Source: Terriglobus tenax (GTDB lineage: Bacteria; Acidobacteriota; Terriglobia; Terriglobales; Acidobacteriaceae). From it: a stretch of 64,000 nucleotides of DNA. The notes beneath the pieces are model-generated. The model did no database searches, had not been told where the DNA came from, and saw nothing but the letters and a program-made list of their open reading frames with translations. The stretch is taken from positions 868,001 through 932,000 of the forward strand of contig NZ_JAGSYA010000003.1 in the NCBI RefSeq assembly GCF_025685395.1, written 5' to 3'. This document shows positions 1 to 64,000 of this stretch, piece after piece. A program made the position numbers and the translations under genes. Every line of letters starts with the position of its first letter. Within the stretch, counting starts at the first letter, position 1.

Positions 1-77
1 ACGAGGCCGTGTTGAAGGCTGATGCCGAGCCGAAGGACAAGAAGGCTGCACAGAAGGCACTGGCGGAGTTGAAGTAG
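1..77 (+). CDS. C-terminal end of an unidentified Lys/Ala-rich protein (partial)
   Basis: Only the last 24 codons are in the window, ending in TAG at 75-77. The readable tail is rich in Lys, Ala and Glu (for example KDKKAAQKALAEL), typical of a charged, helical C-terminus. The reading frame is open to the left edge. Nothing in these residues identifies the family. It is read toward the next gene, which is on the opposite strand, with an 11-bp gap. Confidence 0.55.
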   Translation, partial: EAVLKADAEPKDKKAAQKALAELK

Positions 78-88
78 GCCGGCTGCGG

Positions 89-517
89 CTAACTTTTTGT
101 CTCTGCCGTCGCGGGGTCTTCGAAGTCTTCTTCGATATTGAGGTAGCGGCGCATGTAGCGCAGTGGTTCTTCAGCCATGGCCATCTCGCGCAGGTGGTAC
201 TTCCAGGCGTCGGAACGGGCTGAGCGGCGGGTGTAGGGCTTGCGATTGACCGTGCCGATGGTTCCGTCGGCCATGCGGCGCTGGAAGCTTTGCGAGGGCA
301 CCTGGAAGGTGATGGGCTCCCCGGGCTTCCAGAAGGCGTGCGCGAACTCGTGTGAGAAGAGCAGTGCGTAGTAGCGGCGCTGTTCACACAGGGTGGCTAT
401 GGCGTCGTCGCCACCGGTCCATGGCAGACCGAGGCGGCTGGAGTACCACTTTCGAAAAGGGAAACCGTTGGTACGGGCTTTCCCCACAAGCAAAGTCAGC
501 AATTCAAACCGCGTCAT
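89..517 (-). CDS. Conserved-looking hypothetical protein, about 142 aa
   Basis: I do not recognise a named family. The ATG at 517 is preferred over an in-frame TTG at 538 because neither has a clear ribosome site and ATG is the commoner start. The protein is soluble, with no signal peptide or membrane segment. A central stretch reads YYALLFSHEFAHAFW, and the C-terminal third is basic, then acidic. HEFAH fits the HExxH zinc-protease pattern, but no third ligand or hydrophobic helix context is apparent, so I do not call a peptidase. It is divergent from the TPR gene at 609, with about 90 bp between them. Confidence 0.6.
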   Translation of the reverse strand: MTRFELLTLLVGKARTNGFPFRKWYSSRLGLPWTGGDDAIATLCEQRRYYALLFSHEFAHAFWKPGEPITFQVPSQSFQRRMADGTIGTVNRKPYTRRSARSDAWKYHLREMAMAEEPLRYMRRYLNIEEDFEDPATAETKS

Positions 518-608
518 ATGGGCAGAAGGTGCGTCCAACTACAGGTACGGCAATGCCCCTAACCCTAGGCCGCCCGCAGTGGATGGTCAAGACAAAAAGG
601 CGTGTTTG

Positions 609-1838
609 ATGATGAGATGGAGTCTGATGAGCGTGCGCAACGTGGTGGCAAGTGTAGCAGCGGTATGTGTCCTGGCGATATCGCAGTCCGGGTGGTCGCA
701 GACCTATCACACCAACCCATTGAATCTTGATCCGACGGTACGGGAAGGGTTCCAGGCGTTCTACAACCTGGACTACGATACCGCTTTGCAGCGGTTCGAC
801 AAGGTTCAGGAGGCGCACCAGGACGACCCGATGGCTGTCGGGTACCAGTTGCTGGTCACGCTGTACCGCGAGCTGTACCGGCAGGACCTGCTGGACACGA
901 CGTATTACGCGCACGACAGCTTTATCTTCAACAAGCGTGAGACCAATGTGAGCCCGGCGGCGCGGCAGCGGATTGAAGAGCTGACCAGCAAGGCTGTGGA
1001 CCTCGCCGATCGCCGTCTCAAGGCGAATCCCCGGGACAAGGACGCCCTGTTTGCGCGCGGCTATGCCCGGGGAATGCATGCTTCGTTTGCGACGCTGGTG
1101 GACCACTCCTTTACCAAGGCGGCGAAAGAGGGGCTATCGTCCCGTTCGGACTCTGAGGATGTGCTGAAGATCGATCCGCAGTACGTGGACGCGAAGATGG
1201 CGATGGGGATTCAGCAGTTTGCCGTGGCCAGCCTGCCTCGCTTTGTCCGGATTATGGTGGGTGTGTTCGGTGTGGGCGGCAACAAGGAAAAAGGGCTGGA
1301 TATGCTTCGCGACTGCGCGGCGCATGGCACGGTGACCAGCGTGGAGTCCCGCACGGCGCTCAGCCTTTTTCTACGGCACGATGGCCGCTATGCCGAGGCA
1401 CTGGGGGTAACGCAGACCCTGGTGACGCAGTATCCGCATGACTACCTGTTCCGGCTGGAAGAAGCCAACCTGCTGAAGGATGGCGGCACCGGCATGCGCG
1501 CCGTGGAGTCCTACCGTACGGTGATTGCCGATGCGAACAAGAAGGGCTACTTCAATGAGCCGCGGCTGCACATGGCGTACTACGGCATGGCCGAGGCCGA
1601 GCGCGGGCAGAACCTGGTTCAGAATGCGGCGGACCACTACCTGGCCGCGGCATCGACCAATGGCGTCAGCGACTGGGTGAAGAAGCGTGCGGAGCTCAAC
1701 GCGGGCCAGATGCTGGACTTGCTGGGGCGTCGCGCGGACGCCGTGCGGCAGTATCAACTGGCGTCAGCCCCGGTGGGCGACCAGACGCAGGCCGACGATG
1801 CGCGGAAGTATCTGAAGAAGCCGTTCACCGGGAAGTAG
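609..1838 (+). CDS. Secreted tetratricopeptide-repeat (TPR) protein
   Basis: About 409 residues. The start at 609 (ATGATG) was chosen because a hydrophobic signal peptide follows (VVASVAAVCVLAISQSGWSQ) with a likely cleavage after WSQ, and an AAGG lies about 8 bp upstream. The same frame stays open upstream to 393 but encodes no sensible protein. The mature part is all-helical with TPR-like units, such as FQAFYNLDYDTALQRFDKVQ near residue 45 and later AEALGVTQTLVTQYPHDYLF. TPR proteins are scaffolds; the partner here is unknown. Alternative starts at 612 and 627 are possible. Function in the periplasm or outer membrane is inferred from the signal peptide only. Confidence 0.8.
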   Translation: MMRWSLMSVRNVVASVAAVCVLAISQSGWSQTYHTNPLNLDPTVREGFQAFYNLDYDTALQRFDKVQEAHQDDPMAVGYQLLVTLYRELYRQDLLDTTYYAHDSFIFNKRETNVSPAARQRIEELTSKAVDLADRRLKANPRDKDALFARGYARGMHASFATLVDHSFTKAAKEGLSSRSDSEDVLKIDPQYVDAKMAMGIQQFAVASLPRFVRIMVGVFGVGGNKEKGLDMLRDCAAHGTVTSVESRTALSLFLRHDGRYAEALGVTQTLVTQYPHDYLFRLEEANLLKDGGTGMRAVESYRTVIADANKKGYFNEPRLHMAYYGMAEAERGQNLVQNAADHYLAAASTNGVSDWVKKRAELNAGQMLDLLGRRADAVRQYQLASAPVGDQTQADDARKYLKKPFTGK

Positions 1839-1855
1839 AACTCAGCCGATACGCT

Positions 1856-2500
1856 CTAGGCGGAGATGTGTTCGTGTGCCTCGCTGCGTACGCGCTTGAT
1901 CAGCTTGTAGATGCCCCATGCGGACGCGACGATGATGACCGCCCAGAGAGCAATCAGCAGGGGCATGGACCATTCCCGGGAAAATTTTGTCCATACATGC
2001 AGAATGGGACGGCCGTAGCGGTAGCCAAGCCATGCGGCCAATCCATACCGGATCATCCGGCTCAGGGCAAAGGCGGCATAGAACTTTTTCTGGGGAACCC
2101 TCAGAACTCCTGCCGCGATCAGGAAAGGGGTCAGCGGCACAGGGGGCGGCAGCAGAGCCGGCACGGCCACGGCCAGAAAGCCCCTTTTCTCTGTCCAACT
2201 GGTGATGTCCTTCAGATACTTCTTTGGGACGTATTTTTCGAGAGCACGCATTCCGCCCGCTTTGCCCAGGTGGTAGGTCATGCCGCCACCCACCATGGCG
2301 CCCGCCGAAGCGACCACAGAGATCCCGAGCCACGCATGGTGCCGTGCCGCAAGAATCACCAGAAGGAGATCGGTTGCGCCTGGAATCGGCAGCGGGATGA
2401 ACGATGAGTCCAGTGTCGCCAGCAGGAACAGACCTGCCATCCCCATCCCTGCAACCAGTTGGAGTAATCCACGATGCGGATGGGCGGCCTGCAGGCTCAT
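1856..2500 (-). CDS. DedA/SNARE-associated (VTT) family membrane protein
   Basis: About 214 residues with several membrane segments. DedA hallmarks are visible: an N-terminal re-entrant region with SFIPLPIPG, a glycine-rich segment GAMVGGGMTYHLGKAGG, then LLPPPVPLTPFLIAAGVL and a C-terminal helix followed by KLIKRVR. DedA proteins are inner-membrane lipid scramblases or transporters; substrate specificity cannot be read here. The ATG at 2500 was chosen because an upstream extension to 2614 would be polar, Pro-rich and overlap mqnA. It lies just downstream of mqnA on the same strand (52-bp gap) and may be co-transcribed. Confidence 0.85.
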   Translation of the reverse strand: MSLQAAHPHRGLLQLVAGMGMAGLFLLATLDSSFIPLPIPGATDLLLVILAARHHAWLGISVVASAGAMVGGGMTYHLGKAGGMRALEKYVPKKYLKDITSWTEKRGFLAVAVPALLPPPVPLTPFLIAAGVLRVPQKKFYAAFALSRMIRYGLAAWLGYRYGRPILHVWTKFSREWSMPLLIALWAVIIVASAWGIYKLIKRVRSEAHEHISA

Positions 2501-2552
2501 ACCTGCTAGGACGTCAACCTGCCGTACAAAGTTCTCGTAGGACGAGGAAAAG

Positions 2553-3401
2553 TTATTCGACGAACCGCAGCGGAGGCGGGGCGGGGATGGCTCCGGTGGC
2601 CGCGGCCAGCTCAAAGAAGAGCTTCATGGCTTCAATGCAGCGGTCGTCCAGCACGTAATGGATGTTCTCGGTCAGGTAGGTGCGGATGACCGGCTGGGAG
2701 ACGGCGATGCGTGTCTTCCAGTGCGCCACCAACTCGTCAATATGGGCCATACCGGCGTCACGTGAGGCCGTCAGGTCGTCGATGAGCAGTTTTGAGTCGG
2801 TCTGCGGCAGCGCCTCGCCGCGCAGGGCCCATATGGCGGCTACCCAGGGCAGGCCGGTGCGTGTGGTCCACTCATCGGCGACGTCATACCAGTAAAGCCG
2901 CTGGTCCGCGCGCATCTCGATGGCCGGGTGCGATTCGCTGGCCACCAGGGCAGGGTCGCCGATCAGAAGGGCGGCGTCGGCGCTCTCCAGCATGGTGTCG
3001 ACCAGGGGGGCGTGGGGTTTGAACTCGGGGTCTGTGCCGAGGAAGTGACGGAAGAGCACCTTGGAGTATGCCACCGAGGAACGCGACGAGGTGTCCGCGG
3101 CCAGGGTCCTGATCTTGTCGAGAGGAACCCGGCTGACGATCTGGATGGAGCGCACGCGGCGGAGGGAGGCGATGGTGCAGCCGGGCACGACGAGAAGGTC
3201 TGGAATGCTGCCGAGCGCTGCAATCGGGATCAGGCCAAGGTCGGCTTCGCCTTCGGCCAGTTCGCGCGCGCACTGCGAGGGCAGGGTGTAGTGAATGTCA
3301 TACCGGCTGGCCAGCTCATCGCGCTTCGGAGAGTGCTCGAAGTCGTACAGCAGGGGAGCGGGATTGAGAAAACTGATCGCCGAAATGCGTAAACGTCCCA
3401 C
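2553..3401 (-). CDS. mqnA: Chorismate dehydratase, futalosine menaquinone pathway
   Basis: About 282 residues. MqnA removes water from chorismate to give 3-enolpyruvylbenzoate, the first step of the futalosine route to menaquinone. The N-terminus LRISAISFLNPAPLLYDF matches the family start, followed by LPSQCARELAEGEADLGLIPIAAL, which is the typical substrate-binding-protein-like fold. The GTG at 3401 was chosen because it places this motif right at the N-terminus. A GTG at 3449 would add 16 residues. No other mqn gene is in the window. The gene is divergent from dprA. Confidence 0.88.
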   Translation of the reverse strand: MGRLRISAISFLNPAPLLYDFEHSPKRDELASRYDIHYTLPSQCARELAEGEADLGLIPIAALGSIPDLLVVPGCTIASLRRVRSIQIVSRVPLDKIRTLAADTSSRSSVAYSKVLFRHFLGTDPEFKPHAPLVDTMLESADAALLIGDPALVASESHPAIEMRADQRLYWYDVADEWTTRTGLPWVAAIWALRGEALPQTDSKLLIDDLTASRDAGMAHIDELVAHWKTRIAVSQPVIRTYLTENIHYVLDDRCIEAMKLFFELAAATGAIPAPPPLRFVE

Positions 3402-3503
3402 AGTTCCAAGTTTATCGAAGAACGGCCTGTCCGGTGTGATGGGTGTCACGCGAGGGCATGGTGTAAGGTGGCTACAAAACGCTGTGCAGGAGCTGAGCTG
3501 GAT

Positions 3504-4676
3504 ATGAATGCACGCATGACTGACGCCCGTCTGGCGTGGATGGCACTGGTGTTGACCCCAGGGATGGGAGCGATCCGTAGCTGGCGCGCCATGCAGCGCC
3601 TTGGAGACGCTGCGCGGCTGCTGAGCCTGCCGCTGACCGGGTTGGAGGGGCTGGGCCTGCCTGCGGCCTCGGCACAGTTTGTCGCCGATGGCCGCGCACT
3701 GACCGCAGCCGAGGCGGAGATTCGCAAAACGGAGGAGGCCGGAGCGGCCTTCCTGACGCCGGAGGATGAGCACTATCCGCAGCGGCTGAAAGAGATTTAT
3801 GACCCGCCCGCGGTGCTGTGGATGCGGGGCGATCCCACGATTCTGAACCTGCCGGGCATTGCCGTGGTGGGAACACGGCACCCTTCGACCTATGGGCAGG
3901 GCATGGCGGAATTATTGAGCCGCGACCTGGCGGCGCGAGGTCTGGTGATCCAGAGCGGCATGGCCCGCGGAGTGGATACGGCCGCGCACAAGGGGGCGAT
4001 GCTGGCCGGTGGAAAGACGGTGGCCGTGTGGGGAACCGGGGTGGATGTGATCTACCCGAAGGAGAACAAGCGGCTGGCGGAGGAGATACTGGAGAAGGGC
4101 GGTGCGATCCTGAGTGAGTACCCGCTTGGGACCTTTCCCGCACCGCAGAACTTTCCGGTCCGGAACCGGATTTTGAGCGGGATGAGCGTGGGTGTACTGG
4201 TGGTGGAGGCCGGGGAGTATTCCGGCACGCGGGTAACGGCCCGGTGCGCCATTGACCAGGGGCGGGATGTCTACGCGGTGCCGGGTAACGTGACCAATAA
4301 GAACGCCTGGGGGCCGAACACGCTGATCAAACAGGGAGCGGCGCTAACTGCAACATGGGAAGACATTTGGGAGGGTTTGCCGAGCCATGTCCGGGTGCAA
4401 TTAGCGGCCGGGGATGAATCTTCACCGGGGGGAGCCGCATCCTTATTCCCCGAAGACAGCCCACAGAGTGCAGGAAGGCTGGCAGGGTTGGGGGAGCAGG
4501 AGCTTGAGGTGCTCGGCGCTCTGACCATGGACAATGCCCTTCAACTGGATGAACTGATTGAAAAGCTGGAAGGATCGCTTGGTTCGGCCGAGATTTTTGC
4601 GGCATTGTTTGAGTTGGAATTAGCAGGGCAGGTGCGGCAATTACCGGGCAAGAACTACGTCCGTGTGATGGTCTGA
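3504..4676 (+). CDS. dprA: DNA-processing protein DprA (recombination mediator in transformation)
   Basis: About 390 residues. DprA loads RecA onto incoming single-stranded DNA during natural transformation. The Rossmann-like core is clear: VVGTRHPSTYGQGMAELL, SGMARGVDTAAHKGAML, then GTGVDVIYPKENKRLAEEI and ILSEYPLG. The C-terminal 60 residues fit the DprA winged-helix domain (LDELIEKLEGSLGSAEIFAALFELEL). The ATG at 3504 has AGGAG about 12 bp upstream. A GTG at 3468 and an ATG at 3516 are alternatives. topA follows 160 bp downstream on the same strand, a common dprA-topA arrangement. Confidence 0.95.
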   Translation: MNARMTDARLAWMALVLTPGMGAIRSWRAMQRLGDAARLLSLPLTGLEGLGLPAASAQFVADGRALTAAEAEIRKTEEAGAAFLTPEDEHYPQRLKEIYDPPAVLWMRGDPTILNLPGIAVVGTRHPSTYGQGMAELLSRDLAARGLVIQSGMARGVDTAAHKGAMLAGGKTVAVWGTGVDVIYPKENKRLAEEILEKGGAILSEYPLGTFPAPQNFPVRNRILSGMSVGVLVVEAGEYSGTRVTARCAIDQGRDVYAVPGNVTNKNAWGPNTLIKQGAALTATWEDIWEGLPSHVRVQLAAGDESSPGGAASLFPEDSPQSAGRLAGLGEQELEVLGALTMDNALQLDELIEKLEGSLGSAEIFAALFELELAGQVRQLPGKNYVRVMV

Positions 4677-4836
4677 ACCGTTCGGGCTTCCGTTACGTTT
4701 TCCTCTGCGAAGCGTCGAAGGAGCCATGCTGCCCATTTGACCGCAGGGCCGGGAGCCGTGTTAGGTTCTCCAACAGTATTAAGCGAGAGTTGGCCGCCAC
4801 CTGCAGCGGCCGGTTTGCAAGACAGAAGGAAGACCC

Positions 4837-7692
4837 ATGGCGAAGTCACTAGTGATTGTCGAAAGCCCGGCAAAGGCAAAGACAATCGGAAAATATCTCG
4901 GCAACGACTACACGGTGGAGGCCTCCATTGGCCACATCATGGACCTGCCGAAGAACGATATTGGCGTAGAGCTCAAGAAACGTACCTTTGAGCCGACGCT
5001 GATCGTCTCTCCGGGCAAGGAAAAGGTGGTCGATCGCCTCAAAAAGCTCGCCGCGAAGGCGGATGCGATCTATCTGGCGCCTGACCCTGACCGCGAAGGC
5101 GAGGCCATCGCGGCCCATCTGAAGATGCAGATCGCACCCGCGGTCCGTAACAAGAAGATTCAGCGCGTGACCTTCAACGAGATCACGCCCAAGGCCGTGA
5201 AGGCGGCTTTCAGCCACGCCCGCGACATCAACGACAACCTGATGTATGCGCAGCAGACGCGGCGCGTCCTGGACCGTCTGGTGGGCTACCAGATCTCGCC
5301 CCTGCTGTGGGACAAGGTCAAGCGCGGCCTCTCGGCCGGACGTGTGCAGACGGTGGCTCTGCGGTTGATCGTCGAGCGGGAACGCGAGATCAACGCTTTC
5401 AATCCGGTGGAGTACTGGACCATCGACGCCGAGCTGATGCCCAAGGGCGGCAAACAGAGCTTCCTGGCGCGCCTGGTTGGCATCAACGGCGAACCGGCCC
5501 GTGTGGCCAACGGCACGGACAAGGAAGGCAAGCCGCAGTTTCTGTCCAACGCTCTGGCCGACCAGAAGATTACTGATGCAACCATCGAAGCCCTGAAGAA
5601 GGCGACGTGGACGGTGCGCGGCGTTGAGAAGAAGGAGCGCCGCCGCAATGCTCCTGCTCCGTTTACCACCTCCAAGCTGCAGCAGGACGCTGCCGGACGG
5701 CTGGGCTTCAACGTGCGCCGCACCATGGGCGTGGCGCAGCGTCTGTATGAAGGAATTGACGTCGGCAAGGATGGCACGGTGGGTCTGATCACCTACATGC
5801 GTACCGACTCGGTGCGTGTGTCGCCGGATGCCATCACCGAGGCGCGCGACTACATCGGCAAGAAGCTGGGCGCGAAGTACCTGCCAGCCTCTGCCAACCA
5901 GTTCAAGGGCAAGAAGGACGCGCAGGATGCGCACGAAGCCATCCGTCCGACGCACGTGGAGTACACGCCTGAGTCAATTCGCCGCTATCTGACCGATGAG
6001 CAGTTCCGGTTGTACAAGCTGATCTGGAACCGCTTCGTTGCCAGCCAGATGACGCCGGCGGTCTTTGACCAGACCTCGGTCGACATTGCCGCAAAATCCG
6101 ACAAGACCTATGATTTCCGCGTATCCGGTTCGGTACTCAAGTTCGATGGCTTCCTGAAGGTCTACGAGGCTCCGCAGGCGGTTGCCGCAACGGAGAAGAA
6201 GGCCGAGGAAGAGTCGGGTAAGCAGAGTGAAGACTCGGAAGATGCCGAGACCAGCCTGCCGGCGCTGAACCAGGGCGATCCCCTGGGGTTGAACCGGCTC
6301 GATCCGCAGCAGAAGTTTACCGATCCGCCGCCACGCTTCAACGAGGCCTCGCTGGTCAAGACGCTGGAAGAGCTGGGCATTGGGCGGCCGTCGACCTATG
6401 CCTCGATCATCAACACCATCCAGGAGCGCGACTACGTCAAGAAGATGAAGTCGAAGCTGGTGCCGACCGAGATCGGCATGGTGGTAACGGAGCTGCTGGT
6501 CAAGAACTTCCCATACATCTTCAAGTTCGATTACACGGCGCAGCTTGAGAGCGAGCTGGACGACGTGGAAGACGGCAAGGAGAAGTGGACCGACCTGCTG
6601 AAGGGCTTCTACGACCACTTCGAAAAGGAACTGGTCGTCGCCGACAAAAACATGGAGGAGATCAAGCGGTGGGAGAAGCCGACCACCGAGATCTGCGAGA
6701 AGTGTGGATCGCCCTTGATTCTGAAGTGGGGCAAGTTCGGCAGCTTCTTCTCGTGTTCGAACTTCTCGAAAGCCAAGCCGATGGCCGTGGCTATTGGCCC
6801 GGTGAAGAAGGACGTGAAGGCCGTTGTCAAGAAGGTGACCGCCAAGCTGGGCTTCCCCATGACCGTGAAGGGCATGGTGGACGATGCCGAGGCCTTTGCC
6901 GAAGAGGTGGAGGACGACAAGCACCTTCGGGATGCCCTGACTGAGGCTGCCGAGCGGTCGAAGAAGATCGTGGTTGAGCCATTCTCCTGTGACTACACCC
7001 GCGAGAACTTCGCGGACAAGCCGGATCTGGCTTCGCCGGATGCTCAGGACGCCGAAGCGGAAGAGGAGTACTGCGATAACTGCGGCAAGCAAATGGTGCT
7101 GAAGAACGGGCCTTTCGGGCCGTTCATGAGCTGTCCGGACTACAGTGCGGACCCGCCGTGCAAGACCATTCGCAAGCTGAACCAGAAGCAGCAGCAGAAG
7201 CCGCCGGAGCCGACAGGGGAGATCTGCCCGGAGTGCGGCAAGCACGAGCTGGTGAAGCGCCAGGGGCCGTATGGAGAGTTCATCTCCTGCTCGGGTTACC
7301 CGAAGTGCAAGTACATCAAGCAGAACCTGCTGGAGGTGCCCTGCCCGAAGGACGGAGCTCCCATCGCCGAGCGTCGTACGCGTCGCAACACGACCTTCTA
7401 CGGTTGCACCAACTATCCGAAGTGCGACTTCACCTCGAACCAGAAGCTGGTTCCGGGACCATGCCCCAAGTGCAAGTCCAGCTACCTGCTGGAGGTGGAG
7501 CGCAAGGACGGTGTGTACCTGGTATGCCCCAACAACGTGGAGGCTCTTCCGAAGCGCAAGGCCAAGGCGGGGGAAGAGGCTGCCAAACCGGCTACGGAGT
7601 GCCACTTCGAGAAGCGCATCGGGGACAAGCCGGAGCCGAAGGAACTGGAGCGTCCTGACCCGGAGAAGACACGTCCTCTGGTTGAGGCATAG
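4837..7692 (+). CDS. topA: DNA topoisomerase I (type IA)
   Basis: 951 residues. It relaxes negative supercoils through a 5'-phosphotyrosine intermediate. The TOPRIM domain is at the N-terminus (SLVIVESPAKAKTIGKYLG near 4-22, DPDREGEAIAAH near 82-93). The catalytic tyrosine is Tyr320 in LITYMRTDS. The C-terminus carries a series of cysteine zinc ribbons. The first (CEKC at 620-623) has its third Cys at 640, but the next Cys is only at 718, so about 77 residues are inserted inside the finger. Four more ribbons follow (CDNC, CPEC, CPKD with one Cys missing, CPKC). The ATG has a GGAAG ribosome site. A strong terminator follows. Confidence 0.97.
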   Translation: MAKSLVIVESPAKAKTIGKYLGNDYTVEASIGHIMDLPKNDIGVELKKRTFEPTLIVSPGKEKVVDRLKKLAAKADAIYLAPDPDREGEAIAAHLKMQIAPAVRNKKIQRVTFNEITPKAVKAAFSHARDINDNLMYAQQTRRVLDRLVGYQISPLLWDKVKRGLSAGRVQTVALRLIVEREREINAFNPVEYWTIDAELMPKGGKQSFLARLVGINGEPARVANGTDKEGKPQFLSNALADQKITDATIEALKKATWTVRGVEKKERRRNAPAPFTTSKLQQDAAGRLGFNVRRTMGVAQRLYEGIDVGKDGTVGLITYMRTDSVRVSPDAITEARDYIGKKLGAKYLPASANQFKGKKDAQDAHEAIRPTHVEYTPESIRRYLTDEQFRLYKLIWNRFVASQMTPAVFDQTSVDIAAKSDKTYDFRVSGSVLKFDGFLKVYEAPQAVAATEKKAEEESGKQSEDSEDAETSLPALNQGDPLGLNRLDPQQKFTDPPPRFNEASLVKTLEELGIGRPSTYASIINTIQERDYVKKMKSKLVPTEIGMVVTELLVKNFPYIFKFDYTAQLESELDDVEDGKEKWTDLLKGFYDHFEKELVVADKNMEEIKRWEKPTTEICEKCGSPLILKWGKFGSFFSCSNFSKAKPMAVAIGPVKKDVKAVVKKVTAKLGFPMTVKGMVDDAEAFAEEVEDDKHLRDALTEAAERSKKIVVEPFSCDYTRENFADKPDLASPDAQDAEAEEEYCDNCGKQMVLKNGPFGPFMSCPDYSADPPCKTIRKLNQKQQQKPPEPTGEICPECGKHELVKRQGPYGEFISCSGYPKCKYIKQNLLEVPCPKDGAPIAERRTRRNTTFYGCTNYPKCDFTSNQKLVPGPCPKCKSSYLLEVERKDGVYLVCPNNVEALPKRKAKAGEEAAKPATECHFEKRIGDKPEPKELERPDPEKTRPLVEA

Positions 7693-7712
7693 CCCTTCTA
7701 AGTTGATGAGAT

Positions 7713-7746
7713 GAAAGGCCGGGGAGCTACCCGGCCTTTCGTTTTT
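7713..7746 (+). terminator. Rho-independent terminator after topA
   Basis: A perfect 11-bp inverted repeat (GAAAGGCCGGG / CCCGGCCTTTC, arms 7713-7723 and 7730-7740, 6-nt loop) is followed by a GTTTTT run. It lies 20 bp past the topA stop. Confidence 0.9.
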
Positions 7747-7772
7747 GCTCCGAACCTGATAAAACATACATC

Positions 7773-7789
7773 TGGGAACTAGGTTCCCA
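7773..7789. promoter_or_regulatory. 17-bp palindrome, possible operator upstream of the DUF427 gene
   Basis: TGGGAAC-TAG-GTTCCCA is a perfect 7-bp dyad with a 3-bp centre, 38 bp before the DUF427 start codon. It has no T run, so it is not terminator-like; the size and symmetry suit a dimeric repressor site. No regulator is known to bind it. This is inference from symmetry and position. Confidence 0.35.
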
Positions 7790-7827
7790 ATATCTTGTAA
7801 GTTGCTGAAAATACTAGGACGCTTTTC

Positions 7828-8112
7828 ATGGCGAAGGCAGTATGGAACGGCCAGCTTCTGGCCGAGAGTGACAAGTTTGAGACGGTCGAGGGGAACATTT
7901 ATTTCCCCGAAGAGTCCGTTAAGCGCGAGTTTCTGCGCTCCAGCTCGACGACTTCGAGCTGCCCCTGGAAAGGCCAGGCCCGCTACTACACCATTGTGGT
8001 GGACGGCCAGGAGAACCCCGATGCAGCCTGGTACTACCCGGATCCGAAGCCGGCAGCTCGGCAGGTTAAGCACCACATCGCCTTCTGGCGTGGCGTGGAA
8101 GTTTCCAAGTAA
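7828..8112 (+). CDS. DUF427 domain protein
   Basis: 94 residues. The whole protein fits the DUF427 family, a small all-beta fold: KAVWNGQLLAESDKFETVEGNIYFPEESV, then SSCPWKGQARYYTIVVDG and DAAWYYPDPKPAA. The family has no settled function. The ATG at 7828 gives the family's usual N-terminus. It stands alone after the topA terminator, with its own upstream palindrome, so it is probably transcribed from its own promoter. Confidence 0.88.
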   Translation: MAKAVWNGQLLAESDKFETVEGNIYFPEESVKREFLRSSSTTSSCPWKGQARYYTIVVDGQENPDAAWYYPDPKPAARQVKHHIAFWRGVEVSK

Positions 8113-8209
8113 TCAAACTCTAGTAACTTTCTGTTGATTTGATCTTGCAAGTCGTGCCTTACAGCAATTAGCGTCTTGATCCGTAGTCCGCAGAAAGGGT
8201 TGAGACGTT

Positions 8210-8449
8210 ATGGTTCTGGGGTTCGTATTGCTGTATCTCGTGGTGAATGCTCTTCTTGGTTTCTCGATGCACGAGTCGCTGCGGCACTCGTCCTTGACGG
8301 AGCCTAAATCCGGTGAGCTGGCGATGTATTCGCTGGTTTTCCTGTTTGCCGGTCTGCCCACTGTGCTGGTTGCGCTTGCGTTCGGAGCTCTTCGGAATGC
8401 CGTGCGGAATTACCAGCATCACCACCATCATCCTCTGCACCACAGCTAA
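8210..8449 (+). CDS. Small membrane protein, hypothetical
   Basis: 79 residues with two likely membrane helices (about residues 2-17, and 40-60, LVFLFAGLPTVLVALAFGAL). The C-terminus is a His-rich tail (HHHHHPLHHS), which could bind metal but may be chance. A GGGTTGAG lies about 8 bp before the ATG. I recognise no family. It is followed by a very strong hairpin shared with the convergent kinase gene. Confidence 0.6.
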   Translation: MVLGFVLLYLVVNALLGFSMHESLRHSSLTEPKSGELAMYSLVFLFAGLPTVLVALAFGALRNAVRNYQHHHHHPLHHS

Positions 8450-8450
8450 G

Positions 8451-8505
8451 AGTCCTCCAAACGCAAAATAGCCGCATCGCGCGGCTATTTTGCGTTTGGA
8501 AGACT
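8451..8505. terminator. Long bidirectional terminator
   Basis: A perfect 20-bp inverted repeat (arms 8456-8475 and 8481-8500, 5-nt loop) extends to about 24 bp with one mismatch. The stem contains runs of A and T flanking GC-rich cores, giving U tracts in both directions. It lies between the convergent genes ending at 8449 and 8512, which fits two-way termination. Confidence 0.85.
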
Positions 8506-8511
8506 GCTTTC

Positions 8512-9960
<1,449 letters not shown>

Positions 9961-10125
9961 GCGTGCAAACTCTCCTCGAGCTTTCAACTACTGATGTTAG
10001 CTGAAGCTTAGACGGAGTTCCGGATGATTGGCAGCGAACGGTGGAAAGTTGACGCTGAGATGTCGAAACTTCGCCTTCACAAGGGCATACGCGGGGCAGG
10101 ATGCGATGGTTCCAAAAAGGCAAGA

Positions 10126-10152
10126 CCAGCCCCGGCGTCATGCCGGGGCTGG
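10126..10152 (-). terminator. Terminator of the lipoprotein gene
   Basis: An 11-bp GC-rich inverted repeat (CCAGCCCCGGC / GCCGGGGCTGG) with a 5-nt loop lies just past the stop of the leftward lipoprotein gene. On the minus strand it is followed by TCTTGCCTTTTT. Confidence 0.85.
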
Positions 10153-10158
10153 AAGGAG

Positions 10159-10797
10159 CTACTCGACAATACCGGAGTCATTTCCAGCGCCGCTGCCGGC
10201 CTTGGTAAGCTGCCATCCCTGCGTGGTGTTCGTCAGGGTAGCCGTCGCGGATCGGGGTCCTGCCAGAGCAGTCTGAATGGAAGGAAATGCGGTCTGCGTT
10301 TCCGCGGCCTTTGCCCAGTCAGGAACACTGTCGAGGGTGTAGTGGTACGCGACACTCGTGGTGGCTCCCGGCTGATCGTTGGTCGGCGTGTTGCTGTCGA
10401 TGGAGCTGACCTTGCGGTGGCCATAGCAGAAGTTGCCATAGCCGGGCTGCGAGGAATCGGCTGTCCATGCGGAGCGGCCCTTCTCGCTGACGTCGTAGTT
10501 GTTCATCTGCTTGGAGACGATGATGATCTTTTTCTCGGTGGAGGTACGCGTCAGCAGTCCCTGGTCAACGAGCGCATCGAACTGGCGGGTCTTGTCGTCA
10601 TCCGAGTGCGCTACCTGCACGGGAAACTGCTGGGGCGTGCTCCATACACAGGACGGGTGCGCGGCGTAGTAGGTGTCAATGGCACCGGCATAGTTGGGCT
10701 TCACGTCGTCTGTCTTTTTGCAGGCAGTCAAGGCGAAGGTCAGAGCACTGACGGAAAGGGCGGCAACCTGCAAACGCTGTTTCATCTTCCGGTTCAT
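10159..10797 (-). CDS. Putative lipoprotein, hypothetical
   Basis: 212 residues. A lipoprotein signal peptide is visible: basic MNRKMKQR, a hydrophobic stretch, and the lipobox LTAC with Cys26. The mature part is soluble, with scattered aromatic residues and several Cys (SCVW, FCYGHRK). I recognise no family. It stands alone between the kinase and a DUF1801 remnant, with its own terminator. Confidence 0.7.
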   Translation of the reverse strand: MNRKMKQRLQVAALSVSALTFALTACKKTDDVKPNYAGAIDTYYAAHPSCVWSTPQQFPVQVAHSDDDKTRQFDALVDQGLLTRTSTEKKIIIVSKQMNNYDVSEKGRSAWTADSSQPGYGNFCYGHRKVSSIDSNTPTNDQPGATTSVAYHYTLDSVPDWAKAAETQTAFPSIQTALAGPRSATATLTNTTQGWQLTKAGSGAGNDSGIVE

Positions 10798-10932
10798 GGA
10801 GGCTTAGTTGCCCGCGCGGGAATTGAAGTTGTCATGCGGAAGGGATTTCTTTCTTGTCCTGAGGCCTCGGTGCGGCTGGTTCTAGAGGATGGGGGGAGCA
10901 CTCCTCCACTGGTTGCCAGAGTTGAGGTGCGG

Positions 10933-11028
10933 ATGAAGAAGACTGTTCCGGAAGAGTCTGCCAGTGCACGGATCGACGCGACGATTGGGGAGCTCGAAGA
11001 CTGGCGTGGAGAGATGTTCGCTCTGGTG
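10933..11028 (+). pseudogene. Truncated DUF1801 (YdhG-like) fragment
   Basis: The frame from the ATG at 10933 begins MKKTVPEESASARIDATIGE and continues LEDWRGEMFALV, which strongly resembles the N-terminus of DUF1801 proteins (typically about 110-140 aa). The similarity stops after about 32 codons, and the frame then runs into sequence antisense to the dinB 3' end. It therefore looks like the 5' stump of a gene whose rest was lost. No DUF1801 C-terminal sequence is seen nearby. Recognition is from memory of the family, so confidence is moderate. Confidence 0.5.
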
Positions 11029-11053
11029 GTGAGTAAGCGGATGCAGCCGCTGG

Positions 11054-12169
11054 CTAGGCCGTCTCCACGCTGCAAGCCTCCAGCAGCGGCTGGAACAGCG
11101 GCGGGTCTTCTTCATCCTGGAAGTTGCTGAGCCCCACCCCGACGAGACGGAAGAGCGAGTCCTGCTGAACCTCTACGCGGTCGAAGAGTGAGAGGGCAGC
11201 CATGGCCAGCTCCTCCTCCGTGGAGGGCATGGCGAGCGGAGTCATGCTCCTGGTCAGGGTTTCAAACTGAGCCGTCTTGAGCTTTAGAACGATGGTTCGT
11301 GCCCGACGCGCGTTTGCGCTGGAGGCGGCCCATACTTTTTTCGCCAGCTTGCGCAGGGCTTCTTCTGTCTCGCGCAATGGAATATCGGCGGGGAAGGTAT
11401 CTTCCGCGGAAATCTGCTTGCGGATGCGGTTGGGGACAACGGGGCTATGGTCGATGCCTTGCGCCAGACGGAAGAGGCGCTGGCCAAAGCGGCCAAAGAC
11501 AGCCTCAAGCTCCGGTAGTTGTTTTTGCCGGACGTCGCCAACTGTCCTGATGCCAGCCTGCAGCAGAGACTGCTCGGTGACTTTGCCGACGCCGGGGATC
11601 CGGCCGATGGGCAGATCTCGCAGAAACTCCACAACCTCGTGCGGCTGGATGACGAAGAGTCCGTCGGGCTTTCTCCAGTCCGATGCGATCTTCGCCAGGA
11701 ATTTATTCGGAGCGACCCCGGCGGAAGCGGTCAGGTTCAGCTCCTGCCGGATGGCCTCGCGAATCCGGCTGGCCACCTTTGTGGCGGTTGGCAGGCCGCT
11801 CTTGTTGGTCGTGACGTCGAGGTAGGCCTCATCCAGCGAGAGCGGCTCGATCAGGTCTGTGTGCCGGCTGAAGATCTCGCGTACGGCGACAGAGACTGCT
11901 TTGTATCGGGGAAAGTCGGGGGGAAGGAAGATCGCCTGCGGGCACAGCCGCTCGGCGCGCAGCGCGGGCATCGCGGAGCGCACACCGAACTGCCGCGCTT
12001 CGTAGGAGGCGGCACAAACTACGGACCGGGCACCGCGCCATGCAACCACGACCGGCCGTCCCTTAAGCGAAGGGTCATCGCGCTGCTCCACGGAGGCGTA
12101 GAACGCGTCCATGTCCACGTGGACAATCTTGCGAGGCTGCGATTCGGAAGAACCTTCCAGAACGGTCAT
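11054..12169 (-). CDS. dinB: DNA polymerase IV (Y-family translesion polymerase)
   Basis: About 371 residues. It copies past damaged bases with low fidelity. The palm motifs are present: IVHVDMDAFYASVEQ at the N-terminus (first catalytic Asp) and LSLDEAYLDVT (catalytic Asp-Glu). These are followed by the helix-hairpin-helix region (IGRIPGVGKVTEQSL) and the little-finger domain. The ATG at 12169 is preceded by GGTGAG; a GTG 15 bp upstream is possible. It lies alone, leftward, next to the CYTH gene on the same strand. Confidence 0.95.
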   Translation of the reverse strand: MTVLEGSSESQPRKIVHVDMDAFYASVEQRDDPSLKGRPVVVAWRGARSVVCAASYEARQFGVRSAMPALRAERLCPQAIFLPPDFPRYKAVSVAVREIFSRHTDLIEPLSLDEAYLDVTTNKSGLPTATKVASRIREAIRQELNLTASAGVAPNKFLAKIASDWRKPDGLFVIQPHEVVEFLRDLPIGRIPGVGKVTEQSLLQAGIRTVGDVRQKQLPELEAVFGRFGQRLFRLAQGIDHSPVVPNRIRKQISAEDTFPADIPLRETEEALRKLAKKVWAASSANARRARTIVLKLKTAQFETLTRSMTPLAMPSTEEELAMAALSLFDRVEVQQDSLFRLVGVGLSNFQDEEDPPLFQPLLEACSVETA

Positions 12170-12267
12170 TGCGCGAACACTCACCCGTGCGATCCGGAGC
12201 CGGTTCAGGCTCCAGATCTATTCTGGCATATTCGCTTCTTGTTCGCCTTGGGAAAGTGGGGGGCTCT

Positions 12268-12867
12268 CTAAATCGCGGCGACCGGATCGAGGGCAATTTC
12301 TTCAAAGGTAAGGTTCTCGGCGGGATGGCCGGTCTGTTCTTTCCAGGAAAGGAACAGGCGTCCATAGCTGTCCGTGATGGAGCCGTCATCCGGGATGCCG
12401 AGACCGGCGAGCATGGCGTCAATCCACTCCGGCGCGCCTTCCAGTTCAGCCCAGGTGCCGATCGGGGTCTCGTCGATGACCATATGACCGCCGCTGCCGG
12501 AGTGCAGCCACTCTTCGCGGTACTTTTCGTAGCGGAAGGCAGGTGCGTAGCCCAGGTGTTCGAAGACTTCACCCAGCGCGGGGCCGTCGGTGACTTCGGT
12601 CTCAGTCTCGTAGCGCAGTTTGAAGCGGGTATCCAGCGGGTGCTCCTCGCTGGGAGGGCGCTTGTAGGTCAGCGTCCAGCGGCCGCCGTAGTTGCGGATG
12701 CGCAGAATCTGTTTCCGCTCGCGCAGGGCGCGGTCTGGCGTATCGTACAGCGTGTTCTGTTCGAAGGTACGCGGGGTGAGGAGGGTGAGTCCGAGGGCAG
12801 GGAGTTGAGCGCGGAGGGTTTCTACGGAAAGTACGGCGAACTTCAGCTCAATCTCGGCTGAGGACAT
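12268..12867 (-). CDS. CYTH domain protein (class IV adenylate cyclase / triphosphatase-like)
   Basis: 199 residues. The N-terminal EIELKF is the ExExK signature of the CYTH tunnel fold, and later basic and acidic residues (RIRNYGGRWTLTYKRP, FKLRYETETEV, EKYREEW, VIDETPIGTWAELEG) match the eight-strand barrel. The arrangement resembles CyaB-type proteins, which may make cAMP or hydrolyse inorganic or thiamine triphosphate. The substrate cannot be decided from sequence. A link to the cNMP-domain kinase at 8512 is tempting but unsupported. Confidence 0.85.
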   Translation of the reverse strand: MSSAEIELKFAVLSVETLRAQLPALGLTLLTPRTFEQNTLYDTPDRALRERKQILRIRNYGGRWTLTYKRPPSEEHPLDTRFKLRYETETEVTDGPALGEVFEHLGYAPAFRYEKYREEWLHSGSGGHMVIDETPIGTWAELEGAPEWIDAMLAGLGIPDDGSITDSYGRLFLSWKEQTGHPAENLTFEEIALDPVAAI

Positions 12868-12905
12868 GCTCGAAGTATAGGCCCGTTTCTTCTTCGGCGG
12901 CTAGG

Positions 12906-13916
12906 ATGGAACATGTGGATTTTGTGAACGAAACGAAACGATTCCGGGAAACAGATGCCGATATAGCCCAGGCGGCGGAGATCCTTCGACACGGAGGAAC
13001 GGTCGCCCTGCCTACGGAGACGGTGTATGGGCTGGGAGCCAATGCGATGGACCCGTCTGCGGTGGCGAAGATCTTTGCCGCGAAGGAGCGCCCCAACTGG
13101 GATCCGCTGATCGTGCATGTGTCGGATGAGACGATGCTTCATCGCGTGGTGCGGGAGGTTTCGCCCGCGGGGCAGAAGCTGATGGACGCTTTCTGGCCGG
13201 GGCCGTTGACGCTGCTTTTGCCGAAGTCGGATGCCGTGCCGGAGAGCGTGACGGCTGGCCGCTCACTGGTGGGTGTGAGAATGCCGCGTCACCGGGTGAT
13301 GCTGAGGGTGATCCGTGAGGCTGGGGTGCCGGTAGCCGCGCCCAGCGCCAACCGCTTTGGCCGCACCAGCCCAACGACCGCCGCGCACGTCCTGGAGGAC
13401 CTGGACGGCCGCATGGACGCCATTGTGGACGGCGGGGCGACCGAGGTCGGCGTGGAGTCGACGGTGGTCGATCCGTCGCAGAGCCCGATGGTCGTCTACC
13501 GGCCGGGAGCGGTGACGCTGGAGATGCTGCAGGCCGCAACCGGCATTCCGGCGGTGTTGTTTGATCCTCCTGCCACACAGCAGCAGCCCGAAAGCCTGCC
13601 CTCGCCGGGGGTGGGTATACGGCACTATGCCCCGCGCGCGCGGCTGCTGCTGGTCAAAGATGAGGCGGCGCTGGCGGAAACGGTGAAATCCCTGGCTCCC
13701 GAGCGCGTGGGCGTTTTGCTGCCGGCAGGCTGGAGGCCGGTGGGCGAGGTCTTCCACTGGGGCAATACGCCGGAGGAGATGGCGCAGAGGCTGTTTGCGG
13801 GGATGCGGGAGCTGGATGCACGCGGTGTGACGGTGATCGTCTGCCCGCTGCCGGGAGAAGAGGGCGTAGGCGCAGCTCTTCTGGATCGCTTACGGAAGGC
13901 GTCGCGAACCAGCTAG
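12906..13916 (+). CDS. tsaC: L-threonylcarbamoyladenylate synthase (Sua5 type)
   Basis: 336 residues, the long Sua5 form: an N-terminal YrdC domain plus a C-terminal Sua5 domain. It makes threonylcarbamoyl-AMP from threonine, bicarbonate and ATP for the t6A37 modification of ANN-decoding tRNAs. YrdC motifs seen are GGTVALPTETVYGLGA, KIFAAKERPNWDPLIVHV, FWPGPLTLLL, VGVRMPRH and APSANRFGRTSPTTA. The Sua5 part begins after GVGIRHYAPRARLLLV. Its stop overlaps the convergent Hfq-like gene stop by a shared CTAG. Confidence 0.93.
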   Translation: MEHVDFVNETKRFRETDADIAQAAEILRHGGTVALPTETVYGLGANAMDPSAVAKIFAAKERPNWDPLIVHVSDETMLHRVVREVSPAGQKLMDAFWPGPLTLLLPKSDAVPESVTAGRSLVGVRMPRHRVMLRVIREAGVPVAAPSANRFGRTSPTTAAHVLEDLDGRMDAIVDGGATEVGVESTVVDPSQSPMVVYRPGAVTLEMLQAATGIPAVLFDPPATQQQPESLPSPGVGIRHYAPRARLLLVKDEAALAETVKSLAPERVGVLLPAGWRPVGEVFHWGNTPEEMAQRLFAGMRELDARGVTVIVCPLPGEEGVGAALLDRLRKASRTS

Positions 13917-14293
13917 AGCAGCGTCGAGGTGGGGACCTCGCTGGCCTTGTAGATGTACTTGACGGAGCTCTTATAGATCAGCATCCGCTGGCGCGAGGTG
14001 GTGCAGAACTTGATGGCGCTGCGGTCGTACCATTCAATCTGCCCTTCGAGCCGTTCGCCGTCGTCCAGAATAATGACCATGTCGGTCTTCTGCTGAATCT
14101 GCTTCTGGAAGTAGAAGGCTTCGGCGTGGCTGCTTTCGCCAGGGTGCTGCTCCTGCGTGGCGGCATTGGAGAGCGGCTCTTCCTGCCGCGTGTGAGGTCG
14201 GCGGAGCATACGTCCTACCAGGGAGGGGCGAACCAGCTTGCGGTTGCCATTGAAGCTCTGGTCGGCAGGCGGAATGGTGGTGTGATCACTCAT
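13913..14293 (-). CDS. Hfq/Sm-like RNA-binding protein with an N-terminal extension
   Basis: About 126 residues. The C-terminal 65 residues fit the Sm fold of Hfq: AFYFQKQIQQKTDMVIILDD, then GERLEGQIEWYDRSAIKF (Sm1) and RQRMLIYKSSVKYI (Sm2). Hfq normally has YKHAIS in Sm2; here the His is Ser. The N-terminal 60 residues are polar, basic and probably disordered, unlike the short N-terminus of E. coli Hfq. A role in sRNA or mRNA regulation is inferred. The ATG at 14293 is preferred to a TTG at 14314. Its 3' end overlaps tsaC by 4 bp. Confidence 0.65.
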   Translation of the reverse strand: MSDHTTIPPADQSFNGNRKLVRPSLVGRMLRRPHTRQEEPLSNAATQEQHPGESSHAEAFYFQKQIQQKTDMVIILDDGERLEGQIEWYDRSAIKFCTTSRQRMLIYKSSVKYIYKASEVPTSTLL

Positions 14294-14448
14294 GAGGACA
14301 GCGCAAACGGGCAATGCAACAAGGGCGGGCTCAAAGGCTCGACATGCCCGCGGGGACGAATTTAACTAAGTAGAGCTCTTAGTGAGAGAGATGCCCCTAG
14401 TCTAGCGGAGGTCGCAGCAGGTTGGCGACTTTTTGTGCGAGACCGTAC

Positions 14449-15561
14449 TTAGCGGGCCACCAGTTGCGTCGCGAAGGCATCCAGCGAGAGAGACCGCAGA
14501 AGGTTGCGGCGCATGCCGGAGTAGACCTGGTCCAGCGCGCGGGAGGCGCCTTCAATCCACTCAAACGGCACGGCTTCGGCGGTGCGCGCCAGTTCCGCCT
14601 GCAGATCCACGTTGCGGATCATCTCCGGCGTGCCGGCCTGCAGAAGCAACATATCTTCGAGCAGGGAGGCCAAAGCTCCAAGCAGGGACTGTGTTTTCTG
14701 CTGGCCCTCGGCGCCGGCGCGGTAGCTCTCCGTCATTTTGAACAGGACGGTATGGTCGGGGTCACCGACGGCGTTGCGCAGGATGACGAGTGCATCGGCG
14801 CGCGCGGAGGTGAAGGCTTCCAGGTTGAAACCAAGGGCACGCCCCGCGGCTCCCTGGGCAAGCCGTGCGACCAGCTGGCGCTGGGCAGGCTTCCACTCCG
14901 GGTGCTCGGCGGCGAGCAGGCCTTCAATCTCCTGCGGGGGCAGCGCCCCCAGCCGCACCATGGCGCAGCGTGAGCGGATGGTGGGCAACAGCTCTCCGGG
15001 GTTGTCAGCCAGCAAGATCAGGTGAGCGTAGGCGGGCGGCTCCTCCAGCACCTTAAGGAGCGAGTTGGCCGCCTCCTTCATGAAGCTGGACGCGGTCAGG
15101 ATGAAGACCTTGCGGTTGGCCTCGGCCGGGGCGCGGTAGGAGGAAGAGATCAGGGTACGGATCTGGCCGACCTTGATGAGCAACTGCGGCGGGTCGGGCG
15201 GAATGATCAGCACGTCCGGGTGCGTCTGGATCAGGACGCGGGTCTCTTTCTTGTCGGTCTCACGCATCTCCTCGCGTGTAGCGACAGCTTCGTCGACGAG
15301 CGTGTCCAGAGCCATGGCGGCGGCGATGCGTGTGCAGTTGACGCAGGTGCCGCAGGCCAGCGCGGCCGGCTGGCCGTTGGCCAGTGTCTCTCGCGGCTGA
15401 TTTCTGCAGAGCAGCGCCTGCGTCAGCAGGATGGCCAGCGTGTATTTTCCGGCACCCTTCGGCCCGGCAAGAATCATGGAGTGCGGCAGGCGTCCTGCGG
15501 CGATGGCCGAGCGAAGCTGGTCGACAGCCGCGGTGTTGCCGATGAAGCTGGAGAAGTCCAC
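14449..15561 (-). CDS. holB: DNA polymerase III delta' subunit (clamp-loader)
   Basis: 370 residues. The clamp-loader delta' subunit helps open and load the beta clamp. Visible are the AAA+ N-terminus (FIGNTAAVDQLRSAI), a P-loop variant GPKGAGKYT, the zinc module CGTCVNC, and NSLLKVLEEPPAYAHLILLADN followed by LLPTIRSRC. It is the last gene of a leftward cluster, 28 bp after the P450 gene. In many bacteria holB sits right after tmk; here the P450 gene is between them. Confidence 0.9.
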   Translation of the reverse strand: MDFSSFIGNTAAVDQLRSAIAAGRLPHSMILAGPKGAGKYTLAILLTQALLCRNQPRETLANGQPAALACGTCVNCTRIAAAMALDTLVDEAVATREEMRETDKKETRVLIQTHPDVLIIPPDPPQLLIKVGQIRTLISSSYRAPAEANRKVFILTASSFMKEAANSLLKVLEEPPAYAHLILLADNPGELLPTIRSRCAMVRLGALPPQEIEGLLAAEHPEWKPAQRQLVARLAQGAAGRALGFNLEAFTSARADALVILRNAVGDPDHTVLFKMTESYRAGAEGQQKTQSLLGALASLLEDMLLLQAGTPEMIRNVDLQAELARTAEAVPFEWIEGASRALDQVYSGMRRNLLRSLSLDAFATQLVAR

Positions 15562-15589
15562 GATCAGATTTTACTTGGGTGCGGGGATT

Positions 15590-16975
15590 TCATGGGTTGC
15601 GGGCGTTTATCCGCATCATGATGGGGTACCGGGGGCGCAGGGTGATCTTCTCCTGCACATCGATCTTCTGGCCCGGCAGCACGTCGAGCCGCCAGCGCTG
15701 CGCCATGGTCGCCAGGCTGAGGATGCCCTCCATCCAGGCAAAGCTTTCGCCGATGCATTGACGCGCGCCTCCGCCGAAGGGGAAGTAGGCGAATTTAGGG
15801 CGGCCTGCCTTTGCGGCTTCCGTATGGCGCGCGGGGTCAAAGCGCAGAGGGTCGGGGTAGAACTCCGGATTGCGTTGGATCATCCATTGCGAGAAAAAGA
15901 CGTGCGTTCCGGCGGGGAAGCGGTAGGGGCCAAGTTCGACATCGACGGCTGCCTGGCGGCCCATGGCCCATGCCGGTGGATAGAGTCGCATCGATTCCGC
16001 GAAGACCTGCTGCGTGTAGGGCAGGTTCGGATAATCGGCCAGCGTGGGCAGGCGACCGCCCAGAACATGGTCCAGCTCAGCGTGCATCTGTTCCCGTGCG
16101 TCAGGATTTTGCGAAAGCAGGTACCAGGTCCAGGTCAGGGCATTGGCCGTGGTCTCATAGCCGGCCAGGAAAATGGTCAGGACCTCGTCGCGCACCTGTT
16201 CGTCGCTGAGAACGTTGCCGTCCTCGTCGCGCGAGAGCAGGAGCATCGACAACAGGTCCTGGCGGTCTACCGGGTTGGCGCGGCGTTCACCGATGATGCG
16301 GTAGACGACGGAGTCAAGGTGCGCGCGTGCCTTTCGGAAGCGCGTGATGCCGGGGAGCGGCCAGTCGAGATAGCTCTCAAGCTTTGGCAGCAGCACCAGC
16401 AGGTTGTAGAGCCCCATAATGGCGTTGGTTTCGTCATTGATGGCGCGGACGTCGTCCGTGACCTCGCTGGCGAAGAGCGTGCGCGCGACAATCGTCAACG
16501 AGAGCTGCATCATGGACGCGCCGATGTCGACGATCCCTCCCGGTTCCCACCCCTCGGCCATCGCGGCGGCAGAGCAGACAATCTCGTCCGCGTAGGCGGC
16601 GATGCGCTGGCGATGGAAGGCCGGAGCGACAATGCGCCGCTGCTGCATGTGGCGCGGCTCATTGCTGGTCAGCAGGCCCTCGCCCAGCAGAATCTTCATG
16701 CGGCGCAGCGTGCGCTCGCGGATGAAACTGCTGTACTGCGTCACCAGAACCTCCTGCACAAAGTCAGGATGGTTGAGGAAGACGATGTTGGTGCCCATCA
16801 TGCGGTAGTGGGCGGCGACTCCGTAGATCTTCGCCAGGTGTTCAAACAACAGGATGGGCCGCCCGATGCGCGCCCATGGCTTGCGGCCGATGTAGAAAGG
16901 CAGATTGTGGGCGAGACCCGGCGGAAACCGATAGCCTCCGCGTTCGATCACCGGAAGTGTGGCCGTGCTGCTCAT
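15590..16975 (-). CDS. Cytochrome P450
   Basis: 461 residues. The core P450 marks are present: I-helix AGYETTANALTW, K-helix ESMRLYPPAW (ExxR), and the haem loop FPFGGGARQCIGESFA with the haem-ligand Cys407. The sequence lacks an N-terminal membrane anchor, so it is a soluble bacterial P450. It resembles fatty-acid or terpene hydroxylases of the CYP102/CYP4-like group, but the substrate cannot be told. No ferredoxin or reductase gene is adjacent. It lies 14 bp after tmk and 28 bp before holB, all leftward, which is odd for a housekeeping pair. Confidence 0.93.
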   Translation of the reverse strand: MSSTATLPVIERGGYRFPPGLAHNLPFYIGRKPWARIGRPILLFEHLAKIYGVAAHYRMMGTNIVFLNHPDFVQEVLVTQYSSFIRERTLRRMKILLGEGLLTSNEPRHMQQRRIVAPAFHRQRIAAYADEIVCSAAAMAEGWEPGGIVDIGASMMQLSLTIVARTLFASEVTDDVRAINDETNAIMGLYNLLVLLPKLESYLDWPLPGITRFRKARAHLDSVVYRIIGERRANPVDRQDLLSMLLLSRDEDGNVLSDEQVRDEVLTIFLAGYETTANALTWTWYLLSQNPDAREQMHAELDHVLGGRLPTLADYPNLPYTQQVFAESMRLYPPAWAMGRQAAVDVELGPYRFPAGTHVFFSQWMIQRNPEFYPDPLRFDPARHTEAAKAGRPKFAYFPFGGGARQCIGESFAWMEGILSLATMAQRWRLDVLPGQKIDVQEKITLRPRYPIMMRINARNP

Positions 16976-16989
16976 CTTTTTATTGAACT

Positions 16990-17631
16990 CTACGTAAACA
17001 GCCGTGACGCCATTTCCTGACGAATCCTTACGTGCACATCCTCAATCGAGGCATTTCCTTCGATGAGAGCAACACGGTGTGGCTCGCGGGTTGCGATGGC
17101 CCTGTAGGTGTCCCAGACGCGATGGAAGAAATCGTTATGCTCCTGCTCGAAGCGTGACTCATCGCCGTCTCGACGGCGGGCACGTGTGAGCGATGCATCG
17201 AAGTCCGGCAACAGGAGAATGGTCAGGTCTGGCTGAAGGTTGCCGCAGATTAGACGATGCAGACCGAGAATCGTTTCGCTGCCAAGCTGGCGGCCTCCGC
17301 CCTGGTAGGCTTCGGACGAGTCCGTGTAGCGGTCGCAGAGCACGACATCGCCGCGATCCAGCGCCGGCCGGATGATCTCGGCGATGGACTGCGCGCGGTC
17401 GGCAAACATCAGGGCCAGTTCGGTGTAGGAGTCGATCCGTCCAACGGCAGCTTCGCCTTTATTAGAGACGATCAGTTCGCGAATGCCTTCGCCGAGCTTT
17501 GTTCCGCCCGGCTGGCGAAGCGTTGTCACGGTATGACCCTGTTCCAGCAGCCACTTGTGCAGCAGACGAAGCTGCGTTGTCTTCCCGGAGCCGTCAAGCC
17601 CTTCAAAAGTGATAAACAAGCCGTTCGGCAT
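16990..17631 (-). CDS. tmk: Thymidylate kinase
   Basis: 213 residues. It phosphorylates dTMP to dTDP. The P-loop FEGLDGSGKTTQ is at the N-terminus, followed by RQPGGTKLGEGIRELIV, ELALMFADRAQ and CDRYTDSSEAYQGGGR (DR(Y) motif), with the LID region RARRRDGDESRFE. The usual second motif REPGGT is RQPGGT here. The ATG at 17631 sets the family's normal N-terminus; the frame stays open further upstream without sense. First gene of the tmk-P450-holB cluster. Confidence 0.95.
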   Translation of the reverse strand: MPNGLFITFEGLDGSGKTTQLRLLHKWLLEQGHTVTTLRQPGGTKLGEGIRELIVSNKGEAAVGRIDSYTELALMFADRAQSIAEIIRPALDRGDVVLCDRYTDSSEAYQGGGRQLGSETILGLHRLICGNLQPDLTILLLPDFDASLTRARRRDGDESRFEQEHNDFFHRVWDTYRAIATREPHRVALIEGNASIEDVHVRIRQEMASRLFT

Positions 17632-17777
17632 GGGGCAAGTGTAGTCGATTCCTCGCCTTGCAGGTGGCAAGCGCGCGGCGGCACAAATAAAACCGAGGTA
17701 ATTGCAGACGGTTCTCCCGGCAGGCAACGAACCGCGATGCCCACGAGTCTGACAGTCAGTCATCTGGAGGTGCTGTC

Positions 17778-17933
17778 ATGCTCTTTTATGGCTTCTTCAT
17801 GCTGCTTCCGCTGTTCGCCATTCTGTTTCTGCTGTACATGCTGATGACCAAGCAGAACAGGCGTCCGCACATGTACAACCAGCCCCGGACGGAGTATCCG
17901 CAGACCGGCCGCGCGAACGGAAGTGACGATTAG
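17778..17933 (+). CDS. 51-residue single-span membrane peptide
   Basis: The ATG at 17778 is preceded by GGAGG 7 bp upstream, a strong ribosome site. The product starts with a hydrophobic helix (LFYGFFMLLPLFAILFLLYM) and ends in a polar, basic tail (KQNRRPHMYNQPR and so on). It stops at 17931-17933, directly touching the stop of the convergent lipoprotein gene. I recognise no family. The good ribosome site and the clean one-helix architecture support a real small gene. Confidence 0.65.
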   Translation: MLFYGFFMLLPLFAILFLLYMLMTKQNRRPHMYNQPRTEYPQTGRANGSDD

Positions 17934-18293
17934 TTACTTTGCTGCTGCTGTGGGAGTAAAGGCAAAGCTGGGGTCGGTGTCTGTCCGCAAGTGGATGACA
18001 AGCTGACCCTCTTCGCCTTCAGCAAGCTGCGGGCCGGTGGCATGCAGTTCCTTGCGATCGGCGGACAGCCAGGTCATCTTGACCGGACCTGAACCCTGAA
18101 CCTTAAAGCGGTAGTTGAAGGTCTGTCCGGGCGCGAGCGACTGCGTGCCGAAGCTGGCAGAAGGGTAATCCACCTGGACCACGCTGATGGAGGTCTGCGT
18201 GTCGTTGGTGATGGTGGTGGCGATATAGCGAGAGCGGCAGCCCGCAAGGGTGAGTGGAAGTAAAAGAAGGGCCGCCGCTTTCATAAACCGCAT
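17934..18293 (-). CDS. Putative lipoprotein, hypothetical
   Basis: 119 residues. The signal is hydrophobic with the lipobox LAGC (Cys at about 19). The mature part is beta-rich: ATTITNDTQTSISVVQVDYP, then a segment that looks like an immunoglobulin-like or C2-like sandwich. I recognise no named family. It is the last gene of the leftward lpxD cluster, 13 bp past the dioxygenase-like gene. ATG at 18293 chosen because it starts the signal peptide; 18284 is an alternative. Confidence 0.7.
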   Translation of the reverse strand: MRFMKAAALLLLPLTLAGCRSRYIATTITNDTQTSISVVQVDYPSASFGTQSLAPGQTFNYRFKVQGSGPVKMTWLSADRKELHATGPQLAEGEEGQLVIHLRTDTDPSFAFTPTAAAK

Positions 18294-18306
18294 GGGTTGA
18301 GTATAG

Positions 18307-19191
18307 CTACTGCCGCGGTGGGGGCGGCCCTCCCGGCCCAGGAAAGCCCTCTGGCCCCGGTTCGGCCTCCGGATCGACCCAGAAGGTGATGGAGCCATAG
18401 AGACCGTCTGAGAGCTTCTCCGGGGTGACCTGGCTGGAGTGCAGCATCACGCCGGAAAGATCGCCATGAAAGACGGTATCGTGGTTCGGCCGCGTGCGGG
18501 GAGCCTTGTGATGCGTATAGGGCTCCAGGAGCGCGACTTTGTCCGAGAGTTCGTCCGGAAAGGCAATCTGCCCGATGTGGCGCACGTGTCCGCCAGCATA
18601 TTTGGCGTCCTGTGCGTGGCCTCCGGTATGCACCTTCAGGTGGATATGCGTATCCCGTGTGACATACCAGCCGGGATAGATCGTAAGAAATTTGGCGACT
18701 CCGTTCTTGCCGGTCCTCTGTACGCCGCGCAGGAAGGTCTCATTGTCGGTGGTGTGTGTCTGCGGCGGTCCATGCTGCCCATCGCCTGCGGGAGGCGGTC
18801 CCTGATGGCGCTCGGATCCCATGGGCGGCGGAGGTCCGCCTCCAGGGCCGAAGTCCATCTTGTCGGGGTTCATCTTCGTGTAGCCGGAGTAGATGCCGCC
18901 AGCATCGCAATGCCAGATATCGACCGCGGCGTCCGCCAGAGGCTGACAGGTGCGTGCATTCAGAATGACGATGGAGAGATGCAGCGGAAGGCCTGGCTTG
19001 TTCTCGCGGATATCGCTGCGTAACAACTCTTTGTCCACGTAGTACGGCCCGACGGTCAGCTCTGGTGTCAACCTGCAGGCGACCGCAGGAGCCGCGAGCA
19101 GCTCACGCGGGCTCAGAAGGGTAGCAGCGGAAGTGGCTGCCGCTGTCGAAAGTAAACGGCGGCGGGACCAGAGAGGTTGCGAAAGCGTCAT
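18307..19191 (-). CDS. Tat-exported intradiol ring-cleavage dioxygenase-like protein
   Basis: 294 residues. A twin-arginine signal (SRRRLLSTAAATSAATLL) leads to a dioxygenase core: LTVGPYYVDKELLRSDI, AAVDIWHCDAGGIYSGY, FLTIYPGWYVTRDTHIHLKVH. Tyr of PGWY and the His-x-His fit the Fe(III) ligands (two Tyr, two His) of intradiol dioxygenases. Two Pro/Gly-rich segments are unusual: about residues 110-147 inside the core and the C-terminal tail PGPEGFPGPGGPPPPRQ. Catechol-type substrates are expected in the family; the real substrate is unknown. It is tightly packed between neighbours (13 and 18 bp). Confidence 0.85.
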   Translation of the reverse strand: MTLSQPLWSRRRLLSTAAATSAATLLSPRELLAAPAVACRLTPELTVGPYYVDKELLRSDIRENKPGLPLHLSIVILNARTCQPLADAAVDIWHCDAGGIYSGYTKMNPDKMDFGPGGGPPPPMGSERHQGPPPAGDGQHGPPQTHTTDNETFLRGVQRTGKNGVAKFLTIYPGWYVTRDTHIHLKVHTGGHAQDAKYAGGHVRHIGQIAFPDELSDKVALLEPYTHHKAPRTRPNHDTVFHGDLSGVMLHSSQVTPEKLSDGLYGSITFWVDPEAEPGPEGFPGPGGPPPPRQ

Positions 19192-19209
19192 GCCTTCTAG
19201 AGACGGGAT

Positions 19210-20217
19210 TTATGCAACGCGGATGACGACCTTGCCGAAGGGGCCTGCGTCCAGATGTTGATAGGCGGCGTGCGCATCCTTGAAGTCGTATACCGCATCA
19301 ACGGCCGGGTACAGGCCGAGGGCTTCGTACTTCTGCAGGAAGCGTTCAAGGGCGACACGAGGGCCTGTGGAGATGCCACGGATGACAGCCTGCTTCTGAA
19401 TCGCCGTGAACATGGGCAGCCGTGCATCGGTGGACTCAAGCACGCCGATGATGGAGATCTGTCCTTCCGGACGCAACGCGCGCAGGGACTGTGCCAGGTT
19501 TTCGCCGCCCACTACTTCGAGAATGTGATCCACACCGCGCTTGCCGGTCAGCTCCAGTGCTTCTTTGTCCCACTCCGGTGTGCGGGTGTAGTTGATGGTC
19601 TCGTCGGCGCCCATCTGTACAACACGTTCCAGCTTCTGGTCAGAGCTGGAGGTAACAATCGTTGTCGCTCCAACGGAGTGTGCGATCTGCAGACCAAACA
19701 GAGAGACGCCGCCGGTACCCTGCAGAAGGACGGTGTCTCCGGCGCGCAGGCCTCCTTTTTCAATAAGAGCCTGCCATGCCGTGACTCCCGCGCAGGGCAG
19801 AGTCGCTGCTTCTTCATCGGAGAGATGCGCGGGGGCCATCACCAGCGCCTGCTCGCGCAGCACGAGATACTTCGCCAGGGCTCCGGGGTAGACATTGCCA
19901 AGGGTATAAAGCGATTCTTTGCCCTGGGCCGGTCCGTCGACCCAATGTGTTGCGTATTGCGTCAGCACACGGTCGCCAAGGCGGAAGCGCGAGGTTCCCG
20001 GGCCAAGTCCGACGACGGTGCCGCAGGCATCGGCCCCCTGCGTGATGGGGAACTCAAGACGTGGGTTGTAACCTCCGTCCATCAACAGCTTGTCGCGGTA
20101 ATTCAGGGAAACGGCATGTACTTGAACCAACACCTCACCCTGGGCGGGAGATGGGTCAGGAATGTCATTCAGCCTGAGTGCGTCGAGACCAAAGCCTGTG
20201 AGCTGCCATGCCTTCAT
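19210..20217 (-). CDS. NAD(P)-dependent alcohol dehydrogenase / quinone oxidoreductase family (MDR)
   Basis: About 335 residues of the medium-chain dehydrogenase/reductase superfamily. Visible are the GroES-like N-terminus (VSLNYRDKLLMDGGY), a proton-relay region (TQGADACGTVVGLGPG), and the Rossmann dinucleotide site (LLQGTGGVSLFGLQIAHSVGA). The structural zinc Cys cluster of zinc dehydrogenases is absent, pointing to the zinc-free quinone-oxidoreductase group. The substrate is unknown. ATG 20217 is preferred; an in-frame ATG is 21 bp upstream. Confidence 0.88.
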   Translation of the reverse strand: MKAWQLTGFGLDALRLNDIPDPSPAQGEVLVQVHAVSLNYRDKLLMDGGYNPRLEFPITQGADACGTVVGLGPGTSRFRLGDRVLTQYATHWVDGPAQGKESLYTLGNVYPGALAKYLVLREQALVMAPAHLSDEEAATLPCAGVTAWQALIEKGGLRAGDTVLLQGTGGVSLFGLQIAHSVGATTIVTSSSDQKLERVVQMGADETINYTRTPEWDKEALELTGKRGVDHILEVVGGENLAQSLRALRPEGQISIIGVLESTDARLPMFTAIQKQAVIRGISTGPRVALERFLQKYEALGLYPAVDAVYDFKDAHAAYQHLDAGPFGKVVIRVA

Positions 20218-20249
20218 GCTTATGGGATGCCCGAGCATCCGCGATGGAC

Positions 20250-21062
20250 TCAGGCAATGCTCAGGGGCGAGCTGATGCGTTCCAGAACGCGTGCGGTGAG
20301 TACGACACCGGTCTCACCCGAGTGCAGCGTCATGGGAAACGCCAGGATAGACCAAGTCCCCGGCCGTTCATCCGGTTTGGGAATGGAGAGCAAGCCCCGC
20401 CGCGTGCGATCGATATAAGTCTCTCGCGTGGTGGACACGGTAGCGATCACTCTCCGCCAATCACGCAGAAGCGTGGGCATCTCAACGAACATATTGCGGC
20501 CGGGGAACCATTCGCGCGGGTGGTTGAGGTAGTCGGAAGCGGCTTCATTCACATACTGCCAGGTGCCATCTGCGTCCAGAATCTGAACAAGGATGTCGTT
20601 GCCAAGCGCCATGGAGAGGCGCTCATAAAAGAAGTCCCGCGCGTCGACGACGACAGGTTTTCCGCGACGCTTTGCGGCCAGGGAGCTAAGTGCATTCAAC
20701 AGATCGTCTACCGAGGAGTAGCCCTTGAGCAGGTGCATGTCCTCCGGGCCGCCGAAGCGATGCTCCAAGGTAGCCGAAAGAATGATGATCGGTACCTCGG
20801 GCCGGCGGCGGCGAAGCTCAGTCGCGACCTCCGTGCCGAACTTGCCATGGCCCAGGTGATAGTCCAGTACGGCGACATCGATCTGATCCAGAAGGTCGTT
20901 GGCCTCTTCCACCGTGGCGGCTGGCAGGCAATCGTAACCGTTTTTCCGCAGAATGGCGGTGCGCAGCAGCAGGTTCGCCGGTTCGTCGTCCAGCAGCAGC
21001 ACTCGTACCATAGCAGGCACGGAAGCTTCCTGCAGGAGTTCGTCCATCGTGTCGTTGGCCAT
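20250..21062 (-). CDS. Response regulator with C-terminal PAS domain
   Basis: 270 residues. The receiver domain has the acidic pair in LLLDDEPANLLLR (25-26), the phosphoacceptor Asp67 in VAVLDYHLG, and a Ser/Thr switch in IIILSAT. The last 120 residues look like a PAS domain (MALGNDILVQILDADGTWQYVNEAASDYL). No DNA-binding or enzymatic output is visible, so signalling is probably by protein contacts or by relay. It lies between lpxD and the oxidoreductase, 33 bp after lpxD. Confidence 0.88.
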   Translation of the reverse strand: MANDTMDELLQEASVPAMVRVLLLDDEPANLLLRTAILRKNGYDCLPAATVEEANDLLDQIDVAVLDYHLGHGKFGTEVATELRRRRPEVPIIILSATLEHRFGGPEDMHLLKGYSSVDDLLNALSSLAAKRRGKPVVVDARDFFYERLSMALGNDILVQILDADGTWQYVNEAASDYLNHPREWFPGRNMFVEMPTLLRDWRRVIATVSTTRETYIDRTRRGLLSIPKPDERPGTWSILAFPMTLHSGETGVVLTARVLERISSPLSIA

Positions 21063-21095
21063 CGGTGTCTCTTTCTCTTAGAGACCCGCCGGGGT

Positions 21096-22106
21096 CTACT
21101 GGTTGCCGGAAGGCTCTTTCTTTTGCCGAAGCTCGCGGATTACCTCAGGCAGTTTGTTGAAGATAGCCGCCGACTTCAGCCACTGGCGGTTGTCGATGGC
21201 CGGATATCCGGAGACGACCTTTCCCGCGGGAACGTCGCTGGGAATGCCTGTCTGAGCCGTGGCGATGACGCCATCGCCGACATGCAGATGTCCCGCAACG
21301 CCCACCTGTCCGGCAAGGATGACATTTTTGCCGACAGTCGTGGAGCCCGCAAGGCCCACCTGTGCGCAGAGCAGGGTGTTTTCTCCCACACTTGAACCAT
21401 GGCCGACCTGGACAAGATTATCGATCTTGGCGCCTGACCGGATACGGGTTTCGCCGATGGAGGCGCGGTCGACGGTGGCGTTTGCCTGGATCTCGACGTA
21501 GTCCTCCACAACGGCGGAGCCCGACTGCAGAATTTTGTGCCAGTCCCCCTGGCCGTCTTTGGCAAAACCAAAGCCGTCGGCGCCCAGAACCACGCCGTTC
21601 TGCAGCGTGACGTGATCGCCGACGATGCAGTGCTCCCGCACGGTGACATGGGCGTGGGCGAAGAAATGGCTGCCGATCGTTGCCCCGGGATAGAGCACCG
21701 TATGGGGAAGCAGGGTGGCGTTGTCGCCGATGGTCACGTTGGCCATGACCACGACATACGCGCCGATGTGGGCATCTTTGCCGATAGTCGCCGAAGGGTC
21801 GATGACTGCCGTGGGATGGATGCCCGGAGCATATGCGGGGGGCTGGTAGAACAACTCAATCGCGCGCGCGAAGGCGTAATACGGATTGGCGATGCGCAAG
21901 GTAGCGGCTTCGATCTCAAGGAACTTCGGGTCCACCAGTACGGCTGAAGCCTTTGTATTGCGCGCTGCCGACGCGTACTTCGGGTTGGCGACAAAGGTCA
22001 GGTGTCCGGCGCCGGCCTCTTCAATACCGGCCAGACCGGTGATTTCTACCTCGCCATCGCCAACCAGCGAGGCGCCCAGTGCCGCAGCAACCGCAGAAAG
22101 CTTCAT
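21096..22106 (-). CDS. lpxD: UDP-3-O-acylglucosamine N-acyltransferase (lipid A synthesis)
   Basis: 336 residues. It adds the second acyl chain (N-linked) to UDP-acylglucosamine in lipid A synthesis. The left-handed beta-helix hexapeptide repeats are clear (for example IGKDAHIGAYVVVMANVTIG and later GENTLLCAQVGLAGS), with the catalytic His in VQVGHGSS. The C-terminal helix ends KLPEVIRELRQKKEPS. It is the first gene of the leftward cluster. No other lpx gene is beside it in the window. Confidence 0.95.
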   Translation of the reverse strand: MKLSAVAAALGASLVGDGEVEITGLAGIEEAGAGHLTFVANPKYASAARNTKASAVLVDPKFLEIEAATLRIANPYYAFARAIELFYQPPAYAPGIHPTAVIDPSATIGKDAHIGAYVVVMANVTIGDNATLLPHTVLYPGATIGSHFFAHAHVTVREHCIVGDHVTLQNGVVLGADGFGFAKDGQGDWHKILQSGSAVVEDYVEIQANATVDRASIGETRIRSGAKIDNLVQVGHGSSVGENTLLCAQVGLAGSTTVGKNVILAGQVGVAGHLHVGDGVIATAQTGIPSDVPAGKVVSGYPAIDNRQWLKSAAIFNKLPEVIRELRQKKEPSGNQ

Positions 22107-22152
22107 GCTGGAAATTGTAGAAGTTGGGTCAGACGTTGGATAGTGGAAGCAG

Positions 22153-24630
22153 ATGAAAGCTCAGGTTTGGTTGCTTACAGCCGGAATGCTGTGCGCTGTT
22201 GCAGGCGCACAGGTGGTGACGGATACGCCCAGGTCGGCGCAGACGTTTGACATGGCGCGGGGAGGCAGGGCGGTAAGCATCGTTGTCTCGCCGGAGGACT
22301 CCGCGACGGTCCGCCTGGCGGCAAAGTTGTTTGCCGACGATGTGGAGCGCGTGACGGGTACGCGTCCGCAGGTGGTGGATGCTCTTCCGGCAACCGGGGA
22401 CGGGATCGTCGTGGGTTCGGTGGGGCATTCCACGGTTGTCGATGGGCTGAATCTTGCAGCTGTGACCGCTTTGCGCGGCAAGTGGGAGAGCGGGCTGGTC
22501 CGCGTGGTACCGCAGGGCGGTCGCCGGTTGCTGGTTGTCGCCGGAAGTGACCGTCGCGGAACGGCCTATGAGCTGTTGGGCATTTCTCGCGCCATGGGTG
22601 TTTCGCCCTGGTACTGGTGGGCCGATGTTCCAGCCAAAAAGCACGCCTCGGTCAGCATCCAGGACGGCTGGCAGACCGCCGGACCCAGCGTGCCCTATCG
22701 CGGCGTTTTCCTGAACGATGAGGATTGGGGTCTGCGTCCGTGGGCTGCCAGGAAGATGGACCCCGAGCTGAAGAACATCGGGCCGCATACCTACGAACGC
22801 ATCTTTGAGCTACTGCTGCGCCTGCGTGCCAATCTGTTGTGGCCTGCCATGCACCCGGGCACGCTGGCATTCAATGCCGTACCGGCGAATGCAAAGCTGG
22901 CCGACGAATGGGGCATCGTGATGGGGGCTTCACACTCTGAGGCGCTGCTGCGTAACAACGTAGGAGAGTGGGATGAGCAGCGAGACGGCCCGTGGAACTA
23001 CCAGCTCAATAAGCCCGCCATGGATGCCTACTGGGACAAGCGCATCGCCGAAAACGGCAGATACGAAAACTTCTACACCGTCGGTCTGCGCGGTGCGCAT
23101 GACTCGGGCTTAGAGGCCACCGGAACCAAAGAGGTGAAGGCGCAGCTGGTGGAGAGCGTGATGGCCTCGCAGCAGGCCATCCTGAAGAAATACGGGCAGC
23201 AGGAGGCTCCGCAGGTGGACTGGCTCTACAAGGAGTCGATTGACCTGTACCGCGTGGGGATGAAAGTCCCCGAGAACGTGACGCTGGGCTGGACGGACGA
23301 TAACTACGGCTACATCCGCCAGTTGCCCAACGCGGAAGAGCAGAAGCGCAAGGGAGGATCGGCGGTCTACTACCACGTCTCCTATTGGGGCTTTCCTCAT
23401 GACCACCTGTGGCTGGCCACCACGCCTCTCTCGTTGATGCAGGAGGAGCTGACCAAGGCGTACGCCCACAATGCACGCAAGCTGTGGGTGCTGAATGTCG
23501 GCGACATCAAGCCCAGCGAGATTCAGATTGACTACTTCCTGCAGCTTGCCTGGGACGAACCGAAGATGGCGCAGCTGTCTCAGCGGCAGTTCCTGGAAGA
23601 CTGGATGCGCGAGCAGTTCGGTGCCGCTTCGGCAAAGACCGCGGCAAGTGTGATGGCGGACTTCTACCGGCTCAACTTCGTTCGTCGGCCGGAGTTCATG
23701 GGCTTCAATGGGTACGACGACGATGTGAATCGCACTGCCTTCAACCCGCTGGCCTGGGGAGACCAGAACCAGCAGCGCATGGCAGCATGGAACGGGCTGG
23801 TCAAGCGCGAGCAGGCGATTCCGGTTCTTCCCGCAGCGAAGGCGGCCTGGTATGAGCTGGTGAAATATCCCATTGAGGCAGCCTCGGCACACAACGCGAA
23901 GTTCCTGTGGGCTGACCGCGCCGTGCTGGATGCACACGCGGGGAAGGCGGATGAGGCCAGGGCCGCAGCCGGAAAGTCACAGGCCGCGTATGATGCTGTC
24001 CAAAGCATGACCGCGGCGTATAACGCCCTTCAAGGCGGCAAGTGGGACGGAATGATGCCGGCGCACTCGCGCGATCGCCACGTCTTTGACATGCCGAAGA
24101 TTCCGCTTGATAGCAGCACCGCACTGCCTGTGAGCTGGGGCAAGGGCGACGAGCATTTGGTCTCGTCCGTCAATGCCATGCAAGTTATCTTCAAAAGCAG
24201 CGGGGTATTGCCGCGTCCAGAGCTTGGTATCACTGGCGGATCGCTGGAACTGCGCGAGGACGGCGAGGCCGAGTTCGAACTGATGGCGGAGACATCCGGC
24301 GACGCGACTCTGGCGATCGACCTGCTGCCGGACTTCCCCATCGACAGCGACCATACGCTGCGCTACCAGGTGCAAGTGGACGGTGGCGAGTGGGTCCCGC
24401 TCGACGCTTCCGGCACCGAGCAGGAGCGGCCCGGTATCTCTACGTGGAAGACGAACGTGCTGCGTGGCTTTGCCGAGCAGACCCTCGCTTTACCCGCATT
24501 GAAGGCGGGCAGGCATACCGTCAAGCTGCGTTATGCGGGTGATCCGGGCGTCGTGATTGAGAATGTCTCGTTGCGGCTTGCGGGTGCGCCTCCGGCCTAT
24601 CCGGTGGCCCCGGAGATGGCGCACCCGTAG
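22153..24630 (+). CDS. Secreted glycoside hydrolase family 115 (xylan alpha-glucuronidase-like)
   Basis: 825 residues with a signal peptide (about 1-19, ending VAGAQ). GH115 enzymes remove (4-O-methyl)glucuronic acid side chains from glucuronoxylan. Family marks include YRGVFLNDEDWGLRPWA, LLRLRANLLWPAMHPG, GIVMGASHSEALLRNN, LRGAHDSGLE, GWTDDNYGYIRQLP, YYHVSYWGFPHDHLWL and LWVLNVGDIKPSE. The ATG is 13 codons upstream of the likely cleavage region and gives a clear signal peptide. An AraC regulator follows on the same strand, which suggests carbohydrate-responsive control. Confidence 0.9.
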   Translation: MKAQVWLLTAGMLCAVAGAQVVTDTPRSAQTFDMARGGRAVSIVVSPEDSATVRLAAKLFADDVERVTGTRPQVVDALPATGDGIVVGSVGHSTVVDGLNLAAVTALRGKWESGLVRVVPQGGRRLLVVAGSDRRGTAYELLGISRAMGVSPWYWWADVPAKKHASVSIQDGWQTAGPSVPYRGVFLNDEDWGLRPWAARKMDPELKNIGPHTYERIFELLLRLRANLLWPAMHPGTLAFNAVPANAKLADEWGIVMGASHSEALLRNNVGEWDEQRDGPWNYQLNKPAMDAYWDKRIAENGRYENFYTVGLRGAHDSGLEATGTKEVKAQLVESVMASQQAILKKYGQQEAPQVDWLYKESIDLYRVGMKVPENVTLGWTDDNYGYIRQLPNAEEQKRKGGSAVYYHVSYWGFPHDHLWLATTPLSLMQEELTKAYAHNARKLWVLNVGDIKPSEIQIDYFLQLAWDEPKMAQLSQRQFLEDWMREQFGAASAKTAASVMADFYRLNFVRRPEFMGFNGYDDDVNRTAFNPLAWGDQNQQRMAAWNGLVKREQAIPVLPAAKAAWYELVKYPIEAASAHNAKFLWADRAVLDAHAGKADEARAAAGKSQAAYDAVQSMTAAYNALQGGKWDGMMPAHSRDRHVFDMPKIPLDSSTALPVSWGKGDEHLVSSVNAMQVIFKSSGVLPRPELGITGGSLELREDGEAEFELMAETSGDATLAIDLLPDFPIDSDHTLRYQVQVDGGEWVPLDASGTEQERPGISTWKTNVLRGFAEQTLALPALKAGRHTVKLRYAGDPGVVIENVSLRLAGAPPAYPVAPEMAHP

Positions 24631-24684
24631 TTCACCGCAATTTCGTACAAAACGGCTTTGCGGCGGCAGGCGCATACTGAAGTT

Positions 24685-25548
24685 GTGAACCTCTGCTGCG
24701 AAGCCGTTGCGGTTTCCGGGAAGACTGTCGCCGGCCGCGCGCCGGGGGAACAGGCGGCGCTTGCCCGCTGGGAAGACCTGCAGGGGCTCGAAGTTCTGAC
24801 CGCAGACTTCTGTCGCCACGCCTTTCTTCCGCACTTCCATGACACCTACATGCTGGCCACGGTGGAAGAAGGCCGTGCCCGTATGCGCCACGAAGGCGGC
24901 CTCGCAGAGATACTGCCCGGCAGCACCGTCCTTTTGAACCCAGGTGCCCTGCACGATGCCGAGGGGATCGATTCCCGGCAGCGCTGGCACTACCGCGTCT
25001 TTTTTCTCACGGAGGCGATGCTTCGGCCGCTGTCGGAGAAAACGCATCTTGCCTTCAGGGCGCCGGTATCGGCTGACGGTCCACTGTGGCGGCGGCTGAT
25101 GACGCTGCATCGCTCGCTGGAGGAGCGTGTGACGCTGTTGGAGCGCAGCACGGCATTGACCCGCCTGCTGGAATCGCTGGCGCCGCAGGTGGTTGGCTCT
25201 GTCATGGACCAGGACAGCCTGGCTCCGCGGGTGCCTCTGGACCGTGTCCGCCAGTTCCTGGAAGCCCACTGGATGGATGCTGTCTCGCTGGAAGAGCTTG
25301 CCGAGGTCGCCGGCCTGAGCCGCTTCCATTTGCTGCGTATCTTCCGCAGCCGGTATGGCCTGGCGCCGCACGCCTTTCAGTTGCAGCTTCGTGTCCAGCA
25401 TGCCAAGACGATGCTCTTCGACGGGTTGCCCGCGAAGGATGCCGCTGTCGAGTGCGGTTTTTTTGACCAGGCTCACCTGACGCGCACCATGCGGCGCTAC
25501 ACGGGCGTGACGCCCGGCCGCATCGCAGCAATATCGTCCAAGCCTTAA
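24685..25548 (+). CDS. AraC-family transcriptional regulator
   Basis: About 287 residues. The N-terminal AraC-binding-like domain (HFHDTYMLATVEEGRARMRHEGG) is followed by the two-HTH DNA-binding domain near the C-terminus (LEELAEVAGLSRFHLLRIFR, and DAAVECGFFDQAHLTRTMRR). The start is uncertain: the GTG at 24685 is preceded by GAAG, and a TTG lies at 24658. It is just downstream of the GH115 gene, so it may control that gene. Confidence 0.85.
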   Translation: MNLCCEAVAVSGKTVAGRAPGEQAALARWEDLQGLEVLTADFCRHAFLPHFHDTYMLATVEEGRARMRHEGGLAEILPGSTVLLNPGALHDAEGIDSRQRWHYRVFFLTEAMLRPLSEKTHLAFRAPVSADGPLWRRLMTLHRSLEERVTLLERSTALTRLLESLAPQVVGSVMDQDSLAPRVPLDRVRQFLEAHWMDAVSLEELAEVAGLSRFHLLRIFRSRYGLAPHAFQLQLRVQHAKTMLFDGLPAKDAAVECGFFDQAHLTRTMRRYTGVTPGRIAAISSKP

Positions 25549-25604
25549 ACCTCACCTTGCTCCTACGCTCGTGGGTGTCACGCATCACGTGAACAGGGAG
25601 CCAG

Positions 25605-27275
25605 ATGATGGGAAGCACGATCCTGACCTTGCCGCCGGTAGAGACAGCGTCTCTGCCGAAAGAGCACTACCTGAACAGCAGCCACGGACTTAAGAGCTGG
25701 CTGCTGACGCAGGACCACAAGCGCATTGCATGGCTGTATCTGATCGCGCTGAGCTTCTTTTTTCTGATAGGCAGCTTCTTCGCCGGCATGATCCGTCTGG
25801 AGCTGCTGACGCCCCTGCCGGACCTGGTTGCGTCTGACACCTACAACAAGCTGTTCACCATGCACGGCATCATCATGGTCTTTCTCTTTCTGGTGCCAAG
25901 TGTTCCGGCGACACTCGGTAACTTCCTTATCCCCATCATGATCGGCGCGCGCGATCTCGCCTTTCCGCGCATCAACCTGTTGAGCTGGTACCTGTACATG
26001 TTCGGCGGGCTTTGTACGCTAACCGCCATGGCGATGGGAGGTGTCGATACTGGCTGGACCTTCGTCGCGCCTCTGTCGACGCACTACCTGAACTCGAATG
26101 TCGTCATGACCGGCGTGGCCATCTTTATCGCGGGCTTCAGCTCCATCTTTACCGGGCTAAACTTCATCGTCACCATCCATCGCATGCGTGCTCCGGGAAT
26201 GACGTGGTTCCGCCTGCCGCTGTTTGTCTGGGCCAACTACGCTGCAAGCATCATCATGGTGCTGGCGACTCCGGTGCTTGCCATTGCCGTGGTGCTGGTG
26301 GCCATTGAACGCCTGCTGAACTTCGGCATCTTCGATCCCACCAAGGGCGGCGACCCGCTGCTGTTCGAGCACCTGTTCTGGTTCTACTCACATCCGGCGG
26401 TCTACATCATGATCCTGCCGGGCATGGGCGTTATCAGCGAGGTAATCTCCACCTTCGCACGCAAGCGTATCTTCGGCTACACGGCGGTTGCCTTCAGTTC
26501 GGTCAGCATCGCGGTCTTCGGCTTCTTTGTGTGGGAGCACCACATGTTCATCATGGGCGTCTCCAACTACTCAGCGCTCATCTTCAGCCTGCTGACGATG
26601 CTGGTCGCCGTGCCCTCCGCCATCAAAGTCTTCAACTGGGCCAGCACGCTGTACAAGGGGTCGATCACCTTTGAGACGCCGATGCTCTACGCGCTGGGCT
26701 TCATCGGCCTGTTCACCATCGGCGGATTGACAGGGGTCTTTCTCGGGTCGATGGGCATGGACGTTCAGTTGACGGAGACGTACTTCCTGGTCGCGCACTT
26801 CCATTTTGTGATGGTGGGAGGCATGCTCATGGCCTTCCTCGCGGGACTGCACTTCTGGTGGCCAAAGATGACCGGCCGCATGTATCCGGAGTCGATCTCG
26901 AAGCTGGCCGCGGTGACGACCTTTATCGGCTTCATCCTCACTTTTATGCCGCAGTTCGTTCTGGGCTACATGGGCATGCCGCGGCGGTATCACTCCTACC
27001 CACCGGAATTCCAGGTGTTGAACGTGCTCTCGACCGCTGGAGCAACGGTTCTCGGCGTTGGCTACCTGATGCCGGTGCTCTACTTTGCCTGGTCGCTGAA
27101 GTACGGCCGAATTGCAGGCAGCAATCCCTGGCATGCCACCGGGCTGGAGTGGCAGATGCAGTCGCCGCCGCTGACGGAGAACTTCACCACGGTTCCGGTC
27201 GTGGAGCAGGAGGCCTACGACTACGAGTGGCTGGCAAAGAAGGAAGCCGAAGAGCGCCAGGAAATCACGGTATAG
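25605..27275 (+). CDS. Haem-copper oxidase subunit I, A2-type
   Basis: 556 residues with about 12 membrane helices. Subunit I carries haem a, haem a3 and CuB. Ligand motifs are TMHGIIMVF (low-spin haem a), WEHHMF (CuB) and VAHFHFVMV (haem a3 and a). The cross-link and D-channel motif is [12 protein letters not shown], about residues 261-272: A-type oxidases with Glu in the HPEVY motif are A1, whereas a Tyr-Ser in YSHPxVY marks the A2 group. No subunit II, III or IV gene lies within several kb, so it is an orphan here. The ATG at 25605 or 25608 has GGGAG upstream. Confidence 0.92.
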
Positions 27276-27326
27276 CGATTCCTGCGGCCCGGACTTGCGA
27301 TAATCAAGAGCAGGGAAGGGCTGCGG

Positions 27327-28064
27327 GTGCCGATACCATATCTTCGACGGCTGACGGGCAAGGAGCGCGAGCGCTCCTTCAACCTGCGCCTCGCCTTCCT
27401 GCTGGCGTTTATTGCAGGTGCAACCAATGCAGGCGGACTTTTTGCCGTTGGCCAGTACACCTCGCACATGTCGGGCATTGTTTCCTCCATCGCCGATAAC
27501 CTGTCGATTCACGAGGTGCGCCTCGCGCTGTCCGGGCTTGGTTCACTGGCTGCGTTCATGCTGGGCGCTGCCTGCACGGCTCTGTTGGTCAACTGGGGAC
27601 GCCGCCGCAACCTGCAGAGCCAGTACGCCTTTCCCCTGATGCTGGAGGCAGTTTTACTGCTTTGTTTTGGGGTGCTGGGGAACCGGTTGGTGCGGCACGA
27701 ATGGTTCTTCGTCTCCGCCACCGTGGTTCTGCTGTGCTTCATCATGGGACTGCAGAACGCCATTATCACCAAGCTGTCGCAGGCGGAGATCCGCACGACT
27801 CACGTGACCGGCATGGTCACCGACGCAGGCATTGAGCTGGGGAAGATGCTCTATTGGAACCGCCGCAAGGGGGAACCGGTCGGCGCCGACCGCACCAAGC
27901 TCTTCATTCTGATGGGACTGATCGGTCTCTTTTTTCTGGGAGGCCTGGTGGGAGCCGTTTCCTTCAAGCGCGTCGGCTTTGTCTCGACGGTGCCGTTGGC
28001 GCTGTTGCTTGTGCTGCTGTCCGTGGTGCCTATCGCGGACGACCTGCGCGCGCGTCTGCACTAA
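27327..28064 (+). CDS. DUF1275 (YoaK-family) membrane protein
   Basis: 245 residues, six likely membrane helices. The start LRLAFLLAFIAGATNAGGLFAVGQYTSH is the family mark; GTG at 27327 has a good GGGAAGGG ribosome site. The function of DUF1275 is not known. It lies 51 bp after the oxidase subunit on the same strand and ends in a terminator, so the two may form a short operon. Confidence 0.85.
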   Translation: MPIPYLRRLTGKERERSFNLRLAFLLAFIAGATNAGGLFAVGQYTSHMSGIVSSIADNLSIHEVRLALSGLGSLAAFMLGAACTALLVNWGRRRNLQSQYAFPLMLEAVLLLCFGVLGNRLVRHEWFFVSATVVLLCFIMGLQNAIITKLSQAEIRTTHVTGMVTDAGIELGKMLYWNRRKGEPVGADRTKLFILMGLIGLFFLGGLVGAVSFKRVGFVSTVPLALLLVLLSVVPIADDLRARLH

Positions 28065-28076
28065 AACGAAACGATA

Positions 28077-28107
28077 AAAAGGCCGCCTGTCAGAAAGGCG
28101 GCCTTTT
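28077..28107. terminator. Bidirectional terminator between DUF1275 and ABC ATPase genes
   Basis: Inverted repeat of 11 bp (AAAAGGCCGCC / GGCGGCCTTTT) with a 9-nt loop, with A and T runs on both outer sides. Lies between convergent genes ending at 28064 and 28127. Confidence 0.85.
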
Positions 28108-28126
28108 CAAGAGCAGGGAAGCTGGA

Positions 28127-28879
28127 TTAGCGTGCGCGGCTGCTTGGGTTGTCGCTTGCGATCACGCCATCCTTGATGGTGACGACGCGGTGCGCGTACT
28201 CGGCGATGTCCGGCTCGTGCGTAACCAGGACGATGGTGTTGCCGCGGGCGTGCAGTTCGTCGAACAGCGCCATGATCTCGTCGCCGGTCTTCGAGTCCAG
28301 GTTTCCGGTGGGTTCGTCGGCGAGGATGATGGACGGCGAGTTGACCAGGGCGCGGGCAATGGCCACGCGCTGGCGCTGACCGCCCGACATCTCGTTCGGC
28401 TTGTGATCCATGCGGGTGCCCAGGCCGACCGAGGTCAGCACCTCCTTGGCCCGTTCAATGCGCTGCGCGGCGGGGGTGCCGTTGTAGATCAGCGGCAGCT
28501 CGACGTTGTGCAGCGCCGTGGCGCGGGCCAGAAGGTTGAAGGTCTGGAAGACGAAGCCGATCTCCTTGTTGCGGATACGTGCCAGTTCGTCGTCATCCAG
28601 CTGCGAAACATCGTGACCATTCAGCCAGTAGCGGCCCTTGGAGGGCGAGTCCAGGCAGCCGATCAGGTTCATAAAGGTCGACTTGCCGGAGCCCGACGGG
28701 CCCATGATGGCGACGTACTCATTGTGCTTGATGCGGAGATTGACGCCACGCAGGGCGTGGACCTCCTGCTCGCCCATGACGTAGGTCTTCCACAGGTCGT
28801 CGGTAACGATGACTTCGCCGGCGTGGGGGCCATCGGCGTTCGGGGTCAGGGTCGGTTCCACTTGAGTCTCCGTGAGCAT
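28127..28879 (-). CDS. ABC transporter ATP-binding protein, MacB/LolD-like
   Basis: 250 residues, a single nucleotide-binding domain. Walker A is GPSGSGKST (about 60-68), the Q-loop is in [13 protein letters not shown], the signature is [15 protein letters not shown], and Walker B is [18 protein letters not shown]. The spacing and the insertion after Walker B fit the LolD/MacB lineage of exporters. An adaptor gene is encoded upstream on the same strand (28950-30335). The expected MacB-type permease is not in the window. Confidence 0.9.
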
Positions 28880-28949
28880 GCGGGTTACATCTCCAATCGT
28901 CGTATGCGTGTTGGTACGCTGGCAAGTCGGGTTTGGTTCCCGGAATCGC

Positions 28950-30335
28950 CTACGAGCTGGTTTCCGTTGCGGTCTCCGGGGTATTGTCGCGTTTCACCTT
29001 CATGCCCGACTTCAAAGTCCGCAGCACCTTGAAGCGGCCAATCACGATCTCCTGACCCTGGGTAAGCCCCGAAAGAACCTGGATTTCGGTTGTTCCGGTG
29101 ACACCTGTGGCTACGGGGACAAAACGCACCGTGGGCTTGCCGTCCTTGTTCTCCACGACATAGACGCCCTGCACCGGGTTGGCCTTGATTTCGGCGGCCT
29201 TGGTGGCTGCCTCTGTGGTCTTCTTGGTGGTGGCGTAAATGTTCTCAATCACCGGATCGCGCTGCACCAGGGCCTGGATGGGCAGGCTGAGCGCGTCAGC
29301 TATCTTGGCAGTGGTGATCTTGGCCGTGCAGGAAAGGCCCGGCTTCAACTCCGGTGAGACCTCATCCAGCGTAACGACGACCTTGAAGTCCTTGGCCTCT
29401 TCGGTTCCGGTGGTGGACTGGGAGGTCGCGATGCCGGTGGTGCGCAGCAGCGCCTGGTCGCCAACCTCGGTCACATGGCCCCGGAAGCTCTTGCCGGGCA
29501 GGGCGTCGACGGTCACGTTCACCGGCTGATCCAGCTTCAGGTTGACGATGTCGGTCTCGTCGACCTTCACCTCCGCCGTAATGACGGACATATCGGCCAA
29601 CGACATCAGCGTGGAGCCCAGCGCGTTCTGGATGCCGGTAACCATGGTCTCCCCCTCGCGAACCGGGACATTGGTTACCAGGGCGTCAAAGGGAGCGCGG
29701 GCGACCGTTTTGTCCAGAGTGTCGAAATTGGCCTTCTGGTTGGCGACTGCCTGCTGGATCTTGCTGGCGGAGGAATCTGCCTGCGCCTTGGACTGGTTCA
29801 CCGAGGCTTCCCGCTGGGCCAGCGTGGCGACGGCCACATCAAAGGCGCCCTTTTTGGCGTCGTAATCCTGCTTGGAGACCAGCTTCTCGCGGTAGAGCTG
29901 GACGTAGCGCTCATAATCAAACCGCTTCTGGGTCAGGTCAGCCTTCGCCTGCTCCAGGTTGGCCTCCGCGGTCCTGATGGCAGCCTGCGAGGAGGCATAA
30001 TCGGTCTTTGCGGCAGAGATATTGGCCGTCTGTGCGGCGACGGCGGACTCCGGCTGCACGCTTTCGATCGCCGCCAGGGTCTGCCCCTTCTTCACGTGGT
30101 CACCTTCTTTGACATAGAGGTGCGTGATGCGGCCAAAGGCGGTGGCGCCTACGTTGACATAGGTTTTGGGCTTGATCTGGCCGGTACCGCTGACGATGGA
30201 GACCAGCTCTTCCCGCTTCACCTTGGCCGTGGCCACGGGAGTGACGCCGGAACGGCTTTTCATGATCGACGCGATAACGATAATGGCAACTACAAGGACA
30301 ACAGAAAGGGTAATAACGATTTTTTTAGCGCTCAT
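28950..30335 (-). CDS. Membrane-fusion (periplasmic adaptor) protein, MacA/HlyD-like
   Basis: 461 residues. One N-terminal membrane helix ([19 protein letters not shown]), then the beta-barrel and lipoyl region ([20 protein letters not shown]), a long helical hairpin with heptad-like spacing (about residues 110-200), and the second lipoyl half ([16 protein letters not shown]). Such adaptors link an inner-membrane ABC pump to an outer-membrane channel. The ATPase gene lies 70 bp downstream. It is divergent from the GWxTD gene. Confidence 0.88.
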
Positions 30336-30494
30336 GGATGCCTTGGCAGGGACCTCTGCTCAGCTTCTCTACGCAGACGAATGCTCGTAGGTTTCATGGT
30401 TTGGAGAAAGATTCCATGACTGGCGAATCATAGGGCCTTAAGATTGGTGACCATCATAGCAGCCGAACGTCCAACCGATACACCCCTGCGAAAG

Positions 30495-30523
30495 TTGAGT
30501 TCGGTCGAAAACCGCACTAAAAT
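30495..30523 (+). promoter_or_regulatory. Sigma-70-type promoter of the GWxTD gene
   Basis: TTGAGT (30495-30500) and TAAAAT (30518-30523) are separated by exactly 17 bp, close to the TTGACA/TATAAT consensus. Transcription would begin near 30530, about 30 bp before the chosen start codon at 30558. Confidence 0.65.
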
Positions 30524-30557
30524 GGGGCGTACAACTCACGGAGTGTTGTTATTCGCT

Positions 30558-32288
30558 ATGAAGACCTGTGGTTTCCTTCTGCTCGGCGCAAGTCTGGTAT
30601 TTTCTGCGACAGTCGGAGGTGCGGTCACCTACGGTCAGGACGCGCAGTCCGGCGAGGGCGCGCCTGCCGCCAAACCGCAGGTTGTTGAGCATCCCGACCC
30701 TTTGAAGCGCCGTCTTTCCGACCGCGAACGGATCCAGCAGCAAAAGGATCTTCGCAAGGAAATCAAGGGCGAGTACAAGAAATGGCTCGACCAGGACGTC
30801 ATCTGGATCATCACGGACGAAGAACTCCAGGCATTCAAGCAGCTCTCGAACGACGAAGAGCGCGATGCGTTCATTGAAGCCTTCTGGCAGCGCCGCAATC
30901 CGAACCCGGATTCGCCTGACAACGAGTACCGCGAAGAGCATTATCAGCGCATTGCCTATGCGAATGAGCACTTTGCAGCCGGTAAACCAGGCTGGAAGAC
31001 CGACCGCGGACATATCTATATTGCTTTCGGCAAGCCGGATAGCACCGATTCGCACCCCTCGGGCGGCAACTATGAGCGTCCCATCGACGAGGGCGGCGGC
31101 TCTACGTCGACCTACCCGTTCGAGACGTGGCATTACCGCTACCTTGAAGGTATCGGCGACAACATCGACATCGAATTTGTAGACACCTGCATGTGCGGTG
31201 ACTACCACATGACCATTGACCGTTCCGAAAAGGACGCGCTCAAGATGGTTCCCGGCGCCGGTCTGACCATGTACGAGCAGTGGGGACAGGGAAGCAAGAC
31301 CGATCGCTTTACCCAGGGCGGTCTGGAGCAGCTTGGTCTTGGACCCCGCAGCTCCATGAACCAGTCCAAGCAGTTTGACCGCCTGAATACCTACGCCAAG
31401 CTGATGGCGGCTCCGCAGATCAAGTTCAAGGATCTGGAGCAGTTCCTGACCAAGTCAACGATTCTGAGCGGACCTCCGTTCCTGTTCGACGTGCGCACGG
31501 ACTATGTCAAGGTCACCAACGAGACGGTTCTGGTGCCGCTGACCCTTCAGGTGAAGAACCGCGACGTCACCTTCTCCAATAAGGACGGCGTTGCGACCGG
31601 CACGGTGAACATCCTGGGCCGTGTCACCAACCTGAACCACAAGGTGGTGCAGACCTTTGAAGACACGGTCAGCATTCAGGTGCCCAGCGAGCTGCTGCCG
31701 CGCACGCAGGACAATGTTTCGGTGTACTGGAAGTCTCTTCCGCTGAAGCCGGGCCTGTACAAGGTGGACATAGCCATCAAGGACGTCAACAATCCGGACC
31801 ACATCGGAACCTGGAAGCGCAGCGTCAATGTTCCGAAGTTTGACGATGACCGCCTGGCGGTCTCCAGCCTGATCCTGGCTGACAAGATGGAGCGTGTCAG
31901 CACGCACGAGATCAGCGCGGGCAACTTCGTCATTGGTAACACCCGCCTTCGTCCGCGCGTTTCCGCGGGTACGGGAGTTCCGGTGACCTTCAAGCGCGAT
32001 CAGAGCCTGAACTTCTGGATGCAGGTCTACAACTTGGGCATCGATGAAAAGAGCAAGCAGAACGGCGCCAAGATCGAGTACCAGATCACCGATCTGGCGA
32101 CCAACAAGCAGCTTCTGGACGCGACGGAAGAGACGGTCAAGATGAATCCGCACGCGGATCAGGTCACGCTGGAGAAGAGCGTTCCCCTGTCCAGCCTGCA
32201 GCCGGGTAAGTACCAGGTAACGATCAAGGTGGATGACGGTGTATCAAAACAGCAGATTGCTGAGTCAGCACCGTTTGTAGTGGAGTAA
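30558..32288 (+). CDS. Secreted GWxTD-domain protein
   Basis: 576 residues. The start ATG at 30558 follows the predicted promoter and gives a signal peptide (CGFLLLGASLVFSATVGG). The GWxTD signature is seen in EYKKWLDQDVIWIITDEEL, followed by the conserved FWQRRNPNPDS and the region HYQRIAYANEHF. This domain is common in Acidobacteriota and related phyla, with unknown function. The last part is beta-rich (LQVKNRDVTFSNKDG, VYNLGIDEK). A carboxypeptidase-regulatory protein follows 150 bp on. Confidence 0.85.
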   Translation: MKTCGFLLLGASLVFSATVGGAVTYGQDAQSGEGAPAAKPQVVEHPDPLKRRLSDRERIQQQKDLRKEIKGEYKKWLDQDVIWIITDEELQAFKQLSNDEERDAFIEAFWQRRNPNPDSPDNEYREEHYQRIAYANEHFAAGKPGWKTDRGHIYIAFGKPDSTDSHPSGGNYERPIDEGGGSTSTYPFETWHYRYLEGIGDNIDIEFVDTCMCGDYHMTIDRSEKDALKMVPGAGLTMYEQWGQGSKTDRFTQGGLEQLGLGPRSSMNQSKQFDRLNTYAKLMAAPQIKFKDLEQFLTKSTILSGPPFLFDVRTDYVKVTNETVLVPLTLQVKNRDVTFSNKDGVATGTVNILGRVTNLNHKVVQTFEDTVSIQVPSELLPRTQDNVSVYWKSLPLKPGLYKVDIAIKDVNNPDHIGTWKRSVNVPKFDDDRLAVSSLILADKMERVSTHEISAGNFVIGNTRLRPRVSAGTGVPVTFKRDQSLNFWMQVYNLGIDEKSKQNGAKIEYQITDLATNKQLLDATEETVKMNPHADQVTLEKSVPLSSLQPGKYQVTIKVDDGVSKQQIAESAPFVVE

Positions 32289-32442
32289 AATTACAGGTCA
32301 GGAAGCTGGAGTGTGCTGCACAGCCGTGCCGAGGGAGTACGGCGGCAGAGGCAACCTGAGAAACGCTGTTCTTGCCATTTGGCAAGGGCGCGGATTTTTT
32401 GGAATTGGCCAACGGCGCAGTGTTGTGGTCTGTACAAGCGCA

Positions 32443-34131
32443 GTGAAGCGAGTCCGCCTCCAATCCGTAACGTTGCTGCTGGTTTTGCTGCCAGTAGCCG
32501 CAAACGCAGCAGCACAGACCCGTGCCGCAGGCGTGACCGGCGTTGTGCGCGATGCGAAGGGCATTCCGCAGATGGGTGCGCTGGTGCAGGCATTGCTGCC
32601 GGACGCTACTCCCGTGGGCCAGGCCATTACGGACCTGAAGGGCCACTACCTTATTCGCAATCTGAAGCCGGGCAAGTACCAGGTGCGCGCCAGTGCGGCT
32701 CTGTATATGCCGTCGATGCGCGGCGATCTTCGCCTGCGCGCCGGCGCCCAGGCCATTGTTGACCTTACGCTGACCACCCTGTTTGAGGAGAGCAACTGGC
32801 TTCCGGCCGAGCGCCGCCAGCCGGACGAACCCGCTGACGAGTGGAAGTGGTCGCTGCGCACGGCGGCCAATCGCCCCATCCTTCGCCTGGCGGATGAGAA
32901 GGACGTGGTGCTGATTTCAGCCAGCGCGGAAAACAACAAGCGTGCGACCCATACCCGCGTGGAGATTCTGGGTGGCAACGGCTTTGCCAATGGCGGTCTG
33001 CAGAACGCCGTGACCTACGGCGAGGCCTCCCGCGATGGACATGGGGTGCTGATGCGCGCCAGCGGTGGCGTTGTGAGTGGCCCCTCTTCCCTTGGTTCCG
33101 CGACGAAGGGCTCGGTTGTTTACCAGCAGCCGGCTGGGATGTTCGGGTATTCCCGCACGCGCATTTCCTTCCAGGACCATCCGGAGATTGTTGGCCAGGG
33201 CGGTGGAAACGGCTACCAGGCCTACACGCTGGATTCAGCCGAGGTGATGAACTTTGGCGACACCCTTGCATTGGAGGTAGGCAGCTCGCTGCGCGCCGTC
33301 CGCATGGGAGCCGCTTCCATGGAAGCGCGTCCGTTTGTGAAGCTTGCGATGCAGCCGAACGAGATGCTGGTCTTCAGCTATCGCATGGCACGTTCGCGCG
33401 AACTGCAGGGCGCCGATGATATTGATTCGGCCGATGCGCCGCTGCCTTTGGCGGTGCTGCAGAACGGCCGTATGCTGCAGGAGCGTGGACTGCACCAGCA
33501 GCTAGGCGTTACGGTCAAGAACAGCAAGGGAAGCATTCGCACGGCGTATTATCGCGACTCGATTGAGCGGCCCATGATTGCCGGTTTTGGCTCGGTTGAA
33601 AGTTCTGGCCTGGCACGCGGCAACATGCTGGTCGATGCCAATACCAGTACAGCCCGCGTGATGGGTGATGCATATAGCTCCGTTGGCTGGAGCATTGCCG
33701 CGACTGAGCAGCTTGGCCAGAATCTCTGGACGACGCTGGAAGTGAACACGGGCGATGCGCTCTCCGTCGTGGACTCGCCCGTGATTGGCCCGAAGCTTCA
33801 TGCTGGCCGTGCCAAGTCCGCGGCAGTAGGCTTCAAGGCGCAGATGCCGGCCTCCGGCACGCAGCTTCGGGCCAGCTACCGCTGGCAGAGTGAGCAGACC
33901 GTAACCCCGGTGAATATGTTCTCGGGTATGAGCCGGCAGCCATACCTGAGCTTCTCCGTACGGCAGCCGCTGCGCATTCGCCGCTTCCGCCTGGAGAACA
34001 TGGAAGCCTTCCTTGATGTCACGAACCTGCTGGCGCAGGGCTACCAGCCGTTCCTCTCCTCGGATGGCAAAACCCTGTACCTGGCGCAGTCGCCGCGCAT
34101 GCTGCAGGCGGGTGTCGCCTTTACGTTCTAA
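32443..34131 (+). CDS. Carboxypeptidase-regulatory-like (beta-sandwich plus beta-barrel) secreted protein
   Basis: About 562 residues. The GTG at 32443 is chosen because a signal peptide follows (VTLLLVLLPVAANAAAQ); the frame is open upstream but non-coding-looking, and no clear ribosome site is seen. The first domain (GVTGVVRDAKGIPQMGALVQ, then DLKGHYLIRNLKPGKYQVRA) matches the carboxypeptidase regulatory-like fold. The remainder alternates short strands with turns and ends in LDVTNLLAQGYQPFLS and a terminal Phe (VAFTF), which suggests an outer-membrane beta-barrel. It is shorter than a full TonB receptor and has no plug domain that I can see. Confidence 0.75.
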   Translation: MKRVRLQSVTLLLVLLPVAANAAAQTRAAGVTGVVRDAKGIPQMGALVQALLPDATPVGQAITDLKGHYLIRNLKPGKYQVRASAALYMPSMRGDLRLRAGAQAIVDLTLTTLFEESNWLPAERRQPDEPADEWKWSLRTAANRPILRLADEKDVVLISASAENNKRATHTRVEILGGNGFANGGLQNAVTYGEASRDGHGVLMRASGGVVSGPSSLGSATKGSVVYQQPAGMFGYSRTRISFQDHPEIVGQGGGNGYQAYTLDSAEVMNFGDTLALEVGSSLRAVRMGAASMEARPFVKLAMQPNEMLVFSYRMARSRELQGADDIDSADAPLPLAVLQNGRMLQERGLHQQLGVTVKNSKGSIRTAYYRDSIERPMIAGFGSVESSGLARGNMLVDANTSTARVMGDAYSSVGWSIAATEQLGQNLWTTLEVNTGDALSVVDSPVIGPKLHAGRAKSAAVGFKAQMPASGTQLRASYRWQSEQTVTPVNMFSGMSRQPYLSFSVRQPLRIRRFRLENMEAFLDVTNLLAQGYQPFLSSDGKTLYLAQSPRMLQAGVAFTF

Positions 34132-34151
34132 GCATTTTCTTCTGCAAAGCA

Positions 34152-34182
34152 GAAGGGCGAGGGCCATTGGCCCTCGCCCTTC
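34152..34182. terminator. Bidirectional terminator before gnd
   Basis: 14-bp perfect inverted repeat (GAAGGGCGAGGGCC / GGCCCTCGCCCTTC) with a 3-nt loop. It lies between the convergent genes ending at 34131 and 34199. The right side continues CGTGTTTTC. Confidence 0.85.
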
Positions 34183-34198
34183 GTGTTTTCGCCGAAGC

Positions 34199-35662
34199 TC
34201 AGGCGTTATAGGTGCTGGATGAAACGCGTCCGCCGCGTCCGGTCCAATTGGTGTGGAAGAACTCGCCGCGGGGCTTGTCGACGCGCTCGTAGGTGTGCGC
34301 CCCGAAGAAATCACGCTGCGCCTGCAGCAGGTTGGCCGGCAGACGATCCGTGCGATAGCCGTCGTAGAAGGCCAGCGCGGTGGAGAACGCCGGGGTCGGA
34401 ACGCCACTCTCGATGGCATGGATGAGCGCCTTGCGCCAGCTGGCGTGGTACTCGTTCAGAATGCCCGAGAAGAAGCTGTCCAGCAGCAGGTTTTCCAGCT
34501 TCGGATTCTTGTCATAGGCGGCCTTGATGTTGCCCAGGAAGACCGAACGGATGATGCAGCCGCCGCGCCACATCAGCGCGATGCCACCCATGTTCAGGTT
34601 CCAGCCCTGTACCTTCGCGGCTTCGCGGAGAAGCATGTAGCCCTGCGCATAGCTGATCAGCTTGGAGCAGAAGAGAGCACGGCGTACCTCTTCGATGAAG
34701 GCCTTCTTGTGATCAGCGGAGATGGCCACCTTGGCGGGTCCCTGCAATACCTTCGACGCCTCAACGCGCTCTTCCTTCAGCGCGGACAGGCAGCGAGCGA
34801 AGACGCTCTCTCCGATCAGCGTGACCGGCATGCCGTTGTCCAGCGCATCAATGGCGGTCCACTTGCCGGTGCCCTTCTGTCCGGCGGTGTCCAGAATCTT
34901 ATCGAGCAGCGGGGAACCGTCTTCGTCTTTCTTGGCGAAGATCTCGGCCGAGATCTCGATCAGGAAGCTGTCCAGCTCGCCCTTGTTCCACTCGGCAAAG
35001 ACCTCGTGCAGCTCGTCGGCGGACAGGCCCAGGCCGTCCTTCAGCAACTGGTAGGCTTCGCAGATCAGCTGCATGTCACCGTACTCAATGCCGTTGTGCA
35101 CCATCTTGACGTAGTGGCCAGCTCCGCCTTCGCCTACCCAGTCGCAGCAGGGGGTTCCGTCTTCTACCTTGGCTGCAATGCCCTGGAAGATGGCCTTGAC
35201 GTGCGGCCATGCCTCGGGATTGCCACCCGGCATGATGGACGGGCCGAAACGCGCACCTTCTTCACCGCCAGAGACGCCGGAGCCGATGTAGAGAATGCCC
35301 TTCTCGGCGAGGTCCTTGGTGCGGCGATTGGAGTCAGTGAACAGCGAGTTGCCGCCGTCGATAATGATGTCGCCCTTTTCGAGGAAGGGAACGATGGAGT
35401 CGATCGTCTGGTCCACCACCGAGCCGGCCTTCACCATGATCATGATGCGGCGCGGGCGCTTCAGCTTGGAGACCAGTTCTTCGATGGAGTGCGCGCCCTC
35501 AATGGGAGTGCCCTTTGCTTCGTTCGCCAGAAACTCGTCCACCTTGGAGGTGGTGCGGTTGTAGACAGCGACCTTGAAGCCGTGGTCGTTCATGTTGAGA
35601 ACGAGGTTCTGGCCCATGACGGCAAGACCAATCAGGCCGATATCGCAGGTTGCTTCAGACAT
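34199..35662 (-). CDS. gnd: 6-phosphogluconate dehydrogenase (decarboxylating)
   Basis: 487 residues. It oxidises and decarboxylates 6-phosphogluconate to ribulose 5-phosphate with NADP. The Rossmann start is IGLIGLAVMGQNLVLNMNDH, followed by VYNRTTSK. The catalytic region is YIGSGVSGGEEGARFGPSIMPGG, HYVKMVHNGIEYGDMQLICE (catalytic Lys-His) and the C-terminal domain (AYDKNPKLENLLLDSFF). The C-terminus GRVSSSTYNA matches the family. The long 'classical' form. No other pentose-phosphate gene is adjacent. Confidence 0.97.
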   Translation of the reverse strand: MSEATCDIGLIGLAVMGQNLVLNMNDHGFKVAVYNRTTSKVDEFLANEAKGTPIEGAHSIEELVSKLKRPRRIMIMVKAGSVVDQTIDSIVPFLEKGDIIIDGGNSLFTDSNRRTKDLAEKGILYIGSGVSGGEEGARFGPSIMPGGNPEAWPHVKAIFQGIAAKVEDGTPCCDWVGEGGAGHYVKMVHNGIEYGDMQLICEAYQLLKDGLGLSADELHEVFAEWNKGELDSFLIEISAEIFAKKDEDGSPLLDKILDTAGQKGTGKWTAIDALDNGMPVTLIGESVFARCLSALKEERVEASKVLQGPAKVAISADHKKAFIEEVRRALFCSKLISYAQGYMLLREAAKVQGWNLNMGGIALMWRGGCIIRSVFLGNIKAAYDKNPKLENLLLDSFFSGILNEYHASWRKALIHAIESGVPTPAFSTALAFYDGYRTDRLPANLLQAQRDFFGAHTYERVDKPRGEFFHTNWTGRGGRVSSSTYNA

Positions 35663-35886
35663 TTCTTTGAAACCCTTTCAGCTAACGCTTCCTGTATTGC
35701 GGGGGATCGTTGTTGCATACAAGCATAGTCCATATGTCCTACGGCTGGTCTGAAAGTGTATGAAAGAACAGCAGTAAGATCGAAGCGTAAACGATTGCGC
35801 AGCCTCTTTTCCCCATACCCGCCACAACCTGCCAGCCGTTTCCGCGTCTCAGTCAAAGAACTGTCTTTCCCCGGGAGAGTGCTTTC

Positions 35887-38430
35887 ATGCCGTCGTCTGC
35901 TCGTCTGTTTCTTCTGCTCGCTTCGTTTCTGCCGGTCATTCCGTTGGCCGGACAGCAGCCGCAGGCCGCTCCTACAGCGCCTGGCCAGACGATTCAGGTC
36001 GATGCTGCCAGCAGCATCAGCGCGGTCAATGCACGTCGTTTCCAGCAGACCCATCTCTGGACGCGGGCCGGCGGTGTGGAGGCGCATGAGATGTACGACA
36101 TGCCTTACAGCGTGCCGGGATTATTTGCCGCCGGTCAGAGTGTCGGTTATGGCGAACTGCATCGCTGTGTCCAGAACACAAGCTCGCCGAAGGCGGTCGG
36201 TGGCCAGTTCTGCAATGTCATCATCAACATCGGCGACCAAACCGGGATGAGCCTTGGCAACGCGGGCGGATGGATGAGCACCGGCCTGCTGCATCTCACC
36301 AACTTTACGTCGTATGCCGGTATCTCCCAGGCACTGCAGATCCAGCATCACCACAGCGGCGTGGGGGATAGTTCGATGATCTATGGCTATCCCTTCTGCG
36401 CGGGAGGAACGACGGCTGCTTCCGATGAGGGCTGTGCTCATTGGAGCTCTGTGGGTGGTCAGTACTCGGAATACTTTTCCGGCCGGTTTCCCGCGAACAC
36501 CATCACAGGGCAGACCACCTTTGCAGACTTCGATCAGAAGAGTGGCACCTGCTACAACAACTCCGGCCAGGGAGACCGCTATTGCTATGGGCAGGGCGAG
36601 TACCTGGTCGACAGCAGCGCGCCGATTGCCAGGGGATCCATTGCATCCGCGCAGCCTGAAGCGAAAGACAATATGCCTGCCCTGATGCGTGTGGAGCCTG
36701 CTGACCTGGTTCCCGTCGATACGTGGGGGTACATTCCGGCAACGGTAGAGATACCGCGTGCGCAAACGCAGAACCTTCCCAAGCCGACAGCGGATCTGCC
36801 GGTGAATATCGCGCGTGGGCGTGGTTTTACCGCGGGAGATGCTGTCTGCTTTATGGGCAGCTCTTTTCCGGAGAATTCAACGGTGCTGTCGGCGACAGCC
36901 CTGGTGGACGGCCACCAGACGATCACCCTGTCCTTGCGCAAGCCGCAGAGCAAGGGGACGCCGCACTTCCTCTATAAAGCCCCCGCCTGCGGACAACTGA
37001 GTCCGACAGCCGAAGAGGAGCAAACCGGATGGCCGGCCGGGTATTTTGCGGTACCCGTGGACGAAGGCCACCTGGCCTGGGCGTTTTACAGCCGCGGTAC
37101 CCGCACCGGGATCTCGCCGCCTTTCAATGTCCGCGGTGGAACTTCGGAGTCGCCGTTCGTGGTTCCCGTACAGAACCGTGCGGTGAATCTGGAGCGCGCG
37201 CCAGACGGTGCAGTGACCATGACGGAACGCGGCGGAGGTCTTCCGATTGGCTCTTTTGCGCATCTCAAGCAGGTCAGTGTGAGCGGATGCCAGGATGCTT
37301 CCTTCAACGAGGTCATCCAGCTTCCGGAGCCGTCGGCGGATCTCTCCAGCCTTACGTACAAGAGCGTCTCTTCCCGTAAAGGCTCCTGCAATACGGCGGT
37401 AGTGAATATTACCGGCGCCAATGGCTATGTTTTGTACTATGGCGCGGAGATTGTCGCGACCAGTAACCCGGATGCTCCGGGTAACGGCGTGAACGGCTAT
37501 ATGCAGGTGGAGCAGAACCGGATTCCGTGGCAGCCCGGCCACCTGGCCAAGGTTGGCCACTCGGAATCGTATAACGGCGCCGTGCTTCATATTGACCAGA
37601 CGCAGCTGACCCCGAGCAATGGCCTGAATCACAGTGGAGCGATCCTTCGCGCCAACCTGCATGGCGTGGACTCCGGGTGTGCTCTTTGTGTCGATAACTT
37701 CGTCCCGGCAGATCACTACGAAGGGCTGGGCGGATGGCAGATGATGCCCAGCTACCTGTTCTGGAAAGGGCCGCTGGGGACGATGGCGGAACTGATCTAT
37801 GCGCCGAAGACCGTGATCGCTGCGGGCCACTCCATCAACTACCCCAAGGGAAGTCCGAACGAGCCAGACTACCGCCTGTTTTCGTTGAGTGGTTATCAGG
37901 CAGACGGCACGGTGATTGCTTCTCCATCGGCATTCAAAAGCCTGACAGCGCCGTCATGGAGCTTCTCCGGAGCGGCGCGCTTCCAGGGCGCCGTGATCAG
38001 TGGCACTGGCTTTTCAGTACGAGCGGAGAAGGGTGGAAGCTGGGCTCTTCAGACGGATGCACAGGGCAGGAACCTTGTGCTGAAGGATGAGGCGCATGGC
38101 AATGCCGTGATGTCGGTAGACTCCGGCGGCAGTGTGACCTTCGCGCAGCCAGTCACGGCGCCCAATCTGAAGGGAGCGCTTCGCGGCACCACGCAGGGCA
38201 TTGGAGGAGCATCGCTTGCGGCGGGCAGTTGCGCGAGTGGAATCGTCAAGGTGAGCGGCGCGACGCCGGGCGATCCCGTTGCAGTCTCTGCAAGCGATGG
38301 CAGTCTTCCGCCGCCCACCGTCCTGCTTTCAGCCGCCGTAGTGGCTGCGGATACGGTGAAGGTGCAGCTCTGTGTCGTCGCTCCGGTAACACCGCAGGCA
38401 AAGGCCTACAACGTTCGCGTGATTCCTTAA
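35887..38430 (+). CDS. Large secreted protein of unknown function
   Basis: 847 residues with a signal peptide (ARLFLLLASFLPVIPLAGQ). Most of the chain is polar with many Gly, Ser and Thr, and several Cys at intervals (for example GCAHWSSVGG, GTCYNNSGQGDRYCYGQG), suggesting a secreted, disulphide-stabilised beta-structure. Motifs such as NIARGRGFTAGDAVCFMG and a tail of repeating short strands (FSVRAEKGGSWALQTDAQGR, NAVMSVDSGGSVTFAQPVTA) recall beta-helix or tail-fibre-like folds. I recognise no family and no active site. Confidence 0.75.
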   Translation: MPSSARLFLLLASFLPVIPLAGQQPQAAPTAPGQTIQVDAASSISAVNARRFQQTHLWTRAGGVEAHEMYDMPYSVPGLFAAGQSVGYGELHRCVQNTSSPKAVGGQFCNVIINIGDQTGMSLGNAGGWMSTGLLHLTNFTSYAGISQALQIQHHHSGVGDSSMIYGYPFCAGGTTAASDEGCAHWSSVGGQYSEYFSGRFPANTITGQTTFADFDQKSGTCYNNSGQGDRYCYGQGEYLVDSSAPIARGSIASAQPEAKDNMPALMRVEPADLVPVDTWGYIPATVEIPRAQTQNLPKPTADLPVNIARGRGFTAGDAVCFMGSSFPENSTVLSATALVDGHQTITLSLRKPQSKGTPHFLYKAPACGQLSPTAEEEQTGWPAGYFAVPVDEGHLAWAFYSRGTRTGISPPFNVRGGTSESPFVVPVQNRAVNLERAPDGAVTMTERGGGLPIGSFAHLKQVSVSGCQDASFNEVIQLPEPSADLSSLTYKSVSSRKGSCNTAVVNITGANGYVLYYGAEIVATSNPDAPGNGVNGYMQVEQNRIPWQPGHLAKVGHSESYNGAVLHIDQTQLTPSNGLNHSGAILRANLHGVDSGCALCVDNFVPADHYEGLGGWQMMPSYLFWKGPLGTMAELIYAPKTVIAAGHSINYPKGSPNEPDYRLFSLSGYQADGTVIASPSAFKSLTAPSWSFSGAARFQGAVISGTGFSVRAEKGGSWALQTDAQGRNLVLKDEAHGNAVMSVDSGGSVTFAQPVTAPNLKGALRGTTQGIGGASLAAGSCASGIVKVSGATPGDPVAVSASDGSLPPPTVLLSAAVVAADTVKVQLCVVAPVTPQAKAYNVRVIP

Positions 38431-38433
38431 GGT

Positions 38434-38477
38434 ATCCGCGGATGCGCCGTGCAACAGGTGTTGGCACATCCGCGGAT
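38434..38477. terminator. Hairpin between convergent genes
   Basis: ATCCGCGGATG at 38434-38444 pairs with CATCCGCGGAT at 38467-38477, an 11-bp stem with a 22-nt loop. Each arm is itself a near palindrome (ATCCGCGGAT). There is no strong T run, so termination by Rho-independent means is less sure. It lies between the genes ending at 38430 and 38482. Confidence 0.45.
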
Positions 38478-38481
38478 CCGG

Positions 38482-41400
38482 TTAGAAGGTGACCTTCAGG
38501 CCGCCCTGCATCACGCGCGGCTTGATGGGGCCGGTGCCCGTAATGCGGCCATAGGTGCCGCTCGAAGGATTCGCATCGGGCAGCGCATAGGAGGTGCGGT
38601 TGAAGGCGTTGAACAGCTCCCAGCGGAACTGGATTTTCAGACGCTCACGCGCGCTCCAGTTCTTCATCAGGGCTGCATCGCTGTAGTTGATCCCCGGTCC
38701 TTGCAGGATATTGCGTCCGGAGTTGCCGAAGGTTCCAGCGGCGTTCTGCTGGAAGGCGGCGGTGGTGAAGTACTGGTTCAGCCACTGCTGCTTGCTGCCC
38801 TGGTGAGTCTGCAGCACGGAACCCGGAACGCGGTCTGCGCGGTCGCCATAGATGAGTGCGCCGGAGTTGTTGTTGCCGTTGCCCCCGTTGATGCTGAACG
38901 GGCGTCCTGACTGCAGCGTATAGATGCCGCTGACCTCCCACTCGCCCAGTAGACCGCGCGCCAGCCCATTCCACCCCTTGAGCGCAGGTGTTGTGTAGAC
39001 GAAGTTGGTTACGGAGACGAACGGGTAGTTCAGATCAGAGAGACCGCGGTTGAAGCGGAGATCGTACGGGTTGGCGATTCCGTTGCCGGTAAACGAAGCA
39101 TTCCCGGAGGCGGAGACATCGATGTTCTTTGACCAGGTAAAGCTGCTCTGTGCCTGGAAGCTGTGCGAGAAGCGTTTTTCAAACTGCGCCTGCAGCGAGT
39201 GATAGCTACTGGTGCCGTTGCTATTGATGGTCAGGATCTGGCCATAGTTGTTCAGCGCGCGCGTGCCGCGAACAGCCGCCGCCGTCTGGCCGGGGTTCGC
39301 ATCAATGATCAGCGTCTGGTGGTACGACTGGCTGCCTACATAGGCAAGGTGCATGACCAGGTCACCGCTGAACTGCTGCTCCAGTGATGCGTTCCAGCTC
39401 TGCGTCATGCCGAGCTTGAAGTCCGGACGGAAGGCAGCGGGAACGGTTGTTTGCGCTGGAAAGACATAGTTCGGTGAAGGCTTCACGTTGTCATACGCAA
39501 AGGGAGGGAAGGGACTCGTTCCACCGGTGGAAGAGAAGTTCGACCACGGATTGGAGAAGTCGATGGGGTTGGATGCGCTGCCGTTCAGAGTGAAGGTCGG
39601 GCTGAACGGGCTGACGTCGGCTACGTGGTTGTACGCCGAGTAGGGCAGCGGAGCCGTGAACATACCGAAGCCCGCGCGGAAGGCTGTCTTGGGGCCAACC
39701 TGGTAGGCAACAGCGATACGCGGCTCCCAGTAGCCATAGGTGTTTTTTGCAAGACTGTTCGGAACACCACGGTCGCCGGGGAAGACCAGACCAGTGGGGG
39801 CGTTGGGGAACATCGTGCTCTGCTGACCGGGGTTGTAGACTGCGCCACGGCCGTCCTTCGAGGCAGGAGCAAGGTTCGGGTCCCAGCGCAGGCCAACCGT
39901 GATGGTCAGGTTCGGACGCAGACGGAACTGGTCCTGGCCGAAGGCGCCCAGCAGGTTGCCGCTGACGTCGGCAATTTCGCCGGCGCCCTGCGTATAGGTT
40001 CCCACGCGGCCCAGCAGAAAGTCCGCAAGACCGAAGCCGGTGGAGTAGCCGTTGAAGCCGATGATCGGCGCTGCGGGGTAGTACGTCTGCTCCCGCGCAC
40101 GCTGGTGCCACAGGTCTACACCGAAGGAGAGAGTGTGGTTGCCAAGCGTCTTCGTGATCGAATCCGAGAAGCCCCACGAGCGGCGCATCTCACCGGTGTA
40201 TTCCGAGTAAGGTGTGCTGAAGCCTCCGTTGGCGTTCAGACCCTCGGAGTAGCAGGTGCCCGCCGGATCGCTGACGTTGATGTACTTCGACAGGCAGAAG
40301 GCGTTGCCGCTGCTGTCGAACTGCGTGCCTGCGTTGTAGACATGCATCTGGTTCCAGAACAGAGAGAGCGCATTGACCAGGCTCGGGCTGAGGGTCCAGG
40401 TATGGTTCAGCACCTCGTTGAAGAACTTACCCTGCTTTCCCGGATTGATGGCGAGAATGTTGCCGGCAATGGCCGACTCGCCACGGTTGTAGTACTGGAT
40501 GTAGCTGCGCAGCGTCAGGCGTTGCTTATCGTTGATGACGTAGTCCAGGCGGCCCGTGCCTTCGTCGTACTTTTCTACCGAGGCAGGAGCGGTGTAGTAC
40601 ACCAGACCGCTGGCCGGGTCCTGCCCGCGAGGCAGCGCCGTATTAGCAATGCGAACCGATGCTGCGTTGAACAGGCTGGGGTCGATGCGGTTGTTGACGA
40701 AGCCGCCGGTCAGCGTCTTGGGATAGGCGGAGAAGTCGCCCGCAAGCATCGCCGCCGTCGGTGTATTTGTGCTGTTGGAGGTTGCCGTGGTGGACTGACG
40801 TGTGCCCTGATAATTGCCGAAGAAGAACAGCCTGTTCCTCTTGATGGGACCACCCAGGAAGCCGCCAAACTGGTTGCGCTTCAGAGGGTCCACTTTCTTG
40901 GAGAAGTAATCGGCGGAGTTGAGAGCGCTGTTGCGCAGAAACTCGAAGGCTCCTCCATGAAACGCATTGGTGCCGCCCTTGGTGTCAATGCTGACAACCG
41001 CGCCAGGAGAGAAGCCGTAGTGCGCGTCGAAGTTGTTCGAGATGACACGGAACTCGCCGGTAGCATCCGCGTTGGGAGACGGAGCGGAGAGCGCCATGTA
41101 GGTGTCCATGTTCGGTACGCCGTCCAGCAGGTAGAGCGTGCTGCCCTGGCGTCCGCCACCGGCAGATGCCCCGGTCTCATTGGGAAAGGTGGTTTCTCCC
41201 TGCAGAGTGCCGGCGCCGGTATTCAACACATTGATGGTGCCCGGCGACAGCAGGACAAGGCTCGATGGATCGCGTCCGTTGAGCGGAAGCTCCCGGATGG
41301 CATGTTCGCCTACCGTATTGCTGACTTCAGCGTTGGTGGTGTTGATCAGCGCGGCTCCGGCGGTAACGTTCACGGTCTCAGTCTCACTGCCGATCTGCAG

Positions 41401-41730
41401 ACCAATGTCCAGCGTCGCCTGCTGGCTTACCGTGAGCTGAATACCGGTCTGCTGAAACTTCTGAAAGCCGGATAACTCCGCTGTGATGGTGTAGTGCCCT
41501 GGAGGGATGGTTGGGAAACGGTAGAGACCGGATGAGTTTGTCTCGCTGGTAAGAACAAGATTGGTTTCAACGTTCGTTGCGGTCACATGTGCCGAGGGAA
41601 CAAGGGCTCCGGTCGAGTCCGTTACGGTTCCGCTTAGAACAGCGCTGCCACCTTGTGCCAGAACACCTGCCGACGTCATGCAAAAAGCAAGCGTGCAGAA
41701 CAAAAGCCTTAACAGCTTTTGGATAGTCAT
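38482..41730 (-). CDS. Oar-like TonB-dependent outer-membrane receptor
   Basis: 1082 residues. The signal peptide (LLRLLFCTLAFCMTSAGVLAQ) is followed by a carboxypeptidase-regulatory domain (VLSGTVTDSTGALVPSAHVT, then GLYRFPTIPPGHYTITAELS), a plug (ELPLNGRDPSSLVLLSPG), and a long beta-barrel. Acidobacteria carry many such Oar-like receptors, probably for large polymers or oligosaccharides. The barrel ends in a typical C-terminal strand (MQGGLKVTF). No TonB-box or transport partner gene is nearby. The gene is at the end of a leftward block; tRNA-Ser lies upstream. Confidence 0.93.
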   Translation of the reverse strand: MTIQKLLRLLFCTLAFCMTSAGVLAQGGSAVLSGTVTDSTGALVPSAHVTATNVETNLVLTSETNSSGLYRFPTIPPGHYTITAELSGFQKFQQTGIQLTVSQQATLDIGLQIGSETETVNVTAGAALINTTNAEVSNTVGEHAIRELPLNGRDPSSLVLLSPGTINVLNTGAGTLQGETTFPNETGASAGGGRQGSTLYLLDGVPNMDTYMALSAPSPNADATGEFRVISNNFDAHYGFSPGAVVSIDTKGGTNAFHGGAFEFLRNSALNSADYFSKKVDPLKRNQFGGFLGGPIKRNRLFFFGNYQGTRQSTTATSNSTNTPTAAMLAGDFSAYPKTLTGGFVNNRIDPSLFNAASVRIANTALPRGQDPASGLVYYTAPASVEKYDEGTGRLDYVINDKQRLTLRSYIQYYNRGESAIAGNILAINPGKQGKFFNEVLNHTWTLSPSLVNALSLFWNQMHVYNAGTQFDSSGNAFCLSKYINVSDPAGTCYSEGLNANGGFSTPYSEYTGEMRRSWGFSDSITKTLGNHTLSFGVDLWHQRAREQTYYPAAPIIGFNGYSTGFGLADFLLGRVGTYTQGAGEIADVSGNLLGAFGQDQFRLRPNLTITVGLRWDPNLAPASKDGRGAVYNPGQQSTMFPNAPTGLVFPGDRGVPNSLAKNTYGYWEPRIAVAYQVGPKTAFRAGFGMFTAPLPYSAYNHVADVSPFSPTFTLNGSASNPIDFSNPWSNFSSTGGTSPFPPFAYDNVKPSPNYVFPAQTTVPAAFRPDFKLGMTQSWNASLEQQFSGDLVMHLAYVGSQSYHQTLIIDANPGQTAAAVRGTRALNNYGQILTINSNGTSSYHSLQAQFEKRFSHSFQAQSSFTWSKNIDVSASGNASFTGNGIANPYDLRFNRGLSDLNYPFVSVTNFVYTTPALKGWNGLARGLLGEWEVSGIYTLQSGRPFSINGGNGNNNSGALIYGDRADRVPGSVLQTHQGSKQQWLNQYFTTAAFQQNAAGTFGNSGRNILQGPGINYSDAALMKNWSARERLKIQFRWELFNAFNRTSYALPDANPSSGTYGRITGTGPIKPRVMQGGLKVTF

Positions 41731-41961
41731 AGATTTTGGGCCTCAACGTATAGGGGAGTTATGGGGAGTTCGAAATCGTGTGCTTGCTGCACATCTGCAC
41801 GAAACAATTTCTTTCAACAAGGCAGGCCTGGGGAAGCCTTCAGTAAAGTTGATGGCCATCATAGTAGACACAATCGACAACTGTCTAACGCAGGACTGGA
41901 AGCCCGGAAGAAGGTATTTAGAGATTTCGAAGGAGACCGGCTCTAGCGGATGAGGAAGGAG

Positions 41962-42053
41962 TGGCGGACAGGGAGGGATTCGAACCCCCGGTAGCCTTGC
42001 GACTACGTCTGATTTCGAGTCAGGTGCATTCAACCGGGCTCTGCCACCTGTCC
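41962..42053 (-). tRNA. tRNA-Ser(CGA)
   Basis: The minus strand reads GGACAGG at the 5' end, which pairs with CCTGTCC; a G discriminator and an encoded CCA follow. The anticodon stem-loop is CCTGA-CTCGAAA-TCAG, giving anticodon CGA (reads UCG, serine). A long variable arm and the T-loop GGTTCGAATCC are present. Length 92 including CCA, right for class II tRNA-Ser. Confidence 0.95.
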
Positions 42054-42083
42054 GTACAATCAGTTTATCGCAAACCTGCGCTT

Positions 42084-43220
42084 ATGGGGAACCCTGCTAC
42101 CTTCATCCCGCTCGAACTACGCGACGCCCTTGTGGCCCATGCGAAGGAGTGTGGTTTTACGGCTGCGGGAATTGCCTCTGTTCCCGAAGACGATCCTGAA
42201 GCGCGCCACCGTTATGAGGCCTGGGTGGAGCATGGTTATGCCGGCGAGATGGAGTATCTGCAACGGCGCGATGAAGCCGGAAGATTATTGCGTTCGTCGC
42301 TGCGGCTGGCGATTCCGTGGGCTCGTTCGGTCATCGTTTGCGCGCTGAACTATAACGCCGCTCAGCCGCGTTCAATTGATCCTGCGCCCGAAGGCTCGGG
42401 CTGGATTGCCCGTTATGCGTGGAGTGGACGACCGGAAGGCGAACGCCTTGTGCCCACGGATTATCACGATGTTCTGCTGGAGAAGCTGCGCCGCCTGGAG
42501 AGTTTCGTGAGGGAGCGCGTGGGCGATGAGGTCGAGCTTCGCAGCTATGTCGATACCGGGCCGGTGGTGGAGCGCGGCTTTGCCGAGGCTGCAGGCATTG
42601 GCTGGGTAGGGAAGAATACCTGCATCATCCGGCAGGGAACTGGTTCATGGATGCTGCTGGCGGTTATTGTGACCTCTCTTCCGTTGGCGGAAGACGCTGT
42701 TCTGCTGCCAGCCGCGGATCGCTGTGGCAGCTGTACCCGTTGCATCGACGCGTGCCCTACGGATGCGTTGATTGCCCCGCGCAAGATGGATGCGCGAAAG
42801 TGCATTGCCTACCTGACGATTGAGAAGAAGGGCGAGATTGAGGAGTCGCTGCGGCCGCTGATGGGGCGCCAGATTTTTGGCTGCGATATCTGCCAGGATG
42901 TTTGTCCGTGGAACCGCAAGGCTGCCATCGGCGGCAATGCCGAGATGCAGACGCGTATGGAACTGGTGAATCCTGACCTGTCGACGCTGGCCACCATGAC
43001 GCCCGCGGAGTTTCGCCGCGGCTTCAATGGATCACCGCTGGAGAGGACACGGCTTAAGCGGCTGCGGCGGAATATCGCGATTGCGATGGGAAACAGCGAA
43101 GACGCGCGTTATCTGCCACAGCTTAAAGCCTGGCAGCAATCGGAGGATGCGGCATTGCGCACGACGGCGGCGTGGGCTGTGGAACGCATTGCCCATCACC
43201 GCCAGACTGCTGAAATCTAG
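42084..43220 (+). CDS. queG: Epoxyqueuosine reductase
   Basis: About 378 residues. QueG reduces epoxyqueuosine in tRNA to queuosine, using cobalamin and two 4Fe-4S clusters. Visible are the N-terminal region ([22 protein letters not shown]), the DUF1730-type segment ([25 protein letters not shown]), the ferredoxin site [12 protein letters not shown], and CDICQDVCP. The C-terminus has HEAT-like helices ([17 protein letters not shown]). ATG at 42084 gives the family N-terminus. The frame continues upstream through tRNA-Ser, which is spurious. Its stop overlaps the convergent cold-shock gene by CTAG. Confidence 0.95.
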
Positions 43221-43423
43221 GCTCCGCGAACTACGTTTGCGGCACTTAGACCTTTAGGACCCTGCTGGCACTCGAACTCAACCGCCTCGCCCTCGTTCAA
43301 CGTCTTGTAGCCCTCGTCCTGGATGGCGGAGAAATGCACAAAGACATCTTTTCCGTCAGCACGCTGGATAAAGCCGTAACCCTTCGTTCCGTTGAACCAC
43401 TTCACGACACCCTTTTCCTTCAC
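43217..43423 (-). CDS. Cold-shock-domain protein
   Basis: 68 residues, a single OB-fold cold-shock domain. The N-terminus [20 protein letters not shown] contains RNP1 (KGYGFI), and RNP2 is VFVHF. It binds single-stranded RNA or DNA. The GTG at 43423 was chosen: AAGGGA lies 8 bp upstream and it gives the usual length; the frame stays open for another 31 codons upstream with no sense. The 5' leader reaches back toward the YihY gene start (277 bp between the two start codons). Confidence 0.93.
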
Positions 43424-43700
43424 AACTAGTCCCTTCTTTTTTCGCGAGCCTCTCCCTGGACGATCAGAGACACCTCGGAGACGTTCGCGGTAAGCGGAAC
43501 AGAGGGGCCCCATCACCCGAAAGAGGATATGGAGGTTTTTTGAGTTACACGTGGAGTTGCAAGACAGCCGAGTCCCAGCAATTTTGATTGTGAGTTCGAA
43601 TGTCTTATGCCTTTTATGGCAAAAATTGTCCTGTCATGCAACACAAATCTTTCAATCGTTCGGCTCTGCTAGCATCAAAGATTGCGGACTCCACCCCCTG

Positions 43701-44645
43701 ATGCCATCGATTCTGCCATCCAATGAGGAACGCCGCGACGCCACCACCATGTCTGCCGGAGAGCTGGCGGAGCGCCCAGCCGTGCTGGAAGCCGGTTCCT
43801 GGCCGCAGATCAAGGCGTTGTTGAAGTACCTGACCAAGACAGAAGTCCACACCTATGCCTTCAGTGTCGCGGCACAGGTCATCCTCTCGCTGTTTCCCTT
43901 CATCGTGCTGATGCTGACGCTCAGCCGGCGCCTGTTTCATTCACGCGCCATGGAGGATGTGGTCGGCGACATGATGCACAACCTGCTGCCTGTGGGGCAG
44001 GACTTCATTGTGCGCAACATGCAGATCCTGGCCCATCCCCACAAGGGAGCGCAGTTGTTTTCGGTCTTCATGCTGCTGGTCACCTCCACCGGCGTATTTC
44101 TGCCGCTGGAGGTAGCGCTGAACAACGTGTGGGGGGTGAAGGAGAACCGCAGCTACCTGCACAACCAGGTCGTCTCGCTTGGGCTGGCGGGCGCTGTGGG
44201 TGTGCTGGCCATGGCTTCGGTTGCCGGCACCGCCGCCCAGCAGAAGCTGCTGAGCTGGATCTTCTTCGGCCACACGGAGAACTGGGTATACCGCTTTTTC
44301 TCTCACACCGTTCTTGAAATTCTTTCCATCATCGCGGGTATCCTGTTGTTCTTCCTGATCTACTGGCTACTGCCGAACCGGAAGATACCTGCAATGGCCG
44401 TGTTGCCGACCGCGATCGTGGTTGGGCTGCTGTGGCAGATTGCCAAGGTGATCTACGTAAAGGCGCTTCCGTTGCTGGATTTTCAGGGGGTCTACGGGCC
44501 GTTTTATATTTCGGTCGGGCTGATGACCTGGGCCTTTCTTTCCGGCCTGTTGTTGCTGGCAGGAGGGCACTTTTCGGCAAACCGCCATGCTGTGCGGATG
44601 GCCCGCATTGTGGAGCGGAAAGAGGCGGTAAAGGACGCGGCATGA
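43701..44645 (+). CDS. YihY/BrkB-family membrane protein
   Basis: About 314 residues with six or so membrane helices (for example AFSVAAQVILSLFPFIVLMLT, LVTSTGVFLPLEVALNNVWG and LPTAIVVGLLWQIAKVIYVKAL). This family was once annotated RNase BN, but it lacks nuclease motifs; no firm function is known. The start is uncertain: ATG 43701 or ATG 43749. It overlaps the next gene by ATGA (4 bp), so the two are translationally coupled. Confidence 0.85.
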   Translation: MPSILPSNEERRDATTMSAGELAERPAVLEAGSWPQIKALLKYLTKTEVHTYAFSVAAQVILSLFPFIVLMLTLSRRLFHSRAMEDVVGDMMHNLLPVGQDFIVRNMQILAHPHKGAQLFSVFMLLVTSTGVFLPLEVALNNVWGVKENRSYLHNQVVSLGLAGAVGVLAMASVAGTAAQQKLLSWIFFGHTENWVYRFFSHTVLEILSIIAGILLFFLIYWLLPNRKIPAMAVLPTAIVVGLLWQIAKVIYVKALPLLDFQGVYGPFYISVGLMTWAFLSGLLLLAGGHFSANRHAVRMARIVERKEAVKDAA

Positions 44646-46723
44646 GTGTGACACTGAAAGCCATGTGGAGACGCTGGACGCTGCTGACGCGTGTCGTCAT
44701 GCTGCTGACCACGCTTTCGGTCCTGCTATGGCCGCTGAGCCGCCTTCAGAACTCGCTGGGGAGCACCGCACAGGACCTCTGGATCCTGGTGACGGGCGCC
44801 CTGCTGGTCTGCTTTATCCCATGGGGCATCCGGCAGGCACGGTCACGCTTTCTTTGGAGCCTGCGCAATAAGCTGGCGATTACCTATCTGCTGATCGGCC
44901 TAGCGCCGGTGGTGCTGTTTGTCACGCTGGTGCTTGTCTCGGCGTACGTGGCTGCGGGACAGTTTGCCATCCACCTGGTGGCACAGCGCATTCAAACGCA
45001 GCTTGAGCAGATGCAGACGGAGAACACGGACGCGGCCATACACTTTGCGCGCGTTCTTGCCCGGCCTGAGACGAAGGCCGATCTGCACAATCTCGATCCC
45101 AGCCTGCTGGGTTTTGACCGTTCCGAAATAGCCCAGGGGCAGGTGGCTATCTTTGTTGACCGGCAGCCGGCCCTGCTGGCGGCCGGCACCGGCATTGAGC
45201 ACTCCAACCTGGGCATGCCGGACTGGACGCCTCCCCGTGAAGGCTTTCATGGCATCGTGGTGGACGACGGGCACTTGTATCTTGCAGCCGTGACGCAGCG
45301 CCGCAGCCGGAACGGGCACTCGGTCACGATCATGCGCAGCATGCCGCTGGACCGCCACATTATGGAACTGGTGGCGCAGGGGCTGGGACGCGCCTCGTTG
45401 GTGCCGTCGCTGGCGGAGACCACAAGCAGCACCCTGCGCACGAACCTGTCCATGGCGCGCCGCAATGATCCGAAGGCGCAAAGCGTCTCTGGCGGCAGCT
45501 TTCCCGGCGGGGTCAACCTTCTCGATCTTCCGGTCCATTTCTTCTCGACCATTCCGTTGACGGTGTGGGACACGGCAGCGAAGGAGAACATCCCGGTCGA
45601 GGTGGACTCACGTCCCTCGCTGCTCTACACGCAGTTATTTGCCGTTTCTATCGAAGGCCTGGTGCCGGAGCTGATCCGCGTGCTGCTGATCGTGCTTTGC
45701 GTGGTCTTTGCCGTGATCGAGGCCTTTGCTTTCTACATGGCGATGCGATTGAGCAGCACCATCACGGCGTCGGTATCGGACCTTTACGGTGCGACGCTGG
45801 CCATTGATCGCGGCGACTTCGCGCACCGCATTCATGTCACCCGTACGGATCAGTTGGCGGAACTGAGCCGCGCCTTCAACCGCATGACCGGCTCGCTTCA
45901 GCGGCTTCTGCTGGAGCAGCAGGAGAAGGAACGGCTGCAGAACGAGCTCTCCATTGCGCAGGAGGTGCAGGCCAACCTGTTCCCGCCGGGCGATGTGAAG
46001 GTGCCCACGCTGGAGCTGCACGGCGTCTGCAGGCCGGCGCGTACCGTCTCCGGCGACTACTATGACTTCCTGGTCTACCAGGACGATGACCAGCCGCCCA
46101 CGGGCGTTGGCATTGCCATTGGTGACATCAGCGGCAAGGGAATTTCTGCCGCTCTGCTGATGGCTACGCTGCACTCGGCCGTGCGCGCCTATCGCTTTGC
46201 CAGCGGGGAGATTTCGCAGTTGCCCAACGGCTCGGACGAGCCCTGCGAGGAGCTGTTCGACTCGCCCGGGCATATCCTCGGCCTGCTGAACCGTCACCTG
46301 TACCGCAGCACGCAGCCGGAGAAGTACGCCACGCTATTCCTGGCGCAGTATGATGTTGCCCGCTCACTGCTGACCTACTCCAACGCTGGGCAGCTTCCGC
46401 CGCTGGTGCTTCGCCGCGATCGCTCCGTACAGCGTTTGGAGGAGGGAGGCACGGTGGTCGGCCTGATGGACAACATGTCTTACAAGGATGGCTCGGTGAC
46501 GCTGCAGGCAGGCGACATCTTCATCGGCTACTCGGATGGAGTCACCGAGCCGGAGAATGACTTCGGCGACTTCGGGGAGCAGCGCCTGCTGGAGGTGGTG
46601 TGGCGTTATCGCAACGAGCCGCTGCATGTGATCTCAGCCCAGGTGCTGCAGGCGCTCGACGCCTGGATTGGCGACGCCGAGCAGCCTGACGACATTACGC
46701 TTGTGCTTGCCCGCCGCGTCTGA
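44642..46723 (+). CDS. Membrane PP2C (SpoIIE/RsbU-type) serine phosphatase with HAMP domain
   Basis: About 693 residues. Two or three N-terminal membrane helices, an extracellular domain of about 250 residues, another membrane helix, then a HAMP (about LYGATLAIDRGDFAHRIHVT) and a coiled linker (LQRLLLEQQEKERLQNELSI). The PP2C domain follows: VQANLFPPGDVKVPTLELHG, SGDYYDF, IAIGDISGKGISAALLMATL, and SDGVTEPENDFGD. RsbU-type phosphatases dephosphorylate anti-sigma antagonists. Start ATG 44642 overlaps the stop of the YihY gene. No anti-sigma partner is adjacent. Confidence 0.92.
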   Translation: MSVTLKAMWRRWTLLTRVVMLLTTLSVLLWPLSRLQNSLGSTAQDLWILVTGALLVCFIPWGIRQARSRFLWSLRNKLAITYLLIGLAPVVLFVTLVLVSAYVAAGQFAIHLVAQRIQTQLEQMQTENTDAAIHFARVLARPETKADLHNLDPSLLGFDRSEIAQGQVAIFVDRQPALLAAGTGIEHSNLGMPDWTPPREGFHGIVVDDGHLYLAAVTQRRSRNGHSVTIMRSMPLDRHIMELVAQGLGRASLVPSLAETTSSTLRTNLSMARRNDPKAQSVSGGSFPGGVNLLDLPVHFFSTIPLTVWDTAAKENIPVEVDSRPSLLYTQLFAVSIEGLVPELIRVLLIVLCVVFAVIEAFAFYMAMRLSSTITASVSDLYGATLAIDRGDFAHRIHVTRTDQLAELSRAFNRMTGSLQRLLLEQQEKERLQNELSIAQEVQANLFPPGDVKVPTLELHGVCRPARTVSGDYYDFLVYQDDDQPPTGVGIAIGDISGKGISAALLMATLHSAVRAYRFASGEISQLPNGSDEPCEELFDSPGHILGLLNRHLYRSTQPEKYATLFLAQYDVARSLLTYSNAGQLPPLVLRRDRSVQRLEEGGTVVGLMDNMSYKDGSVTLQAGDIFIGYSDGVTEPENDFGDFGEQRLLEVVWRYRNEPLHVISAQVLQALDAWIGDAEQPDDITLVLARRV

Positions 46724-46727
46724 CGGA

Positions 46728-48023
46728 CTACTTCAGAATCTGCGTCAGCGGCGTGCCTTCCACGTTCTCCAGCCTCAGACCTAAAAGCTTTGCAATCGTA
46801 GGCGCGACCGACAGGTTGCGGATCGGCTCCAGTTGCCCGGCAGGCTTGATGCCGTTGCCCGCCGCGATGAAGATGGCCTGCATCAGCGGCTCGGTGTTGG
46901 GATAACCGTGCTGGCCGACCTCCTTGGTGTCGGTTACAAATGGACCGTCATTGCCGCCGGCAAAGGCATAGTCGTTGGCTGCATACAGCAGCAGGTCCGG
47001 GGCCTGGTCGCTCTGCTGCGGCGTCGGCCAGCCATCTTTGGCCGCTTCGTCCGGCGTCAGGGCTGCGCGGATGCCGGCCTGTGAGGCGAACAACGTCTTC
47101 AGCTTGGCGATGGACTCCTGCGTGGCGTTCTTTTGGTAGATGGCGGCAAAGCCGCCATCGGGAATGGCGAAGACGGCCTGCGCGCCCTGTTGCAGCCCCT
47201 GCGCGGTGAGCAGGGCATTGGGGTGCAGCATGTGGTGCGTGCTCTGCTGCCCATGGTCGGAGACGACAAGAAAGGTCGTGTTCGGCAGGTCGCCGGCTTC
47301 ACGCACGGCCTCCACCAGTTCCTTCACGCGGTCGTCGAGAAAGGCGATAGTGTTGATGCCGGAGTTGTTGCCGTAGCCGGTCTGATGTTCGATCGAGTCC
47401 AGCGCAAGCAGGTGAAAGAGCATCAGGTTCGGGTGATGCTGCTTCAGGATATGTACGGCTGCCGCGGTGTAGAAACGGTCGCGCTGCGCCTGGGAGGTCT
47501 TGTTCCAGTGCCCGAGCTGCTCCTGCGTGATGAGCCTGGAGTGGAGCATTTCCTGCACGACGGGGCTGGCCGGCTCGGGGTCTTCGGCAAAGGCAAAGTC
47601 GATTGCGCCCGAGCGCTTGATCGCCACCCAGTCGATCTCTGAGGTGGTCATGCCGGCCTGGTGGGCGAGCTCGTACACCGTGGGGACGGGAACCATCTCC
47701 TGCTTGGCGGCATTGCTGTCCTGCTTCGGCATGGCATCGCCGCGCTGGCCGCGAATGACCGCATTCACAATCAGGTTGAAGTGGGAGTCATTCTGTCCGG
47801 TCACCATGGCGGAGTGATTGGGCCAGGTCACGGTCGGGTTGATGGGCTGCATCTGCGCCCACGCTCCCTGCTGCATCAGCCTGTGCAGAGTGGGAGCAGG
47901 AAGGTCAGGATTCTTCAGGCTTTCAAAGGCAAAGGCATCCAGCGAGATGACAACCACGTGCGGCCTGGGTTGCTGGGCGGCTGCGGTAACGGCGAGCAGG
48001 GAGGCGAGAAGGAAAGAACGCAT
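46728..48023 (-). CDS. Secreted type I phosphodiesterase / nucleotide pyrophosphatase (alkaline phosphatase superfamily)
   Basis: About 431 residues with a signal peptide (SFLLASLLAVTAAAQ). The superfamily metal-site pattern is seen: VISLDAFAFESL (Asp), PTVTWPNHSAMVTG with Thr as likely nucleophile, and VVSDHGQQ (Asp, His). NPP-type enzymes cleave nucleotide phosphodiesters. Its stop lies 4 bp from the convergent phosphatase stop. It is downstream of the YVTN gene on the same strand. Confidence 0.88.
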   Translation of the reverse strand: MRSFLLASLLAVTAAAQQPRPHVVVISLDAFAFESLKNPDLPAPTLHRLMQQGAWAQMQPINPTVTWPNHSAMVTGQNDSHFNLIVNAVIRGQRGDAMPKQDSNAAKQEMVPVPTVYELAHQAGMTTSEIDWVAIKRSGAIDFAFAEDPEPASPVVQEMLHSRLITQEQLGHWNKTSQAQRDRFYTAAAVHILKQHHPNLMLFHLLALDSIEHQTGYGNNSGINTIAFLDDRVKELVEAVREAGDLPNTTFLVVSDHGQQSTHHMLHPNALLTAQGLQQGAQAVFAIPDGGFAAIYQKNATQESIAKLKTLFASQAGIRAALTPDEAAKDGWPTPQQSDQAPDLLLYAANDYAFAGGNDGPFVTDTKEVGQHGYPNTEPLMQAIFIAAGNGIKPAGQLEPIRNLSVAPTIAKLLGLRLENVEGTPLTQILK

Positions 48024-48085
48024 GACCCGTCTATGAAAACAGATCATGCGTTCCGTGTGCATCAAAGTGCGGTGAGGAAAATTCT

Positions 48086-49273
48086 TTACCTGGCGTTGAA
48101 CGCCTTGACGGCGATGGCATTGGGCTGCGGTCCGGCGGGCAGCATGGTGAAAAGCTCCGGTTGCCCGTTGCGGCCCGCAGTGCGGATGACAGCAACGTCG
48201 CCCGATTTTGCGTTGGCGGCCAGCAGCAGGTGCTCATCGGCGGAGAAGGCCAGGGCATCCGGAGCCGAACCGGCGCGGATGCTGTTGATGCGTTTGCCGT
48301 CGTCGATGCTGTAGAGGCTCAGATTGTCCGCACCGAAGTTCGAGATCCAGAGGCTGGAATTATCGCGGCTGATCACACCATGCGTGGGATGTGTGCCGAT
48401 GGCATAGGTGCCGCTGACCTCGTTGGTCCAGGTAGAGATCTCCGAGATGGTGTTCGACTCAAAGTTTGAGACGAACACCTCGCCGCCATCCGGCTTCAAC
48501 GTGAGCTGCAGCGGCATTTCGCCGACGTTCAGCATGGCCAGCAGGGCATCGTGCTGCAGGGAGGGGTCCTGCTTGCCACGCCACTCGTTCGGATCGGCGG
48601 AAAGCCATACAGCCATGACCTGCTTGTTGGCGGAGCAGGTGACGAACACCTTGGTCGAATCCTTGATGATGGCCGCATCGGTTGCGCCAGGGCAGTTGCC
48701 CCAGGTGCTGCGCAGTTTGAGTGGCGGTTGTGGTTTTTCCACGGAGACGGCATAGACGGAGACCGATCCCGAGGCCCGGTTGGTGACGACGACAGCGCGA
48801 TTGTCCGGCGCGACGGTCACGACGCCCGGCTTTTCGCCTGTGCCCACGGCAGCAATCTGCCGGCGGGTGTCCAGGTCAATGACGGAAACGGTGTTCGAGC
48901 CGGAATTGGCGGTGTAGGCGCGCTTGCCGTCCGGCGAGACCGCGATGGAATACGGCTCGCGCTGTACGCCGATGGTGGCTTCAATGCGGTTGAGCTCGGT
49001 GTTGATGACGGTCACCGTGCCGGAGCCGGCGTTGACCACGTACACTTCGTTCCGCACCGGGTTGACGGCGATGCCGGAGGGCGAACGGCCCACCTGCAGG
49101 ACCTTGTCCTGGCGCAGGTAGACGAGGTCCAGAACGGTGACGGTGTTGGCCGCTCCGTTGGAGATATAGGCAAACTCCCGGTAATTGGCGGGATACTCCG
49201 GAAAAGCGCCGCGCCTGCAGCCGGCGGCAAAGACCAGCAGCACGGGAAGGGCGGCTCGAAACAGCGATTTCAC
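48086..49273 (-). CDS. YVTN-type beta-propeller lipoprotein
   Basis: About 395 residues. A lipobox-like FAAGC follows the hydrophobic N-terminus. The chain is a series of YVTN/YncE-like blades: IAVNPVRNEVYVVNAGSGTV, IAVSPDGKRAYTANSGSNTV, LAFSADEHLLLAANAKSGDV. Seven-blade propellers of this type bind proteins or DNA; the partner is unknown. GTG at 49273 was chosen; the ATG-like alternatives are upstream. It is 62 bp from the phosphodiesterase gene, same strand. Confidence 0.85.
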   Translation of the reverse strand: MKSLFRAALPVLLVFAAGCRRGAFPEYPANYREFAYISNGAANTVTVLDLVYLRQDKVLQVGRSPSGIAVNPVRNEVYVVNAGSGTVTVINTELNRIEATIGVQREPYSIAVSPDGKRAYTANSGSNTVSVIDLDTRRQIAAVGTGEKPGVVTVAPDNRAVVVTNRASGSVSVYAVSVEKPQPPLKLRSTWGNCPGATDAAIIKDSTKVFVTCSANKQVMAVWLSADPNEWRGKQDPSLQHDALLAMLNVGEMPLQLTLKPDGGEVFVSNFESNTISEISTWTNEVSGTYAIGTHPTHGVISRDNSSLWISNFGADNLSLYSIDDGKRINSIRAGSAPDALAFSADEHLLLAANAKSGDVAVIRTAGRNGQPELFTMLPAGPQPNAIAVKAFNAR

Positions 49274-49306
49274 AGGCACATGTGCGAGTGTATCAACCCC
49301 ACGCCC

Positions 49307-49336
49307 TTGCAAAGCAAGGTGAGCGGACGCTACATT
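49307..49336 (+). promoter_or_regulatory. Candidate promoter of the proline dehydrogenase gene
   Basis: TTGCAA (49307-49312) and TACATT (49331-49336) with an 18-bp spacer, ending 31 bp before the TTG start at 49368. Each hexamer matches the sigma-70 consensus at four of six positions, so this is tentative. Confidence 0.4.
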
Positions 49337-49367
49337 GCAAGGAAGCCCCCAGAAGGAAAATCAGGCA

Positions 49368-50279
49368 TTGCTTCGTAGCTTTTTTATTGCACTTTCTCAG
49401 AACAAACAGATGCGCTCTTTCTCAGAGAGCTCCCCGATCGGCAAGCGGATGTCGAGCCGGTTTGTAGCCGGCATGACCCTGGACGAAGCTCTGCATGCCT
49501 CGGATGAACTGAACCGGCAGGGAATGGCCGTCACGCTGGATGCGCTTGGCGAGAGCGTGCTGTCAGAAGAACACGCCCGCCGCACCGGCAAGCTATACGC
49601 CCAGATGCTGGAAGCAATTGCACTGCGCGGCCTGAATGCCAACGTCAGCCTGAAGCTGACGCAAATGGGGATGGATGTCGATCCTCTGATGGCCGAAGAA
49701 GTGGTTGGGGAGCTGGTCGAGCAGGCTTCGCACATCGATAACTTCGTGCGCCTCGACATGGAAGGCTCCGGTTACACGGAGGCCACCGTCGCCATGACCG
49801 AGCGTCTGCATGCGAAGTTCGGCCCGGCCGGTACCGTGATGCAGGCCTACCTGTATCGCACCGAACAGGATATTGAGCGGCTGCTAGGGCAGGGAATCCG
49901 TATCCGCCTGTGCAAGGGAGCCTACAAGGAGCCCGCGTCGCTGGCGTTTCCAGACAAGATCGACGTGGACGGCAACTACGTTAAGCTGGCCAAACGCTGC
50001 ATGACCAGTGGTGTTTTCTGCGGCATGGCGACTCACGATGAAAAGATCATCGAGGAGCTGAAGCGTTTTGCCACGGAGAAAAAGCTGCCGAAGAACGCCT
50101 TCGAGTTCCAGATGCTCTATGGCGTGCGCCGCGACCTGCAGCGTGCGCTGGTGAAGCAGGGCTGGGGCGTCCGCGTCTATGTACCCTTCGGGCCGGAGTG
50201 GTACCCCTACTTCATGCGACGCCTGGCCGAGCGTCCGGCTAATGTACTGTTTCTGGCAAAGAACTTTTTCCGGAATTAA
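49368..50279 (+). CDS. Proline dehydrogenase
   Basis: About 303 residues. It oxidises proline to pyrroline-5-carboxylate with FAD. The TTG at 49368 is chosen: it gives the family-like N-terminus LRSFFIALSQNK and an AAGGAA lies about 11 bp upstream. Barrel motifs: NVSLKLTQMG, VRLDMEGSGYTE, QAYLYRTEQD, RLCKGAYKEP, and FQMLYGVRRDLQ followed by PEWYPYFMRRLAERPAN. It is the stand-alone PutA-PRODH type, without the P5C dehydrogenase domain or gene nearby. Confidence 0.93.
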   Translation: MLRSFFIALSQNKQMRSFSESSPIGKRMSSRFVAGMTLDEALHASDELNRQGMAVTLDALGESVLSEEHARRTGKLYAQMLEAIALRGLNANVSLKLTQMGMDVDPLMAEEVVGELVEQASHIDNFVRLDMEGSGYTEATVAMTERLHAKFGPAGTVMQAYLYRTEQDIERLLGQGIRIRLCKGAYKEPASLAFPDKIDVDGNYVKLAKRCMTSGVFCGMATHDEKIIEELKRFATEKKLPKNAFEFQMLYGVRRDLQRALVKQGWGVRVYVPFGPEWYPYFMRRLAERPANVLFLAKNFFRN

Positions 50280-50297
50280 AGTCCGGTCAGCAAAAAC

Positions 50298-50334
50298 AAA
50301 GCCCTCGTCCAGGATCAATGGACGAGGGCTTTTT
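50298..50334. terminator. Bidirectional terminator between proline dehydrogenase and redoxin genes
   Basis: 13-bp inverted repeat (AAAGCCCTCGTCC / GGACGAGGGCTTT) with a 9-nt loop and a T run at the right side and an A run at the left. Lies between convergent genes. Confidence 0.9.
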
Positions 50335-50351
50335 GTGTGAGCGGAGAGGGA

Positions 50352-51587
50352 TTACTTGCTGGCGCTCAGAGTCTTCGACTTCTCTGACAGCAGCTTCTCT
50401 ACCAGTGCCGTAGTCTCCTGCACCAGCTCCTCGTGTGCCTTGCCGGTAGCAGGGCCGGAGAATCCAGCGTGGATCTCGCGCACCTTGCCTTCGCGGTCCA
50501 CGAAGAAGCTGGTGGGCCAGCAGTTCAGGTTGTCGGCGCCGGTAATCTTCTCGTTCAACTGATCGGTGGTTCCGGCCAGCAGCACGGGGTAGGTCACACC
50601 GTAGCGCTTGATGAAGGCCTTGACGCGCGTGGGGTTCTTGATCTGCTCGTCGTCCTGCTCGAAGTCCAGGTTGATGATCTCCAGACCCTTGGCGTGGAAC
50701 TTCTTGTAAAGCGATGCGAGCAGCGGAGCTTCGTCGTGGCAGTTTGGGCACCAGGAGCCACCAATCGCTACGAGAACGACCTTGTTCTTGAACTGGGCAT
50801 CGGTGCTGGAGACGGTTTTGCCATTCAGATCAGGAAAGCTGAAGGTGAGAGGCGTGGCAGGGTCTTTCCACTTGGTCTGCTCCGTGGTGCCGGTCGGCGG
50901 GGCAAGGTTTTCCTTACGGGCTTCAGCAGGACGGCGTGCGGTCCACTGCTGGCCGTCCCGCAGGGGATTGATGACCAGAAGCGTGCCGTCTTCCTGGGGC
51001 TTGAAAGCGAAGATGGCCGGGCCGGCAGCGGTGAAGTGCGTCAGCACAAACTGCTTATTTTCGGCATCGTAGTTGCCATAAAGACCGCCGGTATCGCCGT
51101 CAATACGCAGGATGGCTGCCTTGACCAGCGCGGGGCTCTGGTCGACCTTCAGGTTCCAGGCCGACTCCCCCTTGGGCGACTTGCCTACGGCAATCTCCCA
51201 GTCGCCATGAATGTCCGGCGCCTTGACGGCAGCGGGCTTTGCAGCAGCTCCGCGATGCAGGCTCAGCGGGGACTTGGATTTGGCATTGCCGTAGGTGCCG
51301 GTCAGATCGTCACCGGTCACGGTAGCGTCAAGCTGGCGAGCGAAGTAGTCAAAGTTCAGCAGCAGGTGCCCGTTTTCCGCGGTTCCGCTGGTTGCTTCCC
51401 AGCGTTCGGGGCCACTCAGGAAAGCGCCTGAAACTCCGTTGGCCTGCTGCTTGATCTCCAGGGTGACCGGAATCTTCTGGCCGCGGATCTCCGAGAAGCC
51501 CTGCCAGGTACCGGTCAGCGCCGACTGGCCCAGGGCCGGCAGAGTAAACAGAAGGGCAGACGCGAAGGTTGCAAGACGTGCATTCAT
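50352..51587 (-). CDS. Secreted thioredoxin-like (TlpA-type) redox protein with N-terminal extra domain
   Basis: 411 residues. Signal peptide (LATFASALLFTLPALGQ). The first 240 residues are beta-rich (TGTWQGFSEIRGQKIPVTLE) without a family I can name. The C-terminal 170 residues are a TlpA-type thioredoxin fold with the active site WCPNC (in GGSWCPNCHDEAPLLASLY) and a cis-Pro region WPTSFFVDREG. TlpA proteins reduce periplasmic disulphides, such as in cytochrome maturation. The reductant and target are unknown here. Upstream leader holds a hairpin. Confidence 0.85.
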   Translation of the reverse strand: MNARLATFASALLFTLPALGQSALTGTWQGFSEIRGQKIPVTLEIKQQANGVSGAFLSGPERWEATSGTAENGHLLLNFDYFARQLDATVTGDDLTGTYGNAKSKSPLSLHRGAAAKPAAVKAPDIHGDWEIAVGKSPKGESAWNLKVDQSPALVKAAILRIDGDTGGLYGNYDAENKQFVLTHFTAAGPAIFAFKPQEDGTLLVINPLRDGQQWTARRPAEARKENLAPPTGTTEQTKWKDPATPLTFSFPDLNGKTVSSTDAQFKNKVVLVAIGGSWCPNCHDEAPLLASLYKKFHAKGLEIINLDFEQDDEQIKNPTRVKAFIKRYGVTYPVLLAGTTDQLNEKITGADNLNCWPTSFFVDREGKVREIHAGFSGPATGKAHEELVQETTALVEKLLSEKSKTLSASK

Positions 51588-51642
51588 GGTTGTTTTCCTT
51601 GCTGGTTTGCGGTTTGGCTCTATCTCCGGGCAGACATAAGAA

Positions 51643-51674
51643 AGCCCGCGGACTTATGGATAAGTGCGCAGGCT
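51643..51674 (-). other. Imperfect hairpin in the leader of the redoxin gene
   Basis: The minus strand folds AGCC-t-GCG-c-ACTTAT / ATAAGT-c-CGC-g-GGCT, a 15-bp imperfect stem with a very short loop, 56 bp before the redoxin start codon at 51587. Followed on the minus strand by TTTCTTATG. It may be a leader or attenuator structure, or a DNA-binding site. Confidence 0.35.
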
Positions 51675-51856
51675 CGCGGAGAATCGGATGTTGTCGGGTT
51701 GGATGGGAATCAGGCTACAGGCCTGACTCTACCGTCCGGAACGCGATCCAAGGGCGGCCTGCTGCGAACAGCAGCGGCAACAACAGCCCAGGATGGCGCG
51801 GGTAAACATTGTCGTTAGGGTAGTCAATAATCTGCGGCAGGTCAAGCAATGCCGGA

Positions 51857-52462
51857 TTACGGCCGGGGCGGCATCATGGTTTCCACCATGGGCGCCACCT
51901 GCACCAGGTTGCTCAGGGTAGCTCTTTCCTGCGGAGTGAAATCACGGTAAGCAGGGGAGTTAAGGGCATTTTGCCGCTGCTCCGGGGGCATTCGGCGGAT
52001 GTCCTGGAAGGCGCGAGCCACCATCCGGCGGCGCTCCAGGGGAAGCGTTCCGAGCTGGCCCAGCGCGCCACGTACCTGCTGCCGCTGCTGCGGCTCCAGC
52101 TTTTCCATCGCCTCGGCGCGGTTAATCACGCGCTCCCGCTGTTGCGGCGGCATGGCGTTCAACTGGCCCAGACGGTTCATCACGCGCGTCTGCGTCTCCG
52201 GCGGAAGCTGCTGGAAGCCCGGCTCACTGCGCAGGGCGTTCTGCTGCTGCTGCGGCGTCAGGTTGCGGTGCATATCCATCCACTGCGAGAGGTGCTGACC
52301 ACGGACATTACCGGTTGGAGCGGCGGAACGTGGCTGCTGCGGCTGACGCTGTTGCGAAGGTGGGCTGGACGGACGACGAAGCTGCTGCGACAACGCAGGC
52401 ACGGTCAGAACAGCCACCAGGGTGGCTGTTGCCAGACTACGCATTGTTCCCATGCAGTTCAT
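51857..52462 (-). CDS. Secreted DUF3106-like Gln/Pro-rich protein
   Basis: About 201 residues. A signal peptide (ATATLVAVLTVPALSQ) leads to a Gln/Pro-rich linker, then repeated helices with motifs such as NLTPQQQQNALRSEPGFQQL, AMPPQQRERVINRAEAME and RMPPEQRQNALNSPAYRDFT, ending LSNLVQVAPM. The repeats fit DUF3106. The ATG at 52462 has GGGAAA upstream. It is the last gene of the sigma / anti-sigma cluster, all leftward. Confidence 0.75.
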   Translation of the reverse strand: MNCMGTMRSLATATLVAVLTVPALSQQLRRPSSPPSQQRQPQQPRSAAPTGNVRGQHLSQWMDMHRNLTPQQQQNALRSEPGFQQLPPETQTRVMNRLGQLNAMPPQQRERVINRAEAMEKLEPQQRQQVRGALGQLGTLPLERRRMVARAFQDIRRMPPEQRQNALNSPAYRDFTPQERATLSNLVQVAPMVETMMPPRP

Positions 52463-52628
52463 TGTTTTTCCCAAAGCCGGTGTTTGCGTACAAAGAGTAG
52501 CAATGTTCGCGGCAAAATCCGCTGAAAATGTTAAGTAAAGCATTCATTTTCAGCTTCCAAACCTACATTTTGGGGCTCCTCTCACTCAGAAGGAACCCCG
52601 ATTTCCATCAAAAGATGCGGGTGCAGGC

Positions 52629-53120
52629 CTAGGTCTGCGGAATCCCTTCGTCGTCCTGAGAAGCGTCGTCCAGAAGGTCCATCTCCTGGATGGCCTGGTC
52701 ATTGCGGTCCAGAATCTGGAGGTCTTCCACCACCGCGGCACGCGGCGCCGGCGTGGACTTCACGCTTGCCAGGTAGGTTCCAGCGCCACCGACCATCAAC
52801 ACCAGCGCCATGGCAGTCGCCATCATCGGGCGGAACTGCGCCCCGGTGTTGTACAGCAGGCGAGCGCGCAGGCGCTCCAGGAAGTTGGCCGGAGCGGATT
52901 GCTGCTCGGCACGGACACGGGCAGTGACGCGGGTATCAAACCAGGGAGACGGCTCCGGAGCTGTCCAGGCATCCATCGCCGCAAAGGTGGCACGTAACTC
53001 CTTCAGCTCCGCACTGCATGGATCGCAGTTGGACAGATGAGCCTGGGCTACGGGCGACGGCGCCTGGGCTGGGTTCAGGACCAGGTCTTCGAGCTCGTTT
53101 TGGAATTCATGGCAGTTCAT
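52629..53120 (-). CDS. Anti-sigma factor with N-terminal zinc-finger (zf-HC2) domain
   Basis: 163 residues. The N-terminal zinc-binding pattern is Cys3/His4, then H28-x3-C32-x2-C35 (HLSNCDPC). A hydrophobic segment near residues 99-118 (MMATAMALVLMVGGAGTYL) anchors it in the membrane. The C-terminal part is periplasmic and acidic. It follows the sigma factor gene (28-bp gap) on the same strand, the usual sigma/anti-sigma order. Confidence 0.88.
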   Translation of the reverse strand: MNCHEFQNELEDLVLNPAQAPSPVAQAHLSNCDPCSAELKELRATFAAMDAWTAPEPSPWFDTRVTARVRAEQQSAPANFLERLRARLLYNTGAQFRPMMATAMALVLMVGGAGTYLASVKSTPAPRAAVVEDLQILDRNDQAIQEMDLLDDASQDDEGIPQT

Positions 53121-53148
53121 AACAGTTCATCCCGGCGCGCAGCGCGCC

Positions 53149-53877
53149 TTATACAAAATCCTTCAGCTTCACTCGTAACGTCTGGTACGCGCGAAACAAC
53201 AGCGATTTGGTGGCAGACTCAGACAGTTTAAGCACTTCGCCAATCTGTTTGTAGTCCATCCCCTGATACTTATGCATTAGCACGGCGTTCCGCTGACGTT
53301 CCGGCAGCTCCATCACATGCTGCCGGATGGCCTTCATGCGCTCCTCGTGCAGCAGGTCGGCTTCCACGCTCGGTGTTCCATCGGCGACATCCGGCATCGT
53401 CCCGGTCTCATAGTCCGGCTCATCCAGGTGGATGGTCGGGGCAGAGCGCTCATTCTTCGTATCCCGGGCATGATTTACACCCAGGTTGGTGGCGATGCGG
53501 TACAACCAGGTGGAGAAACGAGCCTCCGCACGATAGGTCTCCCGCGAGCGGAAGACGCGCAGAAAAACCTCCTGAGCCAGTTCCTCGGCAATGGCCTGGT
53601 TGTGAACCATGCGGTACATAAAACTCACAATCGGCTTGCGATACTTGGCCAGAAGGACATCAAAGGCTTCAAGATTGCCGGCCTTCAGGGCCAGCATGGT
53701 CTGGACATCGTCGTTCGCGGTAAAGTCCGTCTGCGCGCTTGCCACGACTGCGTCCGGCAGTGTCACGTTTTTCAAATCCGGATTGAGCGCCATCGTGCCC
53801 ATGTCCTCTTGAACACAGTCTTCTTCCAGAGGTTGCGCGCGGTCCTGACTGGAATTTGATTTTCGCGGTTCGGACAT
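53149..53877 (-). CDS. ECF (RpoE-type) sigma factor
   Basis: 242 residues. Region 2 is FDVLLAKYRKPIVSFMYRMV and then ELAQEVFLRVFRSRETYR; RFSTWLYRIATNLGVNH follows. Region 4 near the C-terminus is LPERQRNAVLMHKYQGMDYK and LKLSESATKSLLFRAYQTL. The first about 60 residues are polar and not conserved. With the downstream zinc anti-sigma factor and DUF3106 protein it forms a likely envelope-stress switch. Confidence 0.93.
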   Translation of the reverse strand: MSEPRKSNSSQDRAQPLEEDCVQEDMGTMALNPDLKNVTLPDAVVASAQTDFTANDDVQTMLALKAGNLEAFDVLLAKYRKPIVSFMYRMVHNQAIAEELAQEVFLRVFRSRETYRAEARFSTWLYRIATNLGVNHARDTKNERSAPTIHLDEPDYETGTMPDVADGTPSVEADLLHEERMKAIRQHVMELPERQRNAVLMHKYQGMDYKQIGEVLKLSESATKSLLFRAYQTLRVKLKDFV

Positions 53878-54004
53878 CCGTTTGCCTATTCTACTGTCTC
53901 AGATGCCGGGTACCACAGTAGCGTCAACGACAGGTCTTTGGTATCTTGAATAAGGCAGTTGATGCGGCGTGAGTGATGCTCCGCGGCAGGGTGCCACCCT
54001 TCAA

Positions 54005-54079
54005 GGGCGCATAACTCAGCGGTAGAGTGCCACCTTCACACGGTGGAAGTCGTAGGTTCGAATCCTGCTGTGCCCACCA
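54005..54079 (+). tRNA. tRNA-Val(CAC), target of the integrative element
   Basis: 5' arm GGGCGCA pairs with TGTGCCC (one G-U), A discriminator, encoded CCA. Anticodon stem-loop CCACC-TTCACAC-GGTGG gives anticodon CAC, valine. T-arm GTAGGTTCGAATCCTGC. The integrase gene lies 100 bp downstream on the opposite strand, the standard place for tRNA-targeting integrases. Confidence 0.95.
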
Positions 54080-54127
54080 TCAAATCAACAACTTAGAGCC
54101 GACGATGCGTTCCCAAGGGCGCAAAAC

Positions 54128-54145
54128 GGGCACAGAATGGGCACA
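54128..54145. other. Repeated GGGCACA near the left end of the element
   Basis: GGGCACAG at 54128-54135 and GGGCACA at 54139-54145, an 11-bp period. They are the reverse complement of the CTGTGCCC of the tRNA-Val acceptor end (54068-54075). They may be integrase or excisionase binding sites near attL. This is inference. Confidence 0.35.
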
Positions 54146-54178
54146 AATCCCAAATCTGACGCTCGGTGCGTATCCTCC

Positions 54179-55345
54179 TCATACCATCGTCCTTTCCCGC
54201 CCAAACAGAACGTCCACGACCTTGCTCTGCGCCTGTCGCTTCTTCTCCATTCGAGCGTGCGTGTAGATCTCCATGGTGGTGTTGATCTTGGCGTGGCGCA
54301 TAAGCTCCTGAACCACCTTCACGTCGTCCCCATATTCCGACAGCATGGAGCTGTAGGTATGGCGGAAGATGTGCCAACCGATGCGCTTGGTGATGCCTGC
54401 CCGTTTCGCGACCGGCTGCAAGATCTTCTGTAAGGACGAGACCGCCCAGACAGGCATCTTGCCGAAGGCATGATCGCTGGCAAACACCCAGTCTGTGTCG
54501 GACGAGTACATTGTGATCGTCCGCCAGGTCTGAAGCTCCGCCAGAACCAGATCGTCGAGCGGGACGGGCTGCTGTGAGACCTCTGTCTTGCAGCGGCCGA
54601 CGGCTCCATCGACGACCGAACGAAGAACGTTTGCCTTCCCCGTTTGGAAATCGATGTCGCCCCACTTCAGTCCAAGCGTTTCGCTGATGCGGAGGCCTGT
54701 GGTCGCACAGACAACACCCATCGCCCGTTCCCGGTCTGGGAGCTTTCCCAAGAGAGCCAGAAACTCTTCAACCGTGAGCGTCTCAGGGATGCGCGTCCGT
54801 TTGGAACTGACACGCACCATGGCGATCGGATTCTCGTGCTGCCCGAGCCACTCCCACCGTATGCCATGGCGAAAGACCGTGCTCATGACATTGCGGAGCT
54901 TGGCCCTCGAACTAGGAGCCAGGCTGACGCGGTCCAGCCACTCCTCGACATCCACACTGCGGATGTCGCGAAGCCGGAAGGAACCCCATCGTGGAAGGAT
55001 ATGGTTCTTCAAGTTGCCCTCGTAGTTCTTTTTGGTCTTACGAGTCTTGCGTTGGTGATTCTCTTCAGGGAGTTCTTTCGAACGATAGTGGTTGACGAGA
55101 TCCGAGAAGGTTTTGGGGCCGGCCATTCTCTGAAAGCCCTGCTGGTTGATTGTCAGCCTGAGCGATTCAATCGCTGACGATGCAAGGGCCTTCGTCGGAT
55201 ATTGCGTGACCGTTCCGATGACTTGCTTCCGCAACTGGCGCTCACCGTGCTCATCGGTTTCACGCCAGCGGTAGATCCAAACAGAGGCGCTACTTTTGCG
55301 GGGCATAAGTTTCAAACTGCCATTTTGATAACGAGGTCTGCTCAA
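54179..55345 (-). CDS. Tyrosine recombinase integrase
   Basis: 388 residues. Catalytic residues fit the family: Arg219 in TTGLRISETLGL, His325 and Arg328 in HIFRHTYSS, His351 in ELMRHAKINTT, and Tyr361 in TMEIYTHA. The N-terminal half carries the DNA-arm binding and core-binding (SAM-like) region. The TTG at 55345 was chosen because AAGGAGAG lies 7 bp upstream and it directly overlaps the excisionase stop (TTGA). It points toward tRNA-Val. Confidence 0.93.
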   Translation of the reverse strand: MSRPRYQNGSLKLMPRKSSASVWIYRWRETDEHGERQLRKQVIGTVTQYPTKALASSAIESLRLTINQQGFQRMAGPKTFSDLVNHYRSKELPEENHQRKTRKTKKNYEGNLKNHILPRWGSFRLRDIRSVDVEEWLDRVSLAPSSRAKLRNVMSTVFRHGIRWEWLGQHENPIAMVRVSSKRTRIPETLTVEEFLALLGKLPDRERAMGVVCATTGLRISETLGLKWGDIDFQTGKANVLRSVVDGAVGRCKTEVSQQPVPLDDLVLAELQTWRTITMYSSDTDWVFASDHAFGKMPVWAVSSLQKILQPVAKRAGITKRIGWHIFRHTYSSMLSEYGDDVKVVQELMRHAKINTTMEIYTHARMEKKRQAQSKVVDVLFGRERTMV

Positions 55346-55704
55346 GAAACTCTCCTTGAACAAGGCCCCGGCCGCTGGCATAAGTTTACCGCCGCCGACA
55401 TCCAATGATCGAGCTCCGAGATACGGAACTTCCACATCCGTCGCTGCCCGGATCCTACGGGATGACCTGGCAGCCTCCCTCGACGAGCGAGTTCGAGAAG
55501 CGTCTTGCGTCGCATGGACAGAAAGCTAGCGGCGCGCTCTGCATCTACAAACGGCTCCTGCACCAAGACGTCCGGTGAGGCAGAGGTCGGCGGACGGCGA
55601 TCAGGTATCTTGATCCCTCTCTCGTCCGAACGGCTAGCGACATCTGTGTTTGTGGGTACGACATCTCTGGTTCCAATTTGTTCGACGCTTGCGGCTAAGG
55701 CCAT
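55342..55704 (-). CDS. Excisionase-like helix-turn-helix protein
   Basis: 120 residues. The C-terminal half fits a winged HTH_17/MerR-type excisionase: FVDAERAASFLSMRRKTLLE, then RGRLPGHPVGSGQRRMWKF and ISELDHWM. The N-terminal half is polar and probably disordered. Its TGA stop overlaps the integrase TTG start. The ATG at 55704 has GGAG 9 bp upstream. It may help the integrase excise the element. Confidence 0.75.
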   Translation of the reverse strand: MALAASVEQIGTRDVVPTNTDVASRSDERGIKIPDRRPPTSASPDVLVQEPFVDAERAASFLSMRRKTLLELARRGRLPGHPVGSGQRRMWKFRISELDHWMSAAVNLCQRPGPCSRRVS

Positions 55705-55783
55705 AGAGCATCTCCAAAAGGGGAATGCCGGTATCTGGCGATACCGGGAAATGTGCCTAGCCTCTCTCCGCTACCCCCTCGTG

Positions 55784-55832
55784 TCTAATACTTCTTATTT
55801 ATCGGGTGATGCGTTTCATTTATCACCCCGTC
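55784..55832 (-). promoter_or_regulatory. Left LysR-type control module facing the excisionase
   Basis: Holds a LysR-type box GGTGAT-N11-ATCACC at 55805-55827 and, on the minus strand going left, the element TATTAGA ending at 55784, about 80 bp before the excisionase start. The 49 bp match the module at 57041-57089 in inverted orientation, differing mainly in the N11. Confidence 0.65.
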
Positions 55833-56003
55833 TTTGTTGGCAGTTGCGGCGACGGAGTTCCGCAGGAGTAAGTTTGGCCAAAATGGACTTTCCTGTTGAA
55901 ACCATGGGTGACGATTGACACAATCTTCCGCAGGTCGGAGATAGGATTCTCTCCGCTGTTGTGGAGTCAAATCGGAAGCGCTTTATCGACCGGGCAGAGC
56001 GCT

Positions 56004-57014
56004 ATGTATGAATGGGCCGAGCTTCGCCACTTTCGGTATCTGCTTGCCATCCTGGAGAAACAGGGATTCAGGGCGGCAGCGGAACAATTGCGTACCGCCC
56101 AACCGAACCTCAGCATTCAAGCCAAACAGTTTCAGGAAAACGCCTCGGTTCGTCTCTTCCGCAAGATGAAAGGCCAGCGTATCCGGCCGACGGAATCTGG
56201 AATTGCGTTCAAAGTCCTTGCCCGGTATCTCTTAGAAACGCTCGAAGAGGTACTCGATGCACTGATCGCGATCGAACGTGGCGAGATTGGCTCCGTGCGA
56301 TTCGGATGCACTCCCTTGGTCGATCAGGGCTTGTTTCGCACCTTTAGCGATCTACACCAAGAGATTCTTCCCGGCTGCCGGATTCGGCCCACCCATGGTG
56401 ATACTGCCCAACTCGCGGATGAGGTTCTGCTAGGAAAGGTCGACGCCGCCATTGTGACTCTACCTCTTCATCATCCGGATTTGCGCATCGAAGAGGTGCG
56501 GCGAGACCGGCTTGTCGTGTGCCTGCGGCGAGACCATCCGCTGGCCACGAAAGCCTCGTTGCAAACCGCGGATCTGCAGGGCAACCTTGCCGTCCTCTAT
56601 CACCCCCAACGTCACCCGGATGCGCACGCGCGTCTGCTCGAACTGCTCAGAGATGCCGGCGTGCAAATCGAAGAGTATTCCTGCGTCTCGCACCCAACCG
56701 AGATGCAGACGCTCGTCAAAGGCGGCCACGGCTTCGCGTTGATCCGCGAAGGAACCCATCTTGACGATGAATTGATGACACGTCCGATCGCAGGAGTGGA
56801 CTGGACCGTGGATACTGCTTTGATTTACCACAAAGTGCGCCATCCGAAGACCATTCCCATCCTTGTCAAGCGGCTCAAGAAGCAACTCTCCAAGAACGAA
56901 AAAGAGAGGCCACTGAACCAGGTACCTGCTTACTTGCAGGCCTCCATGATTGCTGCTCAACGACCTCCTCAACCTGTGAAAGAAGGTCCGGTTCAGATGA
57001 CGCTCTTGAGCTGA
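56004..57014 (+). CDS. LysR-family transcriptional regulator of the element
   Basis: 336 residues. The HTH is at the N-terminus: LRHFRYLLAILEKQGFRAAA then EQLRTAQPNLSIQAKQFQEN and TESGIAFKVLARYLL. The periplasmic-binding-like effector domain follows (GCTPLVDQGLFRTFSDLHQE). The ATG at 56004 gives the normal LysR N-terminus. It is bracketed by two inverted LysR-box modules (55784-55832 and 57041-57089). Effector unknown. Confidence 0.9.
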   Translation: MYEWAELRHFRYLLAILEKQGFRAAAEQLRTAQPNLSIQAKQFQENASVRLFRKMKGQRIRPTESGIAFKVLARYLLETLEEVLDALIAIERGEIGSVRFGCTPLVDQGLFRTFSDLHQEILPGCRIRPTHGDTAQLADEVLLGKVDAAIVTLPLHHPDLRIEEVRRDRLVVCLRRDHPLATKASLQTADLQGNLAVLYHPQRHPDAHARLLELLRDAGVQIEEYSCVSHPTEMQTLVKGGHGFALIREGTHLDDELMTRPIAGVDWTVDTALIYHKVRHPKTIPILVKRLKKQLSKNEKERPLNQVPAYLQASMIAAQRPPQPVKEGPVQMTLLS

Positions 57015-57040
57015 AAAGACCAAGAGCAGCACGGAGATAG

Positions 57041-57089
57041 GACGAGGTGATAGCTCGCAGCTATCACCCGATAAATAGGAAGTATTAGA
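57041..57089 (+). promoter_or_regulatory. Right LysR-type control module facing the virB operon
   Basis: LysR-type box GGTGAT-N11-ATCACC at 57046-57068 (here the N11 also pairs, AGCT-CGC-AGCT), followed by a TATTAG -10-like element at 57083-57088, 68 bp before the VirB2 start. Inverted copy of the left module. It could also act as a hairpin at the LysR 3' end, though no T run follows. Confidence 0.65.
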
Positions 57090-57156
57090 CGAGAGGCCCG
57101 AGCCGACCCAATCATCATGGCAGTTTCCCGACTGAGACCAGTCGACGGAGGTGCCG

Positions 57157-57537
57157 ATGTCTCGAAGCAATCACGTTCTATCTCGCAGAACAGCCCGCCT
57201 TGCCAAGCGATTGGCGCAGCCTTCACTTACACCGCTACTTCTCCGCGCCGCGCGGACGGTGGGACCGACGCTCGTCGCGCTTACGTTCGCGAGCGTTGCT
57301 CACGCCCAGGGAACGATGGATTTTTCTGGGGCAACCACGCTGATGCAAACGTTCAAAACCTTCGCCATGTATGCCGGGGCTGTTATCTGCCTTGGCGGAC
57401 TCATCTTTGCGGGGATTCGCATGATGAGCGGACGGTTTCAGGACGCGATTCCCGGACTCTTCGGCGCGCTCTTTGGCGCTGGAGTCCTCGGCTGGGGAGC
57501 CGGCTGGATCGGCTCACTGACCGGGCAGTCGATGTAG
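57157..57537 (+). CDS. virB2: VirB2/TrbC-type pilin
   Basis: About 126 residues. A long leader ends in VAHAQG, followed by two hydrophobic helices typical of VirB2 pilins: FKTFAMYAGAVICLGGLIFA and the second around GLFGALFGAGVLGWGAGWIG. VirB2 is the pilus subunit of the type IV secretion channel. ATG at 57157 has GGAGG 5 bp upstream. First gene of the conjugation operon. Confidence 0.8.
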   Translation: MSRSNHVLSRRTARLAKRLAQPSLTPLLLRAARTVGPTLVALTFASVAHAQGTMDFSGATTLMQTFKTFAMYAGAVICLGGLIFAGIRMMSGRFQDAIPGLFGALFGAGVLGWGAGWIGSLTGQSM

Positions 57538-57552
57538 GAGGTGACATCGGCT

Positions 57553-57816
57553 ATGGGACGGCGAGGAGAACCGCAGGCAATTAATCAGGCCCTGAACCGA
57601 CCGAGAGCCAAGCTTGGTCTCGATCTTACGGCATGGATGGCGATCGTATTCGTCTGCATTGCGGTTTTCCTCGTCGGGTTTCGTCTCCTGGCGATGATGG
57701 CCTTCCCAACGCTCGCTGTTGGCGCGTGGCTCATCATCCGCAAACACCCAAAGATGTTTCAACTCTGGGGCTTGAGCCTCAACCAGAAGAGCTACTATGA
57801 CCCGCGCAAATACTGA
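57553..57816 (+). CDS. virB3: VirB3-type protein
   Basis: 87 residues, with N-terminal polar region and two hydrophobic segments (AWMAIVFVCIAVFLVGFRLL, MMAFPTLAVGAWLII) and a C-terminal KMFQLWGLSLNQKSYYDPRKY. VirB3 is a small inner-membrane part of the T4SS and cooperates with VirB4. The ATG at 57553 has AGGAGG about 10 bp upstream. Its 3' end overlaps VirB4 by 20 bp. Confidence 0.75.
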   Translation: MGRRGEPQAINQALNRPRAKLGLDLTAWMAIVFVCIAVFLVGFRLLAMMAFPTLAVGAWLIIRKHPKMFQLWGLSLNQKSYYDPRKY

Positions 57817-60166
57817 GCACGCAAAATTCGTTCCGTGGTTCGCCAAGGCAGGCGCAGCGTGCAGCATCGTGCCGATTGCACGCTTCGTGAGTGACCACAT
57901 CTTTGCGCTGAAGGGTGGCGGCTACGGATCCCTCTTTGCTCTCACGGGCATCGATGAAGAAGGCTTGACCGATCAGGAGCTTGAGTCACAGCTCCGCATG
58001 ATCGAAGGCGCATTGCGTGGCATGCCGGAGGGAGCTTGCCTCCACCAGTACACGCGCGTTCGCGCTGGCTTTGAGATTCCTCGCCAGCAGAGCTACACGA
58101 ATCCCGTGACGCAGGTCTTCGTTGAAGAGCGTCTTCGTTTCCTCGAGCAGACTGCGGGCTTTCGCCGCATTGATCTCCACTGGTGCCTGACGCTGGAACC
58201 GTCGAAGGTCAAGTCCTTCGAGCGGAAATCGGAGGAGAACGCCGCTGGAACTTCACGGATACTGGCCGAGTTGCAAAAGACAGCCACGCTATTGGCCGGA
58301 AATCTCGGCAGCTCCATTGGACTCCAGTTGCGGAGCAAACAGGACACCTTCCGTTTCTTCAGCTACCTCTTCAATCTGGAGGACTGGGCCGAACAGGGGC
58401 AGCTACGCGCCGATACGGGCGTAGACCGCCAGATCGTGCAGGCACCTGTCTCGTGGGAGAGCGATCATCTGCGTGTCGGCAAGCGATACGTCCAGATGTA
58501 CTCCCTGAAGACCACGCCAGAAGCATCGCGGCCGAGTCTTTTCGCAGACTTGCTTATGCTGGATTGCGACAGCATCCTCTGCTCGACGTGGAGGCCCAAG
58601 TCGAGTGCCACCGCGCGTCGTGAGATCGACCAGCAGGAAAAGTTCATCTCGTTCTTTAAAGTAGGGGTGCTCTCGCGCGTGATGGCCGGTAAAGACACGG
58701 CCTCGCTCGACACAGGAGCCGGAGCGAAGGCCGCCAATAACGCAGTCGATGACCTCAGCGATGTCATTCGGGCGCTCGATAAGAAGGCGCAAGGCGAATA
58801 CTCGCTTCGTCTGTTGATCGCGGCACGCAGCGTAGCTGACCTCCACAGCATCGCTCCCGCTGTGCATCGCGTCTTCGTCGAAGCGCGTGCCCAGATCATG
58901 GAGGAGACGCTCGGCAATCTCTCCGCGTTCTACGCCATGTTTCCGGGCAATGGAAAGTTCAATGTATTCCCCATGTGGCTGGGAGAGGATCATCATGCGC
59001 GCTTGTCTTCCATCTTCGCACCGCATCTTGGACATCCCCTATCGGAGGACCTTGACCACGAATACCTGAATGTCTTCGAGACGCGCACAAGGACTCCCTT
59101 TTTCCAAGTTGCCTATGTCGACGGTGTGCGGGTCCAGCTCATCCTCGGGCCCACAGGGTCCGGGAAGTCAGTGATGGGTAACAGCACCATTGCGCACGAG
59201 CAAAAGTATGGCGGGTTCACCTACATCTTCGACATCGGCGGCAGCTATGAGAGTGTCGTCGAGCTGTACGGTGGGCGTGTCGATCGCATCGGCAAAGACG
59301 GCCCACGCGTGAATCCGTTCATTCTGGAGCCGACACAGAGCAACATCCAGTTCCTCTATAGCTTCATCAAGCTGTTGCTGACCAACGGCGGCGCGGAGCT
59401 TGAGCCAGAAGATGACGACGTCATTCATAAGGCCGTGCAGGACATGTACCTACTCGATCCGGGCAATCGTCGTCTGTCGAATCTCTATCTGCCGAAGAAA
59501 CTTGATCGTTACCTGTCGAAATGGGTTGGTCGCGGCGTCTATAGCGCGATCTTCGACAACGTAGAAGACAGTCTCTCCCTCTCTCGACTGCAATGCTTTG
59601 ACTTCCAGGGTGTGAACAACGCGCAGTATGCGGATCTGATCGAGCCACTGATGGTGTGGCTGCTGCGGCGCATCAACGACGTGCTGTTCAATCCCGCTAA
59701 TTTAGGTGTTCCCAAGCACATCCTCATCGAAGAGATCTTCTCTTCGATGAAGAACCGTCAGCTCTTGGAAGCCGCGCTGGCTTCGATCAAGACAGTGCGT
59801 AAGAACCTTGGCGGCGTCACGATGATCGGTCAGTCCGCTGAGGATCTCGGTGCCAATGCCGACTCCATCGTCAACTCCTGCACATCGTTCCTCTTCCTGC
59901 GCGATGCGACATTCAACCGGAAGCGTTACGCCGAGCTCTTCAAGATGAACGAACAGCAGCTCGCTCTCTTCGAGAGCTTGCAGGATCGCGAAGCGCTCTA
60001 CATGCGCCGCGATGGGCTCACCAAGGTCATTCGCCTAAATCTCGACAGCCGCAGTTACGCTGCCTTCTCCACCAAGCCGAAGGATCGTGTGCGCAGATCG
60101 AAGTTGATTGCCAGGTACGGACTCGCCGAGGGCATCGCCCGCTTTGCCCAAGGCGAGACGGAGTAG
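57797..60166 (+). CDS. virB4: VirB4/TrbE-type conjugation ATPase
   Basis: 789 residues. VirB4 ATPases drive pilus assembly and substrate transfer. Walker A is LGPTGSGKSVMG (about 450-461). The Walker B region is HILIEEIFSSM, with Glu where Asp is usual. C-terminal motifs: TMIGQSAEDLG, SCTSFLFLRD and LQDREALYMRRDG. The N-terminal 200 residues form the VirB4 N-domain. It overlaps VirB3 by 20 bp. Confidence 0.92.
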   Translation: MTRANTEHAKFVPWFAKAGAACSIVPIARFVSDHIFALKGGGYGSLFALTGIDEEGLTDQELESQLRMIEGALRGMPEGACLHQYTRVRAGFEIPRQQSYTNPVTQVFVEERLRFLEQTAGFRRIDLHWCLTLEPSKVKSFERKSEENAAGTSRILAELQKTATLLAGNLGSSIGLQLRSKQDTFRFFSYLFNLEDWAEQGQLRADTGVDRQIVQAPVSWESDHLRVGKRYVQMYSLKTTPEASRPSLFADLLMLDCDSILCSTWRPKSSATARREIDQQEKFISFFKVGVLSRVMAGKDTASLDTGAGAKAANNAVDDLSDVIRALDKKAQGEYSLRLLIAARSVADLHSIAPAVHRVFVEARAQIMEETLGNLSAFYAMFPGNGKFNVFPMWLGEDHHARLSSIFAPHLGHPLSEDLDHEYLNVFETRTRTPFFQVAYVDGVRVQLILGPTGSGKSVMGNSTIAHEQKYGGFTYIFDIGGSYESVVELYGGRVDRIGKDGPRVNPFILEPTQSNIQFLYSFIKLLLTNGGAELEPEDDDVIHKAVQDMYLLDPGNRRLSNLYLPKKLDRYLSKWVGRGVYSAIFDNVEDSLSLSRLQCFDFQGVNNAQYADLIEPLMVWLLRRINDVLFNPANLGVPKHILIEEIFSSMKNRQLLEAALASIKTVRKNLGGVTMIGQSAEDLGANADSIVNSCTSFLFLRDATFNRKRYAELFKMNEQQLALFESLQDREALYMRRDGLTKVIRLNLDSRSYAAFSTKPKDRVRRSKLIARYGLAEGIARFAQGETE

Positions 60167-60186
60167 CCATTTCAGAAAGGACAAAC

Positions 60187-61020
60187 ATGAAACCGCCCAT
60201 CCCCATCGCCGTTGCTCTCCATCTTGTGCTGGCTTCCGCATCGTTGCACGCGGCTACGCCGGTGCATGCTCTCCAGCCAAGTGCCCCGCGCACGGTCACC
60301 GTGTCGGAGTCGCAGACCCCGCCCGTAGTGCGCGCAGGCTTATTGCAATCGACGCTGATTGTCCTGCCTGCCGAGGAAAAGGTTGCGAACGTCTTCGCTG
60401 GGGACACGGTCGATTGGGTCTTCGACGGTGGTCATGTGGCTTCGCGCTTTATCAGCGTGAAGCCGAAGACGGCGAACGGATCGACCGACATCCATATCGT
60501 CTCCGACCACGGCAACGAGTACACCCTGCAATTGCGTGAAATCTCGGATGATGCCGATGCGCACTATGACTCGAAGGTGCTGATCGAGCCCGGCGACAAG
60601 GTGGCGAAGAACCGCTTGGCACAGTTGCCCGTCTTCGTGCCTGCGGCTGACCTCGACAAAGCCAGGCAGGAAGCTACGGCGGCGCAGGCGGCCCAGGCCG
60701 CCACGCTAAAAGCCGAGCAAACGAGGGAGGAGACCTATCGCAGCCAGTATCCCGGCTCGCTTCACTTCGATTTCGTCTGGGATGAGAAGAAAGGCAAGGA
60801 GCTTGGTCTTCAGCAGATATGGCGCGATGACAAGTTCACGTATCTGCGCGGGCACTTCCAGGAAACACCCGCCCTCTACGAAGTGAAGGATAAGAAACCC
60901 TCGCTCATCAACTTCGACTTCGCGAACGGTCTGTACATCGTGCCGAAGGAAGTGGATGCGGGTTATCTCGCCATCGGCAAACAGCGCGTGGACTTTCATC
61001 GCAGCGCAGAGGGGAGGTAG
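60187..61020 (+). CDS. virB9: VirB9/TrbG-type protein
   Basis: 277 residues with a signal peptide (VALHLVLASASLHAATP). VirB9 forms the outer part of the T4SS core complex with VirB7 and VirB10. A conserved beta-rich fold is seen: VFAGDTVDWVFDGGHVASRF, then HIVSDHGNEYTLQLREI, and FDFVWDEKKGKELGLQQIWRDDKFTYLRG split across strands. It ends 2 bp before the VirB10 start. Confidence 0.85.
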   Translation: MKPPIPIAVALHLVLASASLHAATPVHALQPSAPRTVTVSESQTPPVVRAGLLQSTLIVLPAEEKVANVFAGDTVDWVFDGGHVASRFISVKPKTANGSTDIHIVSDHGNEYTLQLREISDDADAHYDSKVLIEPGDKVAKNRLAQLPVFVPAADLDKARQEATAAQAAQAATLKAEQTREETYRSQYPGSLHFDFVWDEKKGKELGLQQIWRDDKFTYLRGHFQETPALYEVKDKKPSLINFDFANGLYIVPKEVDAGYLAIGKQRVDFHRSAEGR

Positions 61021-61022
61021 AT

Positions 61023-62291
61023 ATGTCGGAACTGAATGACAACACCCCCGCAACTGTCCCCGAACAGCCAGAGTCGAAGCCGCCACTGCGGAAGAGTATG
61101 CCCGTCGTGATCGCTCTCGTGGTGATCGTGGCCCTCGTCGGTCTCGCCAACCTCTCCAGCCTTCTGACCGGCAATAAGAAGAACGCCCCGGCCAGCGCCC
61201 TGAGCATGAGCCCGACGACGCCCAATGCCCAACAGGTGTCGAGCTTCCAGACCCAACAGCAGATGCAGGCACGGCATGATGCCGAAGAGCTGCAACGGCA
61301 ACAGTCGCTCGCTGCCGCGATGCAGCAGCTCCAACAGGAGCAGAGCGTTCCCGGTCCGGAGAGCGCAACCGCTGCGCCGATGACTCCCGCCCAGCGGGAT
61401 GCCATCTATGGCGGAAGCAGCAACGCTCCGCAACATACCTCCAATGTCTCGGAAGCCCAGGCGGAAGCGAAGCAGAAACGGCTCGCGGTCGAGAAACAGC
61501 ACCAGGACGCCCTCAACAGCGATACCGTTGCGATCGATTTCTCTCACGCGGGATCGGGGGCGCCCGCCGCGGTCCTCAGTGCCAAAGCGGAGAGCACGGA
61601 TAAAGCATCTGCGGAAGATATTCCCGGCAAGCTGCCGGCAAAGGATGCGTCCGCCTCAGCAGCCAAATCAAATCCGATGTCTGCTTACAACTTCGACCAG
61701 TACCAGGGCCAGCTCTATCGCATCTTCGAGGGCACGGTGCTGGAGGGCGTCGTCACCAACCATATCGACGGCGGATTGTCGGGGCCGATCCTCGTCATGC
61801 TAACGACGGATTATTACTCTCACGACCACCAGCAATTGCTCATGCCGCAAGGCACTCGCCTGATCGGCAACGTGCAGAGTGTCGGCAACGCCCAGCAGAG
61901 GAAGATGTTTGTCACCTTCCATCGCGCTGTCTGCCCCGATGGATTTTCGCTGGACTTCGACAAGTATCTCGGTCTCGACCAGATGGGGACCACGGGACTG
62001 GCCACCAAGGTAGATCACGGGTACCTGATGGCGTTCGGAGCAGCCGCCGCCATCGGTGGCCTCGGCGGCATGGCCCAGATCGGTAACAACGGCTCGGTGC
62101 TGTCTCCCTCGACGCAGATTCGGAATGGCATCTCGGAGCAGTCCGCAGCGGAAGGGGAACAGGTCCTCAATCACTTCCTAAACCGCCTGCCGGTCATCAC
62201 GCTTAAAGAGGGATCACGCGCCCGCGTCTACATTGGCCGTGACATCCTCATACCGTCTTACGCAGAGCATCGCGTCGATCCCACCCTGTAA
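61023..62291 (+). CDS. virB10: VirB10/TrbI-type protein
   Basis: 422 residues. A cytoplasmic Pro-rich N-terminus, one membrane helix (MPVVIALVVIVALVGLANL), a Gln-rich helical linker (QQMQARHDAEELQRQQSLAA), and the C-terminal beta-barrel domain (VTNHIDGGLSGPILVMLTTD, MPQGTRLIGNVQSVG and LDFDKYLGLDQMGTTGLATK). VirB10 spans both membranes and gates the channel. Confidence 0.9.
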   Translation: MSELNDNTPATVPEQPESKPPLRKSMPVVIALVVIVALVGLANLSSLLTGNKKNAPASALSMSPTTPNAQQVSSFQTQQQMQARHDAEELQRQQSLAAAMQQLQQEQSVPGPESATAAPMTPAQRDAIYGGSSNAPQHTSNVSEAQAEAKQKRLAVEKQHQDALNSDTVAIDFSHAGSGAPAAVLSAKAESTDKASAEDIPGKLPAKDASASAAKSNPMSAYNFDQYQGQLYRIFEGTVLEGVVTNHIDGGLSGPILVMLTTDYYSHDHQQLLMPQGTRLIGNVQSVGNAQQRKMFVTFHRAVCPDGFSLDFDKYLGLDQMGTTGLATKVDHGYLMAFGAAAAIGGLGGMAQIGNNGSVLSPSTQIRNGISEQSAAEGEQVLNHFLNRLPVITLKEGSRARVYIGRDILIPSYAEHRVDPTL

Positions 62292-62305
62292 AGAAAGGAG
62301 GAACC

Positions 62306-62512
62306 ATGTATCCCCGTATCCCCCGTTCGTGCCGTCCCTTGATTCTCGTCCTGCCGCTTGTGCTCATCGTCGCTTCCATCGGACTGTCAGGAGGCTTTTG
62401 GACACTCGCGCGAGCGGGCGTTGCATCGCTTGAATCTGTCGGCCACCTCATCACTAGGTTCCACGAATTTCCACTGGACCCCCTTGATCTGATGAACCCA
62501 CGTTGCATCTGA
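62306..62512 (+). CDS. Small membrane protein between virB10 and virB5
   Basis: 68 residues. A basic N-terminus (MYPRIPRSCR) and one hydrophobic helix (PLILVLPLVLIVASIGLSGG), then a Leu- and Pro-rich tail. A strong AAAGGAGG ribosome site lies 6-8 bp upstream. It occupies the place of a small lipoprotein or entry-exclusion gene, but it has no lipobox. No family recognised. Confidence 0.65.
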   Translation: MYPRIPRSCRPLILVLPLVLIVASIGLSGGFWTLARAGVASLESVGHLITRFHEFPLDPLDLMNPRCI

Positions 62513-62532
62513 GCCCCCACATCGGAGAGCCT

Positions 62533-63318
62533 ATGAGTCTCGACCTCAAAAAACGTCGTAAGTGGATTCTGGGAGGCGGCTTGTTGCTGCTGACCGCCAC
62601 TCCCAGCTTCGCGCTCTTTGGCATCGGAGACATCGTCTTCGATCCAACGAGCTACGCCAGCCTCGTCTCGCAGCTCACGACGCTGCAGACGCAGTACACG
62701 ATGCTCAAGAACAATATCGAGCATTTCTCCATCAAGCAGCAGTGGCAAACCACATTGACTGCTCTCAAGAATGCGAACGTCAAAAACATGTTCGGTGAAA
62801 CCAACGGCATGACGACGGCTCTCAACAGCAACTCGCCGTCTGCTTCGTCCACGGGATGGACAGCTGCGACCGTCCCGGTTAGCTCTGATCTGCCGACCTA
62901 CATCGGTAGTCAGACGCCTGGAAGCCCGCAGCTCTCCCAACTCGCGATGATCGAGATGTCGGACTCCGTCTCACCGGATTGCATCACGGCAGTCGGTCAA
63001 TACCGCGCCGCCCGTTTACAAAACACGGCCGCGACCACGAGCCTCACCGCCAACCAGCTCGACGGCACCAGCAGCACGAACAGCGAAGTCCAACAACTCA
63101 ACATGCTCAACGCAGCAGAAGCGCAGAAGAGGTCGGAGGCGCAGAATCAAGGCGCTTTGCAGGCCTGCGTCGCGTCGCAGATGGCCCTCGCGAACATGCA
63201 GCAACGCAACGCTGCCGCCACCGACCTCAACACGGCCGTCTTCGTCCAGTCCCAGCACGCCACGCACGATATGAGCGCCGCGAGCGAAGGAAACACCTGG
63301 CAGACCTACTTGCCGTAA
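62533..63318 (+). CDS. VirB5/TrbJ-type protein
   Basis: About 261 residues, signal peptide (WILGGGLLLLTATPSFALF), long helical chain with coiled heptad-like stretches (SYASLVSQLTTLQTQYTMLK) and a Gln/Asn-rich C-terminal part. The family is a minor pilus-associated component. The ATG at 62533 has GGAGAG upstream. Its last residues EGNTWQTYLP recur at the end of the next small protein. Confidence 0.75.
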   Translation: MSLDLKKRRKWILGGGLLLLTATPSFALFGIGDIVFDPTSYASLVSQLTTLQTQYTMLKNNIEHFSIKQQWQTTLTALKNANVKNMFGETNGMTTALNSNSPSASSTGWTAATVPVSSDLPTYIGSQTPGSPQLSQLAMIEMSDSVSPDCITAVGQYRAARLQNTAATTSLTANQLDGTSSTNSEVQQLNMLNAAEAQKRSEAQNQGALQACVASQMALANMQQRNAAATDLNTAVFVQSQHATHDMSAASEGNTWQTYLP

Positions 63319-63327
63319 CGGAGAGCC

Positions 63328-63576
63328 ATGCTGAAACTGCTCAATAGCAAACTCTTACTTGCAATCGTTGCGGTGCTGGCTGCACTCGCCAGCGCCGCGA
63401 TCTGTCAACGCCATGAGGCTGCCAAAGCCGCAGCCATCCTCGAACAACAGCAACGCGAAGCCGAGCGCCGCAGGCAGGAAGATGAGCTCTTCCGTAAGAA
63501 GGTCGAAGAAGACAAGAAGCGACACGACTCCGCTGCTGGCAACGAAGGCAAAACCTGGAAGAGCTATATCCCCTAG
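63328..63576 (+). CDS. Small membrane-anchored protein, TrbK-like position
   Basis: 82 residues. An N-terminal hydrophobic helix (LLLAIVAVLAALASAAICQ), then a charged coiled segment (EQQQREAERRRQEDELFRKK) and a tail EGKTWKSYIP that matches the VirB5-like C-terminus. The Cys in AICQ is too far into the helix for a confident lipobox. TrbK-like proteins are entry-exclusion proteins in some systems; this is positional inference. Confidence 0.7.
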   Translation: MLKLLNSKLLLAIVAVLAALASAAICQRHEAAKAAAILEQQQREAERRRQEDELFRKKVEEDKKRHDSAAGNEGKTWKSYIP

Positions 63577-63593
63577 TCCAACGGGAGACCCTT

Positions 63594-64000
63594 ATGAGCA
63601 TCGCCGTTCTCGCACAAACACTACCGTCCGCAAGCTCGGGCATGGACTGGCTCTATCAGTTCACGAACAACCTCACCAATCTCACCACGCAGAACGGCGG
63701 CGCGCTCACCCAACTGGGTTGGACGGAGCTGAGTGGTATCTCCCTCTTCACCCTCGTGAACATGGTCATCAACTGGAACACGAGTACGATGACGTTCCGG
63801 CTGCATCATCATCCAGTACGTGCCGGCGACCTTACCCACTTCCTGCTCAAGCTGATCGTGTGCAGTCTGCTCTTGAATTACTGGGTCAATCCCTTCCCAG
63901 GTGCTAGTTTCGGCATCAATCACTTCTTCTCGTACATCGCGCAGGCGATGGTCGCAGCCTTCGATCAGCATTCTCTGGACCAGCTGCTTCAGCTTCTCAA
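63594..64000 (+). CDS. virB6: VirB6/TrbL-type membrane protein, cut by the window edge
   Basis: The ATG at 63594 (GGGAGA upstream) opens a frame that runs off the right edge after 135 codons with no stop. The N-terminus MSIAVLAQTLPSASSGMDWL is followed by hydrophobic helices (WTELSGISLFTLVNMVINW, then FLLKLIVCSLLLNYWVNPFP). VirB6 and TrbL are polytopic inner-membrane channel parts. Order and topology support the call; the rest is outside the window. Confidence 0.75.
   Translation, partial: MSIAVLAQTLPSASSGMDWLYQFTNNLTNLTTQNGGALTQLGWTELSGISLFTLVNMVINWNTSTMTFRLHHHPVRAGDLTHFLLKLIVCSLLLNYWVNPFPGASFGINHFFSYIAQAMVAAFDQHSLDQLLQLL

Follow-up and report, generated by a model that had tools for sequence, protein, structure and literature searches.

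One LysR-type regulator, encoded between two operons of a Terriglobus tenax integrated element (ICE), probably binds two matched sites that bracket its gene and would thereby activate excision and conjugation together, a reading drawn from sequence comparison. The initial annotation had placed a single LysR in the middle of this arrangement, controlling both processes via T-N11-A boxes; conservation of the module pair lends this proposal strong comparative support, and it is further supported by modules that face RDF-like or pilin genes without a full-length lysR alongside and by box letters that change together, partly with the LysR recognition helix. Direct binding, the transcription start sites and a tetrameric state of the regulator are what we infer.

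An ICE at a tRNA-Val gene

The window, i.e., the whole 64-kb stretch of DNA that was analysed, holds the left end of this ICE, for which excision and transfer are predicted. Gene order runs from tRNA-Val through a tyrosine integrase, an RDF-like HTH_17 gene and lysR to virB2-B3-B4 and virB9- and virB10-like genes (Table 1). Beyond the window lie virB6-, virB8- and virB11-like genes, a virD4-like coupling protein and a TrwC relaxase (called from a scan of its first 188 residues), and one element combines integrase, mating apparatus, coupling protein and relaxase, as an ICE does. A genome pattern search found exact copies of the 25-nt tRNA-Val 3′ end at C3:922055, C3:1007693 and C3:1009524, the first two being direct repeats that flank the insertion site, another ICE hallmark. 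No repeat of the tRNA region of at least 14 nt occurs up to C3:1000000, the copies lying further out, and no tRNA gene is present at the two distal copies. Recurrence of the tRNA 3′ end without a tRNA gene thus marks out an ICE of ~85.6 kb; its right end is slightly open because of the further copy at C3:1009524 (~87.5 kb if this second copy is the end). By classification, the protein is a LysR-type regulator and the element an ICE, not a Tn4371 member.

Islands with a different integrase (L136, L140 and L148) adjoin apparent homologues, judged by eye, of the host neighbours of this ICE, the shared neighbour being an anti-sigma-like gene. Given these host-gene homologues beside the islands, the region around tRNA-Val is possibly a hot spot for insertion.

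Table 1 Features of the window around the two modules (positions in the window)
Feature	Position	Strand	Evidence and details
tRNA-Val (CAC)	54005–54079	+	ARAGORN
Left repeat of the element (tRNA-Val 3′ end)	54055–54079		
Tyrosine integrase gene	54179–55435	−	Pfam Phage_integrase, E 3.8e-27
RDF/excisionase-like gene, first under the predicted left promoter	55342–55704	−	Pfam HTH_17, E 1.2e-8; PHROG 66 excisionase, E 3.2e-6; start ATG 55704, preceded by GGAG
RDF leader RNA hairpin, CCGGTATC-GCCA-GATACCGG	55728–55747	−	
Predicted RDF promoter	55752–55787	−	Column conservation, 49 left modules; −35 TAGACA (55787–55782), 17-bp spacer, −10 GAGGCT (55764–55759), predicted start A 55752
Left LysR-box module	55784–55832	−	Dyad GGTGAT-N11-ATCACC 55805–55827, centre 55816 (−64)
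Conserved block GTAAGTTTGGCCAAAA, upstream of lysR promoter	55868–55883	+	Alignment, 22 chosen loci
Putative lysR promoter, TTGAAA-N17-CACAAT	55896–55924	+	Promoter scan
lysR, LysR-type regulator, 336 aa	56004–57014	+	Pfam HTH_1 (N-terminal, E 3.7e-11) and LysR_substrate (C-terminal, E 8.1e-28); start from relatives
Right LysR-box module, inverted	57041–57089	+	Dyad GGTGAT-N11-ATCACC 57046–57068, centre 57057 (−64)
Predicted virB2 promoter	57086–57121	+	Column conservation, 42 right modules; −35 TAGACG (57086–57091), 17-bp spacer, weak −10 CAATCA (57109–57114), predicted start 57121; alternative −10 AATCAT at spacer 18
virB2 leader hairpin, CGACTG-AGAC-CAGTCG, directly 5′ of the Shine-Dalgarno sequence	57129–57144	+	
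virB2 (pilin)	57157–57537	+	Pfam TrbC/VIRB2 at E 1.6e-5, which falls short of the family cut-off; tblastn in relatives; start ATG 57157, GGAGGT at 57147–57152
Rest of virB operon: virB3, virB4, virB9-like (CagX), virB10-like (TrbI), further frames	57541–63576	+	Pfam

The lysR start is most likely ATG 56004, correcting a longer frame. An ATG at this position is present in the compared relatives of at least 74% identity, and the longer TTG frame (55896) starts inside the putative −35 element of lysR itself; counter to this assignment, four loci match the long frame up to ~30 residues further upstream. The scan for the putative lysR promoter found one where 0.5 were expected, and this one is kept in near relatives. 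The strongly conserved block GTAAGTTTGGCCAAAA may point to a second regulator that sets lysR expression. The true start of the integrase may sit further in because its listed frame overlaps the RDF gene.

Two modules with promoter-like anatomy

Both 49-bp modules described in the initial annotation are present, the right-hand one inverted, and the similarities and distances given there could be reproduced; left and right copies are identical at 26 of the outer 27 bp, agree at 10 of the last 11 bp and at 39 of all 49, and lie 80 bp (left) from the RDF start codon and 68 bp (right) from that of virB2. The 26/27 agreement is the best inverted 27-mer match within 54501–58500, against 19–22 in 12 mononucleotide shuffles. 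GGTGAT-N11-ATCACC without mismatch has two copies in the window and two in the 4.36-Mb genome. With up to two mismatches, the bare dyad occurs in the window four times versus 2.14 expected, i.e., not above chance, and the outer element, with up to three mismatches, was found twice and never in 100 shuffles. As the bare dyad is not special, the weight rests on the outer element and on conservation. No third module exists in the 4.36-Mb genome at up to one mismatch of the full pattern.

Read in the direction of the gene it faces, the module comprises the dyad GAT-N11-ATC, a 4-bp gap and the sequence GATAnnTA-N4-GTATTRGAC, followed by A (mostly on the left) or G (mostly on the right). The resulting TRGACA or TRGACG can act as a −35 element, with a −10 element 17 bp on, whose second A is conserved in 45/49 left and 39/42 right modules and whose last T is kept in 44/49 left ones; right-hand −10 boxes are ill-defined. 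Relative to the predicted starts, the dyad is centred at −64 on both sides, in line with the T-N11-A near −65 of LysR-type sites; OxyR sites have been predicted at −66, −44 and −35 of oxyS (PMC5002191). With gaps of 0–39 bp allowed between the proximal and distal parts, 91 of 98 scored modules had 4 bp, five had 15 bp, one 14 bp and one, from the fragment L088, 5 bp. The 14–15 bp class lies one helical turn beyond 4 bp, which would be expected should both parts need to share one helix face. With this layout of dyad, third half-site and then −35, the module looks like a site of activation by LysR.

Of the 30 distinct right leaders, 28 contain a hairpin of at least five pairs; among 49 left leaders, only 22 do. 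In some loci (e.g., L068 and L044), the stem letters of the virB2-leader hairpin are altered on both sides.

Conservation of the module pair

The lysR search yielded 16 loci in named genomes and, for the order, hits in 92 of the 397 genomes searched (E 1e-40); flanks were fetched for near homologues plus a sample of distant ones. Removal of identical genes left 60 near loci (~47% identity or more), 54 of which were scored (full-length lysR match with 400 bp or more of flank), the others being fragments (L016, L076, L087, L088 and L091) or having a short flank (L084). The pair noticed in the window recurs in these related elements: both modules are present in 43 of the 54, the left one only in four (L013, L014, L073 and L078), the right one only in three (L033, L041 and L042), and neither, by weight matrix, in four (L034, L077, L080 and L083). 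On the question whether the same LysR also exists without modules, 50/54 loci keep at least one module and 4/54 lack both by this measure. Among the latter four, lysR of L034 is interrupted and L077, L080 and L083 encode diverged LysRs (48–53%); L077 and L080 have a GTTAAC-like right-hand version that scores below the threshold. The matrix (threshold 25) was built from 79 modules of the near loci, so that these counts describe rather than test; the top score in 2320 mononucleotide flank shuffles was 5.5.

Of 38 distant loci (30–42% identity), 37 had enough flank, and three left flanks and no right flank passed the matrix. The exact block GTCYAATAC (GTATTRGAC on the other strand) was found on both sides in 11 of the 37, on the left only in 14, on the right only in four and on neither side in eight, and 20 distant loci contained 24 occurrences in 130 kb versus 1.6 in shuffles. 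A search with the module pattern matched 41 of 394 genomes of the order, with no match for the reversed control. At E 1e-30, the plasmid collection contained no LysR relative; in a sample of the phylum, lysR matches at E 1e-42 came from 21 of 396 genomes, all within the family of the window. Two genomes, G083 and G136, hold three and four near lysR elements, respectively (L004–L006, L008, L022, L065 and L066), and two of the G136 lysR copies carry a TGA in frame.

Genes faced by the modules

A virB2 match (tblastn) was present in the fetched stretch of 39 of the 43 two-module loci, and wherever virB2 was found among relatives it lay downstream of lysR in the same orientation, likewise in the window. 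On the other side, we called a protein for each of the 49 left modules except L044, which offered too little sequence; three apparently unreliable ones (L021, L030 and L011) were dropped, leaving 45. Twenty-three diverse proteins chosen from these share a mean column identity of 14%, and at E 0.01 19 of them match the PHROG excisionase family, 17 HTH_17 and two AlpA. L013 and L014 have a different left-hand protein of 253 aa, and L013 has virB3 and virB4 matches to its left on the opposite strand.

We fetched 20 stretches picked mainly around modules not adjoining lysR, in which 18 modules have no full-length lysR alongside (L133, L149 and L151 adjoin a lysR fragment). Sixteen of the 18 face an RDF-like gene by tblastn, including the near-identical pairs L134/L135 and L146/L147 and, in L137, an RDF-like gene without a Pfam match; the other two (L141 and L143) face a TrbC/VirB2 pilin gene. 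Because modules still face RDF-like or pilin genes when no full-length lysR is alongside, they are, as far as gene neighbourhoods tell, parts of the RDF and pilin promoters and no cassette ends.

The alternative raised in the initial annotation makes the modules the termini of a mobile lysR cassette; this reading, like that of an invertible segment, is highly improbable and finds no support in these data. An inverted repeat around one gene with a tyrosine integrase adjoining would suit it, and in 4 of 41 two-sided elements (L021, L064, L046 and L075) at least 15 of the 17 dyad positions agree between the two sides. However, a mobile cassette or invertible segment calls for identical cores, whereas the inner letters differ between left and right and keep side-specific forms, in most near relatives as well as in the window, unlike recombinase cores; the modules without full-length lysR and the constant orientation of virB2 speak against it as well.

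In L141 and L143, the pilin is of another type and its module lies 4.5 and 3.9 kb from lysR, respectively; their operon represents a second VirB type, a divergent one, with virB4 28–30% identical.

Half-sites and the LysR recognition helix

Mean left–right half-site identity was 0.756 within elements versus 0.679 for permuted pairs (p ≤ 5e-5), in a permutation test on 29 non-redundant of 40 two-sided elements from which L090 had been removed beforehand and to which shared descent contributes. Across loci, the half-sites of the two modules shift jointly and to some extent follow residue 38 of the LysR recognition helix. This residue aligns with Arg34 of BenM, which contacts DNA and gives specificity (PMC6628147). 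GATG accounts for 15/30 half-sites with Arg38, versus 3/186 with Val38 and 1/18 with Ile38, and Arg38 arises in L046 (its sister L068 has Val38 and no GATG) and in a separate clade, L081/L082/L085. L040 combines Glu38 with GATC in 4/6 half-sites, and L077 Lys38 with GTTAAC (three half-sites); in L012 and L037, residue 32 is Gly, GATA is absent and the half-sites are changed though residue 38 stays Ile. Against the link, L090 has Arg38 yet no GATG (0/6), and Ala or Ser at position 38 mostly occurs with GATA. The association was noticed post hoc and comprises two or three changes, L081 and L082 being nearly identical.

GTCYAATAC is constant while half-sites and helix change. As it does not track the helix, its probable reader is polymerase or some other factor. 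The same constancy, which extends to many LysRs of 30–38% identity, would fit a bystander role of lysR, with the modules read by some other protein, be it the RDF, the integrase or a factor of the host. We consider this quite unlikely, as RDF sequences vary greatly while the module stays, the dyad letters partly track the LysR helix, and the dyad fits the T-N11-A rule, in relatives even as the ATAC-N7-GTAT of BenM/CatM. Moreover, a scan of seven LysR paralogue loci in the same genome returned six, none with a module or block, five of them matched in part so that their flank positions are approximate.

A proposed single activator for two promoters

We therefore favour the two modules as matched operator-promoters of a single LysR-type activator. 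On each module, a LysR tetramer would place one dimer on the distal GAT-N11-ATC dyad at −64 and the second on the proximal GATA half-site plus the site overlapping −35, and the bound protein would recruit RNA polymerase to a promoter whose −10 box is weak. The left promoter would serve the RDF gene and hence excision, the right one the virB operon and hence the mating apparatus; with polymerase recruited to both, the two products would appear together. Given the position of lysR between the promoters and the related half-site letters at both sites, excision and transfer would be turned on jointly once LysR senses an inducer.

With its dyad at −64, a site that abuts −35 and a weak −10, the geometry speaks for activation rather than repression, although repression, or an inducer-switched change from repression to activation, is compatible with the same anatomy. 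That LysR mainly represses RDF and virB2 until a signal releases them is unlikely in our judgement: the proximal part of the module does reach −35, and BenM and CatM are described as repressing without and activating with effector (PMC6628147), but the dyad does not cover the −10 element or the start, the −10 boxes are weak, as expected for activator-dependent promoters, and no second dyad over the start caught the eye in the module alignments.

Relation to known systems and significance

A conserved box of ~50 bp with T-N11-A before several operons of one LysR regulator is familiar from the nod box of NodD, whose targets are symbiosis genes, with no RDF or conjugation targets. To our knowledge, no twin boxes surround the genes of SetCD or AcaCD. 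The titles and abstract openings listed in searches of open-licence PMC papers included no report on switching of conjugative elements in Acidobacteria or on a LysR-controlled ICE there.

The nearest known system in function is TraR of Tn4371 ICEs, a likeness drawn from its published description. As described, TraR is likewise LysR-type and carried by an ICE, and its overexpression in ICEKKS102Tn4677 raised xis 80-fold and traG 3-fold, and excision and transfer rose as well; the xis −35 there directly follows a T-N11-A inverted repeat, the box occurring at xis and one hypothetical gene and a half-site at traG, and in-vitro binding by TraR was very weak (PMC11448139). Unlike in that description, the window has lysR between two operons and a full two-part module at both, and the box letters differ. 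Likewise, SetCD of SXT/R391 ICEs and AcaCD of IncA/C plasmids are reported as single activators of transfer genes and xis, SetCD binding near −35, and mobilizable islands as having their own xis promoter answer the helper's activator; unlike the LysR of the window, SetCD is a two-subunit complex and AcaCD an activator of the FlhDC family (PMC4344509, PMC4605294). TciR of ICEclc is also LysR-type and activates the start of ICE transfer, but its reported target is just one intermediate promoter, that of bisR, and the rest is switched by later regulators (PMC7423338). The closest solved structures are those of BenM and CatM, whose Site 1 is a T-N11-A within ATAC-N7-GTAT (PMC6628147), a motif that recurs in many left modules among the near relatives; these proteins control aromatic catabolism and the similarity is remote, so that the inducer cannot be inferred from them.

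Modules facing an RDF-like gene with no same-family lysR adjoining were observed in L132, L134–L137, L140, L142 and L148 (genomes G131, G038, G049, G155, G105 and G029), and in L132 and L142 a TrwC relaxase lies on the other side of the module. G049, G155 and G029 yielded no LysR relative above 32% identity, G131 has a fragment only, and G038 and G105 carry a full lysR element elsewhere. These loci are either satellites or remnants. The idea that such an orphan module resembles the box of an ICE in the same genome failed, the resident modules ranking 5th and 12th of 84 in G105 and 18th and 62nd in G038.

More tentatively, the twin-module LysR could be the master switch, with its own recognition code, of a large Acidobacteriaceae ICE lineage, and the lysR-less islands its satellites in trans. 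RDF-module islands without lysR (two with their own TrwC) would then respond to the LysR that a resident ICE supplies, just as AcaCD triggers SGI1, and helix changes and boxes shifting together could keep several ICEs per cell separate. The natural gaps of 4 versus ~15 bp offer a ready-made helical phasing experiment. If the proposed switch is true, the natural changes in box and helix make the LysR DNA code directly testable, and one LysR with two boxes would couple excision to the building of the mating apparatus.
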